64,000 nt of DNA from Rhizophagus irregularis (lineage: Eukaryota > Glomeromycota > Glomeromycetes > Glomerales > Glomeraceae). The stretch lies in the NCBI RefSeq assembly GCF_026210795.1, contig NC_089443.1, forward strand, positions 558,001 to 622,000. Reading direction: 5' to 3'. Positions 1-64,000 of this stretch are shown piece after piece; positions within the stretch are counted from its first letter, which is position 1, and every line of letters starts with the position of its first letter. The position numbers and the translations under genes were made by a program. The notes below the pieces were generated by a model. That model saw only the letters and a program-made list of their open reading frames with translations, made no database searches and was not told where the DNA came from.

Positions 1-318
1 ATTATGAGAAGTTTCAAGTGGGCGTCGTCCTTTTTCTGGCTATCCACGAAATTTACTTAACGATCACATTAAAGATAGCAATAAAGAAAAACCAATTGAA
101 GGTACGTACACCTCCAAAGTATTAAAGTCTTTATCAAATTATGTTGGAATGACGAACCAAAATCAAGACCGATATTGAAGTAGTACATGAAACTCTAAGT
201 CAATTAAATATTGAGGATACTTTTGATCTTCGCAACCTCATGTACGCAATATTGATGACAAAAGTAATTCAATCGTGATGATTTATCTATTTCTTCTAAT
301 TATTCAAATCCAAGTAAG
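1..318 (+). pseudogene. Kinase C-lobe relic, cut by window edge
   Basis: This stretch aligns almost base for base with 35078-35400, the last third of the intact kinase A exon at 34876-35389. The GRRP segment, the region before the conserved CW motif and the asparagine-rich tail are all recognisable. Small insertions and deletions relative to the intact copy break the frame repeatedly, so no kinase ORF survives. The end keeps the same GTAAGT donor (at 314) that ends kinase A. I infer a dead duplicate of the kinase A module. The 5' part lies outside the window. Confidence 0.8.
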
Positions 319-330
319 TTTAATATAACT

Positions 331-640
331 ATGAACTTTATTATTAATAATTTAATTGTTATTACAAAATTTCTTCCTTTAATTAATGAAATTGGAAACA
401 TTTTAATGAAATCAATCATCAAATTAGTAGAAGCTTCTGAACATAATAAACAAATTTATGACATATTAAAAAGACGAGTCCATTTAAAGAATATAAAGAA
501 GATAGAAAAAATTTTTTTAATATTAAAAATTATTTACTTTTACAAGATTTATCTGATATTTATAACATTAATACTTTGATAAAAAAAAAATATTAAAGCG
601 AAAAAATATTGAAAAAACTTTTAAAGAATAATTGTCTTTT
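331..640 (+). pseudogene. Relic of a four-helix-bundle (MLKL-N-like) exon, copy 1
   Basis: An open stretch at 331-579 begins after the intron that follows the kinase relic and reads FLPLINEIGN, then EASEHNKQIYDILKRRV. This matches the exon at 42399-42829 of the large gene (FPLISEISNVLNEI, then TTEYYKRICDMLKQRV). Past the stop near 579 the similarity continues in another frame up to about 640 (IEKTFKE, like IEKTFKDL at about 42700). The bundle is therefore truncated by frameshifts. It shows that a kinase tail was once spliced to a four-helix bundle here. Confidence 0.7.
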
Positions 641-649
641 AACGGTACA

Positions 650-1110
650 CAACCTAATATAGACAATATTGCTATTTCTTCTAATTATCCAAATTAAAAA
701 ATTCAATATATCAATTATATTGATTAATAACAATTGTTTTTATTAATAATATTGAATTTACACCATTTCTTCCTTTAATTAATGAAATTGGAAATAATTA
801 TTAATGAAATAAACGAATTAGGACGCGCTGTTGAACATAATAAGCGAACTCGTCATGTATTATTACAACGATTTTATGTTGCAGGCTTTTCCGCACTAAA
901 TCATAAGTTCAAAAAAATAGAAAGATAATAAAAATTATTTTTAATTATAAAATTTTGTTATTATAACACAAATTAAACAAAATTAAAAAATTTTTATATA
1001 AAAGCGAAAAGATTGAGAAATCTTTTAAAGAATTATGCGGAGTTGTACAGTATTAGCGAATTATTTTTTCTATTGATATTGAAATCGTTGACGAACTTGG
1101 ACAATTAAAT
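650..1110 (+). pseudogene. Second kinase-tail plus four-helix-bundle relic
   Basis: Positions 650-700 repeat the kinase tail sequence (the bases for QPNIDNIAISSNYPN, then a stop). An AT-rich intron-like stretch follows, then a second four-helix-bundle relic from about 755 (PFLPLINEIGN, later EHNKRTRHVLLQRF and EKSFKELCG). Several stops and frameshifts are present. Together with the preceding entry this indicates a tandem duplication of a tail-intron-bundle unit before decay. Confidence 0.65.
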
Positions 1111-1416
1111 TAACAAATTGAGTTCTATGTGAGCATAAACATTAATGCTCTTTCAAATAATTTATTGATCTTGAACCATTTAAATATTTTAAATACATGA
1201 CACTTACTGATGCAGAAAAACAACATAAAAAGAAAAAAAATGGTAAAACAATATAAATGTTTTGTAAATTTCGGTGGGATAAGTACAGCAAATTGTAATC
1301 AAATAAAAGCAAAATATTATACTACTTTTTACGCGGATCACGAATTAAATATTTTTCCGACTTATAAAAGTTTTAACCTATAGTATCTATAGTATGAAAA
1401 ATGTATAAATTTTTTT
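1111..1416. other. AT-rich spacer, no gene seen
   Basis: Only short open frames with no recognisable motif occur between the bundle relic and the left end of the inverted-repeat element at 1417. Confidence 0.5.
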
Positions 1417-3000
1417 GGGGAACTGCTAACCGTCGGCCTGGGCTGGAACTTCGATCACGTGACAGATTAAATATTTTTGATTGGCCATATTGGCCACATG
1501 AACGCGTCATGTTTATTAGTTCCGTTTCCTCGGTTTTTTCGGTCTCAAAGGTATTTTTCTTTTCTTTTATTCTTATTTCTGACTTACATTCTGCTTACAC
1601 TTTGTTTCTTACTACTCTATTTCATTATTTTTAGGTCCTTTAGTCCTTCCGGTTCTGCAATTAAGGTTCAGTTGTTTTTCACTTTACGTTTCGTTTCTTA
1701 CTACTCATTTTTTATTTTTTTTTATTTTGTTTCATAATTCGGTTTTCAATAATTTTATTTCATTGTTTTTTTAGATATTTTAGTTCTTTCAGTTCTACAA
1801 TTAATAAGGGTATGTTTTTTTATTTTTTTATTTATTTTTTTAATTTCGTTTCTATCTTATATTTCGATTCTTACTAACTTTAATTTTTTTTACTTTATGG
1901 TTTTATTTTTTTTACTTGGTCTCCTATCATTACCCAACCTCCTATCATGATCATTTTTTTATTTTTTGTATTACTTCTCATTCTTCTCATTCCATTCTTT
2001 CGTCTCCCATTATTTCTATTACAACTTTTCATTTTCTATTATCTCTTTTTCTCTCCTGTTTACTTCCCATCATTTCCTTTTGCCTCTCATCACTCCTTAT
2101 CGTCTCCTATCACTCCTCTTCATCTTCCCATCACTTCTTTTCGTCTCCCATCGCTCCTTTTCGTCTCCCATCACTTCCTTTTGTCTCTCATCGCTCCATT
2201 ACTCCTTATGGTCTCTCATCACTTCTTTTCGTCTCCCATCACTCCTTTTTACCTCTCATCACTCCTCTTCGTCTCCCGTCACTCCTTTCCGTCTCCCATC
2301 ACTCCTCTTCGTCTCCCATCACTTCTTTTCGTCCTCTTCATCTTCCTATCGCTTCTTTTCGTCTCCAATCACCCCTTTTTACCTTCCATCACTCCTCTTC
2401 GTCTCCCATCACTTCCTTTTGTCTCTCATCGCTCCTTATCATCTCCCATTACTCCTTATCGTCTCTCATCACTTCTTTTCGTCTCCCATCACTCCTTTTT
2501 ACCTCTCATCACTCCTCTTCGTCTCCCATCACTCCTTTTCATCTCTCATCATGTCCTATTTCTCCTTTTTGTTTCTTATCACTTCTCATTACTCTTTTTC
2601 ATCTTTTTCATCTTCTATTACTTTCCATTACTCCGTTGTTGTTTTCATTTTTTTATTAGCATCTTTCTCCTTGATCATTGTAATTTATTTATCTTTTTTA
2701 TTTATTGTTATTGTTTTTTTTATTTGTATCGCTTCATTAAAAATAAATACGGTGACTTTTTTCTTTAAAATCGTAAATGTGTGACTTAAATCTTAATATT
2801 TGCAAATAAAAATAAAATTTCATTAAATAAGATTATTTCAAATAAATATGTTTGCAAAAAATTTTTTTAAAAAATATCTTTGCAATAAAATTTTAAGTTT
2901 AACCGATCAAAGTTAAAAAAATCAGAGCCGATTTACTATATATTGTAAATCATGTGACATATTTGGAAAAAAAAAACCCAGGCGACGGTTAACAATTCCC
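1417..3000. mobile_element. 1.6-kb terminal-inverted-repeat element
   Basis: The left end at 1417-1442 carries GGGGAACTGCTAACCGTCG followed by GCCTGGG. The right end at 2977-3000 is its inverse (CCCAGGCGACGG then TTAACAATTCCC). The arms pair over about 25 bases with few mismatches, and a CACGTGAC / CATGTGAC motif follows inside each arm. The flanks are runs of T, so a target-site duplication cannot be read. The interior has no transposase-like frame and is dominated by a C/T-rich minisatellite. I infer a non-autonomous DNA element. Confidence 0.65.
1640..2760. repeat. Polypyrimidine tract with 20-bp minisatellite
   Basis: The + strand is almost purely C and T for about 1.1 kb. From about 2085 to 2560 it consists of imperfect repeats of a 20-base unit like CGTCTCCCATCACTCCTTTT. 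Twenty is not a multiple of three, so all three + frames are open and encode versions of the same peptide repeat. The long frames at 1916-2784 are by-products of the repeat, not genes. Strand asymmetry of this kind can favour triplex (H-DNA) structures, which is inference here. Confidence 0.85.
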
Positions 3001-3210
3001 TTTTTTTTTTTTTATTATTTTAGCCCCTATTTGATCGGAGTACAAACTATAAATAAGTTTTCTAACAATCTAAAATAGTATAGAAAACGCGTTTAATTCT
3101 AAAAATAGTTAATTACAAATGTATTAAAATAACATAAACAAATCCCTATTTTTTTTTTTTTTTTTTTTGAAAGTACGTTCGTTCTTCTTGAAGTTTTAAA
3201 ACTTTCTATA
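3001..3210. other. AT-rich spacer
   Basis: T-rich and A-rich runs with no coding or repeat structure beyond homopolymers. It may hold the former promoter of the broken gene at 3211. Confidence 0.4.
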
Positions 3211-4520
3211 ATGTCAAACAATATAAAGGTAAATTGTACTTTTAGCTATTATAATCAAAATAAAGTTATTTGTAATGTTATTTTAATATGTTTATTTATT
3301 CAACTTTTAAGGATAAAAAAGTACGTAATAATACGGTTTCATTATTATTTTCCGATAATGACAATATAAAAATTTCAGCGGCTTTATCTTTCATTCGTAA
3401 CAAATTCCAAGGCCGTCTTAAAAATATTTCTGTCATAAATGATCGTACAGCTGTCATCATATATGGGAAACATAAAGATAGATTGATGATTGATTTGAAG
3501 GATAATAACTATTATGAAGATTTAGAGGTAAGATTATTAAAATTAAATTTTGTTTTTTTTTCCTATAATTTATATTTATATTTTTATATACATATTAGGA
3601 AAAACTTGAAGCACTTAAAGCTGAAAATGATGATTTGCTGGTAAATAGTATTAAAATTTATTTTAGTCTGAATTAAGGAAATATGAAACCCTGACGCATT
3701 GTTAGATCATTTTCAACAGTTTTATCAACAAAAAGCTAGTCTAGTGGATAACGCATCTACAACTTCTATTGCATCTAATAATTTACCACCAATGTCATCT
3801 CCGACTATATCGATTTTTTCTAAACCTTTTAAATTTGAAGATTATATTACAATTTTAAATAATGATTTAAACACCATCAATCAATCAATTGAAGACGATC
3901 CCGATCAATGAAATTTGGGAGAAATTAAATTCTAGATGCCACAAAAAATTCGGATACAATAATGAAATTAAATAACCTACAAAAGATGATATAAAATGGG
4001 GGACCGATATTTTACCCATTTACGCAGAATGGAAGAATCTAAAAAAATTTTAAATGTTTAATCGAGAAATGGATCACAAAAATCAATGAATATATGCAAA
4101 AAAATGTTATGTTATCATCATCCCCAACTTCAATTTTTTTGTTCTCAACACAAGTTCAACTTTCACCATCTTCAACATCAGTTCCACTATCATTTGCCTC
4201 TTTAATTAAAGGAAAGAAAGTAAGAGATAAAGTAATTGAAGGTATAGAAGTCAGAGAAATTAATGTAGAAAATAAAAATGAAATGGACGATGATGTAGAA
4301 ATTATGGAAATTGATGTAGAAAATGAAGATATACAGAATGGAAATATAAAAAGCAGAACTGAAGGTATCTATTTCTGTTTATTCTAGAATTAATAAATAT
4401 AATTATTATTAATTTATTCTTATGTAATTTATTATATTTTTTATATTTCTAAATCAATAGAAAAAGTAAAAAAAAACTTTAAAGCTAAGGAATTAAAAAA
4501 GAAATTCAAAAAATTTGGTG
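3211..4520 (+). pseudogene. Broken multi-exon gene of unknown family
   Basis: A plausible start at 3211 (MSNNIK) splices from 3228 to 3312. It then encodes DKKVRNNTVSLLF...IKISAALSFIRNKFQGR, then splices 3527/3599 (EKLEALKAENDDLL) and 3640/3667 (SELRKYE). Just after SELRKYE a frameshift near 3690 leads to a stop. The natural continuation (ALLDHFQQFYQQK...SIEDDPDQ, 3696-3911) lies in another frame. Further pieces (WEKLNSRCHKKFGYNN, then DDIKWGTDILPIYAEWKN) follow at 3912-4050, with at least one more stop and shift, and a serine-rich stretch occupies 4094-4373. The intron borders are clean but the frame is lost several times. I do not recognise the family and make no functional claim. Confidence 0.55.
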
Positions 4521-6912
4521 AAGAACTCTGACAACTATTCATCAGTTCATAGATTGGTGGATAAAGATATGGTTGACAAACCAGATTTGCAAAATAATAA
4601 TTTAACACATTCTCTTAATCTTTATTTGCTAATTAAGATTAAAGATAAAGAAAGTGCTATACAAAGAGTTAAACAATAGGAATTTCAAAAGGATCAAATA
4701 GGAAAAATTAGCTAGCATTTAATGTATTAAATTTTATCATAGAATTTTTTTGATAGATATTTATATTGAATTAAATATTATAGTGGCATTAAATTTCCCA
4801 CAAATAAAGAGTATTTGGAAGAGAAATTATTTGTACTCAAGAAGGCATTTTGGTACAATCTGAATGACATATTAAAACAAGTGCAATGGGATCATTATTT
4901 TCTGATCAAGATATAACATTTTAAAAAAATTTCTGACATTAATGTCCTCATTTTTATATAGGAGAGAGATCCGATATGGCCTGCAATTACATAAAAAAAT
5001 TCCCCATATCACATCACACATCTCATATTGCGCAATTCAAATTATTTATACAAGAGGGTAATCTAAATATCATCAGACTGGCCTAAATTTAACCTTCCCT
5101 TTTTAATATAAACCTTTTCACTTTTAAACAACAACCATTCATGTAATCTTTTAGTGGCATGATGACCTTTTGACCTTATACTTTTGTAAAAAAGAGAAAA
5201 TTATTGATCAAAACTTACAATCTTATTTGAAAGAATTGAATGTTATAATAAAATGTTATTTGCTTTAAAATTAACTTTTGAAACTATTGCAAATAACTTC
5301 ATAATTATTACGTCTTCTAATGGTCATAACATTTTATTATAATTGAACTATCAATCACATATATAGTCAATTAGTGGTATCAAGTATTTAATATAAATAA
5401 AATATTATAATTTATAGATTATTATTGGAATTCCTTCAAAATTATAAAAATTTAGTCTAATGAAATTGGAAATCACAAGTGAGTCTATTAAAATTTAAAA
5501 TAATTTCATTAGGGGTCCATACAATGAGTTTGATTTGCCTTTCCTGGTTATGATCTGTAGGGGCAGGAATATAAAGATTCAAAAGTACAAACAGTATCCA
5601 GATCCGCTTGTTTAGTAAAAGTAGCAGTGAGATATTTCACTTTTTAAGTTCGTGAACGTGGCAATTGCAATATGTTTCAAGAGGCATGGATACTTGTAGT
5701 TAATTTAATTCTGGCCATAATTATAAATGCATTTTCAAAATGGATGATGACATAGGGAGGGGAGGTTGAAATCCTAAAATTTAAATGACGTAATTCGAAT
5801 ATTTCTTACACTTCAATCGAAGTTTCTTACAATAGAATATATTGTATTTCCTATAATGCATTTTCATCAAGAAATTATGGTGAACGTTTATTAATCAGTC
5901 AATAAAAGTGTATTTATTTTTACACCATTAATGATAAAAATTTATTTAAATTTGATTAGATATATATTAACATTAATAAAAAATAGAGCTTAGAACTAAT
6001 ACAAAAAATCTTAACCGTTTAACCAACATCTTAGCTAGTTAATTAGCCAGGTAAAACTTATTTTTCATTGGCAAAAAACTTGGCCATTACGCAAATTTTA
6101 TAATCAGTTACATGAATCACGTATTAAAGATATGTGATTTTGTAAATATTAACGTTGCAAAAAATACAAATTTACATGTAACTTATCTCATAAATCTAAT
6201 TGGAAGAAAACTCACAATAAAATAGTGCTTATGAGTAAACAGCAAAATCTTTTTACTGCATATATATATAACATATATGACAAACATTTTAGCTTGTCAA
6301 TAAATAAAGAGATGCATAAATAATTGGTGAAGCCTCATATTATAAAAAGAATTAGCGTAGTATATTAATTACGGAAGAGTGTAGGATTTTATTCGTAATG
6401 ATTTTTTATCCTAAATTTTTATAGTTTATTCGATTTCTTAATTCTGTAAAAAAAATAAAATTCGTGCCCGATAAATGACAATAATATATGTACATATGAT
6501 AAATATCAACCAATTAAATGAAAAAGCCTTTAAATGGTCAAATGGCTCATGATGCAATTCTTGACAATTTACAAATTACTAGTTTTTAACAGGTAACGTT
6601 ATAAAGAAACATAATCTGTAATTCTCCCCAAAAAATGTAGTAACAAAGGAGTCATTATGTCATATGTGATACCATACAAAATTGAATTACAACTTTCAGA
6701 AAATCCCTTTTTTGGTCTTATTCAAGTGCAACTTCCAAACTAAAAATGTACTACAAAGGTCATTGTATGTGATAAATAAGCCTGATTATAATGATCATAA
6801 TGCAGCACTCATTGTTACACAATAATACGTTAAGAGAGAAATATTTTAAAATTTTTATTCGTTCGCCAGAACAACTCTCGTCTTAAATTACTATACTTTA
6901 CACATACATTTG
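4521..6912. other. Intergenic, AT-rich, no gene seen
   Basis: The only coding hint is a weak reading near 4790-4880 (FPTNKEYLEEKLFVLKKAFWYN) that could be an exon relic. The rest shows stops in every frame. The last 100 bases before 6913 should contain the promoter of the kinase/MACPF-like gene; no distinct motif stands out. Confidence 0.4.
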
Positions 6913-9900
6913 ATGGAACATCATATAAAAGAAAAAAATATAGAATACTATAATTATGATGAATTTACTAATATAGAAGAGTTGGGTGTTGAATTAGTCA
7001 ATAAGGTATACAAAGCAAATTGGAAACATGGAAAACTTATAGCATTAAAATCAATTAATTTAACTGATGAAATAATTAAAGAAGTTGTCCGTGAGGTACG
7101 TAATTAGTTTTAAAATCTGCGTGTAGGTCGTACAATCCATATTTATATAAAATACGCATGATGCATTACTTGTGTTTTACGGATATAAACATGTAGTCAC
7201 TAAAAATTTTATTTTATAGGTAAAAATACAACAGGAAAATGACCTCAATAACGCGATGATAAAATTGTACGGAATAACTAGTAAGACTAATTCAGGTATA
7301 TAAATTTGTTATTATCGAATTAAACAAATTTAGCCTTACCTACCTACTTAATTATATACATATATTCTTAATAGTGAATACCTAATAACTTTTTTTTTTT
7401 AATTTCAGATGAATATTTACTTGTTGTAGAATACGCAGAAGGAGGTTCATTTAATAATTATCTGAAGGTGAATTTTCCTTCGTTAAATTGGAGGGACAAA
7501 TATGAATTGGCCTTTCAATTATCAAGTGCTATAGAATATTTGCATGAGAGAGAAATAGTGCACAAAGATTTGCATTCAAGCAGTATACTTGTACAACAAA
7601 ATTCCATTAGGTTAGCAGATTCTGGATTAAGTAAACGTATTAAAGATTCTAGTCGAACTTATTTAGATACGATTCCTTATACTGATCCACGAGGATTTGA
7701 TATTGAAGGAATATCTTCGGATGCATTAGAAAAATATGAATCGAACGAGAAAAGCAACGTTTATAGCGTTGGAGTATTATTTTGGGAATTATCTAGTGGA
7801 AAAAAACCTTTTTCTGATAAAGAATACAATTCAATTTTGGCTGAAGAAATTGCACAAGGATTAAGAGAAGTCATAGTAGATGGTACGCCCAAAAATTATT
7901 GTATTCTTTATGAAAGTAAGTAATTATTTTTTTCGTATGTTTTTTTTTTATTTTTAAAAAAAGATATACACTAGAGGTGTAAACTTTACCGACGTAACTG
8001 CCGTAACAAAGTTATGTCAATAACGTCACTGCAGATGCTCACATAGAAAAATCATAATAATTTATATAATATCGAGCTATGTCACGAGTTACAACCTTTC
8101 ATTGACTTAATGAGTGACGTAGCTAAAAAAATAAAAAGCCTGCATCCCTAATATACACACGCTAATAATTAACAATAACAATCTTTTTAGAATGTTGGGA
8201 CGGTGATCCGGACAAGAGACCGACAATTCAGGATGTTGTTACAACTTTAAAATCGATGATTAAACAACAACTAATGATTCAAAAATTTAATTTGAATTAC
8301 GGATTATTCTTGGATGGGTATAGCATAAAACCAAGTAAACAAGCTGTATTTACTGAAGATGGCGAATTAAATATGAGTTCATATGAGGAGCAACCTTCAG
8401 TATATACTTCCATAAATGATCATAACTCACGTATAAATTTATTGAATTTTAATTCCGATGATAATGGCGTTGAACTTCACGAATCTCTACGATCATCAGA
8501 CATATGTATTAATTTTCCTGTTTCTGAAATTACTTATACCTCTGATTTATCAGAGATTTTTTCAAACTTTACGGATGAAGAAGAATCATTATACGAAATG
8601 TACGGTCATCTAGTTCCAAGAAAGATCTTGATTGGTGGTAAATTATTTATCGATGGACTTGAGTCGGTCAATTCAACACAAATCGATATTTTTAACTCTT
8701 ATTTAACTCGGATACATGATTCAGCTAAACACAAAAAAGAAATCCAACTTAATGATTCATCCGCTCTGAATTTTTGTCCAAAAATAATAACAACAGACGG
8801 AATAAATTTAGACACTCATGAAAAATTAACCGATTGGATGAATAATTTATACCAAGATGATACGGGTGAAATAATTTCGTATAATAATCTCGTTCCCATT
8901 TCTCAATTAAAATTCGATACAAAACCATTTATAGATGAGAAACAACCTGGGGTTGCTAATTTTAAAGAGAAATTAACTTTAGAAAATTGGGCTCAAAATT
9001 CGAAATATGTAAGATTGGTTAGAGAATTTCAACTTTTAAAAGGTTTGATAATTGATCAAAATTTTAAATTAAAGACCTGTGGGGAAAATGCCATTGATCT
9101 AATTAATCTTCCTAAAGTAGATTCAAATGATTCAAATGATAAATTTTATTTAGAAATCGTAAAACCGAAGTCTATTTTAGAAGAAATTTTAATTGATAAT
9201 AATATCTTCCCAACTGAAAATAATGAGGATATAAGCTCTTTTCCGTTTCTTAAAGTTTTAGCAGATAACCTAAGTTATGAAGATAAGGCATATTTTCTAG
9301 TAAAATGTGAACGATATAATATTACATTAAACAGAAATAATATTAAACCTTCAGAAAAATTTAAAGAAGACATAGATAAAGCACTTGGAGATATGAAACC
9401 ACTTATAAGTTTGCAAAAAGTTTTTGACAAATATGGACATTTTATTCCATTAAATATTTTATTAGGAAAATCTCTTAAGAATATCATAGAAAATTTATCT
9501 AACATATCGGAAAAGATTGATTTAGCATTACCAGTGTTTGAATCTCTAAAATTACATTTAGAAGCTTACAATATTAAAGTTCTTTTAACACAAAAAGGAG
9601 ATGTTATTGAAGAAAATGGTTTATCTGAATGGATTCAAAATACAAAGCATGACTTAGAAGTTATTGAACTCAATAATATAATTCCTTTATATAATATTCT
9701 TGAAGTAGAACAAACGAGGAGAATAGACACTATTTTGAATAAGCAAGATAAATCTAGGATTATAATGACTGGAACTGTTGATTTAAAAGATTCAGATATT
9801 ACTAAGCAGATAATTGTAAGTGTAAAACCATCGTTAGACAATAAAAATTACGAGGCTTTTGGATCAATTGTTTCAAAAAACAATTCAAAATTGGATGATA

Positions 9901-12041
9901 TTTTTGTCACATTTGGATCATATGAGAATTATGAATTTTCCGCGACAATAGAAACTTCAAAGAATACTAATATAAGCATAGAGGAATGTTATATCATATG
10001 GATTATAATTGGAAATCCTTCAGAATTATCAGTATTTTGTCCAAATAATCGAGAAATACAGGTTGATTATTTTAAGGAATCTATTACATTGCAACGCAAC
10101 GATTCTTCCTATTCTATTAAAACTTCTCGCCAGCTATCTCAAGGATCTGAAATCTCTATCAATTGTTTTAAGCCTATAAATGTTAAATTAACTGGATGGT
10201 CAAAGAATGGTATTCAGTTGAATATTTCTGATCCAAATATAAATTCTAATCATACTCAAACTGATAGCGATAATATTAATATTGATATAGCTGTTTGCGT
10301 TTCAAATTCAAATCATGAAAATTCAAAGGTTAATATTAATGGAAACAAATATTCAATGGGATGTATTTTAACTGAAAATAATTTTTTAGAAAGTATGTCA
10401 AATATACAAAAATACATTAATAACAAATATCCAACAAAAAAAGAAAGAGAGAAAGAAAGAAGGTTAATTATTAACAAAAAAAATTTGGAAGGACATTTTG
10501 ATTTATCTGATTTTATTAATTTAGAGAAAATAGATTGTTCTGAAAATCAAATTACTAGTCTAGATATAAGCAAGAATAAGCTGTTAACAGATATTAATTG
10601 CTCCAATAACAAATTAACTAGTTTAGATCTAAGAAATTGTTTGAATATTAAATCTGTCACAGCTAATTGTAATCAACTTAATGAATTGAAATTGCTTGAT
10701 TTAAATAATGAAAAATTAGAATATTTGAATTTGCTTGATAATTCATTTTCTCAAAATTTAAATTGTTTTGGCCATTTAGTTAATTTAAAGGAACTACTTA
10801 TCGGGAACATTGATGGTGATAGAATTCAACAAGGAAAATATAACCAGTTTTATGGTAGTTTGGAACCTTTAGAAAGTTTGATTAAATTAGAGAGTTTAAG
10901 TATTGGTAATAGTGACATAGATTCTGGTTTGGAATTCTTATCTGATAGTATTAAGAATTTTCGATGCTTAGCTGATAGAAGACCGGAAGCTAAAGTGAAA
11001 ATAATATATGAACAACTTGAGGTTTATACATTGGGTCCTATTGATGCTTCTCAAGGTAGATATAATTTAAAAGCATGGAAAGTAAACTGGCAATTGGCTA
11101 ATGAAAAGAAAGCTCTTCAAGATCAAATTACGCAAATTGAAAAGGAATTATCATTAGATACCCAATTTATAGAACTAATAGAAGAAGAAAATAACTTAAA
11201 TACAGAAAAAGAAAACTTGATAGAAAATAATATTCAAATTAAAGAAGAAATAAAAAGATTGAAACAAAAGGTTGAAAAATTAAGTGACGAATTAGAAGAA
11301 AAAGAAATTGCTTACCAACAAACAAAACAACAATTAGAAGAAAAAATAGAATTATTGAATTCCTTAACTATTGAGCAATATATGAAAAAGGAAGGGTTGG
11401 GTAAAGAAATAGATGTTTTAAAAGATGAATTAGAAAAGAAAAAGAATATTATTGAACAATTAGAAATGCAACTAAAAAAAATCAACAGCGAATTGAAAAT
11501 TAAGGAGGATGAATCTAAAACCTTAGAAAGTAAGCTAGATAAAATTGAACTCATTATCAACGATAAAAAAGAAGAATTAAAAGTTCTCCAAGAGAAATTT
11601 CGTTATGAAAGATGTTATACTAAAGCAAATACATCTAATCTGAGAAGTAAAATAGATAATTTAAAAAGCGAATTAAAAAAACAAGCATTAGAATCTAAGA
11701 AAATGAAAAATGAACTTAAAACTATTAGAAAAGAAAAGAAAACCTGCCAAGATGAACAAAATTCTAAACAAGCCAATATAGAAAACCTTCAGAAAGAAAA
11801 GGACAATTTACGATATAAGCTTGTTACCCGTACTAATGAATTAAATGATAAAGAGGAAATTATTAGTGAACTTAAACAACAAAATAAGCAGCATATTGAA
11901 GAATTACAAAATAGATTAGATGAAGAAATCAAAAAATACAATAAACTTCAAAAAAAGAATGCACACCTAAAAGAAAAATTATCAATATTAGAAAAAATAA
12001 TACAAGACTGTAAAGAAGAAACATCTTCAGATACAGATTAG
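6913..12041 (+). CDS. Kinase-like / tandem MACPF-like / LRR / coiled-coil protein
   Basis: Exons 6913-7095, 7220-7295, 7409-7915 and 8191-12041 join in phase to 1538 aa. Residues about 15-275 are a TKL kinase fold. The glycine loop is degenerate; Lys46 is kept; HRD is HKD (138-140) with Ser145 where the metal-binding Asn is expected; DFG is DSG (157-159). Catalytic activity is doubtful. Residues about 285-495 show a MACPF-type signature, YGHLVPRKILIGGKLF at 393-408, and the later W...IISYNNLVPI segment typical of the end of a MACPF fold. Residues about 600-770 repeat this more loosely (YGHFIPLNILLGKSL at 670-684). A beta-rich stretch follows, then leucine-rich repeats at about 1017-1182 and a long coiled coil at about 1222-1532. 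No signal peptide or membrane helix is visible. The start is the ATG at 6913; the upstream TTG is not needed. Role inferred: a sensor or scaffold coupled to a pore-forming-like domain. Confidence 0.8.
7972..8150. mobile_element. hAT-type MITE inside intron 3 of the kinase/MACPF gene
   Basis: The element starts TAGAGGTGTAAACTTT and ends AAAGCCTGCATCCCTA, an imperfect terminal inverted repeat. It is flanked on both sides by ATATACAC (7964-7971 and 8151-8158), an 8-bp target-site duplication as expected for hAT elements. It explains why this intron is 275 bp while its neighbours are 113-124 bp. The splice sites lie outside the element and look intact. Confidence 0.8.
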
Positions 12042-13194
12042 TTAAATAATATATAAATATAATTTAAAAATAGCAATCATTTTATATTTACACTCCATTA
12101 CAAAAAAGTCTTGAATTTTCAAAAAGTAATAAATATTTTACGAATATAAAATAATTATTTATTGTGATCCTGAAAGTAACTTACCTGGCTTAAGATTTTA
12201 AATAAAACAGAATATAAGTTTTATCAACACATGCGTTATAGAGAAATAAAATTAAAAACATTTCAACTTTAAACTGGCAAAATCTGAAGCTTTGTGAAAG
12301 TTAGCATCAAGTGAAATTGACCAAAAATGTCGATCATGTAGCATAGAAACAAAAATATTTATCTTGATTATAAATTTTTAGTAAATTTTAAAATATTTCG
12401 ATAAATAATCTCTTTATATGTACTATAAGTAAATATATTGAATAGACCAGTATTTTTTGCTCTTTGGTCTTTCAAAATCATTCTTGAGAATACACTTGAA
12501 TTACGCTAAATAATAGGTATTACATTACTGGCACTACACTCCAATCACGTTACAACTTAATTAACCAAAGCATTCTTCAGTGTTTTGACTCGTGAAAAGT
12601 AATAACTAGTATTTTGCGATAAATACATTACATATATTTAAGAAATAACCAGTCTATAAAAATTTTTTATTGACCTTATTAACTCAAAAGTTAACTATTT
12701 AGATCTCTAAATAGAGATAAGAAAGTTGCAAGTAAAGCTGCTAGCGGCCAATTCCAGAGCTTAAATTTGGCTCCAGTTAGTCCAGATTGAATTAATTTAA
12801 GCAGAGTAATCAATTCTGAGAGAACTGTTTGTTCTTTCTTGAGTTGGCTCTGATTGTCTTATTTTGTTATTAATTGTTTGTAAAATAAATTAAATAAAGA
12901 ATAAATTTTCATAAACTAGTATGAATAAATTGATTTAATTTGTTCCTAAATAGCAAATGAATCGTATTTCATAAAAAAATGAAATTCATCTCGCAGCTAG
13001 GGATGTTAATGGTTATGTCTGATTCTATATGCATCGCTATGAGTGATGAATAAATTTACTCATAAAAATGTTAATACAATTTGAGAACAGTAAAATCATT
13101 ATCTATCACGCAGTAATTAACTTATTATTGCTAGTGCGTATAGTAAAGTACATAGATTTAATAACTAAAATTCTAGTCACAATATAAATAAAAG
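12042..13194. other. Intergenic, AT-rich, no gene seen
   Basis: Stops occur in all frames. No repeat copy or RNA gene was recognised. It probably holds the 3' end of the kinase/MACPF transcript. Confidence 0.4.
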
Positions 13195-13330
13195 AGTATA
13201 GTCCGGATATTTGAAATTGACATTTGGGAAATTGGAGTTTAGGAAAATGACCCAGCTTGAGAAATGATCATTCAGTAAATTGACTTCAGGAAATGGTATA
13301 TTTTGAAAAATGGCATGTCTAACAAGGGTT
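13195..13330. repeat. Degenerate 16-bp tandem repeat
   Basis: Six to seven imperfect units of the type TTnGGGAAATTGG or TTnAGGAAAATGAC follow each other. A minus-strand open frame across this region (13177-13377) is a by-product of the repeat. Confidence 0.5.
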
Positions 13331-13920
13331 TTATTTGAGTTGCTATAGTAATAAATGAATAACATTTTGGATGTCAATTAGGTGGATGTATAAAACATTA
13401 ATTTTTAATATGAATTAGGAATTTTAATTTGCAATATCAAACTTCCACGGTTCATATATCTTCTATTATCATCTAATATTTTTAATCAGTAACACATGTT
13501 CTTTTAATTCTAATTATGTACCAGAAAAATCGTAAACAATAGAAGGTTTCAAAATAATTTGGGTCAGGAGTATTGTGAAAAAAAAAAATTGAAATTAAGT
13601 ATTTAAAGCATTACAATTTAAATGTAATATAATTAACATAACTTTCAAATATTTAAATAATAATTCATCTTCCAAAGGCAATTAAATTAAGAAAAAAGTC
13701 ATAAGAATTAGGTAATAGACAATTTCTTGATTATGGTCTTTTTTTTTCAGCAATTTGGCTAAAATATTATAATATATACTGTAAAATGGATGATTGTTTA
13801 TGCATTTTTTAATGAAAGAATAAAATACTTGATATTTGGTTATTTCACAATCATGTTAGGTTTTACATATACAAATAGTATTTACTACAAAAATGTATTA
13901 CAAATCAACAACATACAGTG

Positions 13921-14060
13921 TAGGGATGGCAACGGTCAGTTACGGTTACGGCCATTACAGCAAAATTCAAAGTACACGAGACACTTGAGTAATTTGATTG
14001 TCGGGTTATCAGTCAGGTTATTAGAAAAATATAAATAACGCGTGACATGAGTATAATAGT
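13921..14060. repeat. Dispersed repeat, copy A (MITE-like 5' end)
   Basis: It begins TAGGGATGGCAACGG, like the ends of the hAT-type MITEs in this window. About 110 bases (TTACAGCAAAATTCAAAGTA...GTTATTAGAAA...ATAATAGTAAA) are repeated at about 23540-23665. No matching right terminus was found, so the element is probably truncated. Confidence 0.55.
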
Positions 14061-14399
14061 AAATATTATACAAATATAAATATAAAGAATAGTGCAACAT
14101 ACGCAAAAATTGGTTTTATTTTCTTGATTTCTATAATGCCCAAATTAATACTAAATGAACATTTTTGTCAGTTAATATTACAAAGTGATATAAGAAAAGT
14201 AATAATTTATAAATGCTAAATCAATAAAGAATAAATTTGTGAGCGTCAGTCATCAGAATAGTGAAAGAACCTGTAAAAAGAATATATTAATAAAACGTTT
14301 CGTTAGATAAAAAATAAACAAGAAAAATTTCGAATTTTACCTTCTGCTTACAGCTCTGAATTTATAAAAAAAAAAAAGATTTAATGAAATATAACATTT

Positions 14400-15720
14400 C
14401 ATTTAAATAAAAATGAAACAATTTTGAAGATTACCTTCGAAATTCCATTCAGGAAGCGATTGGAAATCTGTAGACCTACAAAAAAGAAAAATTGAAACGT
14501 TGATTAACGTTTGATTAAAAAAAAATATAAAAAATTGAATATAAAAGTTGAATTTTTTAATTAGAAATTCTATATAACTCAGCTGCTTTTTTGAGAACGG
14601 TGTTTTTATTTCATCTAAATAATAGTCATTTTGGATAGGTATGATAAAATATTTTTTTTTATATATATTACTCAAAACATATAAAAGAAAAAAGATAAAT
14701 GTGAATAATAATATTTCATTAAAAAATAAAAATTTTAATGTTCATACCCTTTGAAATGTCACTAATGAAAACCGCCTACAAATAGGAAAAAATGTAAGTA
14801 ACGTTTCATAATATAATAAATATTGAAGAAAATAAAAAACAATAAATAAAAAAAAACTAAACACTAATAAATGGTTCGCCAAAGAAAATTAAAAAGAGTG
14901 TTTTGAAGCACCCAAGATTTACCAATCAAGCCAAAAGAACAAACCTATTAAAAAGAATGACGAAAAAAAATTTTTTAATAAGCAAAAGAAAATGAATGAA
15001 AAAGCAAAAACAAAAAATAAAAATTACCTCCTTTCCATCTTCCTAATTCTAATACTGAAAAACCTGAAAGAAAAACATATCAACGAAGAATCGGCTCGGC
15101 CCATTAAAGAAATGAGATAAACTCACGAGTTCAATCTACCCACAGGCTTTAGAGAGAACCTAAAAAATAAAGCAGCTTAAAACGTTTCTTTTCCCTTAAT
15201 AAACCAAAAATGTTTTGAAGTTGGACGAATCTACTAATTTCGTCCGTCCTGTATTTTGAAACCTTGGGACTGCTCAAAAAAGCACAAATAAAAATGTTCG
15301 TTAAAAAAAACTAAAAAAATATCCTGAAGATTATACCTTCAGAATGGGATCCAAAAACTATATACCTACAAAAATAAAACAAACGTTAGTAAAGCCTTTC
15401 ATTTAAAGAAAGAAAAAAGAAAGAAAAATTTAGAAGTTTGTCTTTGAAATTCTGTCCGAGAACCGTTCAGGAAGCCAAAAGTAGAAAATTGTATAAAGAA
15501 CATTCAAAAGCTTGTCTGAGACCTACCTAACAAAAAAAGTGAACATTAATAAATAAATCTACAAAAAAGTATCAATTTTTCCTTAAAGGAAATGTTTCGA
15601 AGCTGGATGAACTAACCCGATTTTGTGAAATTGAAAAAAAAAAATATTAGTAAAAAATCTCTTGAAGTTCCATAACCCGCTGCCCAAACCTAAAAGAGAA
15701 AGGCCAGACTAGTTTGAACT
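14400..15720. repeat. Decayed array of related units with minus-strand splice-like signals
   Basis: Short motifs recur at irregular spacing of about 300-400 bp. These are CCTACAAA followed by an A-rich stretch and AACGTT (14476, 14770, 15363, 15530), TGTTTTGAAG or TGTTTCGAAGC (near 14898, 15211, 15590), and TTCAGGAAGC (near 14449 and 15468). On the minus strand several units read as a TTTTGTAG or TTTTCAG acceptor, about 30-45 exon-like bases and then a GTAA donor. No frame stays open. It could be a dead gene with many duplicated small exons or an unknown repeat family. Confidence 0.4.
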
Positions 15721-16315
15721 CTATCCCAGGGTACTATGTGAAGAGAGGGATACTATACAAAATTATACTATATAATGATGGTACTGTAATGTTAAAATTA
15801 TTCTGATAGATAAATTATAAAAATAAGCGTTTGTCCAAACATACTTTTACTACAATTTTAAAAAATATTTAACAAATTATTATACATAAATCACATAAGT
15901 AAATTTTCTTATAAACTATTTGTTTTCTTGAATGAGTGTCTATAATCTATTTTTCAATCTATGTATTTCCTTGTTATTTTTGTTATTTGCAAATGTCTAA
16001 AAAGAATCTCTAATAATACGCCAATAAATATAATAAAGTTAAATAAATATAGAAAAATAGCCAAAATGGCCTTATAATAAACTGATAATATATAAAAAGT
16101 GAGAAAGGAAAAATGTATTAAAAGTTCAAAATTTCCGGAAGTTTAGATGGCAGATAAACTATTTCTGCAAGTTACAGAATTGCTATTTTGTCAGAAAGTT
16201 TTGAAATTAATAAAGTTTATTAATAGGTCAACAAATAATCACTTAAATTAGTAAAATATATTCTTAAATTTTAACTTACCTAAATAATAATCAAATTTAA
16301 TTTAAATATGATTAG
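15721..16315. other. Intergenic, AT-rich
   Basis: Nothing recognisable was found. It may contain the 3' untranslated region of the minus-strand kinase gene. Confidence 0.4.
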
Positions 16316-17812
16316 TTAGTTATAAATTAAAGTAAAAGAAATAAAAAATTCATATGCACTTACATTGTTGTTTATATCAAGTAAAGAAATATCAATTTGT
16401 AAGGATTCTGTTTAATAAATAAATTTATTATTTTATATTTATTTGTAAGTTTTTAATACAACAAGATTATTAACTACCTGAAAACTGCATGTTTATTATA
16501 TTATCATTTTGCATATAATACTCATCCGTATTTTTTGGTTCGGGAAGATTATTAAAGTTAAGTAATCTACTCGTATAAACGGCTTCAGAGTGTGTTTTAT
16601 ATGATAAACAACAAAGTGATATTGAATTATTATTTGTCAATAAATTGTTGTTAATTTCTTCTGCTTCCTTAATTTGCTTTTTTAATTCTATTTGACTATC
16701 AAACCAACTCCACCACTTGTATAAGGTAAATTCAATTTCGTTTGCTTTTGGTCGATTTAATGGATTTGCATCTAAACATCTCTTTATTAATTCCACAATT
16801 AATTGTGGCACTTTAATATTAAATCTTGGTCTTAATCCTCGACAAATTTCTATCGCCAAATTAATATCATGACTCACATCATGATATGGAGGTAATCCAG
16901 AAATTACTTCATACATAATTATACCAAAACTATAAATGTCGGCAGCCTTGGTATAACCTTGTTCTCTTAAAACTTCGGGAGCAATATAAGGTAAAACCCC
17001 ATATAAAGTATTTTTACTATTTTTATTTTCTAATTTGTCATAATTTGCAGGTTTACATAATCCTATATCAGTTATAGAAACATAATTTGAAAAATAGAGT
17101 ATATTGCCAATATGTAAATCTCGATGAATTAATTCTTTTCCATGAATTTTCTTAAGTCCATATGCAATGCGCCATAAATCATGAACCTTGGTATACCAAC
17201 TTATTTTATTATAACGTATATCTAAATAATTTCGTAAACTCCCATGTTCCGCATAATCCAAAATTATCATATAATTTTTTGTTTCTGGTTCTTGAGTTAT
17301 TCCATAAATGTTAATAATAGAAAAGTTGTCTTCAATTTTATGATGTGATGTTATCTGTATATATATATTTTTTTAAAAAAAAAGTTAATTAAATATCATA
17401 TTTTGAATTTATAAAAAAAACTAATTTATGCCACCTCATTGAGAAATTCCACTGTAACATTCTTTGAATTATTTAAACTTTTTAATGCTACATCTTTGTC
17501 CTGACATATTCTTTTCCAATTTTGCTTTTCATTATCCCAATTAGTTATGAATCCATCAGTCCATATTGCTTTATATATTTTACCAAATCCTCCTTTCGCA
17601 ATATATTCAATATCATAAAATCTGTCATAAGGTATCCACTCTAATACTTTTTCAGATTTACTTGCTAATAGCTGAGTATTTTGAATGAACTTGTCAATAT
17701 CATTATTTCCACTGGTCCAATTTTCAAAATTTTGTTGAAAACGTTTTGCGTTACATGTTTTACACCATATAAATTCAGCATTTTTTTGGTTACATTTTTT
17801 ACACAAACCCAT
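16316..17812 (-). CDS. Zinc-ribbon TKL protein kinase
   Basis: Exons on the minus strand are 17812-17435, 17354-16478 and 16407-16316, in phase for 448 aa. The last exon (ESLQIDISLL) is inferred from its phase and from the matching exon of the paralogue at 47843-47877. If that intron is not used, translation stops at 16470 (420 aa). Residues 4-20 hold CKKC...CKTC, a zinc ribbon, followed by WTSGNNDIDKFI and the EWIPYDRF lead-in. The kinase domain has an intact glycine loop (KGGFGKIY), ALK lysine, HRD (203-205), Asn210 and DIG (222-224) in place of DFG. Asp and Gly are kept, so it is probably active. The C-terminal tail is polar. It is the closest intact relative of the pseudogene at 46502-47877. 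The exon 1 donor GTGGCA is weak. The last exon contains a GTAAGT that could be another donor. Confidence 0.75.
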
Positions 17813-18509
17813 AATTAGATAAACTATTTAATGAGTAATTTGTCTTTACAATTTAACAAGCTTCAAAGATTTAAATTTAACAATTACAAACAATTATATT
17901 TATATAAATGGATAAAATGGATTGCAATAATTACGCCGATCAAACACACCGATACGCCAACTCGTATACTTGCACAACACAAAAGTTGTGTAATTAGAAG
18001 GTATATCGTTGAACAATGCAGAATGACAGTGGATTGGCAACATGCATAGTTACAAAATTTCTTTTTTTTGTTTCCAATTATGCATTACGCATGTGTGAAG
18101 TGTAAGTATGTTGATTCAACTTACCAATTTACCAAATCACGATGCTTCATTTTGTTTGTGAGCAAAAGTTACAGCATGTGACATTAAAATTTATGCTACC
18201 TTCATGTCAAATAAGGCGCAAGAGTTCCATAAACATGCCTTGTATCACATTCTATCTTTTTACACAAATTCTGGATAAGGAAATAATTAAGATAACAAGA
18301 TGGACAAAGTTGTCCTACGTTCACCACTTCATATTACGCGCCGCAGCATAGCTCTCCACTTGATAATATTCAATTCCAAAATAACTTCACTTCACTTAAT
18401 TCTCCTCAAATGGATAATTCTGAAATCTTTGGACTTAACATTCCCGGATTCAAAATTATCGTTAAATTTTTTTTTTTAGAAACATGACTATTATAAAACT
18501 TACTTTCAA
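17813..18509. other. Intergenic, no gene seen
   Basis: Open frames of about 70 codons exist on the + strand, but their composition looks random and they show no motif. The first bases should hold the promoter of the minus-strand kinase. Confidence 0.4.
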
Positions 18510-18818
18510 TCAAACCTTCTTGAGCGTTTTATTTATTTGATTTTTTTTCTTTTTAGATTTAGCCAATTCTTGAGCATGTAACTGTGCTAATGCTATAGCA
18601 ATATTTATTCGATTATCTTTCCATCGCTTCGCCCTTTGGATTACAAATCTTTGTCCAGATTTTATTTTTGGCGAAATAAGCAACAATATGACTACGTAAA
18701 TCAATAAACAAACTAACCACAAGAAATGGAGTGGACAAAATGAAATTAATAACATACAATTTATCATTATAATCATTAAATCTAAATTAACGTCGACCAT
18801 TTCAGTTGAGACACACAA
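18510..18818 (-). CDS. Possible small membrane protein (hypothetical)
   Basis: A single-exon frame of 102 aa. Residues about 13-50 are strongly hydrophobic and could form one or two membrane helices (MIIMINCMLLISF, then FLWLVCLLIYVVILLLI). The rest is basic, with a lysine-rich end (AKSKKKKNQINKTLKK). No family was recognised. The ordered hydrophobic-then-basic layout is more gene-like than most short frames here, but chance cannot be excluded. Confidence 0.3.
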   Translation of the reverse strand: MCVSTEMVDVNLDLMIIMINCMLLISFCPLHFLWLVCLLIYVVILLLISPKIKSGQRFVIQRAKRWKDNRINIAIALAQLHAQELAKSKKKKNQINKTLKKV

Positions 18819-18992
18819 TATAGTTAGTTATTCTTAACAAAGTTCTTCGAAAGCATATATTCGTAATTATTATTGATTAACAATTATTCTAAAGGACCAA
18901 AAAAAAATAATTGTTAATACCGTTTATCAACGATCCAGATAGTTTCATTAAAAAATACGATGCGAACATTGTAAAAAAATTAGAGTTTTGCC

Positions 18993-19178
18993 GATCATTT
19001 TTTGTATAACAGTCAACTTACCTATTTTATCCAAGTGTTAATCTTTACCCCAAAGATCATTTCTGTATAACAGTCAACTTACCTATTTTATCCAAGTGTT
19101 AATCTTTACCCCAAAAGATCATTTTTGTATAACAGTCAAATTACCTATTTTATCCAAGTGTTAATCTTTACCCCAAAA
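18993..19178. repeat. Three tandem copies of a 62-bp unit
   Basis: The units start at 18993, 19055 and 19117. Each begins GATCATTT, contains TATAACAGTCAACTTACC and ends ATCTTTACCCCAAAA. The copies differ at only a few positions, so the expansion is recent. The copies abut without spacers, which excludes a CRISPR array. Confidence 0.9.
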
Positions 19179-20292
19179 ATGTGACCATGTAAAAATCATC
19201 ACATCCGTCACCCCCCAGTGTTTTCATTGTTTATATTTATTTGATAGACTTAGTAAAATCTTATTCTTCACCGCATAATGCCGGTCAACCAGTGCATTTT
19301 TTGGAGGTAACGCGTAGTTCAAATATTAACTAATCTCGTAAGTATCACGCACTTATAATTCTAATCACATGATATTTCGAATAAATCACGGATGAAAAAG
19401 TATGTAGTGCTTAGTAATTGCTTCGACATTTCGAAAAAGCATAACAAAATACAATGTCTCTAAATCGTATTTTAACTCATGATATATCATGATTAATATA
19501 TAATCAATATAATTAAATATTAAATTTTATATCATTAAAAGTTTATGTTAGAGAGTGAAGACAATCAAAAAAAAAAACAAATTACAATAAAAAATGAAAA
19601 ACAATAGTAAAAGAGAGTCTTTTTTTAATTGGCGTTAATTAATTATAAAAATAACCAAAAAAGATTTATCTTTCAGTTTGAACAGAAAAAAATAAAAATG
19701 ATAAAAAATTATTGAACTGCATAACCAAAAAACAAAAAAAAAATTTAAAAAAAATTTACTGAAAATAAAAAAAAAATTTTCGGTATTGAATAAAAAACCA
19801 AAATAAAAAAACAATAATTAAATTTTTTTCGGTATTAAAAAAAGAACCAAAAAAAAAAATGCGTACTAAAAAAAAACCGGAACGATACGCTATGATGGCG
19901 ATTGCATCGTCCGAGAAATATGATTAAAAGGTCAGATTAAACTTTTTTGTTAGCATAATAATCTACTACATAGCAAAAAAAAAAGTAACCGATGAAAATT
20001 TCATTAACTTTTGACAGCCAGTTCAATCAGGCGCTACATGTTACACAATTCAATTTATGAGGGTGTCAAATAATTTTTTTTAGGAATAAAAAAAACTTAT
20101 GATGTTAGAGTATGTAATTTCTTTAAAAATTTCTTATTTATTTATCGTTGACCGGTTATTAATACGGTTATTAATACACAAATTAATATCATAGCTTCGT
20201 GGACAATAGAATACCGTGTGCTAATGACCGAAATTGCAGTAGTACAAAATATTACAAATCTGTGTAACACTTAAAATAATATAATCAAGTCT
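19179..20292. other. Intergenic with A-rich low-complexity block
   Basis: From about 19565 to 19885 the sequence is dominated by A runs broken by ACC and TT (for example AAAAACCAAAATAAAA). Two short inexact copies of TTTCGGTATT lie inside. There is no gene. Confidence 0.5.
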
Positions 20293-20300
20293 ATCTAAGC

Positions 20301-20603
20301 TAGTGCTTCGATCCGTGTACGAATTGATCCGGATTGATCCGGATGAAATCCGCGGTTTGAACCGGATTTCGTCGGATCCATCCGGATTGCCAGTTTTCGG
20401 ATAACTTAAAATATTTTTGAAACCAATGATCAGAATTTAACAATTTAAGGCATGTTTAATAGTGCTTGACGTTGCGCATTTAATGGTATGACTGGATTTT
20501 TTGAAATAATTTTTTTATCCGGATTTTCGTTTAATAACAGTTTTCATCCGGATTAAATTGTTATTCAATCCGGATGACGGATTTCATCCGGATCGAAGCA
20601 CTA
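20301..20603. mobile_element. hAT-type MITE, 303 bp
   Basis: The ends are a perfect 15-bp inverted repeat: TAGTGCTTCGATCCG at 20301 and CGGATCGAAGCACTA ending at 20603. Both flanks carry ATCTAAGC (20293-20300 and 20604-20611), an 8-bp target-site duplication. The interior is rich in ATCCGGAT palindromes. There is no coding capacity. Confidence 0.92.
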
Positions 20604-20678
20604 ATCTAAGCCACTTTAGGCCGTTTTTTTTCTTGCAGCAGTCCGAGCTTGTTTCAAAACGTCCACTTTAGAATATGA

Positions 20679-20942
20679 CGAATAACGTGGAAAACAATGA
20701 GACTGAACATGAAACAGAATATGAACAAGAACATGAAAGGAGGAGATTTAGCGACTATATTAGCCCTGGGAAACTGGTCTAGTAATAACATCTATCAACG
20801 CTTTCATCAAAGAGGCATCAAGTTAATGTTGGCTCAAAATCGAGTATCCAATTTGATATTAGCGATTTACTCCGCAGTAGCACACGTGATTCTATTATCC
20901 CATCCCAAAGTTATGATATTAATTTTCAAATGTATTTCATAA
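20679..20942 (+). pseudogene. Possible tyrosine-recombinase C-terminal relic
   Basis: A short frame contains LALGNWSSNNIYQRFHQRG. This resembles the region around the last catalytic residues of eukaryotic tyrosine recombinases of Crypton or DIRS type (a GxWSS...Y pattern). The preceding part is a repetitive NMKQNMNKNMK stretch, and other frames continue the similarity weakly. The assignment is by motif only and could be wrong. Confidence 0.3.
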
Positions 20943-21177
20943 ATTCATACATTTGCTAACGAAAATTATTTAGTAATTATTGTCTTAAAATACTATATCT
21001 TTTGGATATTTTAAAATGCTAATATTTTTTGGATATTGTTATTATTCTATGAATTAATAAAATAATTTGTACTAATAAAAAAAATCTTCGATGATCGTAA
21101 ACTTAAGAAGTAATTTTAGGGGAAATATTAACACTAATTATTAACGATTATTTCGTTCATGTGTAGTTTAATATAAT

Positions 21178-23090
21178 TATGAAAAATGTGTAGCTTGTTC
21201 AAGAGATCTGAAATATATGTGCCAAGAGACAGAGTCTTATTGTAAAAAATGGTGTTCATGTTGCTTTATAATTTATACTGGATGTAGATATTGTTTAACA
21301 ACAAATATTATTTTGGAATTACGGACCAATCTCAATGTAAGAATTGCAAAAGAATGTCATTTATTAATATTGATATTACAAATATTATCAGCGGAGATTG
21401 TATTATAGATGAATTTCTTGCTTCTACAAGAATTGATAGTAATAGCCAACATTTTGATTGCTAATTATATAAATAATGACCCAAATTCAAGTCTATTAAA
21501 TCTATACGCGTTTTAAGAAATTTATTTACAAAGAAAACAAGTGATAGAGTGGATTCCATTTTCTCAAGTTAAAAATTTTAAAAAAATAGCAGAAGGAGGA
21601 TTTAGTATTATTTATAAATCTATTTGGTCAGATGGTATACGTGATCTTGATGTTGCTGTCAAAAAATTATCTAATTCACAAAATATCAGCAAATATGTTT
21701 TAAATGAGGTAATATATAGCATTATGAAATATATTTTTGCAATATAGCTGTTAACATTAATTGAATTATTTATATTTTAGTTAAATCACTTTATTATTGT
21801 GGTGATATTGGTACTTGTGCTATTAAGTGTTATGGTATTTCACAAAATCCTATAACAAAAGAGTATATGTTGGTAATGGATTATGCAAAGGGCGGAAATC
21901 TAAATAATTATTTACAAAAGCATTTTATAAATATTACATGGACTGAGAAAATAAAGATTTTAGTGGGTATTTCATATGGGTAATTATACCTTTATTACAA
22001 TTAACTTACTAATTAGTATTTAAGTTTTGTTGGTTACTGATTAATTTTATTGTAGACTTCAAGTTATTCATAGAAATAATTTTATACATCGAGATATTCA
22101 TAGTGGAAATATTTTATTGTCACAACATTGGCAAATTGGAGAATTAGGATTATCACAACCTGCAGATAATACTTTATCAAATAATGAAATATATAGAGTA
22201 ATACCTTATATCGCGCCAGAAATATTTAAAGGTGCAGCATTTTCAAAAGAATCTGATATATATAGTTTTGGTATTGTCATGTGGGAACTTACGACAGGCT
22301 GTAAACCTTTTATTAATGTTGAACATGATGTTAATCTTATTTATGAAATTATTGATGGAAAACCAAGAGATACCCCTGAATGTTATGCTAATTTAATGAA
22401 AAAATGTTGGGATTCTGATCCTTTAAAAAGACCAACTATTGATGAAGTTTGGGATTTTGCTATCAAATGGTGCCAACTAGTTGATGAATGGATTTATTCT
22501 GGAATCCCTTTAAATGATCCTAAAGATTCAGCTGATTTAGATGAAACTATAAAGCAAGCTGAAAAAAAGAGATTGGAATTAATACGATCAGAGAAACTTG
22601 GTCCCAAATATACTGAAAAATCTCATCCAAAAGCAGTTTTTACAAGCAGCGCATTAAGTTCATTTATTTCATCATCAAGGATTTCATTTAATTTGAAGCA
22701 AGGTATTTTATATTAAGATAATGTTGATTTAATTTGTTCCATTAAATTTATTATATATAGTATATATTAATTTAGATGACTTATGATTTTTTAGAATATA
22801 TTACGAAAGAATATGAATTGGATATAAATGATATTCAAAGGTAATTATAATAACGAGTATAAATTATTAATAATATTATGGAAAATAACAAAAATTTATC
22901 GTTATATAGTTCATCCACACAAAATATAAATTCGGATACTCAAAATTCCTTTAATTCCCAGCATCAAAATGTTCATATTAGTAGACCGTTAAGGCCGTTA
23001 AGTAAGTTGATAACAACTGTAACTGCAAATTCTTCGAGTAAGCGTAATATTAAAGAATTAAATATTGAAACTCCAAACAATAGTAAGTGA
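21178..23090 (+). pseudogene. Kinase pseudogene with cysteine-rich N-terminus
   Basis: The N-terminal part reads as Cys-rich (EKCVACSRD, KKWCSCC, GCRYCLTTNII), then breaks by a one-base deletion near 21312. It continues in another frame (FGITDQSQCKNCKRMSF...DEFLASTR), breaks again near 21470, and meets a TAA at 21514. From 21541 a kinase lead-in follows (VIEWIPFSQVKNFKKIAEGGFSIIYK). At the next exon junction, near 21780, one base is missing. The C-lobe is open from 22065 to 22716 with HRDIHSGN intact but ELG in place of DFG, and an APE motif. A low-complexity frame at 22878-23090 may be a 3' exon. At least four lesions argue for a pseudogene, although the C-lobe is well kept, so loss is recent. 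Confidence 0.75.
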
Positions 23091-23539
23091 AATTTTTTTT
23101 ATGCACGTACAATAATGACTTTTTCAGTAGTGTATCATATTGATATAAATTTATTTATAACTAAATAGGAAAACATATTATAAAACCTAACAACTCAGAT
23201 TGAGAACTTTTAATATAGCAAATTTTCATATATTAATATTAAATGTCCAATATATTTCATTGAATATTCACCAGCTTTATATTCATAATTATTAAATAAA
23301 ATGTCTTATAAATTATTTCTGACAAAAAGTTAATGAGTTTTTAGCCATGTCATTATCACTTAGATCTTTAAAACTTCAGGAAAGGCTTAAGCGAAACTTA
23401 CCACATTCATCAGCCATATGGTAATTAACTTTAAAACTTCATATATGAACTACAAAACTTTAGAACTTACATTAATTATTTAAATAAATAATAAAATGGC
23501 CGTTGGCTCACGTGATTCCATAGTCCCGATTAAAACATT
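23091..23539. other. Intergenic, no gene seen
   Basis: AT-rich with no motif. It leads into the dispersed repeat that follows. Confidence 0.4.
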
Positions 23540-23665
23540 ACAGCAAAATTCAAAATATACGGGAACACTTGAGAAATTTGATTGTCGGGTTGTTGGATAG
23601 TTGGGTACTCAGGTAGTCAGGTTATTAGAAAGGCATAAATAGAGCAACATGAGAATAATAGTAAA
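23540..23665. repeat. Dispersed repeat, copy B
   Basis: This shares TTACAGCAAAATTCAAA, ACACTTGAG, TTTGATTGTCGGGTT, CAGGTTATTAGAAA and ATAATAGTAAAC, in the same order, with 13955-14070. Copy B carries an insertion of about 20 bases in the middle. Confidence 0.6.
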
Positions 23666-23944
23666 CAGTATATCGGATTATAAATAAAAGTATAATAATA
23701 TAAAATTTTTTATTCAGATTCTTTTTCACATCGATCATTAGACCATAATTTTCAAGAACAAACGTACATATAAAACTGTAAAAATTTAATAATAAACCTA
23801 TAAAAAAGCAACTCTTTGGCGGGAAATACATTAATAGACACATAAATATGTCTATAACAAGTTCTTCAAGTAAGTGAAAAACTAGAAACTCTAATAAAGG
23901 CTCATCTGGTTACTCTGACGTAAGGATGGGTTTTCAATTGATTT

Positions 23945-24080
23945 CTGAAATCTGCAATATTGCGCAAATTCACAAATAATCTGCAAATCTGCAAATAACC
24001 CGCAAATCCGCAAATAATTTACAGTATTGCAAATAACTTAACTCGCAAACTTGCAAATAATCCGCAATAAAAGCGGTACC
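23945..24080. repeat. GCAAAT minisatellite
   Basis: Imperfect tandem units of about 8 and 16 bases, such as TCTGCAAATAACCCGCAAAT, run for about 130 bp. Confidence 0.6.
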
Positions 24081-24254
24081 GCCATTACCAATTTATCATC
24101 TTTTTTAATACCATAATATCGCTCTTCTAAATCATGAAAGAAATATATCAGCACTCTTACTATTTGATATTTATATTGTTTTTAATTTGTAAACGTTTAA
24201 CGTATCCTAATGTTTTCAAAATTTCAATAACATCGAGCCGGTATAAATAATATG

Positions 24255-25815
24255 TCACGTGATTCTTTACTGTACAACTTTACTTTGGAATTTCGGTAAT
24301 CTTTTTATCCGATCCATTGCTTATCGTCCGTCCACCGCACAGTGTCGTTTCGATCTTTACAGATTCGTAATGTGTGATATCGACATTCAATTCCTTATGG
24401 AATACAAAATTAACGCCTCGACGTCTTCAAAAAATCAACAATGTCCTATTTTGGCAGGCCATCAAATATATTATCGACCGACTACATCTACAAGTTACAC
24501 TTCACAAAGTCAAAGCACACTCCGACAACCTTTATACCGACATAGCAGACCAACTGGCCAAGGAGGGATGTTCCAACAATAGTCCTTTGTCGATCTCTCC
24601 TACAGGCATCCCATCACAACTTAGTCACATACGAAATTATCGTCGACCGCTACTATTAATCAACTTATTGATTGGGATTTTACACAACATTGGATTAAAT
24701 ACAACCCATTCGACCGTCCTACAAGAATTAATTACAGCAAAATTGGTAGTTGGCGTGATAAAAACTTCAACCTACAACTTGCCTACATTAGCCCAGATAT
24801 TCTCAAAGGCTTCGACACATGTTTTTTTTTGTCACAATACACCTGAATCCAACGAACATTTATGGACTTGTCCTCAAGTTATCATCATACTCATACCTAT
24901 TTTTCGCAAACATGCAGATATCTTCAAAACTTTAATTAACACACACTCTGAAAAAGTTCCGGCAACTTATAATGATTCAATTCGGTTTTGCCGTATTTTC
25001 TCACTCCACCTGCTCCTATTGATGAAGCACCAGAACTACATTGTTTACTTGTCAATTTAATTCCATCAGAGATTCTGGCTCCTTTCCGAGCCGCGAATAT
25101 ATCTAAAACTTTAATTAAAAAAATTAAAAACTTTTATTCAAATTCCTTGTTGACCTCCACCAAGACAATTATATTTTATAACGCTTTATGGCAACTCCGC
25201 TCTGTCCAATGGAAAGATTGGAAACATATACACGCAGTCACTAAAAAAACATTTTCTTCGTATCGAAAACGCAAACGACGCGATGACAACTCTCATTTGA
25301 ACATTGATAACACACGCACACGTATAAATGACACCCATGGTTATATCAACCCATACAACAACACCAGACGAGCCTTAGATATAACTCCGTTTTATGGATT
25401 TATCTCACAAGTTCAAACTTCCTCCATAATCTACCTTGGATATTACATATAGACTTATCCACTATTACTTTCACACGCTCCGTTAAATTCTAACGATCTT
25501 AATTTGTTTGATTTAAATATATAACTCCTTCGGTTCTTACACACTATTTGATTTAATATTACTACTTTATTTTTTTTTATAAATTTTTGTTTTTATTTTT
25601 TTGATGCCCAATTTGATCAAATAACGTAGTTCTATTTTATCGAGTAGTTCTTACTTCTTATCGAAGGGTGAGGTCCTGCGCGTCGGGATGCACAGTATAT
25701 CAATGATCTAGTACTTAGATAATTTAGTTTACCTTTTTTTTTTTTACTTACTATTCATGTAATAGACTCTGGTTACCACTCTTTAGAAATAAAATAAAAT
25801 AAAATAAATAAATTA
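24255..25815 (+). mobile_element. 5'-truncated LINE (non-LTR retrotransposon), 3' end
   Basis: The open frame at 24374-25060 contains an RNase H segment (LHKVKAHSDNLYTDIADQLAK) and a downstream zinc-finger-like motif (FFCHNTPESNEHLWTCPQ) typical of the region after the reverse transcriptase in I/Tad-like LINEs. A frameshift near 25000 moves the reading into the frame at 24988-25452, whose ALWQLRSVQWKDWKH ends the protein. A 3' untranslated part of about 330 bases ends in an (AAATA)n tail at 25785-25812, the usual LINE terminus. The reverse transcriptase domain is absent, so the copy is 5'-truncated and dead. Confidence 0.8.
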
Positions 25816-26290
25816 ATTTTATCCGATCCCCATCCTTTCGATTTTGTAGTACTGTAACACATTTAGCGACTTTAGCGTAGAGGAATATAGTTCATTTCCC
25901 AAATTTATTCGCTTTTTTCGCTCAATTGGGTATCAAGTATATGAACATGTAATATGAACAGTACTTATATTTAATATATTATAAATTTTTTTGGGGGGAA
26001 ATCATTTTCTATGAATTTATTGCAATTTTTTTTTTTACACATGATTTCACATATATCAAAATATCAATTAAGTATGAAAATTCTATAAATATGTATAAAT
26101 TGTGATCATATAATTTTATTTCGAAAAAAAAGGAAGGACTTGATTGTGCTGATTGTGCGATACAAGCGAATGCGCTGACGTACGTCAATTATTACTTAAC
26201 GCAAATCGACACAACATATATGATTCAATTATACTAGAGTATTTTTGTATTATTTACTATTACTATTATTTCTACTAATTATTATTATTA
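25816..26290. other. Intergenic between LINE and ABC transporter
   Basis: AT-rich with an (ATT)n stretch at about 26260-26293. It should hold the 3' untranslated region of the minus-strand transporter. Confidence 0.4.
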
Positions 26291-29104
26291 TTATTCTTTA
26301 CTTCTCCTACTATTTCTACGTAATGAATAATAAGCAAGAACACGCCCTACAATACAGATACCTAATAATATTATTAAGTTAATATACCAAGGTAAATCAT
26401 TTAATCCTTCATTCTCTATTATAGAACTACCGGAAATACTTGTCAATGGAACATCTCCTGTTTCACATATACTTGATTGTCCGGCAGGTAATTCTCCTGG
26501 TCTAGCACATCTAAATTGAGCTTTCGGTGAATCAAATTGAATTTGTACAAGCAAAGAATACGAGTATTTTACGAATGACTATTAATAGAGATAGAGAATT
26601 GTTAATATTATTATTGGTTTGAAAAAAAAAAAATCGATTTATCGCGACTACTTACAATATATCTTAACCAATATAAGCCAAATGGTAAATATTTTATATA
26701 ATATCCACCTAATAACATAGATGCAAGTATAAATACCATACTAATAGCTATATTTGATAAGAAAAAAAATTTTGTTAATTAGAATATATATTACAAAATT
26801 GTAAGATTAAAATATTTAAAAATAATAATAAATAATACTTACATATACTTTTATGTACGTTCAATACAGTGGCGCCAGCTAAATAACCGAAACTTTGAGC
26901 AGTTAATGTACTAAGTATAATTACTATTAAATAAGCCACAAATCTACCAAAATCTGGTAATAAATTTGTTGCCCAATATACTGGGATAGTATATAATATG
27001 GGATTAAATATGACTAAAGGTAATTCGGCGAATTGTTTGGATAAGTAATATGATAGTAAGCGATAAGATCGTGATTGACGTTCTTTCGATAACATGACTA
27101 AATCCGTCGGGAAAGATGCTACGGATCCAATCATTGCGGTGAATGACCAAAATACACTACAGAAGAAAATCTATAATAAAAAATAAACAGAAATTTAGAA
27201 TAAATAAAATTGAAAAATTGTCAATAAAAGAATTTTATATTATTATCTATACTTACATTTCCAACACGATCAAATACGTTAGGTTCAGCGAAAGGAATTT
27301 TAAGCCAAACTATGATACAAACTACAGTCACAGCAACGGTTTGAAATATATTAACTCTTGATAAAATAATTTTTCTACTCTGTTTAAAGGTTCTTTCGGT
27401 AAGAATCGAGACTTGTTGCAAAAATGTAGCTTCCCAACGACGTTCACTTGTAACCGGTGCATTTAATATGGTATCACTTAATTGATTATCAGTACGCGTT
27501 CTACGAGAATGCTTTTCGACTACTTGTTTTCCAGTTGGATCATCACGAATGTTATGCGCATATGCATTTATTAATTTTTGTTTGATTGTATTATCGTTCA
27601 AAAGTTCCACTATAATGAAAGGAAAAACGTTATAACGTCATATTTATTTAAATTTAAAAATATAATTATAATAAAAAAAATAATACATACGTATATAATC
27701 AGCAGGATTGAAATTAGAGTGACATTTATATCCTAGATCATCAAGGTAATCCACCACACCAGCTCTTTCACCAAAATAGACCATATTTCCATCAGCCATT
27801 AACATTAATTTATCGAAAGATTCAAATACTTGAGATGAAGGTTGGTGGATAACCATAATGATGGTTTTCTTTTGTTTAACAGCGAATTCTTTAAGAATTT
27901 TTGTAAGCTCAAGAGCCAATGAAGAATCTGATAATGAAATTAGAGTAAGAAATTAATAAAAAAAAAAATGAAGCGAAAATTTCGAATAATTCAAAACTAT
28001 CTTTTGATTACTTGATTACTCACCCAAACCAGATGTTGGTTCATCTAGTAAAATGACACTTGGATCTGTTAAAAGTTCAGATGCAATATTGGTTCGTTTT
28101 CTTTCTCCTCCTGATATACCACGAATGGCTTGGTCTCCTATTATGGTATCGGCACATTTCGTCAAATTTAATAATGCCATAGTATTTTCGACTTGTTTTA
28201 ATTTATCATGTCGTGACAATTCACGTGGAAGACGTAATCGAGCCTATTAAATTCGTGGAAAAAAAATTTAATTAATAGACATAATGAAGTGGGAAATGAT
28301 GGCGCAGCATTAAGTTTTGCGTAATAAAAGTTCTGTTGACGTTACTTACAGTGTAACCGAGGGTTTCTTTTACGGTTAAATGAGGGTAAAAGATATCATC
28401 TTGAGTACAATAAGCAACAAATCTCTTTGATTTTTTTGTTATTTTATGACCATTTAGAGTTATAGTTCCTTGAACTCCTTTTTTTCCAACGCGATCGCCA
28501 AGAAGATTTAACAAAGTGGTTTTACCGCAACCAGAAGGTCCCATAATCGCAAGAACCTCACCTTTTAAATTTATTTTTAAATGATTAAATTACATAAGAT
28601 TACTTATTTTTAAAATATATATATATATATATATGTACAAAATTCATAAATTAATTACCTGGATTAGCACAACCATGAATATTTTCTATTATTTTTCGTA
28701 CTTGTTTACCGGATTCTAATTTAGAATCTGAATTTCTAATTTTATTCCACCATGATACTTTATGTTCTTCGGATATAGAATAATTTATTCCATGCCATTC
28801 TACGTAAACAGGATTTTTCGCGGATGTTGATCCTTTTTCAGTACTCTGTATTAATTCTGCTCGTTTTGCTGTTCTTTCTAATTGAATTGAGAGATCATTA
28901 ATACCATCACTTCCTTCGAATTTTGTCTAAAAAAAAAGGAAAAAATTTTTTAATTTAATGAATTGATTATTTTTTTTTAAAAAAAAAAAAAAAAAAAAAT
29001 TGATGAATTACCAATGTTTTTTCGTTTATGGCCGTCGATATAGAACTTGAAGTAGAATCAATTTCAGTCGCAGTAACAATTTGATCGTTTTCAATTTGTT
29101 CCAT
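26291..29104 (-). CDS. ABCG (white-brown complex) half-transporter
   Basis: Nine exons on the minus strand: 29104-29012, 28926-28659, 28561-28350, 28243-28024, 27927-27691, 27609-27257, 27170-26843, 26747-26656, 26578-26291. All junctions are GT-AG and in phase, giving 696 aa, a normal length for the family. The nucleotide-binding domain comes first. It has Walker A GPSGCGKTT (128-136), signature ISGGERKR (234-241), Walker B VILLDEPTSGLD (254-265) and H-loop His292 in IHQPSS. The transmembrane half follows (about 425-690), with a lumenal loop between the last two helices containing Cys residues (CARPGELPAGQSSICETGD). Family members export lipids, sterols or hydrophobic compounds as dimers at the plasma membrane or internal membranes. 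The substrate cannot be told from sequence. All catalytic motifs are intact, so it is probably functional. It stands alone, with no related neighbour. Confidence 0.93.
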
Positions 29105-31714
29105 TGAATTTTTTTTTTAAAAAGATTATTTTTTTTTAATTAGAGGGAATTTATAAAATAAAAAGAAAAAAAAATTTATTAAAATAAAGTTGAGATGAAA
29201 AATATCCAAAAAAAAAAAATTTCGACTCCTTTTATATATTTTTTTTTTACATTTTGCTTTGTTGGGATGACGAATAAGTAACACAGAAAAATTCATCATC
29301 GTGAGCCGTGGTACTGTGAATTTATAGATAAAGTTTATTTTTAACGTAAGGGGAAAATTTATTTTTCCGTATAAATTTTAAATTAACTGTACAACAAATA
29401 AAGAAGCGAACTTAAGAAGAAATTAGAAAATAAAGAAGAAAAAAAGTAACCAACCATAAATGATGATCTGATTTATGATTCTCGTAATAATATGTTTATT
29501 TTTCCTGAGTAAAAATAGAAAATTCTATTTCCACAACGATACCTAAAATGAATAAAAGACAATATTAGATATACATCACATTTTCCATATATTGATACTT
29601 ATAGTATGAAGGCCGTAGTAAAAAATAACGCCAATCCCGCAGTACATGAACCGTAGTAAGGATAACGCCAATCCCGCAGTGCATGATTTGCGAAATACTG
29701 CGCAATTCGGATTCGGATAAAAATTTTTCAAAAAATGCACCATAGAATGAAGACTAAAATGTAAAGGTTTAAAAAGTCGATTATTTTCATAATATTAATA
29801 CTAAAGTTGGTTAAAAAAAAAAAGTTAAAAATCCAAATAACCAAAAATGAGATCATTTATGCATATGAAAAGCCACGAGAATTTATATTATACAATGGGA
29901 ATCTAAAAATAAAATTAAACTAGTTCATTGCGCAGTTAAATCTTGATTGTATCCGTCTTATATTCTTATATTGGATTTTAGTATCTGATGCAATGATTTA
30001 AATTCCATCTTGCATACTTGTTATTTAACCAAAAATACAAAACGGTAAATTATCGATCCGAGGTTACATTTGTGCATGTGTTATTGTGTACGAAATAAAT
30101 TAAAATTCTTTGTTTTTTTCCTTTTCTAACGTATTACGTATAACAAAATTTTGACATGTTTTCACTTTAATCTTTTTTAGTCCAAATCTTATCTATAAAT
30201 TGATATTTAATTATTCTTTTTTTCGAATTTTTCGGCTGATTTAATTTAATTTATCCGAACGTGAAAATGTGTATTACGTCTGCGCCTAGTCTATTCCATA
30301 TATATGATTTGATTCATTTTTTTTTTGGTTAGATTAAAGATTTCGGTAAATTGTCTTAATAAAAATATATTTTTTTTTAATTATGATAACAATCGCATAT
30401 TAATCAAATATGTGTAACCGTATCGAATTACTTCATTTGCATTACGCCCATACTAATTATTTTAATGGGGCATCATTATTTTACATATGGTGATTATTTG
30501 GATAGATTTTTTTTATAATATGTTGATCATTTTATTGAATAGACGAAACTATCATTAGAATCTTGAATGAATATTTGAAAGTGATTTATTAACATAATTA
30601 TATTAAATTATTGAATAAAAATAAATTTTTAAGTATCAACAATAAATTGTTTTTTTGGGTAAAACAAATGTGCTACTCGCTCTGTTTTTGTAAATTCAAA
30701 GAATAATCAAAATCTATATCTCTATTACCTTAATATATCCTAGTAAAAGTTGTTTCTTTTACAAAATCACGTATAGTAACAATAAAATATTTAAAGAATT
30801 CTTATTGAACTTGTATTAAAATAAAAAACTTTTTTTTGTTTTCATTAAAATCTGATTTTTTTATATTTTATAGAAAATCTACCTGAATAACTACTATTAT
30901 AACCTTAGAAATTCTTTTTCATCGTGTAGAATTACATATATATTTTTGTAATTTCATTCCTACTTCTAAAAGGATCTCTGTTTTAAGGACGAACTTCTTT
31001 CGTAAAAAAAAAAGGAAAATTATTTTTTAGATAAGGCAAACGATGTCTTAATTAGGATAGGTGCAGTGCTTCGATTTTGGTTACGCAAGTTTATTTAATA
31101 CATTTTGGATCGATGTCCGTACGGATTTTTTTCAGGAGATTTTTTTTTGTAAATCGCACTATAAAAATAATTTTCATAGGTAATTTTTTTTGTGGTAAGG
31201 GTCTTGACAGATATTAGGTAATATTTTAGGGAGGCGGGGGGCTAAAGTGCTAAACAAAATCTTATGTGATACAAAATTATTGGTTAAAATTAATATTATT
31301 TATATAATTAAATATTATTGGTTAAAAAAAATCTTACCTTTAAATCCATTACAAACATTTATAACTAATTCACGGATAACCCGATCTAAATAGATTAAGT
31401 AGGTTTGATAAGTGGATGCAAGATTTGTTTTGTAGATAATATTTTAATAATAATATATCTATCCATTAGAAATTCTGGTTGTTGGTTAAAATAATAATAG
31501 CGAAAAATAAATAAAAAATATCCGGGAATTATATATAAGTTTACTTAAGTTCACATAAATTTCATAAGAAACTTAAGTCTACGTAAGTTTACACCTTCGT
31601 CGAAGGTTTACGCCTAAAATAATTTCTAATGAAATTTCTTTGGACAATTTTTTACGCCTCAATACTAAATATAAAATTGTTATACATTTTTTTTTGGGTT
31701 AGGGATTGTTTTTT
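29105..31714. other. Long intergenic region upstream of the ABC transporter
   Basis: No gene was seen. At 29613-29686 a unit of about 37 bp (CCGTAGTA...ATAACGCCAATCCCGCAGT) occurs twice in tandem. Near 31074 a CAGTGCTTCGAT motif resembles the left end of the TAGTGCTTCGATCCG MITE family, but no right end was found. The poly-T tracts near 29200-29250 lie in the likely promoter area. Confidence 0.45.
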
Positions 31715-32257
31715 ATACCGGTGTATATGAAGTATTTATTAGATACTCATGGAATAACAGGCTTATCTCATTGTGTATAACGTATACACCGATACTATTT
31801 TATACTTTTTTTATACCGGTGAATTATAAAGAAATCCATCGGTGTATATGTTGTGCCTCAGATGATGATTTGCGTCAGGTGATAACTGGCGCGCGTCAGA
31901 TGTCAATTTAAACAGTTTGCTATAAGTAAACTTCTAGTTGTATAAGTAAACTTGTGTATCATAATGAGTTACATATATCCTGAAAATTTTAAATAAATAT
32001 AATTAATACTTGATAATATATTGCAAATAATGTTATTTAAAATGTTTAGCTATAATTAAACTTTAAAAATATTTCGGTCTTAATATACTTTATTAACTAT
32101 GTAAATTTATTCTTTATGCCTGTAAATATATAATCCTGAAATTTTAACACAGTTGGATTCATATTTATGGAAAATCACCTACTTTAAAAAATACAGTTGA
32201 CACCTGACGCAAATCGTCATCTGAGGCACAAACACATACATAATACCGATGGGATAG
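31715..32257. mobile_element. ACCGGTGTATA repeat, interrupted by a nested MITE
   Basis: Bases 31715-31850 (ATACCGGTGTATATGAAG...AATCCATCGGTGTATAT) and 32238-32257 (TACATAATACCGATGGGATA) together match the continuous copy at 50973-51137. The interruption is the element at 31852-32230, so this older repeat was hit by a later insertion. Confidence 0.75.
31852..32230. mobile_element. MITE with about 37-bp terminal inverted repeats
   Basis: The left arm TGTGCCTCAGATGATGATTT... and the right arm ending ...CGTCATCTGAGGCACA pair over about 37 bases with three or four mismatches. There is no coding capacity. The target-site duplication is not clear; comparison with the empty copy at 50973-51137 suggests a very short one (TA or ATA), which is inference. 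Confidence 0.85.
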
Positions 32258-33805
32258 GTTATCTCCCTCGATCTTGGTGTATCCTGTCCTTGATCTTTGG
32301 GTGTATCCTATTCTTAATCTTTCAGTTATCTTTAATTGATTGCATTTTTTTATTTACTTTTATTATATTTCTTTTATCATTGTCTTTATCTATTTTAGAA
32401 TGATATGCGATAATTATAAAAGCTAGCAAATTAAAATTTAAGCCATAAATTGCATGGATTGCTATGGGTGGCTCAGTTATTATATTATAAATTCCCGACA
32501 ATGCATATATTTTTTACAATTGAATATAAATAATATACCATTACATTTAGATTATTATATATAAATAATTTATAATCCTCGGTGCGAAGCGACGAGTGAT
32601 TTATAAAATCTCATTTTATTTATTGCGCGGTCAAATTACAAGAAAAAAAAACGGAATAAAGAAAAATTTTTATAATTTATAATTATTGCTTCCTTCCAAT
32701 GAAACTGCCAAGGTCATATGTCTAGTTTGTATTATTATCCTTTGTTCTTTTGCGCCTCACGGAGCCAGGGTCCGAATTTTGTCTTCCTATAGTTTAAATA
32801 TTTTTTCGATAATGTTTACAAGTATCTTGAATTATATTTTGGACATAAACTTTTTCTATTTTACTCTCAACGCTCGTACTGATAATCACTAATAAAAGAA
32901 CTTGTTTCGTTATAAAATATGTTCCAAACACTTTTCGCGTGTGACATAACTCCATTTTTGAGTTTGACTCTTTTTTCTATATTTATTATGGGCGTTAGAA
33001 ATTTTTTTCTCGGCTTTTTCTCAAAATTTTTGGCCGAATTTAATTATAAGCTTTTTATTTTGAAGTTTTACAGTTGATTTCATAATATACGGGAGGTCAC
33101 ATACCAAGAGACAACTCGGTAAAGTTCAGAATAAGGTAAGTTAGATTCAGAGAGCACAATAGTGTAGTTTTTATTTAATGGGAAAAAGTTAGTGATTATC
33201 GGTTATACATATGGGTCTGAACTTATCTAGTGACATTATTAATATTTAAGTGTATAAGTATTTTATTTACTGCGGTACGGAATGTATCAATAATTGGGGA
33301 TTTATAGGGGACTAAGATGGTCAAGTGAGGTTATTTTAGGGAATTATAGTCCGTAACGACGTTAAATCTTTATTGGATATTTATATTTAGGGGTTTTAAT
33401 TGGTTAATTTATACGAAGATCGGGCAATTAATGACGTGCTCTTTGAAATGATCTACATAATTGTGACGAAGGGCAGTAGAGATTAACGAATCATTTATAT
33501 GAAGTATTATTTTAAAAATTCTTATTTTTAATTGGTTTTCTTTGGGATCTCTAAAAGGGAAGATATTATTCTAAGTGTGGTTCTTTAACATTTAAATATA
33601 TAGAATTTAGAATTTTCGTGAAATTAGTTATTAGAATTTATCTCTTTTCTTGAATTTTTCATTTTATTAATTACTTAATTTTATTATAAGACTCGGGAAT
33701 TGTTATAATTTTTATCAAATTTAATAAATTTAATAAAGGTTTATTTTGTAGCTTGTGGTAGCAAACGTCTTTATGACGGACACAAATCCTACAAGTGGAT
33801 TTGGC
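32258..33805. other. Intergenic, no gene seen
   Basis: Short frames (for example 32686-32892) have no motif. Nothing repeated within the window was recognised. Confidence 0.4.
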
Positions 33806-33807
33806 TC

Positions 33808-33884
33808 ACTTGATGATCTGAATGTCGATCATTTTGGCCAAAATTAACGTTAATTTTAGCCGACATTCCGATAATCAAGTGGGC
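33808..33884. repeat. Hairpin-forming palindrome
   Basis: CACTTGATGATCTGAATGTCG at the left pairs with CGACATTCCGATAATCAAGTG at the right (18 of 21). The inner part is AAAATTAACGTTAATTTT, a perfect palindrome. It is probably a fold-back MITE remnant. Confidence 0.75.
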
Positions 33885-34188
33885 GCCCATATGATTTACA
33901 CGATTGATTAAATAAGCGGACTTCATTTATTTGAATATTTACTTCAAAATCATAAACCTAAAATTAGGAAATATGCAGTTTATCAATTGCAGCACAACAT
34001 GCATCATAAAATTCATTTTTTTCTTTCCAATTATGCATCATTTGTGCATGCATGAATGCATAAATGCATAAATGCATCATTTAAAATCCATACAACGATT
34101 AAAACGGTGAAACTTTTTTTTTTTTAAAAAAAAAATATTATGTAAAAAATAATATAAAAAATAAAATTTCACTATTATAAATGATAAA

Positions 34189-37016
34189 ATGGAATGGATT
34201 GAAGAAAAGATTAAGAATGAGGATATCCGATATTTTGATTATGATCAATTTAATGAAATCTCCATAATTGGTCGAGGAAGGTTCGGTATAGTGAGTAAAG
34301 CTAATTTGGCTAATACGGGATTGGTCGCATTAAAAACTATTTGTAGTGAAAATTCAGAAGAGGAACATAGTGAGTTTAATGATGAGTTTGTGAAAGAGGT
34401 ATAAATCACTTTTTTATATTGTACAGTATATTATCTAGTATATACTATAAATAAAATTAATTTTGTTCTACCATATTTTTTTTTTAGTTGAAACTTCTTC
34501 GCGAGGTTGATAGTCATCCAAACATCAATCGTTTTCTGGGAATAACAAAAGGTTTATTATTAGAGATTATTATTTAATGATAATTTATTTATACAATCTA
34601 ATCTAACTTATTTATATTTATAATTAATAGATTCTGAGTATTATATTTTGGTGTTGGAATACGCTAATGAAGGACATTTAAAAGGTTACTTGAACAAAAA
34701 TTTTGCTTCATTGAAATGGAATGATAAAATTCGAATGGCATTGGATATTATCAGTGGACTGAAATTTCTACACTCCAAAGAAATAATCCATAGGGACTTG
34801 GTAAAAGAGTATTATTTGCTTTATAGTATTTTATTCGTGATCAATAATTCAATTAATATTGTCATTACATTGTAGCACTCAAAAAATATATTGGTAAACA
34901 ATGGAAAATTAATAATTGCAGACTTCGGATTATCTAAAAAGTTGGCGGAAGTTATAACTAATTCAGCGGGTAATAGATATGGGGTGGTTGAATATGTTGA
35001 ACCACAATGTTTTAAAAATATCAACTATAAAAAAGATAAGAAGTCCGATATTTATAGTTTAGGTGTTTTATTATGGGAAATTTCAAGTGGGCGTCGTCCT
35101 TATTCTGACTGTCCACGAAATTTACTTAACGATCACATTAGAGAAGGTAATAGAGAAAAACCAATTGAAGGTACACTTCCAAAGTATCAAAAACTTTATC
35201 AAATATGTTGGGATGACAAACCAAAATCAAGACCCGACATTGAAGAAGTACATGAAATTATAAGTCAATTAAATATTGAGGATACTTTCAATCTACAATT
35301 TCCGCAACCTAATATACACAATATTGATGACATTAGTAAAGAAAATGATCATGATGATTTATCTATTTCTTCTAATTATTCAAATCGAAGTAAGTTTAAT
35401 ATATTAATTATATTGATTAATAACAATGTTTTCTATCATTAATAATTTAATTGTTATAGTCGATGCTGTCAATAGCTGTAATAATGACGATAACGTAAAG
35501 AAATTTGAAGGAATTTTCAAATCATCGGACTATGATTTGGATATAGATGAAAGAAAACTAAAATATAAGGATTATAACATCATTTTATGTGAAAAATGTA
35601 ACGAAAAATTTTATGGTTATTGGTATTGTAGAAAATGTTGCATTAACGAAATTGAAGAAGAAAAATATCGTATGTTACATGGAATATGTAAAGGATGTTC
35701 TCAAGCAATGAACATTCCCTGTTGGTGTCAATCTTGCGATTCAAATAGACTTCGACTAGATTTTGATAAGTGGACCAGCGGAAATAATTATGTTGATGAG
35801 TTAATAAAAGACAATCAATCTTCGGCTTATAGCAAACATATTTTAGAATGGATCCCATACGAAAATTTTACAGACTTTAAATTTATAGCTCGAGGAGGCT
35901 TTTCTATAGTATACTCTGCAACTTGGACAAATGGACGAATCGAAAAATGGGATCATGGATCTAATATCTGGAAAAGGTCAGGATCATTCAAAATTGCTTT
36001 AAAAATATTAAATAATTCAAGGGATTTAAGCGAAGAATTCCTAAATGAGGTATGTTTAAATGGGAATATAAATTAGGTTTCTTTTTCTTCATATTAATTA
36101 ATCATTTTTTTTTTTAATTTAGTTAAAATTTTTGAAGGAGTTTTCCAATTATTGTTATAAACATATAATAGAATGTTATGGTATAACACGAGAACCACTT
36201 ACTCTTAATTATGCGTTAGTATTTGAATTAAAAGATTGCGATTTGCGTGATTATCTTAATAATTATTATAAATCATTAACATTGAAAGACAAATTAGACA
36301 TTATAGAACGCATTTGTTTGGGACTAAACTGTATTCATAGTTGTAATATAATTCATAGAGATCTTCACTCGGGAAATATTTTGCTTTCGTCCAAAAAGAT
36401 ATCAGATGTATCTATTTGTGATTTTGGACTTTGTGGACTAGCGAGTGAAATAAAATCAGAAAATTCAAAAGAGAACATCTACGGAATAGTGCCATATATT
36501 GCCCCTGAGGTACTGCGTGGCGATGAATTTACACAGGCATCAGATATATATTCATTAGGTATAATTATTAATGAAATAATTTTTGGAAATCAACCTTTCA
36601 ATAGTCGGCCGTATAATGAATACCTCGCAATCGATATAGTATGTGAAGGATTACGTCCAAACATTAGAGATATAACGCCGGAACCTTTGAAAGAAATGAT
36701 TCAAAAATGTTGGGATGAAAATCCTAGAAACAGACCAAATACTGACGAAATTTATGATATGTTACGGGATTATATGTATACAAAAAATGAAGGAAATAAG
36801 GAACATTATTATAACTTCAGGAAATACACAAAACAATATGAAAAAGCCAAGAATTTATCATATAATTTAATCAACGAATTCCACGACTTTATGACAATAT
36901 TGCCATCAGAGTCACAAGTAAGTCGATCTTCATCGATTATTATTATAGAAACAACAAAAACAGGTAAAATAATCATCGTATTTTATTTATTTACTGTAAG
37001 TCGAGTATTTAATTAA
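34189..37016 (+). CDS. Dual TKL kinase with central zinc ribbons
   Basis: Exons 34189-34398, 34488-34551, 34631-34800, 34876-35389, 35460-36049 and 36123-37016 join in phase to 813 aa. Kinase A (about 20-290) has GRGRFG (28-33), Lys49, HRD (145-147), Asn152 and DFG (164-166). Two zinc ribbons follow (Cys363/366/376/379 and Cys396/399/409/412), then WTSGNNYVDELI. Kinase B (about 450-720) has RGGFSIVY, Lys501, HRD (594-596), Asn601 and DFG (616-618). Both domains look active. The joining intron (35390-35459) is phase 1. The region could instead be two genes, the second starting at the ATG at 35426, which lies inside that intron and is in frame. A phase-1 donor at 36964 could lead to an alternative last exon 37052-37104. 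Role inferred: signalling kinases of the expanded TKL set. Confidence 0.72.
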
Positions 37017-37104
37017 ATTATTAAAATTCATTAAAATTATAATAATAGCAGATTTTCTTGAATATAATGATTGTGGAACTGTTGTCCGTCTTGATGGTAT
37101 GTAA

Positions 37105-38017
37105 TAATGACTGCGCTTCAGGCTTGATAACGGTTTCCGTTTCATGTAGAATGTAGATATATGTAATAAAATTAAATACTTTCCAACAAGCACAAACATT
37201 TGATTCTTCATTATAAATAAACCGGTAATACGAAAGTAGTGTAAAGACTAAATTATATTAGTATTATAGTTTAGTGGCGCAGTTTAATATTTATTTTTAA
37301 TATATAGGGAAATTTATATTAAGATAGTTTACTAGCATTTTAGGTAACAAATGGTGAGTATAGGAATATGTGTTATACTATTATAAAAGGTCAAAATTAT
37401 TATCGTGTATCGAACATTTTATTATTAATAGAGGATTATACTCAGTTGTATGTATAACGTTTAAAATGAGTAAAATATTAATATTTTATATTCAACGGTT
37501 TAATTTTAAATTTATTTTTGTTATATTTCTTTCATTATATATTATTATATTTATAAAATAATAGCTTTATATTTGTAGTTCGAGAAATTAATATTTTTCA
37601 TACTGCAAGTTTAATTAGAACTGATTTAATTATTAAATTTATGGTGTTCTAAGCCAATAACTAAACATTAATTTACTGCAGATTTAATTCATAATTATGT
37701 TCTTTCACATAATGGGAAAATAAAAAAATTTTTTTACATTAAATTTTAATAATTTATCATATGAGGTAATGACAATTTTCGTTTGTGAATCGAAAATTTG
37801 GATCGATAAATTTATAATTGTTAATGAAATATTAAAAATTTATGTTGCTATTTATAAATTTTGCCTTTAGTTATGCAGATTGTCTTTTCGGAAAATTCCA
37901 GTAATTCGTGCAACGTGTTTTATACTTAAAGGATAAAAAAAAATTGATTAAACTTAGCATAAAAAATCTTTTTTGCTTTATTATTATTGATATGGTATAA
38001 AATCAAAACGTCAGAAG
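37105..38017. other. Intergenic, no gene seen
   Basis: AT-rich. The frames present show no motif. Confidence 0.4.
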
Positions 38018-38250
38018 TAGACTAATGGTTTTGACTATGATTTGGATGAAGATGAAAGAAAATTAAAATATAAGGATTATAATGTTATTGTATGTGAAAA
38101 TGTATAGTTGGCATTGTAGAAAATGTTACGTTAACAAAACTGAAGAAAACATCGTATGTTACATAGAATATGTAAAAAGACTTCTGATTGTAATATCAAA
38201 TTGTTTGACAGCAACAGCACAGAAAATCATTTGAACTTCTTAAATGTCAA
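38018..38250 (+). pseudogene. Relic of a zinc-ribbon exon
   Basis: This aligns with 35525-35770 of the dual kinase gene: the bases for DYDLDIDERKLKYKDYN, the first CxxC region, then the YRMLHGICKGC region. Deletions around 38100 and stops break the frame. No kinase part follows. Confidence 0.7.
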
Positions 38251-38785
38251 ATAAATTAACTCTTAATGTTAAACTTCTGTCCAGTCCGTATATTATTATT
38301 ATTTCATACATATAAAAAAATTTATTATTTACCATGATGTGATGATGGCAAATTTTTTTTATTATTAAAAATAACCATAGAAAAAATAATTGCTTTGTAA
38401 AAATTACATCATTTAAGGAATAGTTTTTTTTACCACAATAAATAAATTAAATATTATTGAAAAAAAACTAATACTGTGCAATAAGCAATAGCCAATCAGG
38501 TTTTATAATGTAATAATTATTTTATTAATAAAAATTTTATTAACAATTGAATTTAATGAATACTGTACGACTGTACGTATAACAAATTAAAATTTTGTGC
38601 TGCACTGGCACTATATAATAAAGAGTCAATAAGGTGCGCATGTGTTAATATTTCGGTCATTTATCCTTATTAGACAGATAATGAACCTGTGCGACATAAT
38701 TCACAACTCTCACGTGATCTTGCGTATATAATTGACTACGAATAACGCTACAGTCGCTACACCGAATTTTCATATTCAATACAAA
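38251..38785. other. Spacer and likely promoter of the large gene
   Basis: No coding or repeat structure was recognised. Transcription of the gene starting at 38786 should begin in the last part, where AT content falls somewhat (about 38690-38770). Confidence 0.35.
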
Positions 38786-41700
38786 ATGGAATTAACTCAA
38801 AAGCCTAAAAAGTGGAAATATAATGGCGAATATCAGGTAAAATAATTTTTATACTGATAGATGATGTAAATTTAATATTTATTACATATTATTATTTATT
38901 TAATAAAAAGGTGCATGTTACTAATTCTTTAACTGAATCGGACGATGTTGATGAAAAAATAGTTTACATGGAAGATTTAAAAAAAAGAGAAGAAGTATAT
39001 GGGATATGTGTTGAATGTAATGAGCCTGGAACAGGGAAGGAATGGTGTCAACCTTGTAATGCTAAAAGATTTAAGAAAAATTTTAAATATTGGACTAGTG
39101 AAAACAAAGATATTGATGAATTAATACAACAATCACAAATGAATGCTGTACATTCTACAAAGTGTCTTGAATGGATATCCTATGAAAATTTTAAAAATAT
39201 TGTTCCTATTAATAAAGAAAATTCCAGTAAAATTTATTCAGCTGACTGGCCCAAAGGAAATATTTATTCATGGAATATTGAGAATAAAGAATGGAAGCGT
39301 TATTCAAATAAAAAAGTTGCACTAAAAAGTTTAGCTAATTCTTCTGATATAAGCATAGACTTATTAAACGAGGTAATTAAAAAATAATGAATTAAATTTA
39401 TTAAGAAATTTTATTTATTTTATTCTAAATTTATTTTTGACATTTTATATTAGGTTAAATCTCATATTCAGATTTATACTAAGAATATTATTCAATTTTA
39501 TGGAATAACACAGGATCCGAATACTAAAAATTATATGATTGTTTTACAATACTGTAAAGATGGAAATTTGAGAAATTATATAAATCAATCTGATAAGTAT
39601 ATAAATTATGAATTAAAAATTGATCATTTATTTCAAATTTCAAGAGGCCTTTTATATATTCACAACTCTGGAAAAATTCACACAGACCTTCATTCAGGCA
39701 ATATATTATTTGATGATGTCCCATTTATAAGTGGTTTGGGGTTGGGTCGATCAGAAACTAATGTTGAAAAACAAGGTGATTTACCTTGTATGGCCCCGGA
39801 AGTTTTGCATGGGTACGGATATACAAATGCAACAGATATTTATTCATTTGGAATAATAATGAATGAATATATATCAAAAGAATTTCCTTATGATATTCCT
39901 AATAATTATATTTTAGCAGTTAAAATATGTAATGAAGGGCTTAGACCAAAAATTTCTGAAAATATGCCAAAATTATTTACAGATTTGATTACTAAATGCT
40001 GGGATGCTAATGTGAAAAATAGACCAACTGCTAAAGAATTATATCAAATCTTAAATAAATGGAATAAGGAAAAATATTATAAAGATAGTGAAATTTATTT
40101 TCAAATAAATAAATGTGAGAAAAATGAAAGTATTCGAACTTATCCCGTAAAAAATTTATCATCTGAACAGCAAATAATTCGACAATTCAAATTGAACCAT
40201 GGATTATTCTTGGATGGACGTAGTATAAAACCTAGTGAACACGCTATATTTATTGAAGATGGCAAATTGAATATGAGTTTATATGATAGTCAACCTTTAG
40301 TTTATGTTTCCGTAAATGTCAATGACTCTCGTGTAAATTTATTGAGTTTCAATTCTGATAACAATATTGATTATGACAAAACTTTACGTCTATCAGATAT
40401 ATGTATTAATTTTCCAGTTGCTGAAATTTCTTATACAGCTAATTTAACAGAATCCTTTCTAAACTTTATAAATAATGGAGTAACATCATATGAAAGATAT
40501 GGCCATCTATTTGCAAGAAAAGTTTTGGTTGGCGGTAAATTATTCATTAATGGCCTTAAATCAGCCACTTCAGCACAAGCTGATGCATTTAAGTCTAACT
40601 TATCTTGGATATATAATTTAGCTAGGTATAATAAAGAAACCTCATTTATGAATCTACCTACTTCGGATTTTTTTCCTAGGGTAAGAACATTAGATGGAGA
40701 AGACTTAAATACTTATGAGAAATTAACAAATTGGATGACCAACTTGTACCAAAATAATATGATTGATATCATTTCGTATAATAATCTTATTCCCGTTTCT
40801 GAATTAAGGTTCAGTGAATCATCATCAATAGATGAGAAACAACCTGGAGTTGTTAATTTCAAAGAGAGATTAAGTTTTGAAGATTGGGCAGTATACGCTA
40901 ATTTAATAAGATGGATTAATGAAAATAATCTTTTCCAGGGTCTAATAATTGATAAGCATTTTGAATTAGCGTTTAGCAAAAAAATAGCTGTTAATTTCAC
41001 TAAAATTCCTGATGTAGATTCAAGTAATAATTCTTATTTGAAAATGGTAAGGTCAACAACAAAGGTAGAGGAATTTTTGACATCTAATAATATTTTTTCT
41101 ATTAAAGATATAGGATCTTTTCCATTTATTAATGAAATTATTAGATCTGAAAATATAAGTTATAAAGATTGTACCCATTTATTAGTAAAGCTCGAAAGAT
41201 ATAGAATTACGTCTGATATTGTACCTTCAGAAGAATTCAAACAAGACATAGTAAAAGCGCTTGAAAGTATGAAGCCATTTATGTGCTTACAAAATGTATT
41301 TGATGAATATGGCTATTTTTTTTCATTAAATATCGTCTTGGGAAAATCCCTTAAAAATATTTCACGAACCCCCTTATCATATAATTCTGAAGAGATATAT
41401 TTAGAAACAGAGTCTTTAAAATCACACTTGGATAAATTGAATGTTTCATATCTTTTAACGAAAAAAGGAGACGTTATTAAAAAAAAAGATCTGTCTAATT
41501 GGATTCAAAATACAAATAATGATCTAGAAGTTATTGAATTTGATAATATAATTCCTTTATATCATATTCTTGAAATAGAGCAACAAAAGAAAATAGATGT
41601 CATCTTAAATAAGAACGATAAGCTTAGAATTGTAATGACGGGAATTGAGGAATTGAAAGATTTAGATATTAAAAATACTGAACATTATAAACGAATAAAC

Positions 41701-44700
41701 ATAGAAGCATCTTTGGAAGATAAGGATTATGAAGTTTTTGGATCTGTTATTTCTAAAGATAATTTAAGATTAGAGAATTTTTTAGTTACATTTGGATTAT
41801 ATGACATTAATAGATTTAATGCAATGATAAAAACTTCCAAGAATACAAATACTAATATTACGGAATGTTATATTTTGTGGATGGTTATTGGAAATCCTTC
41901 AAAATTATCAGTTTTTAGCCCAAGTAATCGAGAGTTTCAAGTTGATTGTATTAAAAAGTCTATAACATTACAATCAAATAATTCTTACTACCCAATTAAA
42001 ACTTCTTATAGATTATCTGAAGGATGTGCGATCTCCTTCAATGCATATTATCCAACAACAAATTATGAGCCTATGCCTATAAATATTAAAATTAAATTGG
42101 TTAGCTGGTCGGAAGATTGTATTTATTTTCAAATATTTGAACCGAATCTAGATAGTTCGGATGTAATTTCTGATGATTATGACCAACTTACAGATATTGA
42201 AATAACAATATGTGTTTTATATCCAAATTATGAAAATTTAAAGATCGATAATAGGAACATAGAAAATTCCCATGATTTAATTGGTTGTATTCTAACTGAA
42301 AGTACAAAAGGTATGTTGAAAATTTAATTATATTTTTTCATTTTCAAAAATTATTATACTGTATATCTTATATATCATAATATATCATATTCAAATAGTT
42401 ATTCCGTTTCCAAAATTTTTTCCTTTAATTTCTGAGATCAGTAATGTTCTTAATGAAATTATTGAAATAACACAAACCACTGAATATTATAAACGAATTT
42501 GTGATATGTTAAAACAACGAGTTGATGCTGTAGATTTGGCTGTGCGTGATTTTAAAGTTAAAAAATATAATCAAGGATTTTTCAATCATAATAACTATAT
42601 TTATTTGCAAAAATTAGTTAATGTTATAACACAAATTAAAAATTTTATGACAGAAATTTCTCAAATGAAAACTTTGATAAAGTATATACAAGTGGAAAGT
42701 ATTGAGAAAACTTTCAAAGATTTATGTTATGAATTTGATGATTGTATTTATTCATTGGCTTTTGCTATCACCATTAAAAATTCTGATGTATTTGAACAAT
42801 TAAAAGCTGATCAAGAAGATTTAACTCAGGTAGGTATAAAATTTATTCCTATGTATAATACACTGTAAAAATGTATTTAATATGTTTATTATTCACAATT
42901 ATAGTATCTGAGAAATATGGACATTGACACAAAAAAATCTAATGATGATGTAACAGAAGTTGAAACTATCATGAAATTAAATTTTGTTAATTATGAAAAA
43001 ACTTTTCGTAAAAATTGGCATGTGACTAAACGGGTTAGCGTTAAAAATAAAAGTGAAGAATTCGCTTTTAAAATTATCTCTGAAGAGGAAAAAAGTATGA
43101 TACAAAATCAAATCACAATTCTTAAAAAACTTCATGACTGGCAAAATATTATAAAAGTTTATGGACTTACTTGTAAGGGAAATAAATGGTATTTAGTGTC
43201 TGAATGGGCCAAATATGGAAACTTGCGTGAATATTATACAAACTATAAAGATCGATTCGACCTTAGGTTAAAATTACGTATGTCCCTTGATATCGCCCGC
43301 GGATTAAATTTTTTAAGAACCGTTGAAGTAATAAGCATTATAAAAGTTTTCATTTATTGCTTTACTTATTTATTTACATTTTTAATTTATTTTTTGTTTT
43401 TCTTTTTAGATTGCGCACCATGACATTAGAGCAGAGAATATATTAATTACATTACACGAGGCAGCAAAACTAGCAAATTTTAAATTAAGTCGTTATATAA
43501 CTGCAAAATCATTAGAACAAAGCCAAAATTTAGAACGAGTTCGTTATTGCGCTCCCGAACTATTAGAGAGAACTTACAACTTCAAATATGATCATAAATG
43601 TGAAGTTTATAGTTTTGGAATTTTGCTTTGGGAAATTGCAGAAGAAAAAATTCCTTATGAACAGTATAAGGATATTGTAAAAATAACTGATTTGGTATGC
43701 AACAATAAATATCGGGAATCCTTTTCAAGAGACAGCCGAATGCCTTTATCATTCACAAGCTTAGCGCTTGAAGGTATGTAAAAATATGTGTATGATTTAC
43801 TATTAAATATTAATCATCTTTTTCATTTTTAGCTGTTGATCATGATCCAGATTTTAGACCAGAAATCTCTAAAATGTTTGAAGTTCTCAATGATTGTTTT
43901 GAAGAATCTGAATCCCGAGTATCTAATGTAAGTAAAAATAAGTGCATCTATATTTAATACGAATCAATTGTAATAGAGTATCTTCCTTTATGATATATTA
44001 TTATATTGTACTTAGTATTATCTAAGAGTTGCTAAAGAAGTTGAAGAAGTTGGAACTAATATGAGAGACTTAACTAATGATATTTTTTCAATGACCTTAA
44101 AAGCCAATTCGACGAATAGTATGGTGAAAAAACTTTTAGATGAACAAACTAAAAATGCAAAAAATGATAGTGAGAAAAATGATGATGATAAATTAAATGA
44201 AATGATTCAATCGAGGATTGATAAAATTTTCGCAGTACGTCAATTAAGAATATCCGATTACGAAAAAACTAATGAGAAGCCACATAAAGACGGGCGCGTG
44301 ACTAAATGGGTTAATATTAAAAATAAAAGTGAAGAATTCGCTTTTAAAATTGTTTCTGAGGAGGAAAGATCTAACGTACAGAATCAAGTTACAATTCTTA
44401 AAGAACTTCATGATTGGCAAAATATTATGAGAATTTATGGATTTACTTGTGAAGAAAATAAATGGTATTTGGTATCTGAATGGGCTGAATATGGTAATTT
44501 GCGTGAATATTACACAAATTATAAAGATCGATTCGACATTAGATTAAAATTACGTATGTCTCTTGATATTGCTCGTGGATTAAATTTTTTAAGAGCCGTT
44601 GAGGTAAACATTATGAAAGTATTCATTTATTGCTTTAATTATCTATTTACTTTTTTAATTTAATTTATTTTTTTTTCTTTTTAGATTGTACATCATGATA

Positions 44701-45215
44701 TTAGAGCTGAGAATATATTAATTACATTACACGAAACAGCAAAGCTAGCAAATTTTAAATTTAGTCGTTCATTATTCGCAGCTACATTAAAACAAAGTCA
44801 AAATTTAGAACGAGTTCGTTATTGCGCCCCTGAATTATTAGAGAGCGCTCATAACTTCAAATATGATCATAAATGTGAAGTTTATAGCTTTGGAATTTTA
44901 CTTTGGGAAATTGCAGAAGAAAGAACTCCTTATGAACAATATAAGGATATTGTTAAAATAGTTGATTTGGTACGTAATCAAAAATATCGGGAATCATTTT
45001 CAGAGGATAGTCGAATGCCTCCATCATTCATAAAATTAGCAATTGATGGTACGTAAGAATAATATGTAAATATGCGTTATTAAATTTCTATTAATAATTC
45101 ATCCATTTTAGCTGTTAATCACGACCCAGAACTTAGGCCGAAAATTACTGATACATTTGAAATACTTAGTTGTTGCTTCAAAGATTATGTAGGACTTCCT
45201 TCAAAATTTACCTAA
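38786..45215 (+). CDS. Zinc ribbon / triple pseudokinase / tandem MACPF-like / four-helix-bundle protein
   Basis: Ten exons join in phase to 1912 aa: 38786-38836, 38911-39372, 39454-42310, 42399-42829, 42905-43327, 43410-43773, 43833-43927, 44016-44603, 44685-45048, 45112-45215. A zinc ribbon (Cys50/53/63/66) opens the protein. Pseudokinase 1 (about 106-378) has no glycine loop, HTD for HRD (247-249) and GLG for DFG (Asp lost at 265). MACPF-like module 1 (about 408-628) has YGHLFARKVLVGGKLF at 520-535. Module 2 (to about 888) has YGYFFSLNIVLGKSL at 790-804. A beta-rich part follows. Residues 1124-1267 are a helical bundle resembling the MLKL N-terminal domain. Pseudokinases 2 and 3 (about 1290-1560 and 1600-1912) keep the Lys and HHD but read NFK where DFG is expected (Asn1431, Asn1780). 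No signal peptide is visible. Inferred role: membrane-acting signalling or cell-death protein. An alternative is two or three adjacent genes, but all intron phases favour one. Confidence 0.78.
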
Positions 45216-45592
45216 TGATCCATTTAGATACAAATATGAAAAATGTTTTTTTAGAAAATTTTCAAAATGTTTTCAAAAACTTAAAAATTGAAACTAGCCG
45301 TCTAATGTTAGCGATTTTCGCTAAATATAATAGAAATACTAATTAAAAAAAAATGGAGTATTTTTTTTAATCCACCAGAGACCCAAAGAACCAGCGCCTA
45401 ACTATTATAGAATAAAAGAACGAAATATAAATAAAAGATGTTTCACTTTTTAAAAGTAGGAAAAAACAAAAAAGAAAAAGAAAGGGGAAAAGACGAAAGG
45501 AAAAATAGAATAAAGGTTGAGAAAAAAGTTTAAAAAAGTAAAAAAAAGACTAAACTAACTGTAGCTGTATTATTTAGTAAAATAGCAGTGTA
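45216..45592. other. 3' flank, purine-rich
   Basis: The bases after the stop include a long purine-rich stretch at about 45400-45560 (AAAAAGAAAAAGAAAGGGG and similar). No gene is seen. Confidence 0.4.
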
Positions 45593-45600
45593 TCACAGAT

Positions 45601-45814
45601 TAGTGTTTCGATCCGGATAAAACCTCAAATATTTTAACGTGGGATTATGATTAAAAAAGGTTACAAATTTCGGCTTTGAGTGGACTATAATTTCGGCCAG
45701 AATTAAAATAATATTATTCCATAAATTTTTATTAATTTTGGTGGTCCCAGCCTAAATTAACCGAGCCGGTATCCGGATAAAAACCGGATAAAACCGCTAC
45801 GGATCGAAACTCTA
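45601..45814. mobile_element. hAT-type MITE, 214 bp
   Basis: It begins TAGTGTTTCGATCCGGATAA and ends ACGGATCGAAACTCTA. The flanks are TCACAGAT on both sides (45593-45600 and 45815-45822), an 8-bp duplication. The ends match the family of the element at 20301-20603. Confidence 0.9.
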
Positions 45815-45822
45815 TCACAGAT

Positions 45823-46501
45823 ACCCAATTTTATATATATATGTATATATATATATCGAACTTAGAAGTTAAAAACATTAGTATTTTATTATGACTTTTA
45901 TAGAAAATTTACAATACGTTTATATTATTAGTTTATCATATTTATAAAAAAATTAAAAAATTGCTGAATCATCTTTAGAAATCTGTCAATTCATTGTTAA
46001 TTTCTCCAAATCAATTTTTTTCTATCTATATTTGCTATTTTTAAAATAAATATTATAATTTTATAAAGATTTTGAAACATCAAAATGCGAATTCACCAAA
46101 TCACTGGGTTTCTGCAAGTAAGCAGTAAGCGCCATTAATTTATATAAATGAGCCGGTACATTACACAATTCAAATTTTTTTATACAAGGAGTAGTCTAAA
46201 CGGCTCCACTTTTTTTTTATTATATAGATTATGATTATCATACGGTAACAAAAAGCTTGTTAAGGAACTGGCTAAAACATAATTACATGCATTTCGAGAA
46301 AACCTATATTATACCAACGAATTCATATTAAAGATTTGCATATTGTAAAATGTCAATACTTTTAAAATACATTACGTGCTTTTTGTTTGTTCCACACTTG
46401 TCTTCTGAAAATGGCATAGTCGGTTATCTTTATACATATAAAACCGGCGTTTGTTTCTACAAATAATTACTATCCACCCTAAATAATTTATATATCAAAA
46501 T
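45823..46501. other. Intergenic
   Basis: It contains an (AT)n-like block at 45830-45857. A stretch at about 46165-46200 (TTACACAATTCAAAT...TATACAAGG) resembles 5030-5060, probably another repeat family. No gene is seen. Confidence 0.4.
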
Positions 46502-47877
46502 ATGAATTCTCTTCTCGGTATATGTGAAGAATGTAATCAAAATAATACTGGATATAAGTGGTGTAACAAATGTAATGCAAAACATTTTCAACAAAATTTT
46601 GAAAATTGGACTAGTGGAAATGAAGATATTAACAAATTTATTTAAGATACTCAATTATCAGCAGATTATTATAATGAAGTATTGGAGTGGATACCTTACG
46701 ATAAATTTAATAATATTGAGTTTATTGTAAAAGGAGGATTTGGTAGAGTATATAAAGCAACATGGATTGATGGATATATACAAAATTGGGAACGACATAA
46801 TCCAAATATGTTTGTAGCTCTGAAAAGTTCAAATAATTCAAAAATGTTGCACGAGAATTTATCAATGAGGTATAAATTTATTTATTTATGAAATTTAAAA
46901 TATAATATTTATTTACATTTCTTTTTAATGTGTGTAGATTACACTGCACCATAAAATTAATTATCGTATTTCATCTGTTACTTCGCTTTATGGGATAACG
47001 TAACAAAGAATTACATAATAGTTTTGAATTATGCAGAACATGGAAGTCTACGAAATTATTTAGATGTTAATTATGACAAATTAGGTTGGAAAGATAAGTT
47101 TGGCATTATACTACATATTGCAAATGGACTTAAGTTAGTTCATGAAAATGAATTAATTCATCGAGATTTACATATTGGTAATATATTAAAATTTTCTAAT
47201 GATAAAGTTTGTATAACTGATTTTGGATTATGTAGACCTGCGGTTTATAACAAATTAGAAAATAGTAAAAATATATATGGGGTTTTACCTCATATTGCTT
47301 CCGAAGTTATAAGAGGACAAAGTTATACCAAGGCTGCCGACATTTATAGTTTTGGTATAATTATGTATCTGGATTACCTCCATATTATGATGTGAGTCAT
47401 GATAAAAGTTTAGCAATAAGAATTTGTCAAGGATTAAGACCAAGATTTAATATTAAAGTGCCCAAATTAATTGTGGGTTTGATTAAAAGATGTTTAGATA
47501 GTAATCCATCAAATCGACCAACAGCAAAAGAAATTCGTAATATTTTATACCCATTATGGAATGATATTGATAATCAGATAGAATTAAAAAAGCAAACTAA
47601 AGCAGAAGAAATTAATAATAGTATTGTACCACCGACTGGTTTAGCTTTATCATATAAAACACATTCAGAAGCTATTTATACAAGTAGATTACTTAACTTT
47701 AATGATCTTCCTGAACCTAAAGATTCTGACGATTATTACGAACAAAATGATGTTATAATAAGCAATGAATATTCAGGTAATTAATGTTTTTTTTTTTATT
47801 AAAATATTCAAAAATATTCAAAAATATTATTTTATTAAATAGAATCTTTACAAATTGACATTTCTCAATTAAAATAA
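46502..47877 (+). pseudogene. Zinc-ribbon kinase pseudogene
   Basis: This is collinear with the intact minus-strand kinase at 16316-17812. The zinc ribbon (CEECNQ...WCNKCNAKHF), WTSGNEDINKFI, EWIPYDKF, glycine loop, HRDLHIGN, DFG and C-terminal tail are all recognisable. Lesions are a C-to-T stop (TAA at 46643-46645), a one-base deletion in the A run near 46840, a deletion of about 10 bases after GIT near 47000 that brings stops, and a deletion of about 10 bases near 47370 within IIMYEVISG. Introns are kept, so this is not a processed copy. The likely last exon is 47843-47877. Confidence 0.85.
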
Positions 47878-48160
47878 TGAACTTATTATATAGATTTTTT
47901 TTCTTTTATTGATAAATGATTAATTTAGAGCTTATTTTTTTACATTACAGATGAAATAAGGATAATAAGATCATTTAATCACTTTAATATAGTTTTTAAC
48001 CTTACTTGTTTTTAAATTATAGATAGCATAATTTTTTTTATCCTATTATTAAATATTATATTAAGATAAAATATACAATTATAGTTTTATTAAATATGTT
48101 TTCAGATTTAAATAATTTTTCTTAATAAAATTAAATTTAAATACTTTAATTAAAAATATA
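47878..48160. other. Intergenic, AT-rich
   Basis: Nothing was recognised. Confidence 0.3.
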
Positions 48161-48433
48161 GATTGCATAGATGGTAACAACATTGTAGAAACCTTGAATT
48201 TTTGCAAGGTATCGTTATGTTACAACTGGGCATTTTAGTCATTTTACGGACAAGATTTTTCCGCTCATATGACTATTCCATACACATCTTACTGGACATA
48301 TGATATTGAGACACCTAAAGCAGGGACTTGGTTTGATGTTTGGCTTGCAATATATTGGAGTTGTGATAATGGTACTGTTGAAGATATAGATTGTTGTCAT
48401 GAAAATTTACACTATCGAGGTTATGTCAAATAA
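48161..48433 (+). other. Possible orphan exons (unrecognised)
   Basis: Two open pieces can be joined by GT-AG (48207/48239). They give a sequence rich in Trp, Tyr and Cys (DGNNIVETLNFCK, then SFYGQDFSAHMTIPYTSYW and DIETPKAGTWFDVWLAIYW, ending HYRGYVK). The composition is protein-like, unlike the surrounding DNA. No ATG-led gene model or family was found. It may be the tail of a lost gene. Confidence 0.3.
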
Positions 48434-49580
48434 GTTTGCTTAACCAGATTTATTCTTTCTGATGTATTATAAATTTATGATTTATAATGCATCGTGAAAT
48501 TTGAGGCACAGTTAATTTAATATACGCTGATATATTTACTTTTAATATTGTCATATCTTGAATTTTTTATAATATTAATAAAATATTTTTTCACTATTTA
48601 TTAATGATAAAAATACGTGATTACTACCATTTGCATTACAATAAGACAAATCTAAATAAATTAAATTCACAATCATTATTTATTTATTTATTTCATTTTA
48701 TATTTTTCAGTATTTTATAATTCTGTAAATATTAAAATTGCAAACGTTAACCTCTAAGTAAAGTCAAAAACGGCCATCTAAACTGCCCTTATTCCTTAAG
48801 TAAAGTTGTATCTGATCAGAATTTTTTCGCTCTCTGTCAATTCCAGATTGTATCGCTAATGAAGAATCTTATATTAGCATGTTTCTCATTCAAATATTAG
48901 CGTTGGAATAGGATAGTGCGATGTTTGATTATTATTATATTATTACTAGTTGTTTAATAATTGAACTGTTTTCTTTCTACATATTCATTTGCAATGATAC
49001 AAATTAAAAATAACTTAGCTTTGTTAATTGAATAATTATACAATTAAATAAATGATATGCCATTATTCAATTGTTTAATGTATTAAATCGAAATCACTTC
49101 ATTTAATAATTAACCATCAATTTTTTTTTTACACATGAAAGGCCATTCTTAAAAGCAAGCTTTTTTTTTCATGAGATTCCTTTAAAAGCAAGAATTTAAC
49201 AGCAAATGTATGTAATTTTACACGAGAAAAAAGATATAATAGTAGTTATCCAGGTAGATTTTCTATAAAATACAAAAAAACCGATTTTAATAAAAAGAAC
49301 TTTTAATGAGAATTCTTAACTAATAATAAATATTTTACCACTATTGGACTTAATTTTACAAAAGAAGAGTGCGTACTGCGTATGATAATATATAATTTTG
49401 CTAATTTTATGTAATGAGATACAGTTTATACTCAGCAAAAAATACTGAATTCTATAGTTCATGGTTTTGCCAATTCACATTATACTGAACTCAGATTAGA
49501 TTCAATAGGGCTCCGAAAAATACATCACATTTGAGTTTGCTTAAAAAGAACCAAAATTTTCATGAAAATCTTGCCTTTTT
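48434..49580. other. Intergenic, no gene seen
   Basis: AT-rich. The stretch at 48690-49010 shows no motif. Confidence 0.4.
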
Positions 49581-49587
49581 TAGATAG

Positions 49588-49655
49588 TGCCGGCCTAAAT
49601 TTTATTGTCCGTTTTGATACTGGCCAGCATTATCATAATTCCGGCCCTGAAAAGT
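49588..49655. repeat. GGCC palindromic repeat fragment
   Basis: TGCCGGCCTAAATT and TGGCCAGCATTATCATAATT with CCGGCCCTGAAAAG form a partial inverted repeat. The right half matches, inverted, the sequence at 63303-63335 (TTTCAGGGCCGGAATTATAA). It is probably a MITE fragment. Confidence 0.5.
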
Positions 49656-49894
49656 TGCTTATTTTAGGTCAAAATCTTACCGATCATTTATGACCTCCAT
49701 ATATATTTTCGGGGTCCTGATTCAATTGTAAAAAATATTATCGGCTCTAATTGCTTCTTGTCAAGATTTAATCGTATTATATGAAATTTTTTTAAACTAT
49801 GTGATATTAAAGCAAATCCGAATAAATATGAATTATTAGTGATCGGATAATGAATCTGATGATTATATTATAATGCTGGGTGGAACTAAAGTAA

Positions 49895-51243
49895 AAATTA
49901 ATTTTAGTAATGACGGAGTTAGGTTTTTTAGGAGTATGGATTAGCTATAACGTATAAAGTTAAATCTCATTCGAGTGATAAAGGGAATGACATGGCGGAT
50001 GCGTTAAGTAAAATGGGTTCGCTCGAAAATAATGATGATTCAGAAATATTTATTAATATAAACAATAAAGTAACATGGAATATTTAGCTTTTTGGAGAAG
50101 AATATTGATTAAGGAGAGCCCTAGAGAATTCATGAAAAAATTAAATCAATATATAGGTCCTAGACATATGCAGATCAATGCGAATGAATATAATAGATAT
50201 TGAGATTGATTGGAAATTATCATTAGAGATAATTATGAAAGAATTTAGATCAGATATTTCATGGAATAGTAACAATGAATGCGTAGCGTTTAACATTAAA
50301 AATTACTTAGAAATTTACCTACGATGAGCTTATTAAACAAAAGAAATCCAGAAATTTATTCACGAAGTATGTGTTAGATGTAATAGAACGGTGGAAAACT
50401 GGATACATATTTAAATTTGTAGTGAGAATAATGTCACAATGATTCAATAATCAATGTAGCATACGATCAGTTGAAAGAACGATTAGAAAAAGTAGATATT
50501 AAAGTTTGATCATAGGTTATACGAAAAATTATTTAATATATTGAATGAACGATCTTTAATGATATTTAATGGAAGGAAGCTATAAAAGGGATAGTTAACA
50601 AGAGATTATTTTGTGAAATTAATAATAATTTATTTATAGACACGATTAAAGAATTTGTATCTGAAATAAAAGAACTAGCTAGGAAACATATGTGGAAAAT
50701 TAGATGTGAGCGAGGAGGCTAATCAATAGGAACTAAGCAAAGGTATTAATAGAAATGTTAAACGAATGGAAACAGGAATGACTCGCTCTTTAATTAATTG
50801 CTATGGTATTAATGAGAAAGTTAAACAAAAGTTTATTAAAGATACTTTGAGTAGATGGATAGGTTATCATTTAGTGACGGGAAATAAATACTTGTTATTC
50901 CATGGGTATCAATGAATAACTGAAATATTCACCGATGTCTTGGGGGCCCCCCCGAAGGGAGGGGAGCCGGGAGCATCGGTGTATATGGAGTATTTATTAG
51001 ATACCCATGGAATAACAGGTTTATCTCATTGTGTATGGCGTATACACCGATGGATTTTATACTTTTTTATACTTTTTTATACCGGTGGAATAATTTACAA
51101 AAAAATCCATCGGTGTATACATAATACCGATGGGATAATATTAAGGAAATATGGTCGACATTAGATTTATCGGATTTATGGAATTATCATAATTTAGTTG
51201 TATTTAGAAGTTCTAGGTATACGGAAGAATATTTTATATTAGA
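49895..51243 (+). mobile_element. Decayed LINE relic
   Basis: The reading YKVKSHSSDKGNDMADALSKMG (from about 49957) is the RNase H end of a LINE. It is followed by degenerate coding sequence with many stops. A terminal piece (EIWSTLDLSDLW, then NYHNLVVFRSSRYTEEYF, ending at a TAG near 51243) follows a later insertion (50891-51137). It belongs to a different LINE family from the copy at 24255-25815. Confidence 0.6.
50891..51137. mobile_element. Fold-back element with GC-rich centre inside the LINE
   Basis: The left arm (50891-50937, TTGTTATTCCATGGGTATC... to CACCGATG) is the inverse of 50974-51021 (CATCGGTG...GATACCCATGGAATAACAGG). Between them lies a very GC-rich stretch with GGGGGCCCCCCC followed by GAAGGGAGGGGAGCC. 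The right part (50973-51137) is the same repeat as 31715-32257 in uninterrupted form. Its inner ends show CCATCGGTGTATA / TATACACCGATGG pairing. Confidence 0.7.
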
Positions 51244-52319
51244 TTAGATATTAGATTAGATACTTTATTGATGTGATACTTTTATGTCTATATTATAATT
51301 GATTAATATTTGTATAATTTTATAATACTAATAAAAAAAGAAAATTTTATAGTTAAAAATGTATATTTAAATTCGTTGTGCTACGTCGATTTCGATTTAT
51401 AAATTAAATTAAATGCGCGTGATATAAACAAAATCGATTAAAATCGATAGTTACACAAACAGAAATTCCCTACGCTTCGGAAAATTAATCAAAAAAAAAA
51501 ACTAAAAATATGTTCTGTTTACAAAACCAAATATTTTTTAAGTCTAAAATACTCTATTATCTTGTTGTTGTATTAGATTCTCTTATAATTTTTATTAAAA
51601 TAACGCTAAAATAATAATAATTCTACACAATATTAACGAAACGTATAGATTAATACATAAATATTACATACTAACGAAATGTTAGCAAGTAATCATATAC
51701 AAAACCTATAAAGCTACTAATAATACACTACACAGTGTGCAAAGAGTCTATTTATCGGAAAACACAAAAAATTAAAAATGTTTTAAAGTTTCGTAAGAGA
51801 GAAAACGGAGTGGTATGTAAAATGATCGACACCATATCAAATCTGAAATTTCTCAAAATCATAACCAAAATATCTCAACGTGTAACGGACAGACCATTTC
51901 AAAGTCAGTAATTTGGTCTTCACAGCTGAGGTGTGTTATAAGCATTTCATTTCTGAATTGATACTCTTAATCTCCCATCTATTATTTTCTATATTCCACT
52001 TTTTCTGCACTTTGTGATACGAAGTTTCTCTTAATATTTATTTTTATTTATTTATTTATTTATTATTAATTCATATTCCGTAAAAGAACCTGAGAAAATT
52101 GGAATTCGACTGTCTCACTCTGTCTGAATAAAGCGTTAACACTTCGGATAAAATGTATCCTAGAAACAGCGCCCAAGCTTTTCTTCCCTTATTTCCGAGT
52201 TTAATCATTCCGACGGGTTTCTAGTGTCTTTATTTTTTGTTTTAGATTTTTGTTTTGCTTTTTTCCGTTATAGAAACGAATCATCTCTTAATAATGATTT
52301 TTTTAATTCCAGGTGGCAA
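51244..52319. other. Intergenic, no gene seen
   Basis: AT-rich. A (TTTA)n block lies at about 52040-52065. Confidence 0.4.
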
Positions 52320-53810
52320 AACGGGAAGCCGATCTGCATGTGTATATCAAGTAACACCACCAAAATTTCTCCCCACGTGACAGGTGACATTTAAAGGGTT
52401 GTGAAAAAAATAATTTTGGGAGGCAAAAAAAACACGTACAGTGAAAACGCGGTGGGGTGTGATGCCGGCGATAAATATTATTAGGTCACGTGGGGTGAAA
52501 AATTTAGTGGGACAATGAGAATCTCACGTGCACAATGTAGCCAATCACGTTCATACTCCTTTACGTCCAATGCGTCCAATGAAAATCTCACGTGCATACT
52601 CGTGCATATTATCATTGGTTGTTATTATAATAACTTTATCCTTATTATGGGAAGCGAACTGCATGTATGTTGTTACTCCACATTAATTTAAGACCAATGA
52701 GACCTCACGTGCGTATTTTCGCAACTTCATTGGCCTAGTTTATTTATTATTTGTATAAAATTTCCCTTATGTATTTATTTATTTATTTAAATTATCTTAA
52801 TTTTTAAAAGCATTATTTAATAAACCGATTTATTCAATATTCAATTTTGAGAATTTTGAAATGTTTATTTGAAACAATGAAAAATTAAAAGGAAAAAAAA
52901 AAATTTTTTTAAAAATTTTTGTGTGTCCGCCGCCGCCGAATGTGATCAGCTGAATGATTCGCTGAATGACTACTTACCCGGTTAATAAAACCCTATCAAA
53001 TTAAATAAGCATACGATAGGTAATTTTTACACTAAGAAAAATATTTTTGTTTCGAAGCGATAGTAAACTTGTTATATAATAAAATTTACTATTGAAGAAT
53101 TTTTCTTGTGAATCAAAATTTTGCTTAAGTATTCAAACATCTTTCAATAAAAAAAGTATTCAAGTTTCGACAATAATAAGTATTACTCTTGGATGTATTT
53201 CCATAAGAAAAAATTTTTTCTTTAGTATTTTTTCGAAAAAGCGAGGTATTATCCTTTAGGTTATTTTATTTTGCATATTAATTAGTTGAAAACGTAACAT
53301 GATTTTTTCTTAAAAAGTTTCGAAAATAAACGGACCGACCATGTGATCCATGTTCAAAATGTTACAAGCTGAGTTGTCGTAAATGATTATAACATTCTAT
53401 ACATATAAAAAAAAAAGTTTTTTCTTCATAGTATTCTAACGTAGAATAAACAATTTACTTAAAATTGTAAGATAAAAAAAAAAATTTTTTTTATTTATAG
53501 TATTCCAATATACTCTTGAAATCACATATTACTGTAATATTACAAATTTTTTTTTTATTCCAAAAAAAAAAAGGATGTTCCATCACTACATCGCTTCCCA
53601 TAATAAGAATAAAATTATTAGATAAGTACATGATGTTTGTGATAATGCGCACGTGAGGTTTTCATTGGACTCAATTTAATGTAAGGAGTACACATGCAGC
53701 TCGGCTTCCCATAATAAGGATAAAATTATTATTATAACTATTAACCAATGGTAATATGCACGTGAGGTTTTCATTGGAATTTAAGGAGTATGCACGTGAT
53801 TGGCTGCATG
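52320..53810. repeat. Inverted array of CACGTG-bearing units
   Basis: The left arm 52537-52725 and the right arm 53645-53807 are inverted copies, about 80-90% alike by eye. Each arm consists of two related units containing GGGAAGC, CTGCATGT, CCAATGA and CTCACGTGC. A partial unit lies at about 52330 and another at about 53585-53645. At least seven CACGTG hexamers occur. The centre (52726-53644) is AT-rich without a frame. It may be a non-autonomous transposon with long subterminal repeats. Confidence 0.75.
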
Positions 53811-54755
53811 CAAAAAAAAAATCATTAATATGCAGAACCTGTTTTTTTGTTACGTATACAAAATTAATTTCGATGAGAACCAATCGTTTTAATTTTGCAT
53901 GATGTCAAGACGTCACTTTTCAGCTGTTTTATCACGTGTTGCAAATCACGAGTTAATTAAGTAAACCGCAGTAAATTACTGTCCCCGTGACATTTTATCT
54001 TTATATGAAAGAAAAAGGGGAAGTCGCACATAAAACCTAAATTAAGAAACCTAATGAAAGATTAACGCAGGAGTATGTTACATGCAGTTTCATGTTATCG
54101 CACGACAGAAGATGCTACCTAAAATAAGATAAATTCAATGAAATCCTTGTGATCCAAAATAAGTAGTATTTGAAAGTCCTTATTCAAACAATAATTCTCT
54201 GAGTAATTTTCTCTGAGTCACAATTCTACGTTTAGTACAATCGATTTTACGTATTTGCGAGCTACCTGTAACTCCGGTTTCACGTAATTTTTGTTTATCA
54301 TTTTTACATAACAGAGAACGATGGTTATAATGTTTTTTTTATTAATATGCGATTTAAACATTGTGTGTATAAAAAATTCAGGTTTCTTTATTTATTTCAC
54401 TGTTATTGCATATCCGGATATCTATATGAAATGAAACTTTTTATAGAAATTGTGAATTGTAAATTTAATAAATTTTTGTATAAGAAAAATATGCTTCAAA
54501 AATATTTTATTTATCAAGAGCCTTAAAATCTAAACATATTAACTTAATCTTACACTTTCTATTGAGACTTATTCTTTAATGTTAAAAATAACTATTAATA
54601 ATTTCTAAATACCGTATAAACCTAAAATTTGATTAAATATTTTTTGTAAAAATTTTATATTCTTTTAATTATTCATAACCTTAAATTTATTGTAATATCA
54701 TTTTAAGCCTAAATGTTTTGTTAAAAAGAAGAAAAAAAAAAATTATTAAACTGTA
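53811..54755. other. Intergenic, no gene seen
   Basis: A TCACGTG lies at 53932-53938, just outside the array. There is no coding signal. It contains the 3' flank of the minus-strand gene that follows. Confidence 0.4.
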
Positions 54756-55699
54756 TCAAAATTGTGATTGATCATCGCGGGGGAGCATGGTATTATCGAA
54801 ATAACTTTGGCCGTCAGTTATTGAAACTGTTTGTCTCACATTGCTTTTTAATCCCATTTCACTCTCGGGGATTTGAAGAAAAAACCGTTTCAAACTTAGT
54901 TCGAGATTTAATTTTTGATACCAAGCTAATACATGTTTTCGTTTCAAGTCGTTTATATCAAAATCAATTCCGTAAATCTTTTTGTTCAATAAACCTATAA
55001 CTGAAGGAGGTGATAAAATCTTACATTTAATATGTTTTGTATTAATAATATCATTTGAAATCTGATAGAAGAATTCATAGTCGTAATCGTCATAGTCATT
55101 TTGATTGTAATTTTGTAAAGTGATTTTACAAGCAACATTATAAATGAAATCATCGTTTGGTGGTTGATGGAATAATCTAAGTTCGTTCGCTTGTTGTGAT
55201 GATTGAATAAGAATTTGGTCAATTGAAGTATTTGAGAAATCACTGGTAAATGGTAATCATAATGAATGAATAAATGTCAATCGAGAGTCAAATAAAATTG
55301 TAATATAAGTTTAAAATTTTAGGACACGAACCTTTTTAAAATTTTCTCTTGTAGAAAAGGAAGATCTTGTTTTAAACTTAGTTCGAGATTATATTTTTGA
55401 CCCCAAGTTAATGTATGTTTACGTTTCAGATCGTTTAAATCGAAGTCAATTTCATAAAATTCCTTATTCAATATACTAATAATCAAAGAGGGTGGTAATA
55501 ATTTACATGTGACGTAATAATTAGCATCTAAACCCTCATAAAAGAAATCGTAATCGTAATAACTATAATCCCAATTTTCAGAAAATTCTAAAATCATTTT
55601 AAAATTTACATGATAAAAATTATTATCATTTGGCGGTTGATAAAATAATCTAAACTCATTCAACTGCAAGGTTTGTTGCGCTGGTTGATATCTATTCAT
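54756..55699 (-). CDS. Two-repeat protein of unknown family
   Basis: Exon 1 (55699-55332) and exon 2 (55242-54756) join by GT-AG in phase 2 to 284 aa. Each exon encodes one copy of the same domain. Repeat 1 has EFRLFYQPPND, YDYDFFYE, CKLLPPSLIISILNKEFY and EIDFDLNDLKRKHTLTW, then YNLELSLK. Repeat 2 has ELRLFHQPPNDD, YDYEFFYQ, CKILSPPSVIGLLNKKIY and GIDFDINDLKRKHVLAW, then LNLELSLK. The intron sits exactly between the repeats, so the gene arose by exon duplication. No signal peptide, membrane segment or known catalytic motif is visible. The tail (about 250-284) is polar and unique. I do not recognise the family and assign no function. Confidence 0.7.
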
Positions 55700-56609
55700 T
55701 GTTAATTTCTAAATCACGTGTTGCGGTAAGACTTGCGTTAAATTATGTTCTTTGCTTTTTTTTTGCTATATTGTATTTATTTATTTTAAAAAAAGAAACT
55801 TAGGAAATAGAAAGTAATAACTTTTTGAGGGTAACAAAATTACGGGGCTGCCAGAAATGATTAAAAGAATGTTGCGAAAGAATTTTTCAATAAATAAAAT
55901 AACTCCGAAAAATGTATCACGCGCTAAGCATATAAGACAAGAAAAAAATAATAAACTCTGATATAGAGAATAAGAATGTTAATACTTTTGAATGTTTGAA
56001 AAATCAGACCGTTTTCTTATGTGTAAAAAGTTTTTACATGCTAATAAACTGAATAATGGTATATTTTATTATACAAAATGTTTGAATAAGGTGCAAAATT
56101 AAATTTTACGGAACAATTTAAGTTAATGTAACTCACGTTGAGCGAGTAAAAGGGGAAAAAAAATCAAATTTAATATGAAAGTAAAAGATTTATTATAACT
56201 CAGAGCTCTCTTTCCTTTTTTTTTTCTTCCTTTGAAATTATCTCGCTTCTTTATATAAGACAAAAAAAATTTTTTTTTATATACTTTATGATAAAAAAAT
56301 AAAATCATTTGATTAGCTAACGAATAAGTTAATTGGAAATTATACGATATATCCAGCCAAGAATTATGAAATTATGAATCTTGGTGAATACAAATTTAAA
56401 GCTCATTAACTTTATTAGTTTATGTAACAATAATGCATCAAAAAATTTTTTTCATTTCACTGACGATTTATTGTGTACCTTATCCTACAATAGAGTACTA
56501 CACACTGATCATTCCCAAATTTGAACAAAGATTTACCTTTTTTTGAAATTTTTAAAGGCCCATTTTGTTTTATGATATTTTATATATAATAATAGTGAAA
56601 AAGCCGCTC
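55700..56609. other. Intergenic, no gene seen
   Basis: AT-rich. The minus frame at 56123-56308 is low-complexity lysine/phenylalanine sequence. Confidence 0.4.
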
Positions 56610-56889
56610 TCTGTTTCAGTCGGATGACGGATGATTCGTTTACCGTCAGGATTTATTATGCTATGCCGATCATTTCCTTTTTTGGATTTCCATAACATTA
56701 TTTCCTTTTTTGGAATTATAAGTCGGGCCAGCACCATAAACTCAGCCAGAATTAAGCATGAATCCAAAATTCCGGATTAATCTGACGGATTATCCGGATG
56801 ATCCTTATATCCGTGATGGATATCCGGATAGATAAAATTAATTATGGATCGGATTAATGGATCACGGATTCATCCGGATCGTAGCACTA
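56610..56889. mobile_element. Truncated ATCCGGAT-type MITE
   Basis: The right end CGGATCGTAGCACTA (ends 56889) matches the TAGTGCTTCGATCCG family. The interior is dense in ATCCGGAT and CCGGATTAAT. A GGCCAGCAC...CCAGAATTA motif near 56727-56754 is shared with other MITEs here. No left terminus or target duplication was found. Confidence 0.65.
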
Positions 56890-57631
56890 GAGTCATACCA
56901 GGTTACACCGGTAACAGCAAGTGGTCTCTAAATACTGCATTTTTAACCTATATAGAATCGATAAAGTTAATCGAGTAATTGTTAATATTTATTATTATCA
57001 ACGTATAATATTATAATATTATATAATTCGGAACATGTAATCAAATAAACGATAAAATGCTATAAATGCATTCTCACTCTTCTACACAATAATTAGAAAA
57101 TTCTTCAGCCTGTCGTGTTCTTTGATTCGTTCGAATCGTCCAACTTTTCAAATATTTTATTAAATGAATATATACAGTAATGAAAAAAATGAAATATACT
57201 GCCAGATTTTTATATATCTGATATTCCGAATTCTAAATTAATTAAATACATATTAACATATAATGCATAAATACAGTGATTACTTAAAATAATATAACAG
57301 ACAATGTAAAAGTTCAAATAACATTTTATATTATGCTTATAAAGAATTAAATGAGAAAATTTGTCATCCTCGATTTATAATTTTATGATATAATTGTTTT
57401 TGATGGTAAGAAAAATAGATTTTCTTATAATACAATTTTTTAAATACTTGTTGCTGGTATCCATTGTGCTCGGATTTGCTTGATATGCTTCGTTATTAAT
57501 TTTATATATTTATTAAATGTAGATGTAGAATGGGGCGGTAACAAGGGAAATCCACCATTACAAATAGTGAATAAAACTATACAAAAGTTAACACTCAACC
57601 CCTAACGTTGCCCGGCCTAATATTGAAAATT
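56890..57631. other. Intergenic, no gene seen
   Basis: AT-rich without motifs. Confidence 0.35.
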
Positions 57632-58250
57632 CTAGGCGCAGCCTACTTTCTGTGAGTAAGCTATGATATGTAAAAAATAAAAAAAATATCTAAAAAAGTC
57701 TATATGAGAATTATAAAAATCTAAAGAAGAAAAATACGTATTAATAAAAGAAGTCCATCCTCCTGAGTGTAAAATATTAGATGAAATATAAATGATTGTA
57801 ACATCACGATACGACGATACGTGAGTTGAAGATCTGATCATTAGTCGTTGGCGTGCTCGAAGCTGATTGGACTCGGGAGCGATCTGCCTGTCGATTATTG
57901 TTGTAGCGATGATGACGACGTTTCTTGTAATATAATTTTTTTTCCGGGTAGTAATACCTCGGCGTTTTCCCCATTTTTTAAGTTGATCCATGTGATCCTT
58001 CCAAACCAATTCGTTTAGGAGGGCATGACATTATGTAAAATGATAGCATCACTATCGAGCGTTTTCGCAAATATTGGTGGAGTACGGTAACTATAGAGTT
58101 GGGAATGAATTGATGAATGAACAAATAAATTTTGTGTTTCACATCTATGTTGGTATTAAAAATAGGAAAAAGTTTAAATTTATATCTAAAAAGTATGTGA
58201 GAGAGTCTTCCGGTACGTTGCTCAGAATAAGTTGTTAACATCATTAATAA
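57632..58250 (-). pseudogene. Possible LINE-derived coding relic
   Basis: Two minus-strand frames (58244-57978 and 58009-57632) overlap with a shift near GLEGSHG / WKDHMDQ. The first reads LFPIFNTNIDVKHKIYLF and VTVLHQYLRKRSIVM. The second is basic. Position and orientation fit the 3' part of the minus-strand LINE relic at 58640-59640, separated from it only by a MITE. No diagnostic motif is present. Confidence 0.35.
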
Positions 58251-58285
58251 TCATAAACCTATTCTTAAACAAGATCCGGTCGGAT

Positions 58286-58615
58286 TAAGGATGGTCACCG
58301 GTCCTAGAAGACCGCGGTCTCATCTACACCCCAAAAAGACGGTCTGGTCCGTCTCGCGTAGGACCGCGGTCTTTCGGTCCTGGACTAATTCTGGCCAGAT
58401 ACATAGTGTCGGACGGAATTACTAAATACGGAAATCACGTGATCACGAATGAATAGTTTAGCCACCGGGCACAAAATTTTTTGTGTTACACTTACTTTTA
58501 ATTCTGGCCAGCACTATAAGTTCGGCCTGAATTAACAGCAGGACCGAAAAGACCGAAAGACCACAGTCGCAGTCCTGAGACCGAGTAGGACCGGTAGGAC
58601 CGATGACCATCTTTA
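58286..58615. mobile_element. hAT-type MITE, 330 bp
   Basis: It begins TAAGGATGGTCACCGGTCCT and ends with the inverse of TAAAGATGGTCATCGGTCCT (19 of 21 positions pair). GGTCGGAT flanks it on both sides (58278-58285 and 58616-58623), an 8-bp duplication. The interior holds many AGACCGCGGTCT-like palindromes and two direct copies of an AATTCTGGCC...GAATTA motif. Confidence 0.92.
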
Positions 58616-58639
58616 GGTCGGATAGAAGGACAGAAACCT

Positions 58640-59640
58640 AAATGATAGTTCATATCATTGATTTACAGGATGCTAGGCATGTTGTATAATTCCGGGTAAT
58701 GTTTCAAAGAAATTTCGCCGAAGGGTAAAATATGGTTGGTGCTTTTAATTCGATAAGTTGAGTTGTGAGTTTACCAAATTTTGGAGAAATTCTAGTTAAT
58801 GTCTTGCGAGGAAAAAATTTTGAAAATCTGTTGTAATGGTTGATTGTGTAAATTATGAGTGTGTAGGCGCCCGTGATTTGTTGGGTATGTTTGTATTGTG
58901 AGTCCGTGGTTGAATTGATACGATGGAATGGGGTCGTAGTAGCACATCCACAATATTGGCTAATGTGTTGGTCTATTCCTTGTAATATGTTATAGGAGGA
59001 GCTTAATCCTTCATAAGGGATGATTTGGTTGAGTCTATCTGTGAAAAGTTATATGAGGATCGTGGATCTTTGGGGGAAAATGTAATCGGTATAGTGATAG
59101 TTTTAGTAAAGATAAATTAACATGATCACAAGCTTTACTAATGCCTTGAAGACCAATCCATAGTGGTTTTTAGAAGTGGAATTAGTAGTCTAGTTTACTG
59201 TTTCTATGATATGTTGAATGGTTTGTAGCGGTTGTAATGTGAATTGTCCTATGAGACCAGCGCGGTTATTTGGTTGTAAAAAGATGTATTTGACAGGACT
59301 TTGTTGGTTCTATTGGTTAAGATTTTGACAAATAGTTTTCTGATAGTGTCTAATAAAATTATTAGACGAGTGTTGTTGATTTCACTATTCCATTCTTTAG
59401 GTTTAGGTATAGGGAATAGTAAACCTTCGTTTCATACTGTGGGCATATTGCCAATTTTAATACAGGCTTTGAATAATTCTGCCATGTATTGATAAATGAA
59501 TGTCTTCAGGAAAGAAAGATATCAGATACAAAGACCTTAAACGTCTACATGGTGTCTTGTGTAATGCTTCGTTATTAAGCGTTGGTGATTAATCGATCGG
59601 TAGAAGTCCTTCATCTATGTTAATGAGGAGTTTGACGATA
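58640..59640 (-). mobile_element. LINE reverse-transcriptase relic
   Basis: On the minus strand from about 59510 the frames read RIIQSLY, then PIPKPKEWNSEINNT followed by LLDTIRKLFVKILTN, the start of a LINE reverse-transcriptase palm. QFTLQPLQTIQHIIETVN comes next, with further pieces down to about 58650. Frame changes and stops are frequent. Only parts of the domain are present. Confidence 0.6.
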
Positions 59641-60146
59641 ATTGACAACTATTATCTAAAAGAACCTGGTTAAAATGTAATATTTTGTAATTTTTTTTTT
59701 TTAAAAAAAAAATAATTATTATTATTGTTGATTACCTCTAAGTCTTCGAATCATTCTTGACCTATGGGTGGAGCTAAGATTATGATTAATTTGTAAAAGC
59801 ATAAAGCATAAAAGCTGATATTTTTGAAATGGGAAATCATTGAAAAATTAATGCATGTGATCACGTGGACGGCCACCGTAAAATTACTGGGTGCTTACCA
59901 TCTTTTAGATAAAAATAAAATAATTATTAATATAATTGAAAAGAACGTTCCAAATTACGTTGCTGCACAGTGCAGCGCTGCTGACGCTAGAGGTTTAGTA
60001 ACACGCCCTAAACATTAAACATTAATAATATAATAAATATAACATAGTCGCACCTGTTTCGACATTCTCTCGGACTACGAGTTGCAACTTCACGAGAAAT
60101 ATTATTCCAACTATGGTTACGAATACCAAACCGATTTACGGCTCTC
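59641..60146. other. Intergenic, no gene seen
   Basis: AT-rich. The + frame at 59824-60018 has no motif. Confidence 0.35.
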
Positions 60147-60213
60147 TAATCCAACCTTAACATTTAATTCTAATCCTAACCTCCTAATCCTAATCTTAAC
60201 CTAACTCTATCCT
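60147..60213. repeat. Degenerate CCTAAC-like tract
   Basis: TAATCCAACC, TAATCCTAACCTCC, TAATCCTAATCTTAACCTAAC and similar words follow each other. They resemble telomere-type CCCTAA repeats, but none is exact. Confidence 0.35.
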
Positions 60214-63200
60214 ATTTATAATCCTCTGTGGCTTGATAATCTATCCAGCTACTATTTTTTGGAAGCGATGCTTAGGTTTGTCTCAGAATGATTATTGGAT
60301 AAATTTTGTAATATACGTAAAAAATTTTTATTTTTCAATTATTTTTTTTTCTTCCGTGAATAAATAATTTTTTCTTCATGAATATAATTGGAATAAATTT
60401 TTATTATTTTTACTAAAAAGGGAGCATAATATAATATAGTATGTATTTAATAATGGAATAAATTTTCTCAATGTTTTCACACCTTTTATACTACCTGATT
60501 ATTTAGATTCAGGTTATAAATGATCTTTTAGTTGCCTGATAAATCATGCACTAGTTTGCATTATGTTGCCTGTCGCTCTTGTGTGTAGAATCTATAAGAA
60601 TCTATAAGAATTAACCAGCAATGTTGCTCAAATTTTTTAAACCGATCGGGAGTGAGAATTTATAATACTCATTCAAACAAATATTATTTTGTTCAAGAAA
60701 GAAATTGAAATCTAACTCTTGTCTATGATTTCCAATAAAATATGAATAACCAAGTTCGCATATTTTATATTATATTTGTAATTTCTTTTTGACTCAACTT
60801 TCTTCTAAGTTCTGCTTTTCAATTGTATGTTTTTTTACTATATTTAACAATTTACATTAATAATTTCTGACGGATAGCAAACTTTTAGGGTTCCTTTAAA
60901 ATTAAATCTTAGATAATTTTTGAATGCTTAAGCTTTTCACTTTTTTTAGAAAGTTTAAATGATTAGGATCTTAACCCATATTTCCTGTTTAAAAATATAA
61001 TTTGAATTTTGATTTTTAAATGGTAGAATCACTTCTTTTTGGGTGTTCGATTTATTATGTTTGTTAAATCGGCAAATAAAACTTATTATAATTTTTATTC
61101 CTGAACCTGATCCATATATTTGATACACGCAGCCATCATTGAAATTCGAGTGATTGTTTAACATTAATAAGAAATTTGCCTTTTTGCTAAGAGTTGAGAC
61201 TTTGGATACAGGTATGTTTATTATGTTAGAAACAAACGGTATCATTGATTATTTGTTGTATGTTAAAAAAGAATTTGGTCAAAAAATTCCATAAAAGCTT
61301 TAAGTTTATATATACATTATATGAAGTAATAATGTATAGTGTAGGAGTGACTAACAAAATCATTTTACTGACAGATAAAAAATTTAGTATTCTGAAAACT
61401 CTTTGTAGCGATAAAATAATAAAGTTTTTTAATTTTTATTTATTATGAAAATTTTTTACTTGGCCTTAGATGACCATAACCCTAAATTTTGTTTACTGAA
61501 TTACAAGCGTAATAAAAATTCTCTATTTAAGAACGACCCGCATCTAAGACAGTATAATCTCGAAATACTGAACTTGTAGTTTGGCAAAGAAGGTAATTTT
61601 AAATTCCAGTTCTTCAAAATTCTGGCCCAAAGTTATCTAAATCATACACGTGATACCGTTAATACAAAACCTCTAGATAAAAATCAGTTATCACATTTTA
61701 CAATGTATGATGTACTAGTATTTAGTAATTCTTATGATTCAGGTTAAGCGTGATTAATTACATCAAGTTTACTATAATGGCGAAGGCAACTTAATTAGCA
61801 AGGGACGATTGGGTTGCACCAGTTGCGCCAACATCAATTGTAACACAACACTTAATGTTTTGTATTGACTTATGTAAATTAATCACGCAAAATCTATAAC
61901 ATGTCGACAAACCAAGTTTCATGTGATGCAATTTCTTAAAGGGGCTGGTACATGATGATTTTTTGATTCGTCGTGATCAGATATTTACAATCGGTGATAA
62001 AGAAAATTTCGTTTCATGATGAAATAATCGATAAAATATTGAAGTATTTATTGTATATATATATTTTTAAATTTAATTCCATAATTAATTAAGAAAATTT
62101 TTTTTTTTGCTTACAGTAGCAAATTGAAATGGTTTAGACAATAAAAGAATTTCTTATATATTATTTAATTCTTGTTATATTAATATTCAAATAAATACGT
62201 AAAGATATTCAGTATCATTAATTATATATAAAGGAATAAAAGAAATATATTAAATATGGTATTTATTTATCATGATTAGAATCAATTTACTTACTGGTCA
62301 TTTAGAGTGAATTAGCATAATTTTAAAGGTTAAATTCCTTAACTCCATCTTGCTAGATTACTATATATTGGACTTTCAAACTATATTTTTAACTTAGTTT
62401 CTATTTCAAAATAAGTGTATAAATTATAAATAGGCTTCTTCATTTATAGTTAAAGTAAATTATGCATGATATAAGTATAAATATGATCCAAAGTTTTCAT
62501 TGTTAAATTTAATATTATAATTTCATCACCGAGATTAAGCAAATAAATTATTAAATTGCAATTTATAAAATATTAAATCTACATTCTTTAATAAAATAAC
62601 AAAATACTGCTGCTATATTTACATTATGAATAATGTTGAACCGCCCGTTTAGATAATTTTTAATTTCTTAAATTGACCATTCCGAGTTCCCGATAGAAGA
62701 AAATATTTATTATCTCACGAATTAATATAAAATTTAATAATTCTATATTTGTTCTGTAAAAATTTAATTTATATTATTATTATGTAAGTTAAATCAGATG
62801 AAAACAATATTATATATTGTTAAAAGTAAAATAGTTAGTTTTACCCTTATTTCGTCCTTTTTTATTATTATTCCATTAAATATTATATTAAAATAAGTTT
62901 ATATGTATTCTTCAACCATAAAATTTGTATAACGCTTACTTACCTACGAGACAATAGAAAAATTTCAATTAATTATATAACAAATGGAATTTTCACTGTT
63001 TAACTTTACCTTTTATTGGTTTATTACTGTCTAAGACTTATTATTATATGTGTTTAAAAAAAAAAATATTATATGTAAAAAAAATTTTATATACTATACA
63101 TTATTTGATCGTAAATAGGCAAATCCTCGGTATCTGAGTTTGACTTATTTAACACAGTTCATTTTTATAGTAAATTTTTGAGTGTTTTTTAAACCTGGTC

Positions 63201-63300
63201 AAATTATGGTGCCCATCACTGGTGCAAATCGTAATAGATTTAAATGGAACCCAGAAAATTTTCATATAAATAAGGTTTAGCAAAAAAAAATTACTATTAG
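60214..63300. other. Long intergenic region
   Basis: The only frame of note is minus 61245-60955 (96 aa, IYGSGSGIKIIISFICRF). It could be a short gene fragment, but it shows no family motif. The remainder is AT-rich without recognised repeats. Confidence 0.35.
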
Positions 63301-63302
63301 CC

Positions 63303-63350
63303 TCTTTCAGGGCCGGAATTATAATAATTCCAGCCGAAAAAATTCCTGTC
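63303..63350. repeat. GGCCGGAATTAT palindromic fragment
   Basis: CAGGGCCGGAATTATAATAA with TTCCAGCC is a local inverted repeat and matches, inverted, the fragment at 49620-49655. Confidence 0.45.
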
Positions 63351-63557
63351 AAAAATTATCACAACGATCTACATGATACCTTTACATATTTACATGAGAC
63401 TTTTCCGATTTTGATAGACAAAAAAAAATTATTACGCCTAATTATTACAGTTACACTAAACGAATTGTGCGACAAATATCGGGTAATCACCATTCCGAAA
63501 ATTAATAAATTCAGTCCTATCGACTATCGTGATACGCAAATACCTTCACTTACAAAT

Positions 63558-64000
63558 ATGTCATGCTCAAGAATATTTTCAGGAGATTTGCCTGAATTAA
63601 TGAATGATATTATAAAATATTTACAGAATGATTTTTCAACATTACATTCATGTATTTTAGTTAATAGATCATGGTGTCGTTTAACAATTCCATTACTATG
63701 GGAAAATCCATTTTCTATTCCTACAAAAAATTATAATTTTATTGAAATTTACTTAAATAATTTAAATAATAAATCAAAATTAAAATTAAATAAATATAAA
63801 ATTAATAATAATTTATTACCTTCGAATACACTTTTTAACTATCCCAGTTTTATAAAGTATTTGAATACGGGGAGTATTAGTTTTTCTATTGAAAAGTGGT
63901 TTAAAACTTTAAAACCTGAAAGTAGATATTTTTTACAAGAGTCAAATACATTTTTAGAAGTTAAATTTAAAGGCTTAATTTGGATGTTACTACTTAAATT
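63558..64000 (+). CDS. F-box protein, 3' end beyond the window
   Basis: The ATG at 63558 opens a frame that runs off the window. The first 45 residues read MSCSRIFSGDLPELMNDIIK, then YLQNDFSTLHSCILVNRSWC and RLTIPLLWENPF. This is the F-box pattern (LPEL...I...L..D...L.SC.LVNRSWC.L.IP.LW) seen in fungal F-box proteins. F-box proteins recruit substrates to SCF ubiquitin ligases through Skp1. The following 100 residues are Asn/Lys/Leu rich, as is common in the large F-box families of these fungi, and leucine-rich repeats may follow outside the window. The start is supported by the F-box beginning about 10 residues in. Confidence 0.85.
   Translation, partial: MSCSRIFSGDLPELMNDIIKYLQNDFSTLHSCILVNRSWCRLTIPLLWENPFSIPTKNYNFIEIYLNNLNNKSKLKLNKYKINNNLLPSNTLFNYPSFIKYLNTGSISFSIEKWFKTLKPESRYFLQESNTFLEVKFKGLIWMLLLK

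Follow-up and report, generated by a model that had tools for sequence, protein, structure and literature searches.

Tandem MACPF domains and MLKL-type bundle-pseudokinase units united in one protein family of Rhizophagus and Funneliformis, with a putative role in regulated lysis

The window, a 64,000-nucleotide stretch of DNA from the arbuscular mycorrhizal fungus Rhizophagus irregularis, carries on its forward strand a ten-exon gene (38786..45215) that encodes a cysteine-rich head, three kinase-like domains, a tandem MACPF module, and an MLKL-type helix bundle. The exons (38786-38836, 38911-39372, 39454-42310, 42399-42829, 42905-43327, 43410-43773, 43833-43927, 44016-44603, 44685-45048, and 45112-45215) join in phase, as the original prediction had stated, and the spliced sequence of 5739 nt encodes 1912 amino acids plus the stop. 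All introns have GT-AG ends, and the start is the same as in the deposited paralogue P0003 (locus tag OCT59_006926), which resembles the paralogue at locus L062 and whose model omits part of kinase 1. The deposited R. irregularis protein P0001 is 99% identical to the window protein over residues 401-1270, is spliced identically at the transition from module to bundle, and has its start inside kinase 1; its 90% cluster comprises 11 member sequences. The predicted single protein has an intact frame and is not a lone protein but one member of a family.

The MACPF module and the helix bundle are separated by an 88-nt phase-1 intron (42311..42398, forward strand; GTATGT...AATAG), and two adjoining genes joined in error would be an alternative reading of this junction. 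Unspliced, the module frame reaches a stop five codons beyond the junction, many Glomeromycotina proteins of 240-760 aa have bundle and kinase but lack the module, and in-frame joins sometimes arise by chance. However, the splice from exon 3 to exon 4 was also found in the deposited proteins P0001, P0002, and P0003, with a corresponding one in P0005, and the fusion is represented among the deposited proteins by four named species. A phase-1 GT-AG in-frame join was possible in 6/6 loci (the window, L061, L062, L064, L065, and L066), a check made without a chance control. Position and phase of the join are alike in the window, L061, L062, and L065; L064 and L066 have a weak donor and acceptor and a divergent joined sequence, which is nearly one and the same in both. 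At L063, a kinase follows the module, and no bundle was found at that position. In L062, the intron between exons 3 and 4 holds no stop, so that a single open frame of 1107 aa runs from within kinase 1 through the module and the bundle. Because of the shared junction, this open frame, and the absence of an ATG ahead of helix 1 in the window bundle frame, we rejected the reading as two separate genes, which appears very unlikely, and treat the locus as one predicted gene.

The protein begins with a four-cysteine, zinc-ribbon-like head (residues 18-99; 38911..39156, forward strand). The zinc ribbon that had been claimed here corresponds to four cysteines, which can be read in the sequence as C-x2-C-x9-C-x2-C at residues 50-66, and Pfam listed nothing for this region but TAP_C (E 0.03). 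Three further stretches of the window (46511-46663, 17815-17654, and 35663-35827) encode similar heads. Kinase 1 follows on the forward strand (39157..40086, with an intron at 39373-39453; PK_Tyr_Ser-Thr, PF07714, 2.5e-33) and is a pseudokinase in the window copy: HTD and GLG replace HRD and DFG, and, in agreement with the original prediction, the DFG aspartate is lacking and reading of the sequence revealed no glycine loop. The DFG aspartate is absent from all three window kinases (GLG, NFK, and NFK), each of which retains the aspartate of HxD, and the combination of HRD and DFG aspartates of an active protein kinase was not found in the window copy. The description as three pseudokinases is thus correct for this copy; since L061, L062, and P0005 keep the DFG of kinase 1, its loss is particular to the window copy. 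One candidate trigger kinase, by position alone, is the neighbour at 35417-37016, which resembles the window gene in its cysteine head and carries the motifs HRDLHSGN and DFG.

Behind kinase 1, the forward strand encodes two MACPF/CDC-like domains, A (residues 416-632; 40186..40836) and B (residues 650-891; 40888..41613), and a C-terminal part (residues 893-1123; 41617..42309) that is beta-rich in the secondary structure of the model and for which the fold search gave no confident match. The MACPF/CDC signature is Y/W-G-T/S-H-F/Y-x6-G-G. The corresponding motifs YGHLFARKVLVGG (at 40498) and YGYFFSLNIVLGK (at 41308) have the form YG-x-x-F-x6-G, each within its own domain; they keep the spacing of the signature but have other residues for T/S-H, and in motif 2, K or R takes the place of the second G in 70/76 rows. 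The motif glycines are highly conserved, with G at model position 143 in 73/75 rows and at position 413 in 76/76. A fold search, which had been named beforehand as a potential refutation of the two MACPF-type modules, found the MACPF fold; by this fold the module belongs to the MACPF/CDC superfamily, with domain A as a putative second copy of the fold. As a single sequence, it matched pleurotolysin B at E 1.6 at best, and the fungal MACPF-like domain of Pfam (PF22693) is sub-threshold in P0001, P0003, and P0082. The module differs from pleurotolysin B and other MACPF proteins in that two MACPF-like domains stand in tandem in a chain with kinases, and in that the would-be membrane hairpins gave no amphipathic signal (mean z -0.72 to 0.42). 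This hairpin test is weak, as the mean z was just 0.41 for the 22/30 scorable MACPF frames, nearly all of them solo.

In other proteins, this module is fused to Sel1, TPR, AIG1 GTPase, GBP, or DUF7431 domains according to precomputed Pfam accessions, some of which we take to bear these names. For example, P0058, P0064, P0069, P0115, P0316, and others combine it with AIG1-type or other GTPase, guanylate-binding-protein, SPRY, TPR, and DUF7431 domains. We read this range of partners as an immune-like modular repertoire. Many unrelated partners are also expected of a scaffold, and the tandem module might no longer form pores but act as a platform for oligomerisation, targeting, or inhibition, such as a decoy for solo MACPF proteins, so that only the MLKL-type unit would act on membranes. 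The missing hairpin signal fits such a platform, as does the divergent orientation of 11/22 MACPF_1 neighbour pairs less than 8 kb apart, with the tandem module seen in the long frame of 2/11 (L012 and L064). However, apart from the weakness of the hairpin test, the motif glycines are kept, and no solo MACPF gene was found beside the window gene among the matches listed. We regard a mere platform as rather improbable, though worth keeping in mind, and favor a module that takes part in membrane lysis.

MLKL is the executioner of animal necroptosis, and its N-terminal four-helix bundle has a counterpart in exon 4 of the window gene (residues 1124-1267; 42399..42829, forward strand). The exon alone scored 20.3 bits (E 4e-4) against MLKL_N, below the Pfam cut-off of 27. 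A 40-row family profile, run against the PDB, matched seven distinct MLKL sequences at 2e-6 to 7e-5, with the next match at 0.019; every locus in it was also found by exon 4 itself, and a residual bias is that 28/40 rows rank high with MLKL_N and are cut at its match ends. An earlier 36-row profile, from which L035 had been left out for an internal stop, gave MLKL at 2.3e-8 but was partly circular because the MLKL_N model had itself supplied 29/36 rows. In the rebuild, L032 was dropped as the sole one of these 29 rows that the exon 4 query had missed, and five rows were added; MLKL remained the sole significant family, with weaker scores than before. A chance helix bundle, for which these profiles served as the test, was rejected on this outcome. 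A narrow 12-row profile and exon 4 as a single phmmer query gave no MLKL match. In its own genome, exon 4 as a single query has at least 137 matches and the MLKL_N model at least 80 (E 0.01). No HeLo or HELL family was among the Pfam families listed to E 5 for exon 4, nor among the best 25 of 36 families at E 0.1 for 12 relatives.

Bundle and kinase were also compared with the PDB together, using a profile that was free of the MLKL_N model and consisted of 66 proteins drawn from the 120 bundle-kinase proteins listed. The best two matches were full-length MLKL (4btf, 1.9e-48, 168.7 bits; 6lk5, 5.5e-47, 163.8 bits), with alignments running from the bundle through the kinase end. The next match was a receptor kinase at 161.2 bits, and kinase-only MLKL chains reached 149.5-156.9 bits; the gain from the bundle is thus roughly a dozen bits. 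A model of the homologue P0154 (49% identical) shows bundle-like helices, then linker helices, then the kinase; the helices between bundle and kinase, a putative brace helix region, have pLDDT values of mostly 46-70, and fold searches with this model gave kinases only among the matches listed. The predicted MLKL-like helical domain is clear from the family profile and sub-threshold for the window exon alone, and the four-helix bundle, whose absence had been put forward as a potential refutation, was found by profile and not by fold search.

Downstream of the bundle lie a linker with pseudokinase 2 (42905..43927, introns 43328-43409 and 43774-43832; NFK at 43476) and a second helical linker, whose bundle is absent, with pseudokinase 3 (44016..45215, introns 44604-44684 and 45049-45111), both on the forward strand and both matched by Pfam. 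Each reads HHDIRAEN and has NFK for DFG, as had been anticipated, and each thus combines a kinase fold with the lack of the DFG aspartate that is typical of the MLKL executioner. The analysis of 95 catalytic-loop/DFG pairs, which are those that a pattern caught in 240 listed module and bundle-kinase proteins, gave the same picture: the DFG aspartate was found in 0/81 loops of the bundle-kinase type HxD(I/V/L)(R/K), 55/81 having NFK, and the other 14/95 loops were of the kinase-1 type and kept it. Together with full-length MLKL as the two best PDB matches, this absence would argue for MLKL-like gating.

A search of deposited proteins with the module found 183, and all 120 listed match the module profile. 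The bundle is present in 24 of these 120, behind the module in 23 and ahead of it in one (P0015); 15 come from R. irregularis, 5 from R. clarus, 3 from Funneliformis geosporum, and 1 from a metagenome, and F. mosseae (P0269) is one more species with the fusion. Recurrently, the head and kinase 1 come first, two MACPF domains follow, and the chain continues with between one and three bundle-pseudokinase units and often Sel1 repeats. Proteins with bundle and kinase whose length leaves no room for the module were found in Gigaspora, Ambispora, Diversispora, Cetraspora, Dentiscutata, Racocetra, and Entrophospora; as this survey was limited to 240-760 aa, it is uninformative on fusions in these genera.

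L061 and L062 have an additional bundle before the part matching 44016..45215, which the window copy lacks together with the Sel1 end, and in kinase 1 of the window copy GLG stands for DFG; a search of the window found no Sel1 remains beyond 45215. These losses, and a gap of a few residues where pseudokinase 2 begins, seen on reading against P0001 and P0002, would fit a decaying paralogue without a present role in an otherwise functional family. However, the frame of 1912 aa is intact, a near-identical protein with its cluster is deposited (P0001), and the dN/dS values of the window gene against L061 and L062 were 0.16-0.57 in 18/18 domain comparisons, with the bundle at the top value of 0.57. 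The reading frame thus appears constrained on average, although a recently dead copy would also yield pairwise dN/dS below 1, and we consider decay quite improbable.

The architecture is new and assembled from known kinds of domains. The original prediction knew of no described protein with this layout; unnamed deposited proteins have it, but we found no description of a perforin-MLKL fusion in the literature searched, and titles and abstracts on MACPF in Rhizophagus or Glomeromycotina held nothing relevant. The likeness to MLKL comprises the four-helix bundle, the linker helices, and a pseudokinase without DFG, with the best PDB matches by a small margin; different are the preceding kinase and two MACPF domains, the one to three repeats of the unit, and the frequent Sel1 repeats. 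MLKL-family homologues with Sel1 repeats have been assigned exclusively to Glomeromycotina (PMC8778642; TCDB 1.A.105), and they share lineage, MLKL likeness, and Sel1 with the window family; the main text of PMC8778642 contains no occurrence of MACPF, and its passages on these homologues report no fusion. Fungal HeLo and HELL proteins are also helical-bundle executioners, some HELL proteins having kinase or pseudokinase domains according to sections of PMC12881547, but the window family had no HeLo or HELL among the Pfam matches listed and has PDB matches to MLKL. Fungal cell death and immunity are reviewed in PMC12881547 and PMC10197012; MACPF occurs in neither, and "Glomeromyco" is absent from the former and occurs once, in the reference list, in the latter, so that both, as far as their wording goes, barely touch this lineage.

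Starting from the conservation of one reading plan, the two folds, the loss of the DFG aspartate, and the average constraint, our hypothesis is that the tandem MACPF-MLKL-type fusions of Rhizophagus and Funneliformis form a family for kinase-gated regulated lysis, a reading to which we give even chances. The structural part of the original interpretation stood, as MACPF fold and MLKL-type bundle were both found, and its necroptosis-like or membrane-attack function is putative but plausible. The kinase and Sel1 partners suggest that the fusion protein is intracellular. In this mechanism, the pseudokinases would restrain the bundles as in MLKL; the bundle would be unlatched by a trigger, probably its phosphorylation by an intact kinase 1 of a paralogue or by another of the many relatives that are active; and the MACPF pair would aid oligomerisation on the membrane and perhaps perforate it. 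The outcome would be regulated lysis of a hyphal compartment, in self/non-self fusion or in the control of parasites or endobacteria. Alternatively, the kinase-like and helical domains could assemble signalling complexes without any lysis, in line with the Sel1 repeats at the end of several relatives and with the kinase and Sel1 expansion in R. irregularis, which is interpreted as signalling in the respective part of PMC6123716. However, two distinct folds of lytic proteins in one chain would then be a coincidence, and the DFG loss is the MLKL pattern, which makes a pure signalling scaffold unlikely.

Perforin-type and MLKL-type killing are normally the task of separate proteins in separate pathways. 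A conserved and multiplied family uniting both suggests a branch of regulated lysis of its own in a symbiotic fungus with coenocytic, fusing hyphae, and if so, it would provide a molecular handle on the policing of hyphal fusion, parasites, and endobacteria. More tentatively, and with a smaller chance of being right than kinase-gated lysis as such, arbuscular mycorrhizal fungi might use a modular repertoire, NLR-like in diversity, that pairs the tandem MACPF module with exchangeable sensor and executioner parts (MLKL units, GTPases, leucine-rich repeats, and Sel1). In the present branch, perforin and MLKL principles would then share one kinase-gated chain that lyses hyphal compartments upon invasion or fusion with non-self.

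Further relatives were seen in the window and the genome. A second gene on the forward strand (7378-12041) has a tandem MACPF module (8247-10376, 51% identical) behind kinase-like sequence; PF22693 was not listed for it at E 0.01, and the same frame (8169-12041) holds what looks like a long coiled coil and a sub-threshold match to leucine-rich repeats (PF12799, 21 bits against a cut-off of 27). At 352-1332, forward strand, an MLKL-type bundle-like piece (352-483, E 6e-7) and a weak Sel1-end piece (1170-1332, E 0.006) may be relics of a further family member or its distal end. The divergent MACPF_1 neighbours stand head to head, each with a frame of 662-725 aa and one of 829-1520 aa (e.g., G000:C11:4192025-4195734, C23:1508165-1511931, and C28:2810655-2814265), and are possibly functional gene pairs. 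Of at least 83 MACPF_1 matches in the genome, 40 lie on G000:C28; the number is a lower bound, as the list omits the window locus although its piece passes the cut-off.
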